From positions 1 through 32,194 of the IMG/VR virus record IMGVR_UViG_3300032092_000144: a DNA stretch of 32,194 nt; one strand, 5' to 3'. Every line of letters begins with the position of its first letter. The stretch's first letter is position 1. The DNA comes from a virus. The notes beneath the pieces are model-generated. The model was given only the letters and a program-made list of their open reading frames with translations, did no database searches and was not told the origin of the DNA. Made by a program: the position numbers and the translations under genes. Below, one piece after another: positions 1 through 32,194 of the stretch.

Positions 1-193
1 CCTTGGACTGTTCGGTCAACAAATAGAAGCCACAACAGTTACCATTTGTATGCCTCTCGATGAACTTGTCAACAGGTACAGGACCATTGAGCTTGAGTGG
101 TCTGAATGTCTGTCCTGCTGGCTGGAAGGCAATATGGTCGTGACGGCCAACAAAGGTACTCAGAAGTAGTTCAGCAGTCTCAGCAGTCAGCAT
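1..193 (-). CDS. Unknown protein, partial (runs off the left edge)
   Basis: An open frame starts at ATG 193..191 and stays open to the left edge, giving 64 residues with no stop. A Shine-Dalgarno-like AGAGG sits about 6 bases upstream, inside the end of the preceding gene, and the two genes overlap by 14 bases, as is usual in this operon. Readable stretches include STFVGRHDHIAFQPAG and NGNCCGFYLL. The visible part shows no membrane segment and no motif I recognise. It is cut by the window, so length and function are unknown. Confidence 0.6.
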   Translation of the reverse strand, partial: MLTAETAELLLSTFVGRHDHIAFQPAGQTFRPLKLNGPVPVDKFIERHTNGNCCGFYLLTEQSK

Positions 194-410
194 CGGCATC
201 CTCTTTGTATTTCGCGAGTTTATCCAAAGACTTCTTGCCCTCCGAGTTAAGTGTGGTCCTCAGATACTTAACCAAACGCTTCACTAACTCATCATCATTT
301 GGACCACACTGCACATCTAGGCATACTATGAAACCTCTGTAGTGCAGTCCGATACTGTGATGATCTGTGATCGCATTGAGTTTAGTCTTGTCATTGTAGT
401 CCTTTGGCAT
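180..410 (-). CDS. Small phage protein of unknown function (76 aa)
   Basis: The ATG overlaps the stop of the upstream nucleotidyltransferase gene (TAATG), and AGGAG lies 7 bases before it, so translation is probably coupled. The product is soluble and charged. It has a Lys-rich middle (VKRLVKYLRTTLNSEGKK) and an acidic tail ending in EDADADC. I recognise no family. It could be an accessory partner of the nucleotidyltransferase, but this rests only on adjacency. Confidence 0.65.
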   Translation of the reverse strand: MPKDYNDKTKLNAITDHHSIGLHYRGFIVCLDVQCGPNDDELVKRLVKYLRTTLNSEGKKSLDKLAKYKEDADADC

Positions 411-715
411 TACTGAACTCCTGTGTAGTCAGCAGCACAAAACCCGGCAGACTGGAAAGCCGCTACGGCTTCTTCACGTCCAACGTCGTAACCACGACTG
501 AGCAAGTCATCATTGATTCGCTTCCACTCAGCAAACCTATCGGGAGCCAACAATATCAAATTCAACTTACCAAAACGACAGGACTTATTGGACTCGCTGT
601 GGTCCCATAGCGTCTCTTCGTCAATCGTCCCGCCCTCAAGACAGACCACAAGGTCAATATCGGAGTCCTTATGGGGAACCCCGTAAGCGTAGCTACCAGT
701 GATGAATGCGTTCAT
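410..715 (-). CDS. Minimal nucleotidyltransferase-domain protein (101 aa)
   Basis: The N terminus carries the nucleotidyltransferase signature: GSYAYGV, then SDIDLVV, that is, a GS motif followed by an Asp-x-Asp metal pair at about residues 18-20. The protein is about as short as a stand-alone MNT domain. The third acidic position seems to fall in KLNLILL, where Asn stands in place of Asp, so activity is not certain. AGGAG lies 4-5 bases before the ATG. Known MNT proteins transfer nucleotides to small molecules or proteins and often pair with HEPN proteins. No HEPN motif is visible in the neighbouring 76-residue protein. The gene follows a block of tRNA-like elements on the same strand. Confidence 0.75.
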   Translation of the reverse strand: MNAFITGSYAYGVPHKDSDIDLVVCLEGGTIDEETLWDHSESNKSCRFGKLNLILLAPDRFAEWKRINDDLLSRGYDVGREEAVAAFQSAGFCAADYTGVQ

Positions 716-743
716 GTTTCTCCTATAGGTTAAGACTCACAAG

Positions 744-852
744 CCCCTCAGGCTGGATTTGAACCAACAAGCTACTCTCAGGCTATTGACCGGTCTGGCC
801 TGATTTCACGGCAGTTTGTATCCTGCTGCGTTTACCGTTTCGCCACCGAGGG
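744..852 (-). tRNA. tRNA-like gene with long variable arm and abnormal anticodon loop
   Basis: The minus strand folds as a class II tRNA. A 7-bp acceptor pairs CCCTCGG with CTGAGGG (one G-T). The D arm is GCG-AAACGGTAAA-CGC. The T arm is GTTGG-TTCAAAT-CCAGC and joins directly to the acceptor. The anticodon hairpin is only 16 nt: GCAG, then GATACAAA, then CTGC. That gives 4 bp with an 8-nt loop instead of 5 bp with 7, so the anticodon cannot be assigned safely. The variable region is about 42-45 nt, larger than usual, with a TCAGGC/GCCTGA stem. No CCA is encoded. It may be an odd Leu/Ser/Tyr-type tRNA, a decayed gene or a tRNA mimic. Confidence 0.55.
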
Positions 853-1036
853 ATGGGCGACCTTCTTCCGATGTTTTTCCTCGTCCCGAGCAGGAGTCTT
901 AGGAGCACCCGGCCTTCTCTCTGGGGTAGATCGCTATTCGCCAGATCATTCAGGGAGCTACCCTGACATAACGAAAGTAACCCGCCAATGGGGGTTACCA
1001 ACTCCTTCTGCCGCTGGCAGATGAGATATGGCACGT
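853..1036 (-). other. Hairpin-rich non-coding segment between two tRNA-like genes
   Basis: I see no credible gene here, but there are several perfect short hairpins in a row. These are ctgcc/ggcag (1008-1020), gtaaccc/gggttac (977-998) and tcaggg/ccctga (950-966). Arms are 5-7 bp and loops 3-8 nt. With the flanking tRNA-like genes, this suggests a processed, structured minus-strand transcript. No T-loop sequence was found that would make it another tRNA. Confidence 0.4.
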
Positions 1037-1168
1037 CCAACGTGGTCGGATTCTAACCGACTGCTGAGATGTAATTTGCCGTCGTGTCGACCGCTTTCGC
1101 GTCGTGGATTCGAACCACACATCCCTAGCGTAGACCATTGCTATGCGTCACGTTCGCACCGCACGTTG
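1037..1168 (-). tRNA. Oversized tRNA-like element with two T-arm-like hairpins
   Basis: A perfect 7-bp acceptor, CAACGTG with CACGTTG, encloses 132 nt. The T arm GTCGG-TTAGAAT-CCGAC joins directly to the 3' acceptor strand. Inside lies a second, more canonical T-arm sequence, TGTGG-TTCGAAT-CCACG (about 1103-1119), at the normal class I distance from the 5' acceptor strand. However, no matching 3' acceptor follows it. The D-like stem is GCG/CGC, and the anticodon-like hairpin TAGC/GCTA has a 10-nt loop. I cannot assign an anticodon. Possible readings are a tRNA with an insertion, two fused tRNA remnants, or a tRNA-like structured RNA. Confidence 0.4.
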
Positions 1169-1236
1169 GAAGATAAGAACGGGCAGGGCCTATCATTGAA
1201 CACAAAGGACCAATGAAGAAGGGATCACTGCCCAAA

Positions 1237-1303
1237 CTGACACGGCACGTCGTGAGCGTGCGGATGCTTGGCGTCATCCAGGACCACATCTGCCACGTGT
1301 CAG
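1237..1303 (-). ncRNA. Three-way-junction RNA element
   Basis: An 8-bp closing stem, ctgacacg (1237-1244) with cgtgtcag (1296-1303), encloses two perfect 5-bp hairpins that abut each other: gcacg/cgtgc (1245-1261) and ggatg/catcc (1262-1279). The joining strand contains one copy of the GACCACA motif. The element lies just after the SSB-like gene, between it and the tRNA-like block. It could be a processing or stability element, a riboswitch-like fold or a small RNA. It matches no family I know. Confidence 0.45.
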
Positions 1304-1304
1304 T

Positions 1305-1320
1305 CTGTCCCGTAGGACAG
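1305..1320 (-). terminator. UACG-tetraloop hairpin after the SSB-like gene
   Basis: On the minus strand the stem CTGTCC/GGACAG is closed by a C(TACG)G tetraloop, one of the very stable UNCG class. It lies 7 bases beyond the stop of the SSB-like gene. No run of T follows, so it is more likely a 3'-end stabiliser or processing signal than an efficient intrinsic terminator. Confidence 0.45.
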
Positions 1321-1327
1321 TACCGCC

Positions 1328-1807
1328 TTAGAAGTCCGCGACAGCCTCTGGAGCAGGAGTTGTCGCCTTGGGCTTCAGGCCGAACATCGCACGCAACTTG
1401 ATCTTGTCAGTTTCAGTTGCAGGCTTTGCAATCGGGCTACGGTTGGTACGAGGAGTCGAGATATTGAATCGATCAAACTCCTCGCCCTTGTCGTTCGTGT
1501 TCACACTACAGAACACAGGAACGATCTTGTTGATCAGCGAACCAGTTTCAACAGCGGTCAGCCAATCATCTGGATCAAGGACAGCAAGCTGTTCAGTGAC
1601 CACACCAGCCTCAATCGACTTCTGAGACAGACTCATGAAGATGTCAACCACAGCATTACCGTCAACGGTAATCTTGATGCCCTGTGGATCAGTACGCTCC
1701 AGTAGTTGAACACTCAGGTTCAGACACGGATTGTCATTCTTCGTGTTGCCCAGATCAGCAGACAGGATACGTGCGGTATACGCACCATTTTGATACTTAC
1801 GAGCCAT
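1328..1807 (-). CDS. SSB-like / DUF669-like single-strand DNA-binding protein
   Basis: This 159-residue protein starts MARKYQNGAYTARILSADLG and has a beta-rich N-terminal half. A low-complexity linker follows (PKATTPAPEA), then a short acidic/aromatic tail ending EAVADF, the arrangement of SSB-type proteins whose tails recruit partners. Its place directly after a RecA-like ATPase (TAATG overlap) matches the DUF669 genes that follow AAA_24/Sak4-type ATPases in many phages. The expected role is coating single-stranded DNA in replication or annealing. The family call rests on context and tail shape, not on a diagnostic motif. Confidence 0.6.
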   Translation of the reverse strand: MARKYQNGAYTARILSADLGNTKNDNPCLNLSVQLLERTDPQGIKITVDGNAVVDIFMSLSQKSIEAGVVTEQLAVLDPDDWLTAVETGSLINKIVPVFCSVNTNDKGEEFDRFNISTPRTNRSPIAKPATETDKIKLRAMFGLKPKATTPAPEAVADF

Positions 1808-2679
1808 TACTTCGATTCTCCCTTGGAAGTGTTAGAAGCCTTTGCTTGAGCCACAGCGGCTGAGAAGAAAGCAAATGCCTCTTTAGCGGACTTGCCCATC
1901 GAAATGGGTTCTGGGGGCAAGCCCCAGCGATTCTTGGCGGTTGCATTAGGCGATGGATGGAAAACAATCTCTCGAATGTCTTCACTGAGTGCTCGATTGC
2001 CCTTATCGGACTTAACCACGACAGGACGCTGACGCATCCAACCAATACACCCTACGTCACGATGCAAGACCTTGAGCAGTTCATTGTGAAGGTCAAGGTC
2101 AACACGATGGAATTCTTCACCGATCTCACCAGCAGGATTCTTATCCTTAACGAGTGTGGAGTGTCCCAGCAGGATCACCCGCATAGGTTTTCCATCGCAG
2201 CCGTTACGCTCAAGAATCTTGCGTACATCAGTGAGCCAGTCAGAAAACTCAGCAACACAGCCCTTATACCCCTGACCACCCCAAGCCAAAAACTTGGTAC
2301 GGGCAGCCTCTGTGGTCGTATTGTCTGCTTTAGCTCCACGTTCGATTTGGAGTTCAACAAGACTCAACTGAAACCCACCAAGGTTCTCGAACACAACTGT
2401 CTGACAATCCACGGGGGTATCAGGGTTAGCCAGTGCCTTAGTCACTTCCCGAAGGTCTGACCATGTGGTCGTCTCGATAGGAGCGATCTCAGATGAAACC
2501 TGACCAGCACGAACCAGATCGGCATAACCACCATCACGACCATCAGTCACGAACAGAGGCTTAGGGAACTGAGAAGCAAAGGATGTCTTCCCTGTACCTG
2601 GAGAGCTATATAGAACAAGGAGTTCCTTCTGATCCGTGTTGACTGCTTTTCGCAGTCTATCCAATACATTCAATGCCAT
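1807..2679 (-). CDS. RecA-like P-loop ATPase (AAA_24 / Sak4-type)
   Basis: The start chosen is the ATG at 2679 (MALNVLDRLRK). AGGAG lies just upstream, whereas the longer open frame to 2793 would run through a terminator and a promoter. The product is 290 residues. Walker A is SSPGTGKTS (residues 25-33), a Walker B-like strand is TVVFEN (94-99), and a sensor-like strand RVILLGHST lies at about 167-175. This is the layout of phage AAA_24/Sak4 proteins, which act with a single-strand-binding protein in recombination or replication. The nuclease, ATPase and SSB-like genes form one cassette. The gene has its own promoter (2764-2793) but a terminator lies between promoter and start. Confidence 0.75.
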   Translation of the reverse strand: MALNVLDRLRKAVNTDQKELLVLYSSPGTGKTSFASQFPKPLFVTDGRDGGYADLVRAGQVSSEIAPIETTTWSDLREVTKALANPDTPVDCQTVVFENLGGFQLSLVELQIERGAKADNTTTEAARTKFLAWGGQGYKGCVAEFSDWLTDVRKILERNGCDGKPMRVILLGHSTLVKDKNPAGEIGEEFHRVDLDLHNELLKVLHRDVGCIGWMRQRPVVVKSDKGNRALSEDIREIVFHPSPNATAKNRWGLPPEPISMGKSAKEAFAFFSAAVAQAKASNTSKGESK

Positions 2680-2702
2680 TGATGCTCCTGATGGGGTTAA
2701 GG

Positions 2703-2740
2703 AAAAACCGGGATGCCAGTCACCACTCTGGACATCCCGG
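2703..2740 (-). terminator. Intrinsic terminator between nuclease and ATPase genes
   Basis: On the minus strand CCGGGATG and CATCCCGG (2708-2715 and 2733-2740) pair, with CCAG/CTGG continuing the stem, and TTTTT follows (2703-2707). It terminates the nuclease transcript. It also lies downstream of the promoter at 2764-2793, so that transcript must read through it to reach the ATPase gene. Confidence 0.75.
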
Positions 2741-2763
2741 ACAGTTCTGCAACTGTGAAACGA

Positions 2764-2793
2764 ATGATAACAGAACCATTCGCTGTTTGTCAA
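2764..2793 (-). promoter_or_regulatory. Sigma70-like promoter TTGACA-N18-TATCAT(TCG)
   Basis: The -35 TTGACA is at 2793-2788 and the -10 TATCAT at 2769-2764, followed by TCG. The spacer is 18 bases. The -35 overlaps the nuclease stop codon. The predicted start (about 2757) abuts a perfect hairpin, ACAGTT-GCAG-AACTGT (2741-2756), and the terminator comes next. It would drive the ATPase and SSB-like genes. Confidence 0.7.
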
Positions 2794-3845
2794 GCACTGG
2801 TCTTTTGAGGCTTTTCCAAGGGCAGGACGATTGGATTTTCCAACCTGTCTGCTAGGAGAACTTCACGACCGGCGTGAACCAGAGAACCGAGGTCGAGGGC
2901 CTTCGCCTTCTTCTTGACCACGGGTTCCAGTTTGCTTTGGTACTTATAGTACCACTCTGCTTGACAGGAAGACAGGATTTTGGACTGGCTTGTGGTCATT
3001 CCTAGATCGAGTCTTACTGTCTCGGAAGCCTCTCTCACCCGCAAACCCGCTTTGGCCGGGTCTGACTGGCCTGAGCAGAGGCCGTGGTAATCGCACAGCC
3101 CTCCACCAAACCGATTGCAGACATGCTGATTACGGTGGCCGTGCAGATAGATTGGATCACCACCTTTCAGTGAGAGTTGTTCTGCCAAAGTAGCCAGCCT
3201 GTGCTGTTGGTAGATAAAATCCACCAACTGTTCCGGACTTCGATCATAAGCTCTCCTTGAGAAGCAATCAGGACGATCCTCGTACCATGAAGCTAGGCGT
3301 CTCCCGTACAGCACTGGAGACTCTTTCCCATCTTCAGGTATACTCGTTGGAACAGGCCAGCCGCAGTAGTTACCACGACTGACTTCTTCCTTTGCCGCAA
3401 TTGTGAGTTTCTTAGGCTCAATGCCTGGCTTAATGATGACATCCCATTCCAACTGGGCTTCTTCATAGCCGGAAGCAAACAATGCGAACTTGTATTGTGT
3501 CAGTTGGTTGTTGGTATATAGTTCTTGCCAGTAAACGTCGCTAGCCCAAGAAGCCGTCTTCAGATCAGTCGCGTAGAGACGACCATCACGTTCTACGATA
3601 CTGTCAATGATCCCACCGACATACCGTGGACTCTGTGGTCTCCACTCTTCAGGCAAGTCATCTGGAACAGGCAGTTCGATTGAGAAGGGTACTTCAATAC
3701 CCCTGACCACAAGGTCAGCATCATGTTTCTCATAACGAAGGAAGTAGCCGTAGAGCATCGCTCGTGCGGTCTCGATGGTCCATTCGTCAGCACCCTGCTG
3801 TCGCTGCTCATCAAGGTAGTTGTTTACTTTTGCTAGTGGAGTCAT
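2790..3845 (-). CDS. PD-(D/E)XK (RecB/Cas4-like) nuclease, apparently circularly permuted
   Basis: This 351-residue protein has the nuclease core GGIIDSI (Asp81) and TDLKTAS (Asp94, Lys96), followed by a Cys cluster (C243, C251, C257) of the kind that holds an Fe-S cluster in Cas4/AddB relatives. In the usual family order the entry motif (S-x-S, Cys, WYYKY, then GSLVH) comes first. Here it comes last: SQSKILSSCQAEWYYKY at about 286-302 and GSLVH at 320-324. The N terminus begins with the helix that normally follows that motif (TARAMLYGYFLRYE). The expected role is exonuclease or end-processing work with the ATPase and SSB-like protein downstream. The start follows AGAGAAGA. The upstream neighbour is a small gene 38 bases away. 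Confidence 0.75.
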   Translation of the reverse strand: MTPLAKVNNYLDEQRQQGADEWTIETARAMLYGYFLRYEKHDADLVVRGIEVPFSIELPVPDDLPEEWRPQSPRYVGGIIDSIVERDGRLYATDLKTASWASDVYWQELYTNNQLTQYKFALFASGYEEAQLEWDVIIKPGIEPKKLTIAAKEEVSRGNYCGWPVPTSIPEDGKESPVLYGRRLASWYEDRPDCFSRRAYDRSPEQLVDFIYQQHRLATLAEQLSLKGGDPIYLHGHRNQHVCNRFGGGLCDYHGLCSGQSDPAKAGLRVREASETVRLDLGMTTSQSKILSSCQAEWYYKYQSKLEPVVKKKAKALDLGSLVHAGREVLLADRLENPIVLPLEKPQKTSA

Positions 3846-3883
3846 TCTTCTCTTTCACTTTTAGTACAGGTACACCGACCTAG

Positions 3884-4078
3884 CTAGGTCCAACACAACA
3901 AAAGAAAAGGACCAACACCGAAACTATGCCAAGGCCCATCATACCAATCCTTATGGTATCCCCAACTCCATACCGGAGTACCGTCTGGAGACTTCCTGCA
4001 AGGGAACAAGTGTATGGCTACAGTAGTTGTGTAGGCACTTACAAGACCAGCATGTTTCCAGAAAAATGAGACTCCCAT
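3884..4078 (-). CDS. Small Trp-rich phage protein, unknown (64 aa)
   Basis: The ATG overlaps the stop of the upstream gene (TGATG), a sign of translational coupling. The protein is rich in Trp, His and Phe (VWSWGYHKDWYDGPWHSFG) and ends in a hydrophobic stretch (GVGPFLLLCWT). No full membrane anchor or catalytic motif is seen. Small proteins with a similar YDGPxHSFG-like core are common in phage accessory regions. The function is unknown. Confidence 0.6.
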   Translation of the reverse strand: MGVSFFWKHAGLVSAYTTTVAIHLFPCRKSPDGTPVWSWGYHKDWYDGPWHSFGVGPFLLLCWT

Positions 4079-4377
4079 CAGTGACCTGCTCCCTTATCGA
4101 TTCGAATGTCTGGTGGATAATGCAGGAATGGTCCTAGATCGTCATCTGGTAATCTCGCTGTCACCATAACACCATCCCAAGTCAGTGGAGCAATCGACTG
4201 CACTGTCACATCAAACTGCTGCTCCTCTTGCAACAACTCAACCTCACCTTGCAACTTAGCATAGGCAGGCAGGGCAATATTGACGAACTGAGAATGAAAC
4301 TGCGACATTGCTACGCAGCCTGGATGCTTGGGGAAAATTCCCACAATGTAGTCAAGAATCTCTTTCTCGGTGTTCAT
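4078..4377 (-). CDS. Unknown phage protein (99 aa)
   Basis: The ATG overlaps the upstream stop (ATGA), preceded by a G-rich GGGGGGAGC. The sequence looks soluble, with a Glu/Gln-rich helix in the middle (KLQGEVELLQEEQQ). It shows no motif I recognise. It belongs to a tight run of small genes (3884-5846). Confidence 0.65.
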   Translation of the reverse strand: MNTEKEILDYIVGIFPKHPGCVAMSQFHSQFVNIALPAYAKLQGEVELLQEEQQFDVTVQSIAPLTWDGVMVTARLPDDDLGPFLHYPPDIRIDKGAGH

Positions 4378-4706
4378 GCTCCCCCCAAATCTGAGAACGA
4401 CTGCGGAACGGTTGGGGGAGCAGAGTAGGGCATAAGCATCTTCTCCGCTCGCTGAAGGAGATCAGTTACAAACTTCTCCCGAGTGTAGGTCTTGTCGACT
4501 GGAACCCAAGACACGTCCCACTTCGGCTGACCCCAACCAGCATCACGATTACGAAAACAGTAGTTCACAGACCACAGTCTGTCCATGATGTTCCTGACAG
4601 CACCGACATCTAGTTTGGTGTAGCTGCGGCTGTTAAAGAATCCTGTACTGATACCTGTTACCTCAAACACACAACCACCGCAAACAATACTAATCTCGAC
4701 TTCCAT
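4374..4706 (-). CDS. Unknown phage protein (110 aa)
   Basis: AGGAG lies 6 bases before the ATG, which falls 17 bases inside the upstream gene. The N-terminal part is beta-like with two Cys (VCGGCVFEV). A more helical basic part (KTYTREKFVTDLLQRAEKM) and a Pro/Ser tail follow. I recognise no domain. The gene has operonic overlaps at both ends. Confidence 0.65.
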   Translation of the reverse strand: MEVEISIVCGGCVFEVTGISTGFFNSRSYTKLDVGAVRNIMDRLWSVNYCFRNRDAGWGQPKWDVSWVPVDKTYTREKFVTDLLQRAEKMLMPYSAPPTVPQSFSDLGGA

Positions 4707-4890
4707 CTTCTGCTCCTGTCATCCTCTCAAGGGTTTGTAGTAGCAACCAGAGATCAACCAAGCAATCCCTGTGGTCACTATGTGCTAAAGACCAGCAAGC
4801 CAACCTTGCTTGTTCTTTTTCTTCGTCTGTGGTCTGATTTGATCTGATGATTTGGATATACTTTGCAACAGCACCATGCAGTTCAAACAT
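4690..4890 (-). CDS. Unknown small helical protein (66 aa)
   Basis: The start overlaps the stop of the upstream membrane protein gene (TGATG), after AGAAGAAAC. The protein is mainly helical and charged (SNQTTDEEKEQARLACWSL). It has no signal, membrane segment or known motif. Confidence 0.6.
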   Translation of the reverse strand: MFELHGAVAKYIQIIRSNQTTDEEKEQARLACWSLAHSDHRDCLVDLWLLLQTLERMTGAEDGSRD

Positions 4891-5237
4891 CAGAGTTTCT
4901 TCTTGAGTTCATCCTTACGGACAATTGCCTTGTCCAGATCAACAAAAGACCCCTCGATCACATACGATTCGTCATTTGCTACTGATACTGGGTCAATTGT
5001 ATCCGGCAGCACAATAACTTCCTCATAGGACGTCAACGGGTAGACCACACAGATGTTCCATGCCCGAGGAACAGCGGTCTCTGGTTTCTCATTTCTGGGA
5101 ATAGGCTTGCTGAACAACCAGTCGGCAAAACTGATGATTGCATGTACTGTACAGACAAGCACTGCAAAAGACACGATGTACAGCCCAGCTTGCATAGCTG
5201 GAGACAGTTCAGTAAAACTCTGCCAGAATTTGTCCAC
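4890..5237 (-). CDS. Single-pass membrane protein (115 aa)
   Basis: The start is a GTG (5237..5235) with GAGAGG upstream. One hydrophobic segment (LYIVSFAVLVCTVHAIISF, about residues 19-37) is followed by a basic loop (SKPIPRNEK), so the soluble C-terminal half probably faces the cytoplasm. That half ends in a Lys-rich helix (IVRKDELKKKL). No lysis or superinfection motif is recognisable. It starts 10 bases after the short reading frame at 5248-5400. Confidence 0.65.
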   Translation of the reverse strand: MDKFWQSFTELSPAMQAGLYIVSFAVLVCTVHAIISFADWLFSKPIPRNEKPETAVPRAWNICVVYPLTSYEEVIVLPDTIDPVSVANDESYVIEGSFVDLDKAIVRKDELKKKL

Positions 5238-5247
5238 AGAACACCTC

Positions 5248-5400
5248 TCAAAATGCTCCCAAACCGCACAGAATCGCGTAGGAAGCCACCAAATGGGTCA
5301 GGACGTACTTTGAGTCATCCCAGAAATTTGGAGCCTTTGTAGGGCATCCTAGAGCGTCAGCCGACCATTCTTGCTTGTGGTAAGTCCATCGTGCCTTCAA
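5248..5400 (-). CDS. Candidate short gene with TTG start (50 aa)
   Basis: This frame starts at TTG 5400 directly after an in-frame stop, with GGGG about 9 bases upstream. It overlaps the 3' end of the preceding gene in another frame. The protein reads KARWTYHKQEWSADALG and later VLTHLVASYAILCGLGAF, that is, a polar, Trp-containing N half and a hydrophobic C-terminal segment. It fills the only gap in this packed run, and its stop lies within the ribosome site of the next gene. The alternative is a chance frame, since no ATG or GTG start exists. Confidence 0.45.
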   Translation of the reverse strand: MKARWTYHKQEWSADALGCPTKAPNFWDDSKYVLTHLVASYAILCGLGAF

Positions 5401-5644
5401 TCACATACCCCAGAACGAACCACTTACGACCGTCAGTAGACTCAGCCATCAAAAGCTCTTGATGTATCTCACGGCCCTGTTCGAAAGACCAGTAGGAGTT
5501 GTCTGTCTTACAAAAGACAGGATGGTCTTTGGTCCTTTGTAGCAGTCGAGGATCACTGAGCAGACTCTGTGTGTCCTCGCCTTGGTAGTATTCACACTCA
5601 TCTACATCAACAAAATTCGGAACGTGTTGCTTGACTCTAATCAT
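5357..5644 (-). CDS. Unknown phage protein (95 aa)
   Basis: The ATG at 5644 is chosen over the TTG 3 bases upstream because GGAG lies 7 bases before it. The product is a beta-rich soluble protein with aromatic clusters (DNSYWSFEQGREIHQE, RKWFVLGYVIEG). I recognise no family. The last 44 bases overlap the candidate 50-residue gene. Confidence 0.6.
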   Translation of the reverse strand: MIRVKQHVPNFVDVDECEYYQGEDTQSLLSDPRLLQRTKDHPVFCKTDNSYWSFEQGREIHQELLMAESTDGRKWFVLGYVIEGTMDLPQARMVG

Positions 5645-5654
5645 CAATCCGCTC

Positions 5655-5846
5655 CTAATTTGTGGTCACTCGAAGTTCTGAGCAGAAAGCATCCCAGAGA
5701 GTTGCTGCTGGCTGATCTGGTCTTTTGAACTTGTTGAAAGCGTCCCGTTCACCACATAGTCGCAGGTAACCCACGACTGGTGCAGTAATAACAAACCCAA
5801 TCAGAAAAAGGACAAAAAGAATGAAAGACCAATCGTCTCTCTGCAT
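5655..5846 (-). CDS. Small single-pass membrane protein (63 aa)
   Basis: The ATG at 5846 (MQRDDWSF) has GGAG 6 bases upstream and is preferred to the TTG at 5858. A strong membrane segment, FILFVLFLIGFVITAPVVGYL, begins at about residue 8. A basic, Arg/Lys-containing cytoplasmic tail follows. It is the first gene of the small-gene run after the tRNA patch. The function is unknown. Confidence 0.65.
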   Translation of the reverse strand: MQRDDWSFILFVLFLIGFVITAPVVGYLRLCGERDAFNKFKRPDQPAATLWDAFCSELRVTTN

Positions 5847-5874
5847 TATGATCTCCAAGGTTAAGGGTTGTGAG

Positions 5875-5948
5875 CATCCTTGGTAGGAGTCGAACCTACT
5901 GCCGACGACTTAGAAAATCGTTGCTCTGTCCAAATGAGCTACAAGGAT
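5875..5948 (-). tRNA. tRNA-Arg (anticodon TCT)
   Basis: This is a clean class I cloverleaf on the minus strand. The acceptor ATCCTTG/CAAGGAT is perfect. The D arm is GCTC-ATTTGGACA-GAGC. The anticodon arm ACGAT-TTTCTAA-GTCGT carries anticodon TCT with T33 and A37. The T arm is GTAGG-TTCGACT-CCTAC and the discriminator is G. The anticodon arm closely resembles that of bacterial tRNA-Arg(TCT), which reads AGA. No CCA is encoded. It is the only fully canonical tRNA in the window. Confidence 0.93.
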
Positions 5949-5953
5949 GTGAA

Positions 5954-6048
5954 TTGACGTGGCCGGATTCGAACCGACTGAACCTATGTCTCGTACCAGA
6001 TTCTCCCCATCCCCGAGATCGGGACTGACCCTGAAAGGTCTCACGTCA
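5954..6048 (-). tRNA. tRNA-like gene, class II size, atypical anticodon loop
   Basis: The acceptor TGACGTG/CACGTCA is perfect, with the T arm GTCGG-TTCGAAT-CCGGC joined to it. A 6-bp variable stem (GAATCT/AGGTTC) has a 12-nt loop. The anticodon arm can be drawn as GTCCC-GATCTCG-GGGAT, but position 33 is A, not the near-universal T. The D arm is short and lacks the GG pair of the loop. The amino acid cannot be assigned. It starts 5 bases from tRNA-Arg, so both are probably cut from one transcript. Confidence 0.5.
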
Positions 6049-6091
6049 ACACCACCTCGCCGGGTTCCCCAGTCTGATGGCAAGCTGAACA

Positions 6092-6135
6092 CGTCATTAC
6101 TGACGCATTCGTTACGACATCTACACATGGTAGAT
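6092..6135 (-). other. Two stable hairpins between tRNA-like genes
   Basis: One hairpin is CGTCA/TGACG with a GTAA (GNRA-type) loop on the minus strand (6092-6105). The other is a 6-bp ATCTAC/GTAGAT hairpin with a 5-nt loop (6119-6135). No reading frame or T-loop is seen in 6049-6141. They may be processing signals or part of a structured RNA. Confidence 0.4.
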
Positions 6136-6141
6136 ACGCAT

Positions 6142-6214
6142 GTTCTCTGGTGGGAATCGAACCCACAACCGACTGCCTTCAGGCTTACTGCTTTGCCAGT
6201 TAAGCTACAGAGAA
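6142..6214 (-). tRNA. tRNA-like gene with good acceptor, D and T arms but no normal anticodon arm
   Basis: The acceptor TTCTCTG/CAGAGAA is perfect and can extend by one G-C pair with the discriminator C, a His-like feature. The D arm is GCTT-AACTGGCA-AAGC and the T arm GTGGG-TTCGATT-CCCAC. The 23 bases between D and T stems are the right number for a class I tRNA, but they cannot form a 5-bp stem with a 7-nt loop. The best pairing is GCC-TGAA-GGC. GAA would read Phe if placed in a 7-nt loop, but the flanks do not pair. It is probably inactive in decoding, or a mimic. Confidence 0.5.
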
Positions 6215-6333
6215 CACCCAGCAGATTTCCGCCTATCGCGATTACCTACTCTCGTCAGAATAGGCAGGCTTCCCAACTGCTAGATTTGACTCCCCAGAGT
6301 GTGCTCACTTTTCAGTGGTCGCATGGGGAGTGT
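6215..6333 (-). other. Structured 5' leader of the tRNA-patch transcript
   Basis: Starting at the predicted transcription start (about 6333), CTCCCCA and TGGGGAG (6324-6330 with 6290-6296) can close a hairpin that contains an inner CACT/AGTG stem (6306-6317). Further in, GCCTAT/ATAGGC and AGCAG/CTGCT pairings enclose more structure up to the tRNA-like gene at 6214. No T-loop was found, so I do not call another tRNA. Confidence 0.35.
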
Positions 6334-6391
6334 TCACGAATGATACCAAGACTGGCTGGTTGTTGTCAAGTTGCGATGTTGTAGTGTCCAT
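6305..6391 (-). CDS. Candidate 28-residue reading frame coupled to the upstream gene
   Basis: Its ATG overlaps the stop of the 152-residue gene (TGATG) and follows GGAGGGAT. The same ribosome site and overlap cassette starts the 152-residue gene itself. The peptide begins MDTTTSQLDNNQPVLVSF. The promoter at 6340-6369 lies inside it, so it may be only a by-product of the junction. Confidence 0.25.
   Translation of the reverse strand: MDTTTSQLDNNQPVLVSFVNTPHATTEK
6340..6369 (-). promoter_or_regulatory. Sigma70-like promoter TTGACA-N18-TATCAT(TCG)
   Basis: The -35 TTGACA is at 6369-6364 and the -10 TATCAT at 6345-6340, followed by TCG. The spacer is 18 bases. It directs transcription of the tRNA and structured-RNA patch and probably of the small genes beyond it. 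The predicted start is next to a closing stem (6324-6330). Confidence 0.7.
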
Positions 6392-6849
6392 CAGGCAATC
6401 CCTCCATCAGCCGGTGTCGTTGGCACATAGTCATCCCATATAGCGTGAAGCTCGCTGTTTTCGGTCGGACCATACTTAGCTTCGAGCCGCTTGTAGGCGT
6501 AGTAAGCCTTGTCCGTTCTCCTCGCCCGTCCTTCTGAGATTCGAGCATTCCGCATGTCTTCGCTGTGCTTTTTCTGGGCAGCCTCATTCTCCATCCTCCG
6601 CTTTTCCCGACCTGCCTCCCACTCCTGTTCCGCTGCAACACGCAGACTAACCTCATCTAAGGTCTCAAATCTAGTGTGTTCAACACCAACATCAGCCGAG
6701 TCATCGCCAATGTAATAGCCGACTATTGCAGCATCTTGCGGCCAGTTTAACGCCCCCGCATCAGCAAAAAGTTGCCCCAAGGTAACTTGGTCGTACCTAG
6801 CCAACTGAACTGTAATCTTTTTCGGTTCTGGGTTTATACTTTGCGACAT
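6391..6849 (-). CDS. Unknown protein with charged helical middle (152 aa)
   Basis: The ATG overlaps the upstream stop (TGATG), with GGAGGGAT as ribosome site. The first 70 residues are mixed. Residues of about 75-125 form a long charged helix (EQEWEAGREKRRMENEAAQ and beyond), probably a coiled coil. The tail is PTTPADGGIA. A promoter (6915-6943) in the upstream gene would allow separate expression. I recognise no family. Confidence 0.65.
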   Translation of the reverse strand: MSQSINPEPKKITVQLARYDQVTLGQLFADAGALNWPQDAAIVGYYIGDDSADVGVEHTRFETLDEVSLRVAAEQEWEAGREKRRMENEAAQKKHSEDMRNARISEGRARRTDKAYYAYKRLEAKYGPTENSELHAIWDDYVPTTPADGGIA

Positions 6850-7886
6850 CAGGCGATCCCTCCATCGACTCGTCTGTACATCCCAACTGCTTGGTAGTCA
6901 GGTTCACAGGACGAATGATACTCAGTGTCTGCGATCTCGTCAAGCCTGACCACAGGGAAGTATCCGTCGAGACGGCTCCGGCACTCTGTGGTCCCTCTGA
7001 GCAATGACACCCGTACACCCAGGTTCGCCAAGTTCCGTCTTGCTCCGATCAGTCGGCCTGACGTAACCCGGTAGTGGTAGTCAGACCTCAGGTTGTCCTT
7101 TAGTTTGGTGTTTGCGTTGCCCATGCTGTACATATCTGGACTACCCAGACAGGACAGGGAGGCGATCAACTCATCAAGACAATCTTCACAAGCAGCCTTC
7201 TGATCGTCGGACATCTCAGCAGGTGGTGTATCTTTGCAGGTCAGAGCATGAGCGATGCTGGACAAGGCTTCCATGCTGGAGTTGACCATGCAGGCCAACT
7301 CGAATGGTAGATTAGCACCTGTCTCAGTGAGTTTACGATTGATGAACTCAACCTGCTCATCAGAAAGCGGGGTGTACAGGTCAGCACCGTGAAGGTAGAT
7401 GTCTCGATAGCCCAACTTGACAGCAATGTCGACTGCCTGAAGCATGGAATCACGAGTATCTATCACAGGACCGAGTGTGAACAGTTCACCGTTACTAGCA
7501 CGCTTCTGTGGATCAAAGAAGACCACAGAGGGGCATTCAGACAGTAGTGTGGTCCCATCGCGGAGAAGTTCATTTGCTCGTGTTGATGGGCAGAACTTGA
7601 TTGTCCGAGGATCAAGAAACACCGACTGGTCGAACCTGACCGGATTGTCGTAGCCTGTCCAGTAAGCGGGGAACAGGTGTGGGTTGATACCTGCGGGTCT
7701 GTGACCACAGTTGACGGATAGGCTTGCCAATTTCTTGGTAAACACAATCTTCTCAACACTGTCCCAGGTTGCTGAGGGACCACCAAGCAAAATCACCAGT
7801 GGCTGATTGTGAACCCCTGAGCAAAGACCCACGAAACCATCCGCGTCTCTCTTGAAACCGTCAGGCAGAAGTCGGTGAAAGATCAC
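6849..7886 (-). CDS. DUF115 / MptE-like Rossmann-fold protein (345 aa)
   Basis: The start chosen is GTG 7886 (reads VIFHRLLPDGF). GGAGG lies 7 bases upstream and the GTG overlaps the previous stop (GTGA). The protein has a nucleotide-binding-like VILLGGPSATWDSVEK, then LSVNCG and later IKFCPSTRANE and LGYRDIYLHGADLY. This order of GGPS motif and [IV]YLHGADL strand resembles the DUF115 group, which includes motility accessory factor glycosyltransferases and MptE-like diphosphokinases. In a phage it might act in surface or nucleotide-sugar chemistry, but the substrate is unknown. A promoter for the next gene lies in its 3' end. Confidence 0.55.
   Translation of the reverse strand: MIFHRLLPDGFKRDADGFVGLCSGVHNQPLVILLGGPSATWDSVEKIVFTKKLASLSVNCGHRPAGINPHLFPAYWTGYDNPVRFDQSVFLDPRTIKFCPSTRANELLRDGTTLLSECPSVVFFDPQKRASNGELFTLGPVIDTRDSMLQAVDIAVKLGYRDIYLHGADLYTPLSDEQVEFINRKLTETGANLPFELACMVNSSMEALSSIAHALTCKDTPPAEMSDDQKAACEDCLDELIASLSCLGSPDMYSMGNANTKLKDNLRSDYHYRVTSGRLIGARRNLANLGVRVSLLRGTTECRSRLDGYFPVVRLDEIADTEYHSSCEPDYQAVGMYRRVDGGIA
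6915..6943 (-). promoter_or_regulatory. Internal promoter TTGACG-N17-TATCAT(TCG)
   Basis: The -35 TTGACG is at 6943-6938 and the -10 TATCAT at 6920-6915 with TCG after it. It lies inside the 3' end of the DUF115-like gene and points to the 152-residue gene. It shares the TATCATTCG core of the other phage promoters, but no start-site hairpin is obvious here. Confidence 0.5.
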
Positions 7887-8107
7887 TGGAGCACCTCCAA
7901 TCCCCTTGCACGCAAGATGTCTTGATACGTGCGGTAGTGAACGCATGCGTAGAGTGAAATGCACTCCAGACCTTTGACCCTGCTGGTGATGGTCAGCAGA
8001 TGCAGGTAATACCGGTAAAGGAGAAGCACCTCTGCATCAGTAAACTCACCTGTCTCAAAGTGCTCGGCATGTTGAATTGCCTTGTTGATCTCATCGATAT
8101 CGAACAT
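7883..8107 (-). CDS. Unknown helical protein (74 aa)
   Basis: ATG 8107 and the adjacent GTG 8110 are both possible, since GGAG lies 8-11 bases upstream. The protein is all-helical, starting MFDIDEINKAIQHAEHFETG, with a Tyr-rich middle (YRYYLHLLTI). Its stop overlaps the GTG start of the DUF115-like gene, so the two are coupled. No motif is recognised. Confidence 0.6.
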   Translation of the reverse strand: MFDIDEINKAIQHAEHFETGEFTDAEVLLLYRYYLHLLTITSRVKGLECISLYACVHYRTYQDILRARGLEVLQ

Positions 8108-8122
8108 CACTGCGGATTCTCC

Positions 8123-8266
8123 TTAGAGGCTGAGGTTGTTGAACCAGTCTTCGACGATTGCAGATCGTTGTGGAATCTGAAACGCTTCCGCTCCACTGAG
8201 GTGTCCCCATCCACCTGATAACTCACCAAACAGGTAAGATATCAGGACATCAAAATACACGTCCAT
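8123..8266 (-). CDS. Unknown small protein (47 aa)
   Basis: The start is the ATG at 8266 (MDVYFDVLISYLFGELSGG), which overlaps the upstream stop (TGATG) and has AAGGAG 8 bases before it. A longer frame to 8329 lacks such a site. The product is acidic and aromatic. No family is recognised. Confidence 0.6.
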   Translation of the reverse strand: MDVYFDVLISYLFGELSGGWGHLSGAEAFQIPQRSAIVEDWFNNLSL

Positions 8267-8469
8267 CAGGTGTTCTCCTTTGATCTTATGCCTACGCGAC
8301 GATATGTCTCTAGCCAGCAATAGGTCCACTCAGACACACGACCAGACACAAGAGCATTGAAATTAGTGACTGCAATATCAGCAGAACCGAACGGTGCAAT
8401 GTGGTTGCCTTCTGGTGCAATCTTCCTGATGATAGCACACAACTCCGGAATGACAATGTACTGCTGCAT
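8266..8469 (-). CDS. Unknown protein (67 aa)
   Basis: ATG 8469 (MQQYIVIPELCAIIRK) is preferred. It lies 5 bases after the upstream stop with AGGGTG as ribosome site, while the frame's first start lies inside the upstream gene. The product is a mixed alpha/beta small protein. No motif is recognised. Confidence 0.55.
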   Translation of the reverse strand: MQQYIVIPELCAIIRKIAPEGNHIAPFGSADIAVTNFNALVSGRVSEWTYCWLETYRRVGIRSKENT

Positions 8470-8473
8470 GTGG

Positions 8474-9130
8474 TCACCCTGTGAATGGTACTCGATCACG
8501 GCAGGTTGTGCAAGGCAAAGCCCTGCGTGACTGCTTTCCTGTCTTCTCGTTGAGTTTACCTTCGCCAGCGACCTCTCGGCTGGCTACAGAGCACTCACAA
8601 GCGAACAGGCCGCACCTGAAGATAGGAACCTTGCTTTCGCCTGTCAAGGCTTCACAAGGAGCACACTCAGCAAACCTGATTGGTTCGGTTGATCGGTGCT
8701 CACAAGAGTACCGCACATCCAGGGAAGATGTTCCACCAAATTTCAGAAGAAACGAGAAAATGTTGCCGTTGCGTGAACAGGTGTATCTGTTTTCGTATTT
8801 CTCGGTGTTTTCCTGATCGGGAAATTCCATGATGACCACAGAGGCAGTGTCCTTGACTGTAGACCACAGTGTGTGGTCAATCTTGCCAATCACAACATCA
8901 TAGGGAAGCCTGAAGTCAGGTACTGTATCAACAGAGTAGGCAAACCCGTACTGCTCAAGAGATGCCGCCACGAAGTCGATACTCTGTGACTCGATTGCGA
9001 GTATACGCCAGTGCTCTGCTGATGTGGTCTGCATGAAGGCAAAGACAAGTTCACTTGTGGTCAATTCCAAGATTCTCTCCAAATCATTCGAACACTTTGC
9101 AAGTTTACGTGGTACTACTACAGACCGCAT
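8474..9130 (-). CDS. Unknown protein with Cys-rich C terminus (218 aa)
   Basis: The frame starts at ATG 9130 (a GTG lies just before it). The ribosome site is weak (GTGAG). The N-terminal two thirds are mixed alpha/beta (RILAIESQSIDFVAASLEQYG, then DVVIGKIDHTLW). The last third has several Cys pairs (YSCEH, CAPCEA, CGLFACEC, CTTCRDR) that could bind zinc. It holds several GACCACA motifs, including the inverted pair at 8862-8878. The function is unknown. Confidence 0.55.
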   Translation of the reverse strand: MRSVVVPRKLAKCSNDLERILELTTSELVFAFMQTTSAEHWRILAIESQSIDFVAASLEQYGFAYSVDTVPDFRLPYDVVIGKIDHTLWSTVKDTASVVIMEFPDQENTEKYENRYTCSRNGNIFSFLLKFGGTSSLDVRYSCEHRSTEPIRFAECAPCEALTGESKVPIFRCGLFACECSVASREVAGEGKLNEKTGKQSRRALPCTTCRDRVPFTG

Positions 9131-9149
9131 CACTCACAAGGAGACTACC

Positions 9150-9416
9150 ATGCACGAGAACATCCACCCAACCAGTATCAGTACCACACCACAACCCGTC
9201 AATCGGGATTGGGTAGGTATCCTGTGTGTCTGTTGCTGTTTCATGCTTCTGACCATGTTCGCTGCTATTGCATTTGCAGCAGTTGAACTTTATCATGCGG
9301 TGACAGCGAACACCCACTCGAACAGACAACTACAGATCGCAGTGAATCAACTCTGCCTGACTAATGAGAAGGTGATTGCCCAGCAGGAAGGTCGAGAGCC
9401 ACGGGTACTGCCTTAG
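9150..9416 (+). CDS. Lone plus-strand membrane protein (88 aa)
   Basis: AAGGAG lies 7 bases before ATG 9150 (MHENIHPTSISTTPQ). One strong membrane segment follows, GILCVCCCFMLLTMFAAIAF (about residues 25-44). The C-terminal part is soluble. It is the only confident plus-strand gene within the 26-kb minus-strand arm. It begins 19 bases from the divergent gene at 9130 and its 3' end overlaps the convergent gene at 9361 by 56 bases. The good ribosome site and the membrane segment argue for a real gene. A minus-strand frame here has neither. Confidence 0.6.
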   Translation: MHENIHPTSISTTPQPVNRDWVGILCVCCCFMLLTMFAAIAFAAVELYHAVTANTHSNRQLQIAVNQLCLTNEKVIAQQEGREPRVLP

Positions 9417-10662
9417 CCAGCGGACAGTCTTCACAAACTCGCACAGAATGATACAGGTCTGGGTGCTTCTTGAGAAGACCCTTACGCTGTAGTTCTGTAG
9501 CAACGCAGGACTTACCTGTGGTCTCTGTGCAGGCCATCGTGTAGACCACACCTGTGCCTCCACACCCGCAGGTCTTCTTTTGAGGCTCTCCTGCACGGTA
9601 AGTGCAAGGATAGTCCTCAAACCAATCAACCCGAGTTTCCTGAACCGCAGGGACAGTTGTTACTGTCTTCTGCGGTTTTTGTTTTGTTTCAACTACAGGA
9701 CCATCGCCTACATACCAGACTGACTTACCGGTGATCTCCTGTATCCGCATAGCTTGCTGCTTATCACTTTCCAGCATTGCAACAGGCCCGGTTGCATACT
9801 TCGATACGGCATTGGCTTTGTGCTCGATAACAGACTCACCTGTACGCTCCCCGTCAGGGTGCATTATCAGTTCTGCCTGAACACCATGTCTAGCCAACCA
9901 TGCTTCAGTCTGTGGTCGCCACATCTCCCTGCGACCGGTAACAATCCTGATCTTGCTTCTCAACGGTAGGCACTTCGGCTTAGCGATATCCAACCATTTG
10001 GCGTAGTGCTCATCATCCGAGATGTAGTTTGGACAGTCCTCACAAATCACCCCATCCATGTCCCATAGCATCTGACTGGAGTAGACACTGTTAGCAATGT
10101 TCCATTCCATCACGTGTGGTCTGGGCAGTTCCTTGACAAAGTAGTCTACAGATTCTTTTGACTGCCTATCATAGTACACCACGGCATACTTCGGAGTCAG
10201 TTCACTGCTCTCAACTACCTTCTTGATTCTTCCCAGGCTTCGACCTGAACACGAAGTATCATCGATGACCACAGGAGACTGAAACTGTTTTGCCTTCAGT
10301 CGCCAGCCATGCCCGGCATCAACAATGTCTCCCTCAGACTCTCGAAGAACAAAGAGCGGAAGGTGAAGGAGCGTAGCTACGATTGTTGCAGGAGTCAGCC
10401 CAGAACGGGCTACACCTATAATGCAGTCTACCTTTCCGGAAAGCATAGAAGCAAGTTGTGCAGAATCCCGGCTAAGATCAGTCAGGGACACCCACCGCTG
10501 AGCGATAGGTTTTTCCTGATCTGCCACAGCACCGCCTCGCTTGAGCAAGCAACGCTTAACGCCACCATAGGTCATATTCAGACCACAGGCGTTACACAGT
10601 CCGGGAGTGTTGTCTGGCTGTCCCGGTGCAAGCCACTTATCCCAACCACAGGCGTGTTTCAT
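9361..10662 (-). CDS. Phosphoribosyltransferase-HAD fusion with Cys-rich ends (433 aa)
   Basis: A type I phosphoribosyltransferase domain occupies roughly residues 50-185. Its PRPP loop is VVIDDTSCSGR (131-141), with IIGVARSGLTP upstream. A HAD phosphatase-like domain follows: LWDMDGVI (DxDG at 201-204), IVTGRR (241-245) and LESD (297-300). The N terminus has a Cys cluster (CGWDKW...CNACG), and the C terminus another (CGCGGTG, then CEDCP), both zinc-finger-like. The family logic suggests use of PRPP or an orotate-PRTase-like ribosyl transfer with phosphate removal, as in nucleotide or nucleoside-like metabolite chemistry. The substrate is unknown. Its start overlaps the upstream stop (ATGA). 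Confidence 0.8.
   Translation of the reverse strand: MKHACGWDKWLAPGQPDNTPGLCNACGLNMTYGGVKRCLLKRGGAVADQEKPIAQRWVSLTDLSRDSAQLASMLSGKVDCIIGVARSGLTPATIVATLLHLPLFVLRESEGDIVDAGHGWRLKAKQFQSPVVIDDTSCSGRSLGRIKKVVESSELTPKYAVVYYDRQSKESVDYFVKELPRPHVMEWNIANSVYSSQMLWDMDGVICEDCPNYISDDEHYAKWLDIAKPKCLPLRSKIRIVTGRREMWRPQTEAWLARHGVQAELIMHPDGERTGESVIEHKANAVSKYATGPVAMLESDKQQAMRIQEITGKSVWYVGDGPVVETKQKPQKTVTTVPAVQETRVDWFEDYPCTYRAGEPQKKTCGCGGTGVVYTMACTETTGKSCVATELQRKGLLKKHPDLYHSVRVCEDCPLAKAVPVALDLPAGQSPSH
9448..9476 (-). promoter_or_regulatory. Weak candidate promoter TTCTCA-N17-TATCAT
   Basis: The -10 TATCATTC matches the other phage promoters, but the -35 TTCTCA keeps only four of six consensus bases. It lies in the 3' end of the fusion gene. 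It would transcribe antisense across the plus-strand membrane gene before reaching the gene at 9130. Confidence 0.25.
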
Positions 10663-11798
10663 AGTGTGTACAGCACCATTGTCATTGTCCCGTCTGTCAC
10701 TGTGATATCAACGATATCCAGACCATCTGGAGTGCAGTCAAAGCCGCCAGCAGGGATTGATCCAAACATAGTATTACCGCTGATGGACACAGCAACGTAG
10801 TAGGGGTCAAGTCCACCATTCGTGCATCGAATAGCAATGGAATCGCCGCCAGAACTATAGTCCCATCCCTCAGCTAAATATGGAACTAGTGTAAGTCCTG
10901 TTGCAGTGACTGGGCCTGAGATGTCCGCAGTGAGCGTACGATACAGACTCCCATCTGAGCCGTCGATAATGCAAGGACAACCATCAGGGAAGCAGGCATT
11001 CTCGACTTCGCACGGTGGCGGTGGGGGAGATATATCGCAGGACTCCTCTGGAAACACCACAGCGGACGTGGGATCGAATGCAGTGGAGATGAGGGGCACT
11101 GTATGTCTAACAGCGGCCCAATTCCCATCATCGTAATCAACGGAGACAGAACCAGAGTGCGTTACAGTAGAGACACCCAGTAGTATACTGTCCGTTTTTA
11201 TGTCGTATCCCCAGCTAACGCTTGCCGTACTCGCAGTCGATGATACAAGCGGATTACACGGACCCCCACAGAGAAGATTGCCAACACCACCCCCGTAAGT
11301 TGTAAATGGACCATACGCACCCAAATATACTGGAACAGGCGGATATGGTGGGAATGTAGTGTGCATGTATGGGCACACGTTCAGTGTGTATGTGATCCCA
11401 GACACACTGAAGACAACAGGCGACAAGTACCACGTATCTGGGTCTAACCCAGTAACTTCGTGCCTCACCGCTTGATGGTAAGTCCCGTCATTTTCAAAGT
11501 AGTAAGGACTGTTATACGTCAGCTTAACAGTACCGTCCTGCTGAATGCCCCACCAAACCTCCGCCACCACACCCACACAACCATCGACAATCTGGACATA
11601 GCCACAGGCGTTGCTTTTTTTGTAGGGGCCGGAGTACGCGGAGCAGTCTTCGTCTGGAGTTATTCCTGGTGTATACAACGAAACTGCTCGTGACCACGTA
11701 CTTTTTTGTAGTGTCATACAGCAGATAGGCTCAGTACCATCAGCACACGTGTACGTCTTAGGCTCACAACAGCAGTTCTTATTGTTCCAGCCAGCCAT
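10659..11798 (-). CDS. Cys-rich structural protein, probably tail tip or fibre (379 aa)
   Basis: The start follows AAAGGTG by about 5 bases. The protein is rich in Gly, Ser, Thr, Pro and Tyr, is beta-like, and has many Cys (NNKNCCCEPKTYTC, CMTLQK, CPYMH, CGGPC, a PPPPPCEVENAC segment, CPC). No catalytic motif is seen. It sits at the end of the tail module, after the hub-like gene, where tip and receptor-binding proteins are usual. No GACCACA or TGTGGTC copy lies in it, unlike its neighbours, which may mark recent arrival. Confidence 0.5.
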   Translation of the reverse strand: MAGWNNKNCCCEPKTYTCADGTEPICCMTLQKSTWSRAVSLYTPGITPDEDCSAYSGPYKKSNACGYVQIVDGCVGVVAEVWWGIQQDGTVKLTYNSPYYFENDGTYHQAVRHEVTGLDPDTWYLSPVVFSVSGITYTLNVCPYMHTTFPPYPPVPVYLGAYGPFTTYGGGVGNLLCGGPCNPLVSSTASTASVSWGYDIKTDSILLGVSTVTHSGSVSVDYDDGNWAAVRHTVPLISTAFDPTSAVVFPEESCDISPPPPPCEVENACFPDGCPCIIDGSDGSLYRTLTADISGPVTATGLTLVPYLAEGWDYSSGGDSIAIRCTNGGLDPYYVAVSISGNTMFGSIPAGGFDCTPDGLDIVDITVTDGTMTMVLYTL

Positions 11799-11807
11799 GT
11801 AGCACCT

Positions 11808-13370
11808 TTAAGGACAAGAAAGACCTGTCATGAACCATTTGCAGCCGTTGATGTCGTGGTCAGCGTACCTACGCATGAACACTGCAACACCCATCCTGCC
11901 TACAACTTCACCACCAGACAGACCATCAAGAGCAACATACTGCCCGAAAGGTGTCTCGATGTCCCAGACAGTCAGACCAGTTCTAGGACAGACTGGCTTA
12001 GTCGAGTAGTACATATCACCGACCACATAGCCAGAAGCCGGGAATGCACTGGTCACATAGAAGCCCATCGTCTTGACCTCACACGGAGGCCAGCGACAAC
12101 TATCAATCGAGATGCCGCTCAGAATAACACTGTCGAAGCCGCTGACTTCTCTAGCATCACCGCCGCCGCCAGCACCTGAGTTGCTCTCGCCGTCTTTAGG
12201 CTCAACAACCTTAGCACCAGGATACATCGGCTCAGACGGGCCTGTGGTCAACGAGAACCGAGGAGCCTCATTGAATGTGACCTTGACTGAATCGAAGGTA
12301 TTGGTGTTAACCGTTACCGAGTCCTGATCGACCACAGTAACCCCACCCATCCAAGGCCAGAGCGGGTAGCCCTGAGCGATTGTCTGGATTGAATACCGTG
12401 TGGTCGGTATGGCGTACTTGGCAAAGAAGGCGTCTGCAAAGTTCTGACTATCAACATGATTCCTGATCCAAGGAATCTTGACAGTTAGGGACTTAGTGAC
12501 TCCGTACAGGGCGACACTAGCTGAATCCTCTGCATGGTAGTTCCAGACATAGAAGCCAGCAGTCGACGGAGCACCATAGACATACCCACCAGTCAAGATC
12601 AGTCTGTTATACATCAGACTACGATCTGTGGTGTAGGAGTAGTTGCAGTTTACCCCTTCTTGGTACGTATGTTGTGAACTGGTTTCCTTGGGCTTGAAGA
12701 AGAACTTGTTGTCTGCCGTAATGCCGTAGGAGTAGTCACCAGCAGCCTCAGCAACGGTTCTAAGAACCTGATTGAGAGACTCACCGCCACGAAAGGTCAT
12801 ACTGGCGAATGAGTCTGCGTCGGTCGGTGCATCAATGACATCTAGCAGGATAGTCGCACCGTTACCCCAAGGCAACAGGTAATCGTTGTAGAGCTTCTCA
12901 ACAAGTTGCTGAAGGTTGGTGATGTTGGTGTAGACCTGAACAGCATGGTCTGGATCGTTAGTGAAGTAGTCATAACGACCAAAGGTCTTAGCACCCTCAT
13001 CCCACCAAGGATTGCCGCCGACTTGAATCTCAGTCAACACTGACCACAGTGAGAAGAGTCGTAGGCTGATACCGCCATCGGGTGAGTTGACAGCGACTTC
13101 TTCAATACGACCTTTGTACCAGACATCAGTTGAGTTGTACTTGCAGACGATCCACTGCCCGACTGTAGGGATGGTATCGTCTGTGGTCAGATCGAGCGTG
13201 ATTGAGCCACCACCAAGACCAGCCTGACGCAGCCAATCAAACTCACAGTGCTGAACCTTGTCGATGTCCTGACTAATGTCACAGAGAGTGGTCAGCAGGG
13301 TCGAAGCATCAGTGTCATAGAGTTCGATGATCCTTTTGTATTCAGTTTCATCAAAGTCAAACAGAGCCAT
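11808..13370 (-). CDS. Tail hub / Gp37-like minor tail protein (520 aa)
   Basis: The gene lies directly after the distal-tail-like gene, 2 bases apart, with GGGGG 7 bases before the ATG. The protein is beta-rich. Early strands such as GSITLDLTTDDTIP and GQWIVCKYNSTDVWYKGRIEEV resemble the opening beta domain of hub proteins. FRGGESLNQVLRTVAEAAG and DNKFFFKPKET follow, as in Gp37-like and siphovirus hub proteins. A Gly/Ser/Asp linker (about residues 400-410) precedes a C-terminal domain. It is expected to cap the tail tube and connect fibres. The call is based on order and fold-like sequence, not on a unique motif. Confidence 0.6.
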   Translation of the reverse strand: MALFDFDETEYKRIIELYDTDASTLLTTLCDISQDIDKVQHCEFDWLRQAGLGGGSITLDLTTDDTIPTVGQWIVCKYNSTDVWYKGRIEEVAVNSPDGGISLRLFSLWSVLTEIQVGGNPWWDEGAKTFGRYDYFTNDPDHAVQVYTNITNLQQLVEKLYNDYLLPWGNGATILLDVIDAPTDADSFASMTFRGGESLNQVLRTVAEAAGDYSYGITADNKFFFKPKETSSQHTYQEGVNCNYSYTTDRSLMYNRLILTGGYVYGAPSTAGFYVWNYHAEDSASVALYGVTKSLTVKIPWIRNHVDSQNFADAFFAKYAIPTTRYSIQTIAQGYPLWPWMGGVTVVDQDSVTVNTNTFDSVKVTFNEAPRFSLTTGPSEPMYPGAKVVEPKDGESNSGAGGGGDAREVSGFDSVILSGISIDSCRWPPCEVKTMGFYVTSAFPASGYVVGDMYYSTKPVCPRTGLTVWDIETPFGQYVALDGLSGGEVVGRMGVAVFMRRYADHDINGCKWFMTGLSCP

Positions 13371-13372
13371 TG

Positions 13373-13903
13373 TTAAGCCCCCGGTCCTGTAGTGTAGATG
13401 ACGGGATCAAGGATAATCATTTGCAGATTCATGGTGAAGATTTTGTTTGCATAGGCTGCATCACCAATATCTGTACTGAGACTAGATTTGAAGCACTGCT
13501 TATACTTACGGTATGTGCTTGTGCCTGAATCGTAGTAGATGAACAGTTCATGTTCCTGAGTTGGTTCATCAGGATTTAAGAACTCAAGCAAGTCTCTATG
13601 CAGGTCCAGCATCTGAAGTTCAGTGAGCAACGCAGTCTCGGTTGAAACTAGGTGCTTACCGTACAGGCCAGTAATGCTGACTTGCTTATGGGCATGTCTA
13701 TTGCCTCTGACAGCATTACCACCAACCTTGGCAGTCATCTCCTCTACACGACCCTTGAAATCGTCTAGGAGAGGGAATGCCGTGATCGGCTGGGGCAGGA
13801 AGAACAATTGACCACTGTTGACAGTTGTGGTCCGTGTAGTGCCACTGGGAGACGTATACGACGTTCCAGAACGCCAGAGAGCAGGTGCAAATGAAAAAGC
13901 CAT
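13373..13903 (-). CDS. Distal tail (Dit-like) protein (176 aa)
   Basis: This is the first gene downstream of the tape measure gene and is followed by the hub-like gene, the usual Dit position. GGAG lies 5 bases before the ATG. The protein is beta-rich with few charged helices and contains KQVSITGLYGKH and a two-strand segment HELFIYYDSGTSTYRKYKQC. The gene has its own promoter (13954-13982), and a terminator-like hairpin lies between promoter and start. Confidence 0.55.
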   Translation of the reverse strand: MAFSFAPALWRSGTSYTSPSGTTRTTTVNSGQLFFLPQPITAFPLLDDFKGRVEEMTAKVGGNAVRGNRHAHKQVSITGLYGKHLVSTETALLTELQMLDLHRDLLEFLNPDEPTQEHELFIYYDSGTSTYRKYKQCFKSSLSTDIGDAAYANKIFTMNLQMIILDPVIYTTGPGA

Positions 13904-13915
13904 CTCAACTCCAAG

Positions 13916-13949
13916 AAAAAGGCCAGAGTAAGCCTAAGCCTACTCTGGC
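13916..13949 (-). terminator. Intrinsic terminator after the tape measure gene
   Basis: The arms GCCAGAGTA and TACTCTGGC (13941-13949 with 13922-13930) pair perfectly and the stem is followed by a run of T (13916-13920). It ends the tape measure transcript. The predicted start of the promoter at 13954-13982 falls inside the first arm. Confidence 0.75.
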
Positions 13950-13953
13950 ACGA

Positions 13954-13982
13954 ATGATACTGGACCACAGAGGGTTTGTCAA
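13954..13982 (-). promoter_or_regulatory. Sigma70-like promoter TTGACA-N17-TATCAT(TCG)
   Basis: The -35 TTGACA is at 13982-13977 and the -10 TATCAT at 13959-13954, then TCG. The spacer is 17 bases and contains one TGTGGTC motif. The -35 overlaps the end of the tape measure gene. It drives the distal tail genes through an immediate hairpin. Confidence 0.7.
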
Positions 13983-16936
13983 TTCCCACTGAGCATTGCA
14001 AGTGCTCGCTGATTCTGCTGGTAGGACATCGCAGCAGCCATAGCAGCGTTTGGTGTTGCACCGCCCATGTTGATGTTGATGTTGCCACCACCGAGCGTGG
14101 GGGGTGCTGGAATGCCCGTTCCACCGCCACCAGGAATTGGCAGGGGACCACCAAATCCTGGAGCAGTCATTGGACCCTGCATTGGAATACCATTTAGTTG
14201 CAGACGCATGTCCAGAATTTGCTGAAGGGTATGCAGATATTTTTCGATCGCATTCTGATCATCTGGATTTGCAAATGGAGTCTTGCTGATCTGCTCTTTC
14301 TTGTCCAAGATGATCTGATGCTGTTCCTTAACCGTTTCCAGTCTCGCAGCAGCCTGATCTTCCTCGGCTTTGATAGATAAGGCTCTGTTCTTGTACCCCT
14401 CCTGTGCCCGCTTGGTAAACTCTTCTTTGAGTTTGTCAACCTCTTTGACCTGTTTAGTGAGTTCTTCCCACTCACGCAAAGCATCCTTGCCTTGCTGCAC
14501 AGAATCCTTCTGATTGAGGTTACCAACCTTAGCATCAGCCATCTCTTTCAGAGTTTTCTGAGCCTTATCTAACGCTTCTTGTGCATCATCGTCCATCTCT
14601 TTCGCCTTGCTGGGGTCACGTATGAACCCGGCCCGGTCCTTTAATAGCTTCGCTTCTTCAAGCAGGTCTTCTACCTTCTTCTTCTGCACAACCTCCATCG
14701 CATCAAGGTTAGCCTTCTTGGCCTCTTCAGCAACCTTCTTGGCAGACTCAATGGCACGCTTTTCATTAGCTTCAATGCGAGCAATCTCAGCATCGGCCTG
14801 TGCCTGCATATTACTGAGCCAGTTCTGCTTAGCAGCATCAATATTGGCTGAGTTGCCTTTATTGTTGAACTTGTCAATCTGTGCCTGCTTCTCTGCCCAC
14901 TTTCGATGGCTATCCATCTGACTAGCGACAGCCTCTTTTGCAGAGTCTGCTTTAGCCTTCTCAGCCTTGGCAGTCTCAGAAGCCTCCATATCCAGAATGG
15001 TATTCTGAAGACCTAACTTCTGCTTAGCAAACTCATCTTCACGTGCCGATGCTGCCTTACGAATAGCATCTTCACGATTCTGCTCAGTCTTGAGTAACTG
15101 CTCAGCAGTGGCAAGAGTTTGCTGGACTGTTCTGAGTTCTTCTTCACGAGCCTTGACCACATCCTTGGACCTTTCGATCTCTTGGTCGAGCATGTCGAGG
15201 GTTTCTTGCTTAACCCATTCCATTGCACTCTTACGGAAGCCTGCGTCTTGCACAGCCTTCAACTGGTCTTCATAGACCTTCAGTTCATCTGTGGTCTTGG
15301 CAACGTCACTCCTGAACTGCTTCAGGCGTTCTTCCATTGCCTTATAGTCGTCTTCTTGAACAGTGAACTCAATGCCCAAAGCTGCGAACTGTGCTCGAAG
15401 CTCCTGAGCAGCGGCCCGACTGGCTTCTAACTGCTTCAGGTATTGCTGAGAGTTAGCACCCTGGCCAGAGAAGTACGGAGCAGCTTCCAGTTGCTTGATC
15501 TTGTCATACTTTGCAATTGCATCCTTCAACTGCTCAAGCCGCTGCTTTTCGATCTCAAGGACTTTCTTCTTATCCTCGATTTCCTTCGCAGCTTTCTCTG
15601 GAGTCTTGCTGGAAGGCGAGAATGAAACCTGATCCTTTAGTTGCTGAGTAGTGCGATCATAGTCCTCAGCTCTTAGTTCAGCGAGTTGCTTTTCGAGTTC
15701 AAGTTGCTTTTCTGTCCTGCCGAACAAACCGTCAGACGCCTCGTTGATCTGCTTAAACACACCAAGGTGGTCCATCAACTGGAAGGTAGCCACACCAATC
15801 AGGCCACCGATAGCAACCCAACTACTGGTTACCTTGGTCAGCAAGAAAGCGATGTTGTTACCAGCACCACGCAAACCAGCGTACATGGCATCTTCGATAC
15901 CCTGCTGGACCTGGAAGATTGCGGATACACCCTTGGCACCGGATGCCAGGTGGTTAGCGTTCAGAGCTTCCATCTTGTATCCAGCATCGACAGCAGCATC
16001 GATACGAGCCTTAGCAAGTTTCCTGAAGGCATCGGTTTGTTCCTTAGCCTCTTGCTTAGTCATTGTGGTCACTCTTTGTTCAAGAGCAATCCGGTCGGCT
16101 GCATTCTGCTTCTCAGCCTCTTCGACACGAATTAAGACTTCATAGTGATCCTTGTATCTGACCTTCGCTGCTGCGGAATCGGCATCCTGTACAGCCTTAA
16201 TCCGTCTAATCTGCTCGTCGGCATCGTTAGCAAACAGACGGTTGTACATCTTCTGCTTATCTTCACGCTCCTTGGCGTGCTTAGCTTCAATGTCAGCCTC
16301 TGCTTGCCTTCTGGCTAGGGATTCTTGCAATGCCGCATCATCAAGTTTATCCTGCTTGTCTAATCTTTCTTTAACCGCAGCCAGACGCTCTGCCTCAAGA
16401 CGCTCTGCTCTACCCTTCTCTCCTTCATACGCCTGAATCTCTCGCTCAGTCTCTTCTCCTCGCAGCTTCTGCTTCTCGGCAGCTATATTTCTGATCGCCC
16501 TCAGTTCTTCGCTTTCCTTAACGTCAAGCGGAACACCACCGGAAAACGCCTTCTCAAGACCACGCTGCTTCTCTGCACGTGCTGAGTCCTCTTTTGCCTG
16601 AAGATTACTCTCTGCCTGCCTTCTCTCAAAAGCATCCCGCATTGCTTCATCAGCAGCATTCATCTCCATTTGAATGCGTTCGCGGACTACTCCAAGCCGG
16701 TCTTGCTCCAGTTTCAGTGTAAACTGAGACGCCTCTTTCTGATTTTCGTGAAGCAGTCTCGCAGAAGCAATCATCTTGTCGAGGTCTTGCTTAGCAACAT
16801 CAAAGTAGCTTGACTCTTTGAATGCTGTATTTACAGCTTTGCCTAAGTCCTTCTCAATCTTTGAAGCAAGGGAGGCAATTGCCTTCTCGGCCTTCTCCAG
16901 CCGTAGAGTCAGTTCATACTCAAACTTCTTACTCAT
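13979..16936 (-). CDS. Tape measure protein (985 aa)
   Basis: This is the longest gene in the window, as expected for the protein that sets tail length. It is almost wholly helical and charged, with very long coiled-coil stretches of Lys, Glu, Ala and Gln. One hydrophobic segment at about residues 360-395 includes VTSSWVAIGGLIGVATF. The Gly/Pro-rich C terminus has PGGGGTGIPAPP. At about 1.5 angstrom per residue it would measure a tail near 150 nm (inference). No tail assembly chaperone gene lies directly upstream. A terminator and the tail tube gene do. Confidence 0.85.
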   Translation of the reverse strand: MSKKFEYELTLRLEKAEKAIASLASKIEKDLGKAVNTAFKESSYFDVAKQDLDKMIASARLLHENQKEASQFTLKLEQDRLGVVRERIQMEMNAADEAMRDAFERRQAESNLQAKEDSARAEKQRGLEKAFSGGVPLDVKESEELRAIRNIAAEKQKLRGEETEREIQAYEGEKGRAERLEAERLAAVKERLDKQDKLDDAALQESLARRQAEADIEAKHAKEREDKQKMYNRLFANDADEQIRRIKAVQDADSAAAKVRYKDHYEVLIRVEEAEKQNAADRIALEQRVTTMTKQEAKEQTDAFRKLAKARIDAAVDAGYKMEALNANHLASGAKGVSAIFQVQQGIEDAMYAGLRGAGNNIAFLLTKVTSSWVAIGGLIGVATFQLMDHLGVFKQINEASDGLFGRTEKQLELEKQLAELRAEDYDRTTQQLKDQVSFSPSSKTPEKAAKEIEDKKKVLEIEKQRLEQLKDAIAKYDKIKQLEAAPYFSGQGANSQQYLKQLEASRAAAQELRAQFAALGIEFTVQEDDYKAMEERLKQFRSDVAKTTDELKVYEDQLKAVQDAGFRKSAMEWVKQETLDMLDQEIERSKDVVKAREEELRTVQQTLATAEQLLKTEQNREDAIRKAASAREDEFAKQKLGLQNTILDMEASETAKAEKAKADSAKEAVASQMDSHRKWAEKQAQIDKFNNKGNSANIDAAKQNWLSNMQAQADAEIARIEANEKRAIESAKKVAEEAKKANLDAMEVVQKKKVEDLLEEAKLLKDRAGFIRDPSKAKEMDDDAQEALDKAQKTLKEMADAKVGNLNQKDSVQQGKDALREWEELTKQVKEVDKLKEEFTKRAQEGYKNRALSIKAEEDQAAARLETVKEQHQIILDKKEQISKTPFANPDDQNAIEKYLHTLQQILDMRLQLNGIPMQGPMTAPGFGGPLPIPGGGGTGIPAPPTLGGGNININMGGATPNAAMAAAMSYQQNQRALAMLSGN

Positions 16937-16951
16937 CTAAGCCTCTCCAGC

Positions 16952-16990
16952 TAAAAAGAAAACCCGGTATGCCCGACTGGACATACCGGG
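16952..16990 (-). terminator. Intrinsic terminator after the tail tube gene
   Basis: CCCGGTATG and CATACCGGG (16982-16990 with 16963-16971) form a 9-bp perfect stem, followed by TTTTCTTTTT. It ends or attenuates the tail tube transcript before the tape measure gene, fitting the need for far more tube than tape measure protein. Confidence 0.85.
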
Positions 16991-17008
16991 CGGGAGAACC
17001 GAAGTATA

Positions 17009-17506
17009 CTACACACGAGTGATGGTTGGAGCACGAACCTTACCACGTCCAGAGAACGCGATCATGTTCTTGTCTTCACCTTCCGAGCAGTCCACCTTCT
17101 CAATGAACACGTCTGGGAAGACAATCTTTTCATCATTACCGTTCGTGGTGTTTGGATCGGCAACAGTGAATTCGATATCAAGACAGTAAGCCCCATCCTC
17201 AGTCGACGTGAAGTACGACCCCGGATTAGACAGAATTTCATAGACAGAGACAGCATCACCAGAGTTGGCGGTCTTTGAGATAAGCTGATACCAAGCGGCA
17301 TCAAAACTAACCGTAAAACCGACAGTGTTACCTTCTCGTCTGTGGTCAACCGATCCACGGCACATAACTTCAACCATTGTGCGTGTTTCAGACCACTTCA
17401 AGTTACCCGAGCAGGCAACAGTACAGGACTTCGGCGTACCTGATCCATCCTTAATCACAAGAGACCCGTTTTGAATGTTACGGGCTACGTTAGTGACAGT
17501 AGGCAT
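17009..17506 (-). CDS. Major tail tube protein (165 aa)
   Basis: The product is a beta-rich soluble protein with the acidic, Gly/Ser/Thr-rich make-up of tail tube subunits (SLVIKDGSGTPKS, FTVADPNTTNG, FSGRGKVRAPTITRV). It lies just before the tape measure gene and is followed by a strong terminator, both typical. The ATG overlaps the upstream stop (TAATG), after GGGG. I see no sheath gene, so the tail is probably non-contractile. Confidence 0.7.
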   Translation of the reverse strand: MPTVTNVARNIQNGSLVIKDGSGTPKSCTVACSGNLKWSETRTMVEVMCRGSVDHRREGNTVGFTVSFDAAWYQLISKTANSGDAVSVYEILSNPGSYFTSTEDGAYCLDIEFTVADPNTTNGNDEKIVFPDVFIEKVDCSEGEDKNMIAFSGRGKVRAPTITRV

Positions 17507-18060
17507 TATGCAAACCCCATTTCTTTTGCAAGAGTGACCACAGCCTGTTCGGCTGCATCAAAAAATCCGTGAGGCTGAATGGTCCGTGTTCTGGCATAGC
17601 GTCTGGTCCCGCCATCCATCCACACCAGAACTCCATCTCTGCCTTCGGAACGTGGAGCGTATAGCTGACCTACGGTCGCTGCCCCTTCTGTTTTTCGACC
17701 TTGATTTCCATTAACGTCTGCTTCCTGAGTGCCACCAGAATTCAAACGCTCAACAAAACCAAGATCAGTTCCAACGGTTACTGTTACAGAAGTCTGTGCT
17801 CCGAATGCTCTGCCGTAACCAGCAGCAACAGCCTCGTCATCGCCAGACCCCTTACCAGCCATCGCAGACTGAGTGCCCTTTGTCTGCGGTAAACCAGCAT
17901 TTGATAGAGCAGTAGCGAAAGTCTGATGAAGGTGACCGTCTTCGACGGGAGCTTCTTGATCGACCACACGAAAGAACGTGTCGGTCAGTTCTCCAGCGGC
18001 ATCCCAAAGGAAGTCCATCAAGTCTAGCCTGATCTCTTCTTCATCATACTTTACAGCCAT
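17506..18060 (-). CDS. HK97 gp10-like tail completion / minor tail protein (184 aa)
   Basis: ATG 18060 overlaps the upstream stop (TGATG), with AGGAG 7 bases before it. APVEDGHLHQTF, FVERLNSGGTQEAD and a final GFFDAAEQAV match the pattern of gp10-like proteins (an early P-x-D-x-G-x-L segment, then F-x-x-x-x-x-G-G, then an aromatic FF near the end). Its place just before the tail tube gene fits a tail terminator or completion role at the head-tail joint. Confidence 0.6.
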   Translation of the reverse strand: MAVKYDEEEIRLDLMDFLWDAAGELTDTFFRVVDQEAPVEDGHLHQTFATALSNAGLPQTKGTQSAMAGKGSGDDEAVAAGYGRAFGAQTSVTVTVGTDLGFVERLNSGGTQEADVNGNQGRKTEGAATVGQLYAPRSEGRDGVLVWMDGGTRRYARTRTIQPHGFFDAAEQAVVTLAKEMGFA

Positions 18061-18413
18061 CACACTGCTCCTAGATGACTTGCCCTAACTCGACAGGCAG
18101 CAGTATTGGCTTTCAAGTAGAGGGTTGCTCCCGGTTCAAGGAAGAAGACAGCAGAGAAGCCAGCCTTCAATCTGATACCGTAAACGCCTGTTGAGAAACC
18201 AACCTGCACGTAGTTAGTTGCGTCCGTGTTTTCGAGTTTGACCCAACCATTCACGGAGATGTCCGTAAACGTGATCGACTCCTCTGTGGTCCCGATGGAG
18301 TGAAACCTGTCATCAGAACCGTAAGAAGTCAGCCACGTGTGGTCGATATTGGTGATGCCTGGGTTGGCAGCAGAACTAGAGGACCAGCCACCTTGAATTC
18401 GAATTGTAGCCAT
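18060..18413 (-). CDS. Unknown virion-type protein (117 aa)
   Basis: AAGGTG precedes the ATG by a few bases. The small protein is beta-rich (SINGW-like strands such as FTDISVNGWVKLENTD and YVQVGFSTGVYGIR). It sits between a long fibre-like gene and the tail completion gene. It might be a head- or fibre-associated beta-sandwich protein. No motif is recognised. Confidence 0.5.
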   Translation of the reverse strand: MATIRIQGGWSSSSAANPGITNIDHTWLTSYGSDDRFHSIGTTEESITFTDISVNGWVKLENTDATNYVQVGFSTGVYGIRLKAGFSAVFFLEPGATLYLKANTAACRVRASHLGAV

Positions 18414-18421
18414 TGTTCACC

Positions 18422-20035
18422 TTAACTAAGAAGAACACGAGCACGACCCGAAATCAGGACGTTATCGCCGTTCGTGAGATCGCGGAGTGTCCAGATATGC
18501 CACTGATCTTGAGGCAGCTCAGTGACAGAGCCTGTAAGGTCAGTAGTTACAGGGAAACTGATTTGATTATCATCAGCACCGCTAACCGTGATGTCAGCAT
18601 CAGCGACTGTCAGAAGTTCTGTACCTTCATAGTCCACAAAGCGAACAGAAAGGGTACGACCTGACAAATCAACAGGCTCAAAGACATCAGCATTGCGTGA
18701 CGTAACTGCAATAGGACCAACAACCGTACCATCTTCATTCTTGTAGAAGGTCAGGTTAAGGTCATAGACCCTAGCAGGCATTGTGGCATTTAGAGGATAG
18801 ACAGCAACCGTTGTACCACCCCCACCACCGCTTGGAGCATTCTCCAATGCGTTTGTGGTGTACTGGTAGACCAGACCATCCTGAACCAACATGCCAGACA
18901 GTCTGTCAGTTACTACCTTAATCGCAGAAACCTCAGAGTCCACATAGTCATCAATCGCATCTAGTTTAGAGTTGACTGTGACAAAGGAAGCTGCGATATC
19001 AGAAGCATCAGCTGGATCAGCAGGCAAATTGTCAGTCTTTGCCTTAATTGCTGCCACTTCAGTATCAACGTAGTCATCAAGCGTATCGACCTTTGTGGTC
19101 AGTGTTACAATTGAAGACGCTGTAGCAAGCCCAGAAGTAGCCGCAGTAATCGCTGCTTCAACAGCAGACTGGTCAGCCGGATCAGACGGAAGATTGTCAG
19201 TCTTCAGTTTGATAGCGTCGACCACAGTGTCTACTGTGGCTAAGTCTACTGCTGTTGCCAGTCCAGATGTGGCGTTAGTGATTGCTGTTTCGATTAACGA
19301 CTGATCGGCAGGGTCACTGGGCAGATTATCTGTCTTGGTCTTGATTGCAAGAGTTCTGTAAAGAGACTCACCAGTAGAGCCTACTGACAAGTGATCTGCA
19401 ATCGCATCATCCCATACAGCATCTGCAACTTGGTCTGGAAGTTCTGCAATCGCAGAGTTGAATGTGCCAGTTGTAAGCAATCCCGACTGAATTTCAGTGA
19501 CAGCACTCGATGCCAGTCCACTAGAAGTGATCCAGTCAGCCGGAATCGTCGGTAGTGTGATCGCAGACGCAACTGAGCCGACAGAACCAGAAAGATTACC
19601 TGTGATGTTACCCGTAAGGTCGAATGTCTGGGTGCTTGAAAGACTGTAACCAGTCTTGTCTGACACTGTTCCCGCAGTGACTGCCCCGCCACCAGTGATT
19701 GCGAGGGCTGAAAAGTTCGTCGGAAATGACTGACTCAGACTGTAAGCGGTCTTGTCATTGTTCTTGATGACATTCGCACGCTCAATCGCCCAAAAAGTTG
19801 CAGTGTCTAAGGTCAACGGAAGCGAGTATTCCGCATTGATTCCAGTAGCCGAAACTGTGATGAGGTAGTTACCCGCCGCTCGGTCGGTTTGCGTGAACGT
19901 GTAGATACCAGTGCGATTGGTTGCTTCAGTGGCTGTTGGAGTGTCAAGCACCGTATCCGAACCATCGTCTGCAAACAACTTAACGGTAACTGTCTGACCT
20001 GTGAGGAATGCGAATTGAATTGTCTGGATTGCCAT
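18422..20035 (-). CDS. Fibre or baseplate-upper-like protein with KTDNLP repeats (537 aa)
   Basis: The N-terminal beta domain (about 1-80) is followed by a middle part with three copies of KTDNLP[SA]DPAD (about 234-246, 278-290, 333-345). Each lies within a helical repeat of about 45-55 residues, as in trimeric shafts. A Gly-rich hinge comes next. The C-terminal domain (about 415-537) reads like a BppU N-terminal domain. An attachment or adsorption fibre role is likely. The gene starts at a TAATG overlap. Confidence 0.6.
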   Translation of the reverse strand: MAIQTIQFAFLTGQTVTVKLFADDGSDTVLDTPTATEATNRTGIYTFTQTDRAAGNYLITVSATGINAEYSLPLTLDTATFWAIERANVIKNNDKTAYSLSQSFPTNFSALAITGGGAVTAGTVSDKTGYSLSSTQTFDLTGNITGNLSGSVGSVASAITLPTIPADWITSSGLASSAVTEIQSGLLTTGTFNSAIAELPDQVADAVWDDAIADHLSVGSTGESLYRTLAIKTKTDNLPSDPADQSLIETAITNATSGLATAVDLATVDTVVDAIKLKTDNLPSDPADQSAVEAAITAATSGLATASSIVTLTTKVDTLDDYVDTEVAAIKAKTDNLPADPADASDIAASFVTVNSKLDAIDDYVDSEVSAIKVVTDRLSGMLVQDGLVYQYTTNALENAPSGGGGGTTVAVYPLNATMPARVYDLNLTFYKNEDGTVVGPIAVTSRNADVFEPVDLSGRTLSVRFVDYEGTELLTVADADITVSGADDNQISFPVTTDLTGSVTELPQDQWHIWTLRDLTNGDNVLISGRARVLLS

Positions 20036-20502
20036 TATGCCAGAATCCTTTCCACCTGCTCTGCGGTAATGAGCCCTGCAGCCTGAAGCTCAGCAACTGA
20101 ACCAGCGAAGGTCGTCCAACTGATCGGCTCAATTGCTGAGAACAGTCGTCGAGCCAATCGCTTGGCATGTGTGTCTATCAGGTCTTGCTCAGCATCAGTA
20201 AATCGAGCGAGCACTTCGAGTGGAGTGAGTGATTGTGGTTTAGGAGGATTGGCAGACAACCCTTGCAGAATTGCCGTCAACTCAGATTCAGTAGCATCTC
20301 GAACCGTCACACCAGTGCCGTCAATGATTGCCTGAGCACTGCACTCGAAAACCATGTGTGGAGGTGTGACCTCAAGATTCAATCGAACCTTATCAACAGT
20401 TCCATCCCCATCAATGTCGCATGCGATCCATTCTGACACATCGAACTGTTCAGTCATCGGGAGAAAGGCAGGCCGAGCCAGTGAGCGGAGTGCTTCAATC
20501 AT
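20035..20502 (-). CDS. Unknown protein in fibre cluster (155 aa)
   Basis: AGAGG lies 8 bases before the ATG. A beta-rich first part (VRLNLEVTPPHMVFECSAQ) is followed by a helical C-terminal half (LEVLARFTDAEQDLIDTHAK, then GLITAEQVERILA). Small alpha/beta proteins between fibre genes are often fibre accessory or assembly proteins, but nothing in the sequence proves this. It lies in a 2-kb stretch with no GACCACA motif. Confidence 0.5.
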   Translation of the reverse strand: MIEALRSLARPAFLPMTEQFDVSEWIACDIDGDGTVDKVRLNLEVTPPHMVFECSAQAIIDGTGVTVRDATESELTAILQGLSANPPKPQSLTPLEVLARFTDAEQDLIDTHAKRLARRLFSAIEPISWTTFAGSVAELQAAGLITAEQVERILA

Positions 20503-21254
20503 GCTGCCAACCTCTTTCCAACAATTGTCGATGTATTAAGCAGCTTGAAGATGTTTGCGGTTGAAGTAGTATCCATCATCTGAACCTTGATTGTCCCTGC
20601 CGTGGTGACATTCAAGTTCCAAGTGATTGCAAAGCAAAGGTCATTTGACCCTGGTGAACGGCTGGCCCCAGAGACAATCGTCGGAGAGCCTGTAGTGATA
20701 GTACAGTTCCCTGTCACGGCAGCAGAGTAATGACCACCTGCAGGCCACCCGGTTGTTCCGCTGATGACTGCCGTGCCCATTGCCAATCGTATGCCAGTCT
20801 GAGCACCCGTAGACGCCTTCTGCACGTTTATCAACGCATGAATCTGCCACAGCCCTGTTGATGGAACTGTGATCTGCAAATCCGCTGGCTCAATTGTGTA
20901 TGCCGCACCCGTGCCGTTGTAGTCCACACTGGAGGACTGCTTGTAGCAGAACGTCTCGACAACATCGATCCCGTTGCCGATCTTTGTCCGATCTACCCCA
21001 CTGGGGATATCACCAGCAGAGATTGTGGCATCAACCCAGACCGTCCCGTTGTGTCGCAGGAAGTCGCCGGAAACCGCCGCCGTGATTGTGACATCTGACA
21101 AGTCATCCAGAGCACTGACACCACCGACGCCGCCGCCCAAGGCTGCAATTGCCTGGGCAACCCCTGCCGGATTCATAGTCCGCGGTGCCGTCTCTGTGCC
21201 AGCCTCCATCTCAGCTTGCGTTGCATCCTGCGGTGCTGGTCGAGAGAATGCCAT
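20499..21254 (-). CDS. Fibre / decoration protein (251 aa)
   Basis: The opening DATQAEMEAGTETAPRTMNP and the following AGVAQAIAAL resemble the junction found in many phage fibre proteins (ATQAEMEAG followed by a P-A-G-V helix). LDDLSDVTIT and FLRHNGTVWVDATI then lead to a C-terminal TNF/C1q-like beta region of about 130 residues (DLQITVPSTGLWQIHALI and beyond). GGGGGAG precedes the ATG. It may mediate host binding. Confidence 0.6.
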   Translation of the reverse strand: MAFSRPAPQDATQAEMEAGTETAPRTMNPAGVAQAIAALGGGVGGVSALDDLSDVTITAAVSGDFLRHNGTVWVDATISAGDIPSGVDRTKIGNGIDVVETFCYKQSSSVDYNGTGAAYTIEPADLQITVPSTGLWQIHALINVQKASTGAQTGIRLAMGTAVISGTTGWPAGGHYSAAVTGNCTITTGSPTIVSGASRSPGSNDLCFAITWNLNVTTAGTIKVQMMDTTSTANIFKLLNTSTIVGKRLAA

Positions 21255-21551
21255 TTATTGCTCCCCCTGTAACTGAGTTTCTAGTTCAGCAATCCGCCTC
21301 TTCAACTGGACCACATCTGATCGTTCCATGCCAAAGCCGGTGAAGTGCGTAGCGAGCATGCCACCAACAAAGGCGGCACCGATGAAAAAGACAAACACAC
21401 CGCCGTTATTGTGCATTGAATCCGCGATGTGCTGAGACAAAGTGGACTGGAGTCCCCAGCCTATAAACACACCAGCATCAACTAAGCCAATTACCGCCAC
21501 AGTAACAGCCAACGTGAGGATCAATGCCCCCCACAGTTTGTTAGTCTGCAT
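21255..21551 (-). CDS. Holin-like membrane protein with coiled-coil tail (98 aa)
   Basis: Two hydrophobic segments (ALILTLAVTVAVIGLVDAGV at about 9-28, FVFFIGAAFVGGMLATHF at about 53-70) are separated by a short polar loop. The charged helical C terminus is MERSDVVQLKRRIAELETQL. Size and topology fit a class II holin, but no endolysin is nearby and it lies inside the head-tail gene run. A structural or ejection-related membrane protein is an alternative. AGGAG lies 6 bases before the ATG. Confidence 0.5.
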   Translation of the reverse strand: MQTNKLWGALILTLAVTVAVIGLVDAGVFIGWGLQSTLSQHIADSMHNNGGVFVFFIGAAFVGGMLATHFTGFGMERSDVVQLKRRIAELETQLQGEQ

Positions 21552-21880
21552 TAGGGTCTCCTAGTGTAAACCTTAGTGACCACACCATCTGTCGTGTAGT
21601 CAACGATCTCGTAGATCAGATTGTCAAATACAACCCTTGTGGTCGTCAATGGTGGATTCTCTGGGTATTCGGCAGTTAGAAAGGCGAATTCTCGTGTGTG
21701 TCCTTCTTTAGCCTTTACCTCTGGTCCAACCAACGACTTGATTGTAACACCGGTATATGTTCTGGTGATCGACGCTCCTGCGGTGGTGAAGTCTACTGTT
21801 TGAGCACCCTGGAGCCGCACCTCTACATCTTGACCGTTGTATACAAAAGCCATAGCCCTATTGAAGCCGCGTGTTATCAT
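21551..21880 (-). CDS. Head-tail connector-type protein (109 aa)
   Basis: ATG 21880 has GGAG 7 bases upstream and overlaps the previous gene by 23 bases. An internal ATG (21856) is less well placed. The protein is beta-rich (VEVRLQGAQTVDF, TTRVVFDNLIYEIVDYTTDG), the size and style of head-closure proteins. The order MCP, chaperone, connectors fits, but no motif is decisive. Confidence 0.5.
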   Translation of the reverse strand: MITRGFNRAMAFVYNGQDVEVRLQGAQTVDFTTAGASITRTYTGVTIKSLVGPEVKAKEGHTREFAFLTAEYPENPPLTTTRVVFDNLIYEIVDYTTDGVVTKVYTRRP

Positions 21881-22190
21881 TCACCCACTCCACAAGAGAG
21901 ACTGGCTGTGCTTCTGTCAGATAGAAACCAACATCACCACGCTTCTCAGGATTTGCTAACAGATCACTGAAGTAGGCGTGCAGTTCTCGCATCTCTCGTA
22001 GAGAGTTTGAGAAGTAAATCCTGTGCCCTGTTTGACCACCCACTTCGTCGTAATCAATTGCACCCTGGTAGCCGTCTGCGTTGAGGATGTTGTGAATCTT
22101 GATAGTCAGTTTGTTCAAGAACGAGTGAATCTGCTCCTCCGTAATCGGAGTACCATCACCCATTTGACTCAGCGAATTGATGATAGGCAT
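21858..22190 (-). CDS. Unknown protein, possible head-tail adaptor (110 aa)
   Basis: ATG 22190 (MPIINSLSQMGDGTPITEEQ) overlaps the stop of the HNH gene (TAATG), with GGAG 7 bases upstream. The longer frame to 22235 lies inside the HNH gene. The product is a mostly helical soluble protein with EMRELHAYFSDLLANPEKRG. An adaptor role is inferred only from its place. Confidence 0.5.
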   Translation of the reverse strand: MPIINSLSQMGDGTPITEEQIHSFLNKLTIKIHNILNADGYQGAIDYDEVGGQTGHRIYFSNSLREMRELHAYFSDLLANPEKRGDVGFYLTEAQPVSLVEWVNDNTRLQ

Positions 22191-22960
22191 TAGCGGACTC
22201 CAACTGGCGTTGTTACTGCGTCTTCTACAGGCCAACCCCGCTGAAGACGACTGCGTATAACGGAACTCTCAATCCCATACTCTTTTGCCCACTGGCTTAG
22301 AGTTCGAGTTTTACCATTCAGCATCAGAATGTGTTTTCGTGTGGGTGTTGTAAGGACCGCTTCAACATCCCACCCCAACCTAAGACGATGCAACAACACT
22401 CCGCGACTAACCCCAATAGTTCTCGCCCACATAGTTAGGCTCTGAGTTATTCCGTTCAGCGTTAATATGCGTGATCGCCGTTTATTGTTAGCCTGTTCCT
22501 TTGGTGTAGCCCATCTACAATTCTCTTTGCAGTAAGGTCCATCATTGTCGATTCGATCAAGACTGTGGTCCTTGGAGGGCTTGTCTCCCATGTCACGATA
22601 GAAGTTCTCGAATAACAACCACTCAGGACAGACTGTGATACCACGACCACCATAATCATGATAGGCATTGTTGTTAGGATTGATGCATCGCTGAACCACC
22701 CCAGACCAACAACGGTACTCATCAGAAGTTGATTTCTTATGCTTAGAAAATCTAGCCGATACAACCTCCTTTTTTAAGCAGCCACATGAAGTGACGCGAC
22801 CGTTTCTAATGTTCGGGAGTGAGTGTTCTGATGTAGAACCACAAACACACTTGCACCTCAGAACGGTTTGACCGTGATTGTTTTTTCCCGCTAAAGAAAC
22901 AACCGTCAGTCTACCGAACACCTGACCAATACGATCCTCCGCCTTTACACGCTGCTTCAT
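22190..22960 (-). CDS. HNH homing endonuclease (256 aa)
   Basis: The N-terminal part contains FGRLTVV and Cys pairs CKCVCG and SCGC (about 36-61), a zinc-binding region seen in phage HNH proteins. The HNH core runs from DHSLDRIDNDG to CKENCRWATPKEQ and NNKRR (131-162). Two similar C-terminal repeats (about 165-206 and 210-252) share LNG-x-x-x-[ST]L-x-x-WA and an HTH-like helix ending in GW-x-[VE]EDAV or GWDVEAV. It is a free-standing mobile gene that overlaps both neighbours by a few bases, so insertion kept their ribosome sites. Confidence 0.9.
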   Translation of the reverse strand: MKQRVKAEDRIGQVFGRLTVVSLAGKNNHGQTVLRCKCVCGSTSEHSLPNIRNGRVTSCGCLKKEVVSARFSKHKKSTSDEYRCWSGVVQRCINPNNNAYHDYGGRGITVCPEWLLFENFYRDMGDKPSKDHSLDRIDNDGPYCKENCRWATPKEQANNKRRSRILTLNGITQSLTMWARTIGVSRGVLLHRLRLGWDVEAVLTTPTRKHILMLNGKTRTLSQWAKEYGIESSVIRSRLQRGWPVEDAVTTPVGVR

Positions 22961-23175
22961 AGTGACCCCCTAGTCATTAAGCACTCCTCACTTTGCCGAA
23001 TTATCTCATACGCCATCAAATGAGCAATCCAATCCTCATCCAAAGAATAGAATTGCTCAAATGACCTGACAAGTTCCTCTGGGCTTCCGAAGCGTTCCAG
23101 AATCCTGAGAATAAAATAGCTTTCAGTCCGCGAGAAGTGCTTACCTTCTTTGTCTGTCAGAACACTCCCAGACAC
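22957..23175 (-). CDS. Tail assembly chaperone, downstream half (gpT-like, made by -1 frameshift)
   Basis: This frame can be read from a GTG at 23175, but the frame is open back to the end of the upstream gene in the -1 frame. A -1 shift gives ALKSF-LAPPSTSQVSGSVL and a fusion of about 256 residues. The helical domain ILERFGSPEELVRSFEQFY, then WIAHLMAYEIIRQSEE, resembles gpT-type chaperone domains (short helix, W-x-A-Y helix). It would bind the tape measure protein during tail assembly. Its stop overlaps the HNH start. Confidence 0.7.
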   Translation of the reverse strand: MSGSVLTDKEGKHFSRTESYFILRILERFGSPEELVRSFEQFYSLDEDWIAHLMAYEIIRQSEECLMTRGSL

Positions 23176-23203
23176 TTGAGAAGTGCTGGGGGGAGCTAAA
23201 AAG
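23167..23203 (-). promoter_or_regulatory. Programmed -1 ribosomal frameshift signal
   Basis: On the minus strand the end of the upstream frame is AAG TCT TTT TAG. Moving back one base re-pairs Phe on TTT and then reads TTA GCT CCC. Six bases downstream, CCCAGCACTT and AAGTG-T-CTGGG (23167-23190) form a roughly 10-bp hairpin with one bulge and a 3-nt loop. Slippery run, spacer and hairpin are the classic layout. The stop codon in the A site may help. Confidence 0.7.
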
Positions 23204-23726
23204 ACTTCAACGCTTCTTCCGTGTCGATCCTCAGTTCCGTCTTCTCACCTTCATCCAAGATCAGTGTAATCTCGGCTTCAGTAAGACCTGTGGTCTCATC
23301 TGTCAAATCACTATAGACCACATCCAGATACTGCCGCCATGCTTCAGGGTCTTCCTTGTAACTCTGTGTTGGCTTATCAGGACCAACGCTAAAGGAAGAA
23401 TCGTGTGCAGTGTAGGCCAAAATTTTAGCTGCTGTGTATCGCTTTGAAAGTAGCGACAAGGCTTCCCGGTATGCCGGGTCTTTATCATCTTCTTGGAACA
23501 CTACCTTACGGTTCTTGCCTTCACCTTCGTAAAGGAAGATACCGGGCTTGGTCTCAACAGCCTTACGAGGCGGTTCAGGCCAAGGCAGCACATCATTACG
23601 CAAACGCTCGATGTACTTAGGCGGCAGCGGTCCGACCACAAGACTGATAGCTTCTTCACCACGATAGAAGGTTACAGTGCGTGTGTTCTTTTTCGAAAGG
23701 GTCTTGTTACCAATCTTCAGTGACAT
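23196..23726 (-). CDS. Tail assembly chaperone, upstream half (gpG-like, 176 aa)
   Basis: GGGGAG lies 6 bases before the ATG. The protein opens with a beta-rich part (TRTVTFYRGEEAISLVVGPLPP) and ends in a helical acidic half (LTEAEITLILDEGEKTEL). Its last codons form a slippery run that joins it to the next frame, the hallmark of lambda G/GT-type chaperone genes. The place right after the major capsid gene, rather than before the tape measure gene, is unusual. Confidence 0.65.
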   Translation of the reverse strand: MSLKIGNKTLSKKNTRTVTFYRGEEAISLVVGPLPPKYIERLRNDVLPWPEPPRKAVETKPGIFLYEGEGKNRKVVFQEDDKDPAYREALSLLSKRYTAAKILAYTAHDSSFSVGPDKPTQSYKEDPEAWRQYLDVVYSDLTDETTGLTEAEITLILDEGEKTELRIDTEEALKSF

Positions 23727-23745
23727 TCAGTTCTCCCCAGAACTA

Positions 23746-23783
23746 GACAAAAATAGGGGTCACGAGCCACAGCCCGTGACCCC
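23746..23783 (-). terminator. Intrinsic terminator after the major capsid gene
   Basis: GGGGTCACG and CGTGACCCC pair perfectly over 9 bp with a 10-nt loop, followed by TATTTTTG. It ends the abundant capsid transcript. Confidence 0.85.
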
Positions 23784-23798
23784 TTAACTCAAAAACTA

Positions 23799-25070
23799 CT
23801 AAGCTCCGTCAACCTTGGTGACATAGATCGAATCGACTGCCGACAGACCACCGAAGTAGCTTGCCTTGATCGAGAAGATCAGGTCTTGGTTGAATGCGTC
23901 TTCGCTATCCCGTCCCTGAACAGCGGTTCGCAGCGGCCAAATCTCAGTCCAAACGAACTGCTTGTTAAAGTCGCCGATGTAGTAGTCGTCGCCGTTGACT
24001 TCATCAACGTACGGACTTGAGACCACACGGGAGACAAACCCTGCGACCGGCTGATTGTACTGGAACTGCACACCGCCCGAGGAACTCGGCTCGTACCCAA
24101 CCTGGGTTGGATAGACGATGGTGTTAGCCGCTGACCGCTTGCCTTCTGGCACCAGCAGAGTCAGATTGGTGTTAATACCACCAATCGGACGAGCCGTACC
24201 ATCGATACGATCATCGGTGACCTTCGTTGCCCGGTACAGACGAACCAGATCAAGGTCGGTCCAGTCAACCAGAGGAGATGCCGAACTAAACCCGGTAACC
24301 CCACCGTTGCCGATGTAGTTCATGTTGCTGCCGTTGGTGTTGTACAGGACTTCGCCTGTACCGCTCGGACGGTAGACATAAACACTCGAACCGGAGTCTG
24401 CATCGATCAGCAGACGAATCTTACGCCGTTCCTGCTCATTTTTCAGAGCAGTACCGAGCATCGCTGCCCGACGATAGCATTCGCCAGTCTGATCGAAGAT
24501 CATCAGTTCTTCGGTCAGCCGCAGAATACGACCACGCTTTTCTTCCTTGGTCGTAACGTACTTCTCGCTGAAGTCCGTTTCTGGATAGGGGTGACCTTCC
24601 AGAACTTCATCATCGCTTGCAGCAATGTGAGTCAGACCTGCCAGTCGCTGATTACGCAGCTTCTGATTAGGCATGATGGTCATCAGCGTATCTGCAACGC
24701 TAGGCACTGCCTCATAAGCATCGATCATCTTCGAAGAGATGAGAGTCGATGTCAGAGTTGCAAATGCCTGCGAACGAACAGCCAAGTTCGATTCGGTGAA
24801 CACGCGAGCATTGACCTGGTGAGGCTCAAGCCCTTCGTGGTTCACGAACTTGACTTCTTCAGCGATTCGCTTCCACGAGCCTTCTTCATCCATTGGGTCA
24901 ATGGCACCCAGCCACAGACCGAGTTGCTTAAAGCTAGGCACAGCGTGCTCAGCCTTCAGCTTACCAGATTTAAGACCTTCGGTCAGAGTGATGAAGACGT
25001 TCTTATAGCCTTCAGCGACCGGACGGTCCTTAGTGAGTCCTGTGAAGAACTCTTGATTAAGACGTACCAC
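23799..25070 (-). CDS. Major capsid protein, HK97-fold type (423 aa)
   Basis: The start is GTG 25070 with AGGAG 6 bases upstream. The length is usual for HK97-type capsid proteins. It lies after protease/scaffold and a small head gene and is followed by a strong terminator. Readable parts include an N-arm-like helical start (NVFITLTEGLKSGK), a long backbone-helix-like segment (YRRAAMLGTALKNEQERRK), DADSGSSVYVYRPSGTG and, near the end, QFVWTEIWPLRTAVQGRDSED. No separate delta domain is obvious. The call rests mainly on gene order, size and expression signals. Confidence 0.75.
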   Translation of the reverse strand: MVRLNQEFFTGLTKDRPVAEGYKNVFITLTEGLKSGKLKAEHAVPSFKQLGLWLGAIDPMDEEGSWKRIAEEVKFVNHEGLEPHQVNARVFTESNLAVRSQAFATLTSTLISSKMIDAYEAVPSVADTLMTIMPNQKLRNQRLAGLTHIAASDDEVLEGHPYPETDFSEKYVTTKEEKRGRILRLTEELMIFDQTGECYRRAAMLGTALKNEQERRKIRLLIDADSGSSVYVYRPSGTGEVLYNTNGSNMNYIGNGGVTGFSSASPLVDWTDLDLVRLYRATKVTDDRIDGTARPIGGINTNLTLLVPEGKRSAANTIVYPTQVGYEPSSSGGVQFQYNQPVAGFVSRVVSSPYVDEVNGDDYYIGDFNKQFVWTEIWPLRTAVQGRDSEDAFNQDLIFSIKASYFGGLSAVDSIYVTKVDGA

Positions 25071-25082
25071 TTTGATCTCCTA

Positions 25083-25568
25083 TTAGCTACCGAAGGCTGC
25101 GTTAGCGTTAGCACTAGCCGTATGACGGGCAGAGCCAAACGTACACTGAATGCGAGTGGCACTGGAGGTGACGCCAACGTGGCATCGACCAATCGCGGCT
25201 GCGGCAGCACACTCAACAACCTTCTGGTTTTCGAGTGCATCACCAGATGCCTTAGCAGGCCCAATCAGACCACCGGTCAGAACAGCATCAGCCGCCTGAT
25301 CGAATTCCCAGACAGATTCTGGATTGACATCAATTGCAATTGTGGTCGCAGCGTCACCGCTTGCACGACCTTCAGCAGCAATACCAACAAACAGGTTATT
25401 AAACGCTGCCTGTGTGGTTGCGATGTTAGTGTCCCATGTAAAGGACGCTGCCGGTTTCACATCGTCGGTATCCAGCCACAGCATATCACCCTTGGTGATT
25501 ACCGTGGTCGAATCGACCGGATAGTCCTTGAGTGTTACAGGACCGAGCCGATGAATAGCACGAGCCAT
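25083..25568 (-). CDS. Head decoration or stabilising protein (161 aa)
   Basis: AGGAG lies 6 bases before the ATG. The protein is small, beta-like and Ala/Thr/Gly-rich (VTLKDYPVDSTTVITKGDML, then FVGIAAEGRASGDAATTI), resembling the small head proteins coded between protease and major capsid genes (DUF2190-like or lambda D-like by position). It could trimerise on the capsid. I see no diagnostic motif. Confidence 0.5.
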   Translation of the reverse strand: MARAIHRLGPVTLKDYPVDSTTVITKGDMLWLDTDDVKPAASFTWDTNIATTQAAFNNLFVGIAAEGRASGDAATTIAIDVNPESVWEFDQAADAVLTGGLIGPAKASGDALENQKVVECAAAAAIGRCHVGVTSSATRIQCTFGSARHTASANANAAFGS

Positions 25569-25580
25569 TGAATTCTCCTA

Positions 25581-26543
25581 TTAGCCGACAAACTTGTCGA
25601 GGTATGCAAGAGGATCGAATGCCTCTGCCTTGGTTTCAGTCTTGACCGTACGCTCCGGAGAACGAACAGTCCCTGTGGTCACCGAACCGCCGCGACTGAC
25701 AGCAGCCTTGCGGTCTTCGATGAGCGGAAGACGAGCGTCTGGAGAAGCATTCAGAAGCATAGCCATGAACTGCTCACTAACGACCACAGAGTCGCTAATG
25801 TCCAGTCCTGCCCCTTCCAGCAACTTCTTGACCGCAGTCTCATCGGCGAGCTTCTGCTCAGCCTTTACATAGCTCTCAAGTTTAGGCTTGATCTCAGCAA
25901 CCTCAGTCCGCAGATTAGTCACTTCACCAAGCAGGCTAGTGTTCTCGGACTTCAGGGTCTCGGCAGTAGCCGTTGCTTTGGTCAAGTCAGACTCAAGAAC
26001 TGCAACCTTGCCCTTGAGAACATCGTTCTCGGCCTTCAGTTGTTCAAGTTCCATTCCCTGATCCTGTTCAAAGAAAGTTTTCGTAGTGGCTGGACTAAAG
26101 ACCACATCGACGGTAACAACCTGCTCGATGCACTCAACAGTCTGCCGATCCTTACTCATTTTGCACATCGCAACATGAGACATTCCAATGTTCTTACGCT
26201 TGTTTTTAGCAAGGGTCAGAAGATCAACACCGCAGTCGATGGCACTTTCGATTGCAATGTCGCCGTAAGGCTTGCCTTCAACAAGGCGAACATTCTGGAT
26301 AAAGCCAGCAACATCCCTGATCTTGCGATTCAACGGTTTGTCGCTGTGGTCGATGCAGACAGCCTTACCTTCGTACAGACTGACCACATGGTTCTGATCC
26401 TTGAAACAGGCTGGTGGGTACTTGTACCCGTTTTTCGATTCGTTGCCGCAGAGTAATACATTCTTGATTACTCTTTGTTCAGAATCTACTTCAACTGTTT
26501 CAAGATTCAATTCAAGTTCAGAAGTTAGCTTCTGACATTTCAT
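25581..26543 (-). CDS. Prohead protease-scaffold fusion (320 aa)
   Basis: The first half is protease-like: VLLCGNESKNGYKYPPACF, then a His motif IDHSD (probable catalytic His) and GMSHVA (probable nucleophile Ser) about 60 residues later. From about residue 164 the protein turns into a long coiled coil (LEQLKAENDVLKGKVAVLES and beyond) and an alanine/acid-rich tail, the shape of a scaffold. An internal ATG at 26054 with AGGA upstream could make the scaffold alone, as lambda Nu3 is made inside gene C. It is the first gene of the minus-strand arm. Confidence 0.75.
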   Translation of the reverse strand: MKCQKLTSELELNLETVEVDSEQRVIKNVLLCGNESKNGYKYPPACFKDQNHVVSLYEGKAVCIDHSDKPLNRKIRDVAGFIQNVRLVEGKPYGDIAIESAIDCGVDLLTLAKNKRKNIGMSHVAMCKMSKDRQTVECIEQVVTVDVVFSPATTKTFFEQDQGMELEQLKAENDVLKGKVAVLESDLTKATATAETLKSENTSLLGEVTNLRTEVAEIKPKLESYVKAEQKLADETAVKKLLEGAGLDISDSVVVSEQFMAMLLNASPDARLPLIEDRKAAVSRGGSVTTGTVRSPERTVKTETKAEAFDPLAYLDKFVG

Positions 26544-26562
26544 TGAACATCCTCTTTTGTGT

Positions 26563-27010
26563 TAGTAGACCACTTGATTACCTAGTAACTCTTTTTCTTT
26601 TACAAAACAGATATGAATACTCTATCTATACAAAAGAGTATTGATATCTACTTTGTATTACTTATCTATGTACTTAATTTATGTAATCATTTACTGTAGA
26701 TATGTAATATACATACCCATTTTACAATACTACTTTACATAAATGATTCTACATTACTTATCTATTGTATTACATACAATGATAGATAACGTAATCAATT
26801 ACGAACGAAGTGAGTAATTGATTACTGGTCTACTTATACATAAAAAAAGAAATATTGAATGTCAATGTATATCTTTCTTTCTTTAAGTATTGATAGTATA
26901 CTTATTGATAAAGAATCTATCTATATCTATACAACATACTTACTCGTTTATCTTTACTTCGTAAAGATAAACTTGTAAGTATTATTAGTATTAAGAGTAA
27001 GTAAAGTAAC
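26563..27010. repeat. AT-rich block with clustered inverted repeats
   Basis: This stretch between the two divergent gene arms is far richer in A and T than the rest. It contains perfect 12-bp inverted repeats at 26791-26802/26814-26825 (11-nt spacer) and 26946-26957/26961-26972 (3-nt spacer), an imperfect long one at 26758-26789, and a 7-bp one at 26616-26642. Much of it (26563-26835) lies between oppositely oriented AGTAGACCA sequences. No credible gene is present. It is a good candidate for a replication origin or the control region of the divergent arms. Confidence 0.65.
26837..26865 (-). promoter_or_regulatory. Candidate promoter for the head-gene arm
   Basis: A perfect -35 TTGACA (26865-26860) is followed after 17 bases by TATGTA (26842-26837), only a partial -10. 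It points to the protease/scaffold gene, about 300 bases away. No TATCATTCG core is present, so it would differ from the other promoters. Confidence 0.35.
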
Positions 27011-27122
27011 TTCTTCTTCATATAGACCAGTGTAACCGGAAGATCGCACAGTTCGGCAGGAAGTCAAGAACCGGAGTTCGAACAAATCCTCACACCATGT
27101 GGTCACTGTAGTCATAAGTCTA

Positions 27123-27182
27123 TAGACCACAGGGAGATAAAATTTTTCAGAAATTTCCCAGCGGGTAATCCCCTGTGGTCTA
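27123..27182. repeat. Long inverted repeat built on the GACCACA motif
   Basis: TAGACCACAGGG (27123-27134) and CCCTGTGGTCTA (27171-27182) form a perfect 12-bp inverted repeat around 36 bases. Each arm contains the window-wide 7-mer. It lies in the non-coding region (27011-27449), where no gene is convincing. Confidence 0.55.
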
Positions 27183-27350
27183 CTGGGCAAAGGAAAGCGA
27201 CCCTCCTGCCGGACAGGTCAGAAATTGTACCTAAGCCTACCTTCCAAAACCTCACCAAACGCACCAGGATCGCTTCTAAAGCCATCGGAGTGGTCGGGTA
27301 ATGGTTAGACACGTCCTGCCCAATTTGGAGGCCGTATACGCGATCCTAGG

Positions 27351-27390
27351 AGGTCAAATGGTTTTGCTGTGCCATTTGAGTCCGATCTAG
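27351..27390 (+). other. Strong ribosome site before a 10-codon frame in a hairpin
   Basis: AGGAGG lies 4 bases before an ATG whose frame stops after ten codons (MVLLCHLSPI). TCAAATGG and CCATTTGA form an 8-bp hairpin that buries the start codon. It lies upstream of the promoter at 27450. It could be a leader peptide or a remnant. The rest of 27183-27449 shows nothing clear. Confidence 0.25.
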
Positions 27391-27449
27391 TATACATAAG
27401 ATCACCAACACTGCCAGCCAAGTATTTTGGATTTGCCTGACCACAGGTC

Positions 27450-27479
27450 TTGACAGGTGGTCTGAAGGATGTGTATCAT
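27450..27479 (+). promoter_or_regulatory. Sigma70-like promoter TTGACA-N18-TATCAT(TCG), plus arm
   Basis: The -35 TTGACA is at 27450-27455 and the -10 TATCAT at 27474-27479, then TCG. A GACCACA copy lies 5 bases before the -35. It starts the plus-strand arm about 40 bases before the first gene. Confidence 0.75.
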
Positions 27480-27523
27480 TCGCTTTCGGTGGTTCGGTGG
27501 TCAATTCAACCCAGGAGAAGATG

Positions 27524-27838
27524 ATGGCAGGCTACGTTTCGAAGGTTGTTCATCGGTTCAAGGCTGGCGGTGAGGAGTGGGAGGTGTTGGACTGGTGTAG
27601 TGGCTGGATATGGATTCGGGAGACCCGCTGCAATGGTCAAGAAGACTGCCACATGAAGGCAGAGTTTGAACTAGGCGACAAGGGCTGGAAGGTTTTCAAC
27701 GATGACGGGGTTCTCCGCGAAAACATCAGCGAGTACGGATCGCTGACCACACTGCTGGCAGTTATTGCTTTTCTGGACGATAACGGCTACCCTCCTGAAA
27801 CAACCGTCCAGCGAATCAGTTCGGCACTTGTGGGTTGA
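27524..27838 (+). CDS. Unknown protein, first gene of the plus arm (104 aa)
   Basis: Two adjacent ATGs are possible. The second (27524) has AGGAG 6 bases upstream and is preferred. The sequence reads AGYVSKVVHRFKAGGEEWEV, then DWCSGWIWIRETRC, a small Trp-rich soluble protein, ending in a helix (TVQRISSALVG). Being the first gene behind a strong promoter suggests early expression. No family is recognised. The next promoter overlaps its stop. Confidence 0.65.
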   Translation: MAGYVSKVVHRFKAGGEEWEVLDWCSGWIWIRETRCNGQEDCHMKAEFELGDKGWKVFNDDGVLRENISEYGSLTTLLAVIAFLDDNGYPPETTVQRISSALVG

Positions 27839-27863
27839 CAGGGCTGTTCTGACTTGGTATCAT
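27835..27863 (+). promoter_or_regulatory. Sigma70-like promoter TTGACA-N17-TATCAT(TCG), plus arm
   Basis: The -35 TTGACA is at 27835-27840 and the -10 TATCAT at 27858-27863, then TCG. It follows the first plus-arm gene at once, and its -35 covers the stop codon. It drives the 28-32 kb genes. Confidence 0.75.
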
Positions 27864-27870
27864 TCGCAAA

Positions 27871-27884
27871 CTGGCTTCGGCCAG
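27871..27884 (+). ncRNA. UUCG-tetraloop hairpin at the transcript 5' end, in a long leader
   Basis: CTGGC-TTCG-GCCAG lies exactly where the promoter at 27835-27863 should start its RNA, and flanking TTCG/CGAA can lengthen the stem. C(UUCG)G loops are very stable. The leader before the first confident gene (28199) is over 300 bases. Apart from the candidate 53-residue frame, 27885-28198 shows no gene. Confidence 0.5.
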
Positions 27885-28031
27885 CGAACCTTGTCGATGG
27901 TGGTGCGATAGTTGGTTGCCGCCAGTGTGTAGCAAATCGATCTGTGCATGGCTGAGCAGCGAACTGGAGCATGACCAGTCTTTCCTGTCTACTCTCCCGG
28001 ACAGTCAATCAGCCAAGGGAGTCTAACACAT

Positions 28032-28193
28032 ATGGGGTGTGGGATGCTAATCAGCGATTCTTCAGGAAACATGCACCCGGTTACTTGGGTAGATGTGGGA
28101 TATGCTGCTTGTTTGTACAATAAGCACGGTGCGGATATTTTCCATGCTGCGACATACTATCATACCCTCATACTTGTCCTTCTTCACGGATAA
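28032..28193 (+). CDS. Candidate short gene (53 aa)
   Basis: ATG 28032 follows GGGAG at about 10 bases. The frame stops 5 bases before the next gene, the tight spacing usual here. The protein reads MGCGMLISDSSGNMHPVTWV and ends with TYYHTLILVLLHG, a hydrophobic C terminus. No family is recognised. The weak ribosome site leaves real doubt. Confidence 0.4.
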   Translation: MGCGMLISDSSGNMHPVTWVDVGYAACLYNKHGADIFHAATYYHTLILVLLHG

Positions 28194-28198
28194 CACAA

Positions 28199-28522
28199 AT
28201 GACCAAAGACAAACTCAAACAACTCGTAGATGCTGGCATCATCGATGCAATCATCAACGACAAACCTATGCAGTATCGCCTTGAAGGTGGTGCATGGTTT
28301 GATTTCGAAGGTATGCCAGATTTCGATACTGACAATGTTGAGTACCGGGTAAGGCCGAAGTTGAATCAGCCACGTGTAGTGCGGTTTGGTGACTACACAG
28401 AAGAAGAACGTGAGAAGATTGGGACATTCGTGGTAGTCCGTGGTGATGGCACATGCTACTGGGATTTCTACCGAGACCTTGTTCTCAACGATAACGCCAC
28501 TGTACTGGTTGTGCGGGACTAA
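28199..28522 (+). CDS. Unknown phage protein with EYRV-type domain (107 aa)
   Basis: The N-terminal helix (KDKLKQLVDAGIIDAIINDK) is followed by MQYRLEGGAWFDFEG and VEYRVRPK. This YRLEGG-x-W-x-DF...EYRV-x-P pattern occurs in many small phage accessory proteins of unknown role. The ribosome site is weak. It ends 5 bases before the next gene. Confidence 0.6.
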   Translation: MTKDKLKQLVDAGIIDAIINDKPMQYRLEGGAWFDFEGMPDFDTDNVEYRVRPKLNQPRVVRFGDYTEEEREKIGTFVVVRGDGTCYWDFYRDLVLNDNATVLVVRD

Positions 28523-28527
28523 ATAAA

Positions 28528-28710
28528 ATGATTGCAGAAGTTATTATCAGCGAAGGGATTCGCTCCGACCACAGGACTAGCAAACTGGATCGAGAAATCA
28601 AGAGGCTTCTACACCAGGAGGTCTTGGATGATGCAGATCGATTCAGTTGGTTCTACCTAACAGCCCAGCAAGAAGATTATGACCAATTCCACGGAGCACG
28701 GTTCGAGTAG
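28528..28710 (+). CDS. Unknown small helical protein (60 aa)
   Basis: A short charged, mostly helical protein (SKLDREIKRLLHQEVLDDAD, then SWFYLTAQQEDYDQ). No ribosome site stands out. It overlaps the next gene by 32 bases. No family is recognised. Confidence 0.5.
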   Translation: MIAEVIISEGIRSDHRTSKLDREIKRLLHQEVLDDADRFSWFYLTAQQEDYDQFHGARFE

Positions 28711-29116
28711 TCGTTATATCGCCGAGCCTGTTAGGCTGCTCATGGCAGGCATATTGCGAAACGCATCAGACGACATCGACAGATTTGCAGAGAATGCCGA
28801 CAAAGACTACTTCTCTGATGACAAACCGGCACAAAAGCGGATTAGAGAGTACCTAAGACCTGTGGTCAATGTTATCGAGTGGCTTGCATCTGCCGATGAC
28901 ACTTCAGCGACACTAATCACACTGAACAATGCCTGTGAGATGCTGGGATTGAATCCAGAAGCAACCAAGGAACTGTTCATTCGCAAACTACGGAAGTTAC
29001 CAGATGAAGGACATTCTGCAATCCATTGGTACATTGGAAAACTATTTTCAGATCGCGACGAGTACCGGAAGTATTTGCAGTCTCGTAGGCGGTCGTCTGA
29101 AGATGACAATCGCTGA
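28679..29116 (+). CDS. Unknown helical protein (145 aa)
   Basis: The start ATG lies inside the previous gene, after AAGAAG. The protein is helical and charged with no membrane segment. Readable parts are EPVRLLMAGILRNASDDID, YLRPVVNVIEWLASADDTS and LNPEATKELFIRKLRKLPDEG. The Arg/Ser/Asp-rich tail (SRRRSSEDDNR) overlaps the start of the HD gene. No domain is recognised. Confidence 0.6.
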   Translation: MTNSTEHGSSSRYIAEPVRLLMAGILRNASDDIDRFAENADKDYFSDDKPAQKRIREYLRPVVNVIEWLASADDTSATLITLNNACEMLGLNPEATKELFIRKLRKLPDEGHSAIHWYIGKLFSDRDEYRKYLQSRRRSSEDDNR

Positions 29117-29591
29117 TGTGGCTTATAGCCTCAGCAATGTCAATAGCTTCAATGGTCATCTAGGACAGTACAGCACTGCTCAGCATTCATGCCTAGTCAG
29201 CGACCTACTTGGAGGTTCCTACTGTGGTCTAATGCACGACGGTCACGAGATGATCTGCGGTGACACCAGCACACCAGTCAAGAATGCTCTTAACCTGTTA
29301 GGCAACAATGTCTGGAAAGACTTCGAGCATGGTATTGCTAAGCGATTCTGTCATTACTGGGGTGTAACATTTCCGTTCCCAGAAGAAGTGCATAAAGCAG
29401 ACCACATGGCTAGGCGAATCGAGGTTGCCTCGCTGGCTACTAATGAGATGAAGACTGCATTGCGTAAGTTGGGGCTTGAGCCATTGTATAACACCGAGTT
29501 TGCTATTCAGGAAGTTTGGACACCAGACCGTTCATTTCGTGAATTTATGGATCGATTCGACAAATACGGCCCAACCGGGAGAGTTCAATGA
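29103..29591 (+). CDS. HD-domain phosphohydrolase, probable nucleotidase (162 aa)
   Basis: The ATG 29103 (MTIADVAYSLSNVNSFNGHL) is chosen because the HD domain starts there. The longer frame to 29004 runs through the previous gene. The metal-binding pattern is H in AQHSCLV (residue 28) and HD in GLMHDGHE (45-46). GDTSTPVK follows, as in YfbR-like 5'-nucleotidases. It would cut nucleotides and adjust pools for phage DNA synthesis. Next comes a dNMP kinase gene, coupled by ATGA. It is short for the family but complete at both ends. Confidence 0.75.
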   Translation: MTIADVAYSLSNVNSFNGHLGQYSTAQHSCLVSDLLGGSYCGLMHDGHEMICGDTSTPVKNALNLLGNNVWKDFEHGIAKRFCHYWGVTFPFPEEVHKADHMARRIEVASLATNEMKTALRKLGLEPLYNTEFAIQEVWTPDRSFREFMDRFDKYGPTGRVQ

Positions 29592-30220
29592 TTGATCTAG
29601 TAGCCATTCATGGCAAATTAGGAACAGGCAAGGACACCATGGCCTCGTTCCTTACTGACCACACACCGTACAGTTTTGCTGATCCACTACGTAAGGGTCT
29701 GTTGGCACTCGATCCTTGGATTCCTACAGACGATGGTAGACGTAGGCTCTCAGATGTGGTCAGTACGGAAGGCTGGGATGAAGCCAAGAAAATTCCAGAA
29801 GTCCGACGACTGATGCAGGCCTATGGAACCGAGGCGGGCCGAGACATCCACGGACAGGACTGCTGGGTTAAACTTGCCGGTGAATTCATTGACAAGCATG
29901 ACCGGGTAGTTATCCGTGATGTACGATTCCCGAACGAAGTAGATGCCATTTACGGGTTTGAGTTCACCAAACCGAAGTTGAAGAATCGTACTGTCCTTGT
30001 TAAGATGTTAGGTGAGTCTCGTCGTGAGCACGAGCAGTCTGCTACACAGCATGCAAGCGAACAAGGACTTGAGGATTGGCTGTTCGATGTGCTGGTCTTT
30101 AACGACGGCACTTTAGACGACCTTAGATGGGCTGCTAACTACATCGTCAGTAATCCACCACCCAAGAAGCCCATTAAACTCATCTGCCACTCACGAACCG
30201 TAACTGGAGTCACTGAATGA
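29588..30220 (+). CDS. Deoxynucleoside monophosphate kinase (210 aa)
   Basis: A P-loop GKLGTGKDT (9-17) at the start and RLMQAYGTEAGRDIHGQDCW (about residues 77-96) match the phage dNMP kinase family. VVIRDVRFPNEVDAI is the matching lid/core segment. It would convert dNMPs to dNDPs. It follows a nucleotidase, so the two form a nucleotide-pool pair. GGGAG lies before an ATG that overlaps the upstream stop. Confidence 0.85.
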   Translation: MIDLVAIHGKLGTGKDTMASFLTDHTPYSFADPLRKGLLALDPWIPTDDGRRRLSDVVSTEGWDEAKKIPEVRRLMQAYGTEAGRDIHGQDCWVKLAGEFIDKHDRVVIRDVRFPNEVDAIYGFEFTKPKLKNRTVLVKMLGESRREHEQSATQHASEQGLEDWLFDVLVFNDGTLDDLRWAANYIVSNPPPKKPIKLICHSRTVTGVTE

Positions 30221-31332
30221 AACTTCACGAAGCTGTAGAGTTGCATGGAAGCAAGCGAGCAGCCGCAAAGGCATTGGGTATTCCTTGGACCACATTCAGG
30301 CGGCAATACAAGGATGAGGTCAGTGCTCCTGAGGTCGTGGTTAGTCAGCCTACAAACGAACTAGATGCTGCTGTAATCGCTGCTGGCTTTGAATTGGCAG
30401 ACATTACTGGTGCATGGTTGAAGTCAAAGACCGGCACAGTTCAGGTAAAGAAGCGACCACAGACCACAACACTCAGTGAAGACTTCGTTACGCTGCTGGA
30501 GAAGGCACGCACCCATGTGGTCAACAAGCCACAACATGAATCAGCAGACTGCATGCTGGTCGTGTCGATCCATGATGTTCACTTTGCAAAGTTGTCCTAC
30601 AACCGCGAGACCGGAAGTGACTACGATCCGAAGATTGCAGCAGGACTTTACAGAGATGCTGTTAATGACGCTCTGAAGTTCTTCAACCCAACACGGATAA
30701 AGCACATTGTCTTCCCAATCGGATCAGACTTGCTGCACACGGACAACATGCAGGGGACTACTACTTCCGGGACGCCTGTCGAATCGACTGACACTCGGTT
30801 CCACCACGTCTTCGACATTGCGATGGCTGCTGTGATTGCTGGGCTTGAGGATTGTATCTCAATCGCTGATGTCTATGCTCCAGTTGTTCCAGGCAACCAC
30901 GATTACTGCTCTAGCATTTTGCTGGCTAAGGCAGTCAAGCAATACTTCAAGGATGATCCACGGATTGTCATTGATGATGATGAGATTTCACGCAAGTATT
31001 ACCACTGGGGTAAGAACCTGCTGTGCTTCTCTCACAGATTCACCAAGCTGGACAAGGCACCTATCATCATGGCAACCGAGGCACCTCACCAGTGGGCAGA
31101 TAGCATCACGCGAGAGATCATGACGGGCCACTTGCATACCCAGCGGGCTAAAGAACACTACAACTACTACGAAACTGCTGGTGTTGTTGTACGCATCTTG
31201 CCGTCGCTGTCTGCTACGGATCGCTGGCACTTTGACTCTGGGTTTGTTGGGTCAGCACGAGCGGCAGAGTCCCATCTATATTCGTTTACAGAGGGATACA
31301 TTGGAAGTCATCTGTCGAAGGTGAGGAACTGA
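30217..31332 (+). CDS. Metallophosphoesterase with N-terminal HTH (371 aa)
   Basis: An N-terminal helix-turn-helix-like segment (GSKRAAAKALGIPWTTFRRQ, 11-30) precedes a calcineurin-like phosphoesterase. The metal motifs in order are HDVH (119-122), GSDLLHTDN (169-177), PGNHD (225-229) and GHLH (304-307). All expected ligands seem present. The usual role is phosphodiester cleavage (DNA, nucleotide or cyclic nucleotide). Which substrate this one uses is unknown. GGAG lies 7 bases before the ATG, which overlaps the upstream stop. The HTH suggests DNA targeting. Confidence 0.85.
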   Translation: MKLHEAVELHGSKRAAAKALGIPWTTFRRQYKDEVSAPEVVVSQPTNELDAAVIAAGFELADITGAWLKSKTGTVQVKKRPQTTTLSEDFVTLLEKARTHVVNKPQHESADCMLVVSIHDVHFAKLSYNRETGSDYDPKIAAGLYRDAVNDALKFFNPTRIKHIVFPIGSDLLHTDNMQGTTTSGTPVESTDTRFHHVFDIAMAAVIAGLEDCISIADVYAPVVPGNHDYCSSILLAKAVKQYFKDDPRIVIDDDEISRKYYHWGKNLLCFSHRFTKLDKAPIIMATEAPHQWADSITREIMTGHLHTQRAKEHYNYYETAGVVVRILPSLSATDRWHFDSGFVGSARAAESHLYSFTEGYIGSHLSKVRN

Positions 31333-31550
31333 TGGACCCAACAATAAGAGAACTACTGACTACTCTAGCAATACCTGCTCTGTTGTTGGTTGTATTGGGG
31401 TTCTTGATTGGTGCTGCTGTCGGTAGCTGTAGGTGCGGTACAGGTTGGCAAGAAGCAGCAACTGAGGCTGGTGTTGCTGAATGGCGTGTCGATCCAAAGA
31501 CAGGTGCGACCGAGTTCGTCTGGATTAAGTGTCAGGAGGTTGGTCTATAA
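31332..31550 (+). CDS. Small membrane protein (72 aa)
   Basis: The start overlaps the upstream stop (TGATG) after GAGG. One strong membrane segment (IPALLLVVLGFLIGAAVGSC, about 14-33) is followed by a Cys/Gly turn and a soluble tail (AEWRVDPKTGATEFVW). The tail probably faces the cytoplasm. The function is unknown. Confidence 0.65.
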   Translation: MDPTIRELLTTLAIPALLLVVLGFLIGAAVGSCRCGTGWQEAATEAGVAEWRVDPKTGATEFVWIKCQEVGL

Positions 31551-31822
31551 TGCAGTTCTCAAAAGAGTTTCTCACAGAGTTGTGCGATAACGACGAGTAC
31601 GTCCATACAGAACCTGCTGGAGACAGTCGCTGGTTGGAGTACACACGAGCAATCTTCCGACACAACGGTTCGTTGTATCAGACCACCTTTGCTCGTGGAA
31701 AGACAGAGATGCAAGAGTGTCGTCCTTACGAGTATGATCCGGATTTAATTGAGTGCGATGAGGTGCAGCTTGTTACTGAGGTAGTTGAAGTGACAAGGTA
31801 TCGAAAGGTGAGCGATGTCTAA
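31550..31822 (+). CDS. Unknown phage protein (90 aa)
   Basis: ATG 31550 (MQFSKEFLTELCDNDEYVH) overlaps the upstream stop (TAATG). AGGAGG lies 10 bases before it. The product is a small soluble protein with beta-like SLYQTTFARGKTEM. No family is recognised. Confidence 0.6.
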   Translation: MQFSKEFLTELCDNDEYVHTEPAGDSRWLEYTRAIFRHNGSLYQTTFARGKTEMQECRPYEYDPDLIECDEVQLVTEVVEVTRYRKVSDV

Positions 31823-32194
31823 TACTGAAGAACCCGACAGTTACACCGGAACTGAATCTGCTGAACAAAGACAGAAAATCGAAGAGATAGTTCGCAACGG
31901 TCTAGCTCAATGCTATCGTCGTGAGACGATCATTAAACTGATTGTCGAATACTGCCCCCGAGTAAGTAGGGCAACTGCGAATGGTTGGATCAGCCGTATC
32001 CTGAAAAGTATTGCTCGATCTGATGCTAAGCTGCTGACAGACGTAAACATCAATCGTGGTCTGTATCTGCTCAGGCTTGAGCAAGCGTACGCAATGGCTG
32101 TTGAACGTGGTGACATCAAGACAGCCATTACTGCTGCCTCTGCGATTGCTGAAGCACAGGGACTAAAGGCGACCACAGGAACCGCTGGTCGGAA
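31815..32194 (+). CDS. Probable small terminase subunit, partial
   Basis: ATG 31815 (after AAAGGTGAG) opens a frame that runs off the right edge, at least 126 residues. An acidic start leads to a helix-turn-helix-like segment (CPRVSRATANGWISRILKSI). Helical repeats follow (LLRLEQAYAMAVERGDIKTA, AASAIAEAQG). This is the pattern of phage small terminases, which bind DNA to begin packaging. The large terminase should lie beyond the window. Confidence 0.6.
   Translation, partial: MSNTEEPDSYTGTESAEQRQKIEEIVRNGLAQCYRRETIIKLIVEYCPRVSRATANGWISRILKSIARSDAKLLTDVNINRGLYLLRLEQAYAMAVERGDIKTAITAASAIAEAQGLKATTGTAGR

What the first reader, a model, noticed from the sequence alone, without database searches (positions are those of the whole stretch)
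2790..3845. Apparently circularly permuted PD-(D/E)XK nuclease
The S-x-S/Cys/WYYKY/GSLVH entry motif, normally N-terminal in RecB/Cas4-like nucleases, is at residues 286-324. The chain begins with the helix that should follow it. Core, Fe-S-like Cys and entry motif are all present once, so this is not a simple duplication or truncation.
Basis: partly seen in the sequence, partly recalled or inferred. Interest (0 to 1): 0.68.

Follow-up and report, generated by a model that had tools for sequence, protein, structure and literature searches.

The report
Circularly permuted phage Cas4-like exonuclease
A phage DNA-end-chewing enzyme has had its front end moved to its back end without losing any part of its active site, and this rearranged version turns out to be a whole family shared by many phages, sitting beside the recombination genes it probably works with.

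Summary
The ORF at 2790-3845(-) (351 aa) carries the RecB/Cas4 entry segment (TxS...C...GSxxH) at residues 283-332, after the whole catalytic core (D81, D94-x-K96, Q114xxxY118) and the three C-terminal cysteines. It is a true circular permutation, not a duplication, truncation or extra domain. Two profile libraries and a purpose-built profile of unpermuted phage exonucleases match it as two pieces in swapped order; rotating the sequence gives one continuous match. Predicted secondary-structure elements of an unpermuted relative map onto it after rotation. The cut lies in a five-residue loop, and the old ends are joined by a short linker.

It is not a one-off. Two isolated Tunturiibacter phages and dozens of IMG/VR contigs carry the same order. 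Sampling contigs by the neighbouring Sak4 gene gave 38 permuted and 29 normal-order exonucleases in the same operon position (not population frequencies). A tree with all permuted members as one clade is not rejected (p-AU 0.71). Catalytic residues and four Fe-S-type cysteines are invariant in both orders. Most likely it is an active end-resection exonuclease partnering Sak4 and SSB. I found no description of this permutation in the open-access papers searched. Activity, oligomeric state and cluster are untested.

The parts
2790..3845 (-). circularly permuted PD-(D/E)XK (Cas4/AddB-type) exonuclease, 351 aa
3066..3845 (-). catalytic core plus old C-terminal half (residues 1-260): D81, D94, K96, Q114, Y118 and cysteines 243, 251, 257
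   Evidence: alignment A3, column counts
3000..3065 (-). residues 261-282: old C-terminal tail and new linker joining the old C end to the old N end
   Evidence: in normal-order relatives the chain ends about here (VHPEL) or begins just after (LTNSR)
2850..2999 (-). relocated entry segment (residues 283-332): TxS, C294, helices 285-293, 295-303, 315-332, H324
1807..2679 (-). Sak4-like (AAA_24) ssDNA-annealing ATPase, conserved downstream partner
   Evidence: Pfam 8e-19, PHROG 124 1.4e-23; found downstream of the permuted exonuclease in every locus with enough sequence
1328..1807 (-). probable single-strand DNA-binding protein (weak match to DUF669 and PHROG 378)
   Evidence: E 0.026 and 0.028, weak; position matches the annotated SSB of the Tunturi phages

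Best explanation
The gene encodes a naturally circularly permuted phage exonuclease of the Cas4/AddB-type PD-(D/E)XK group. The N-terminal entry segment of the ordinary enzyme (strand, two helices, the first cluster cysteine, and the helix with the catalytic histidine) was moved to the C end. The ordinary N and C ends were joined by a short linker, and the chain was reopened in the loop after the histidine helix. Ordinary enzymes of this kind have these two ends stapled together by an iron-sulfur cluster, so joining them should leave fold, active site and cluster intact. The enzyme probably resects double-stranded DNA ends, making single strands for the Sak4 annealing protein and SSB encoded next to it. 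Shown: the permuted order, its conservation, the residue conservation and the synteny. Inferred: intrachain packing, the cluster, exonuclease activity and its polarity, and origin by tandem duplication followed by loss of the outer parts.
For: Split matches in swapped order, continuous after rotation: PHROG 1218 55.0 to 60.4 bits for the window, 90.0 to 92.0 for L007, 70.8 to 74.7 for Tunturi_2; PDDEXK_1 45.7 to 53.8, 60.4 to 65.1, 49.3 to 59.7. With an HMM of 7 normal-order phage exonucleases, all 24 permuted proteins give core first and entry last; after rotation 22 of 24 give one domain. Profile-profile: permuted 6-284 to normal 64-328 and permuted 287-342 to normal 6-59; rotated, one alignment 6-317. 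Models: normal-order L112 H6-14 H16-24 E27-29 H34-51 against window H285-293 H295-303 E306-308 H315-332. The window model matches AdnA only from 840 (Z 9.8) and ACE1 from 77 (Z 8.7); the L112 model matches them from 793 (Z 16.0) and from 5 (Z 14.9). Same order in isolated phages Tunturi_1/2 and 28 IMG/VR loci. Catalytic residues and 4 Cys invariant in both orders. Sak4 directly downstream in all 20 loci long enough to show it. Fe-S 'staple' of N and C extensions in Dna2/AddB: PMC4716839.
Against: No coordinates could be read, so packing of the relocated segment into its own chain was not measured. The window protein is the most divergent member and a long branch, so its placement in the clade is unsure. 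The linker and parts of the Cys region have lower confidence (pLDDT 58-63 at residues 231-250 and 59 at 271-280). No biochemistry exists.
Confidence: 0.88

Rival explanations
1. The chain is permuted, but the relocated entry segment completes the active site of a neighbouring subunit (domain-swapped dimer or ring) rather than its own.
For: Oligomeric rings occur in related exonucleases (established for lambda exonuclease). The stretch of about 26-38 residues between the fourth core cysteine position and the TxS motif would allow it.
Against: The monomer model is confident as a single unit (pTM 0.83, entry helices pLDDT mostly 76-95), and the old ends are expected to lie together because four cysteines from both share one cluster (PMC4716839).
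Confidence: 0.08
2. The C-terminal segment is an unrelated or degenerate add-on (remnant of a second nuclease copy or a separate domain), and the enzyme works without an entry segment or is dead.
For: None found beyond the unusual position.
Against: Cys and GxxxH of the entry segment are invariant in all permuted members with the column filled (52 of 52). Each locus has exactly one entry segment. The profile pieces tile the normal-order profile almost without overlap or loss.
Confidence: 0.02
3. Gene-calling, frameshift or assembly artefact.
For: The window is a linear metagenomic contig.
Against: Same order in two isolate genomes and in dozens of contigs from different samples, in open frames without internal stops.
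Confidence: 0.01
4. The permutation arose more than once, the divergent window protein or L123 being independent events.
For: The unconstrained quick trees need 2 changes; the window and L123 are long branches.
Against: The tree with all permuted rows held together has a higher likelihood (p-AU 0.71), and the members are cut in the same loop.
Confidence: 0.1

Closest known systems
PHROG 1218 / phage 'Cas4-family' or 'RecB-like' exonucleases (e.g. Gordonia phage Hexbug gp49, Arthrobacter phage Mimi gp103, Corynebacterium phage P1201 gp73)
   Same: same motifs, four cysteines, and place directly or closely upstream of a Sak4/RecA-like gene
   Different: ordinary order, entry motif first; low sequence identity to the window protein
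Normal-order IMG/VR relatives beside the same Sak4 subfamily (e.g. L112, L128, L117)
   Same: closest unpermuted relatives found; same operon position; profile-profile 100% probability over the core
   Different: begin with LTNSR...C...GxxxH and end at VHPEL, where the permuted chain continues into LTNSR
AddB / AdnA / Dna2 nuclease domains, Cas4 and Argonaute-associated ACE1
   Same: RecB-type fold; in AddB, Dna2 and Cas4 four cysteines hold an Fe-S cluster
   Different: ordinary order; part of helicase-nucleases, CRISPR adaptation or Argonaute systems, not a Sak4 operon
UniProt A0A6J5NSY1, 'PD-(D/E)XK nuclease superfamily' of an uncultured Caudovirales phage
   Same: aligned over 360 columns with TM-score 0.84 and 37% identity in the same order as the window model
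   Different: deposited without mention of permutation in its name

Membership tests
PD-(D/E)XK nuclease, PDDEXK_1 (PF12705) | profile score above the curated cut-off (22 bits) | tested here: met
   45.7 bits native, 53.8 rotated
PD-(D/E)XK nuclease, PDDEXK_1 (PF12705) | catalytic H, D, (D/E)xK and QxxxY | tested here: met
   H324, D81, D94/K96, Q114/Y118; invariant across permuted and normal rows apart from D/E exchange
PD-(D/E)XK nuclease, PDDEXK_1 (PF12705) | linear order entry - core - C-terminal cysteines | tested here: not met
   core - cysteines - entry; hence filed as a permuted variant, not an ordinary member
Cas4/AddB-type Fe-S nuclease | four conserved cysteines, one in the entry segment and three in the C-terminal part | tested here: met
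   C294 and C243, C251, C257; invariant in all filled rows
Cas4/AddB-type Fe-S nuclease | bound iron-sulfur cluster | not testable with these tools
   needs purified protein
CRISPR Cas4 | association with cas1/cas2 | not tested
   no systematic cas search was made; the neighbours identified are Sak4 and a probable SSB
Phage exonuclease - annealase pair with Sak4 | exonuclease gene next to Sak4 and SSB genes | tested here: met
   (the window's SSB match is weak)
Phage exonuclease - annealase pair with Sak4 | exonuclease activity on dsDNA ends | not testable with these tools
   biochemical assay needed

The most novel reading that the evidence does not exclude
The permutation is functional rather than neutral. 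Covalent closure of the old ends makes a permanently closed bridge over the DNA channel, or frees the new ends to contact Sak4, so that processivity, polarity or partner loading differ from the ordinary-order enzymes found in the same operons.
Probability: 0.15. Interest if true: 0.75.

Novelty: new variant of a known kind. Interest (0 to 1): 0.62.

Why it matters
Natural circular permutations of a whole catalytic fold are uncommon, and this one comes with many permuted and many unpermuted relatives in the same operon position, a cut in one short loop, and no loss of active-site residues. It is a ready natural experiment on what the end-stapling Fe-S cluster of Cas4/AddB/Dna2 nucleases is for. 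It also warns that profile-based annotation splits such proteins: the window hit looks like a fragment in Pfam and PHROGs.

Tried and rejected
Single-sequence pattern scans of viral and genome contigs with the window protein found no relatives, nor did the alignment scan of genome contigs; relatives came through tblastn on phages and alignment-based scans. tblastn of a rotated sequence against plasmids found nothing. Sequence search against PDB gave only weak hits. Foldseek on PDB gave no E below 0.001, as expected if sequential alignment breaks at the permutation. The RecE/YqaJ and PHROG 1990 exonucleases beside other Sak4 genes were checked and are other families. Genomes of related hosts could not be sampled because the window is a virus record. 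Considered and rejected: duplication remnant, truncation, separate domain, assembly artefact. Papers mentioning circular permutation near this subject concern SPOUT and DNA methyltransferases, type I S subunits and the CRISPR HD domain, not RecB/Cas4-type nucleases. Most subscription journals are not in the library, and the main superfamily review (PMC3424549) was not held.

Full report
What is there. The ORF at 2790-3845 on the minus strand starts with ATG and encodes 351 residues. Its order is: two helices; three long strands with G78xxD81 and D94-L-K96; Q114xxxY118; a helical C-terminal part with C243, C251 and C257; then T284-x-S286, C294, WYYKY and G320-SLV-H324, ending soon after the histidine helix. 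In ordinary RecB/Cas4-type nucleases the last block comes first.

The order is swapped, not duplicated. Pfam PDDEXK_1, DUF3799 and PHROG 1218 match the native protein in separate stretches in swapped order. After rotation PDDEXK_1 and PHROG 1218 each give one stretch with more bits, for the window protein, for IMG/VR L007 and for Tunturi_2. Searching six family contigs with PHROG 1218 gave, in all six, a core match (within profile 86-332) followed by an entry match (within profile 4-74) in the same frame. A scan of 55 permuted loci, including the whole window, for any second entry segment in frames down to 20 residues found exactly one significant copy per locus.

It is a family. tblastn found the same order in Tunturiibacter phages Tunturi_1 and Tunturi_2, about 24% identical over residues 29-338, just upstream of annotated Sak4 and SSB genes. 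Alignment-based scans found 28 IMG/VR loci; every reading frame extracted has core first, entry last. Sak4 follows in all 20 loci with enough downstream sequence. The window itself has Sak4 (PHROG 124, 1.4e-23) and a weak SSB-like gene next.

Unpermuted relatives. A search with the rotated window protein reached ordinary-order exonucleases of Gordonia, Microbacterium, Arthrobacter, Corynebacterium and Pseudomonas phages. In the seven regions opened, the exonuclease lies directly or closely upstream of an annotated Sak4-like, RecA-like or other ATP/nucleotide-binding gene. A profile of seven of them gives, for all 24 permuted proteins tested, two domains, core first and entry (from about 8 to 57) second; rotation merges them in 22 of 24. 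To avoid choosing by exonuclease, IMG/VR was then sampled with the Sak4 alignment: 67 of 78 new loci held an exonuclease of this family upstream, 38 permuted and 29 normal. The Sak4 query came from permuted loci and some loci are near-copies, so these are not population frequencies.

The cut. The closest normal-order relatives read M..LTNSRxK..C...GxxxHxxLEAWW, a short loop, LxxAL...GY...VHPEL-end. The permuted proteins read MxxAL...GY...VHPEL, about 5-15 residues, LTNSR...C...GxxxHxxxEAWW, short tail. Profile-profile comparison tiles: permuted 6-284 with normal 64-328, permuted 287-342 with normal 6-59; rotated, one alignment. In AlphaFold2 models the elements of normal-order L112 (H6-14, H16-24, E27-29, H34-51) have the same lengths as those at the end of the window model (H285-293, H295-303, E306-308, H315-332), and the cut falls in loop 52-56 of L112. 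Structure comparison agrees. The window model covers AdnA 840-1038 and ACE1 77-265 (Z 9.8 and 8.7), while the L112 model covers AdnA 793-1039 and ACE1 5-267 (Z 16.0 and 14.9). The 47-72 residues missing at the start of those chains are where the entry segment lies in the ordinary order.

One origin. On a tree of 88 rotated and ordinary proteins the order label needs 2 changes (27.7 in shuffles). On a thinned set of 75 rows the tree with all permuted rows together is slightly better than the free one, p-AU 0.71. The label also tracks the Sak4 tree (3 changes against 20.6 shuffled), so the operon seems to travel as a unit. The window protein and L123 are long branches and their placement is unsure.

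Mechanism. The catalytic H, D, K, Q and Y and the four cysteines are invariant in both orders in rows with the column filled, with D/E exchange at the second acid. [quoted passage not shown] Joining those two ends is therefore the join least likely to disturb the fold. The likely route is tandem duplication, in-frame fusion and loss of the outer parts (inference; no remnant seen). The likely job is end resection for Sak4 annealing with SSB, as proposed for exonuclease-Sak4 pairs in other phages (PMC3483164; Sak4-SSB synteny in PMC8093625).

Novelty. No paper found in the searchable open library describes a permuted RecB/Cas4-type phage nuclease. Subscription literature is largely absent from that library. 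I rate it a new variant of a known kind.

Noticed in passing
window 9361-10662 (-): 433-aa protein with a phosphoribosyltransferase domain (Pfam 2.1e-8) followed by a stretch that reads like a HAD-type phosphatase (WDMDGVICED) and a Cys-rich N terminus; an apparent fusion.
   Followed up: partly
L004, L010, L007 at the exonuclease/Sak4 junction: The 3' tail of the permuted exonuclease gene overlaps the start of the Sak4 gene in another frame by tens of codons, so the new C-terminal tail is partly overprinted.
   Followed up: partly
window 410-715 (-): 101-aa minimal nucleotidyltransferase-like ORF (NTP_transf_2, 5.2e-7).
   Followed up: no
window 29588-30220 (+): Deoxynucleotide monophosphate kinase (Pfam DNMK, 6.5e-16).
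   Followed up: no
window 23799-25070 (-): Protein matching the C-terminal part of a head maturation protease family (PHROG 133, 6.2e-8); possibly the capsid protein.
   Followed up: no
L004 1061-1528 and L005 3105-3575: Conserved 155-aa gene upstream of the permuted exonuclease with an EVKxIRRD motif that could be another PD-(D/E)XK-like protein.
   Followed up: no
L123 2832-3944 (+): Divergent permuted exonuclease that falls beside the normal-order clade in the unconstrained tree; a candidate for early branching or a second event.
   Followed up: partly
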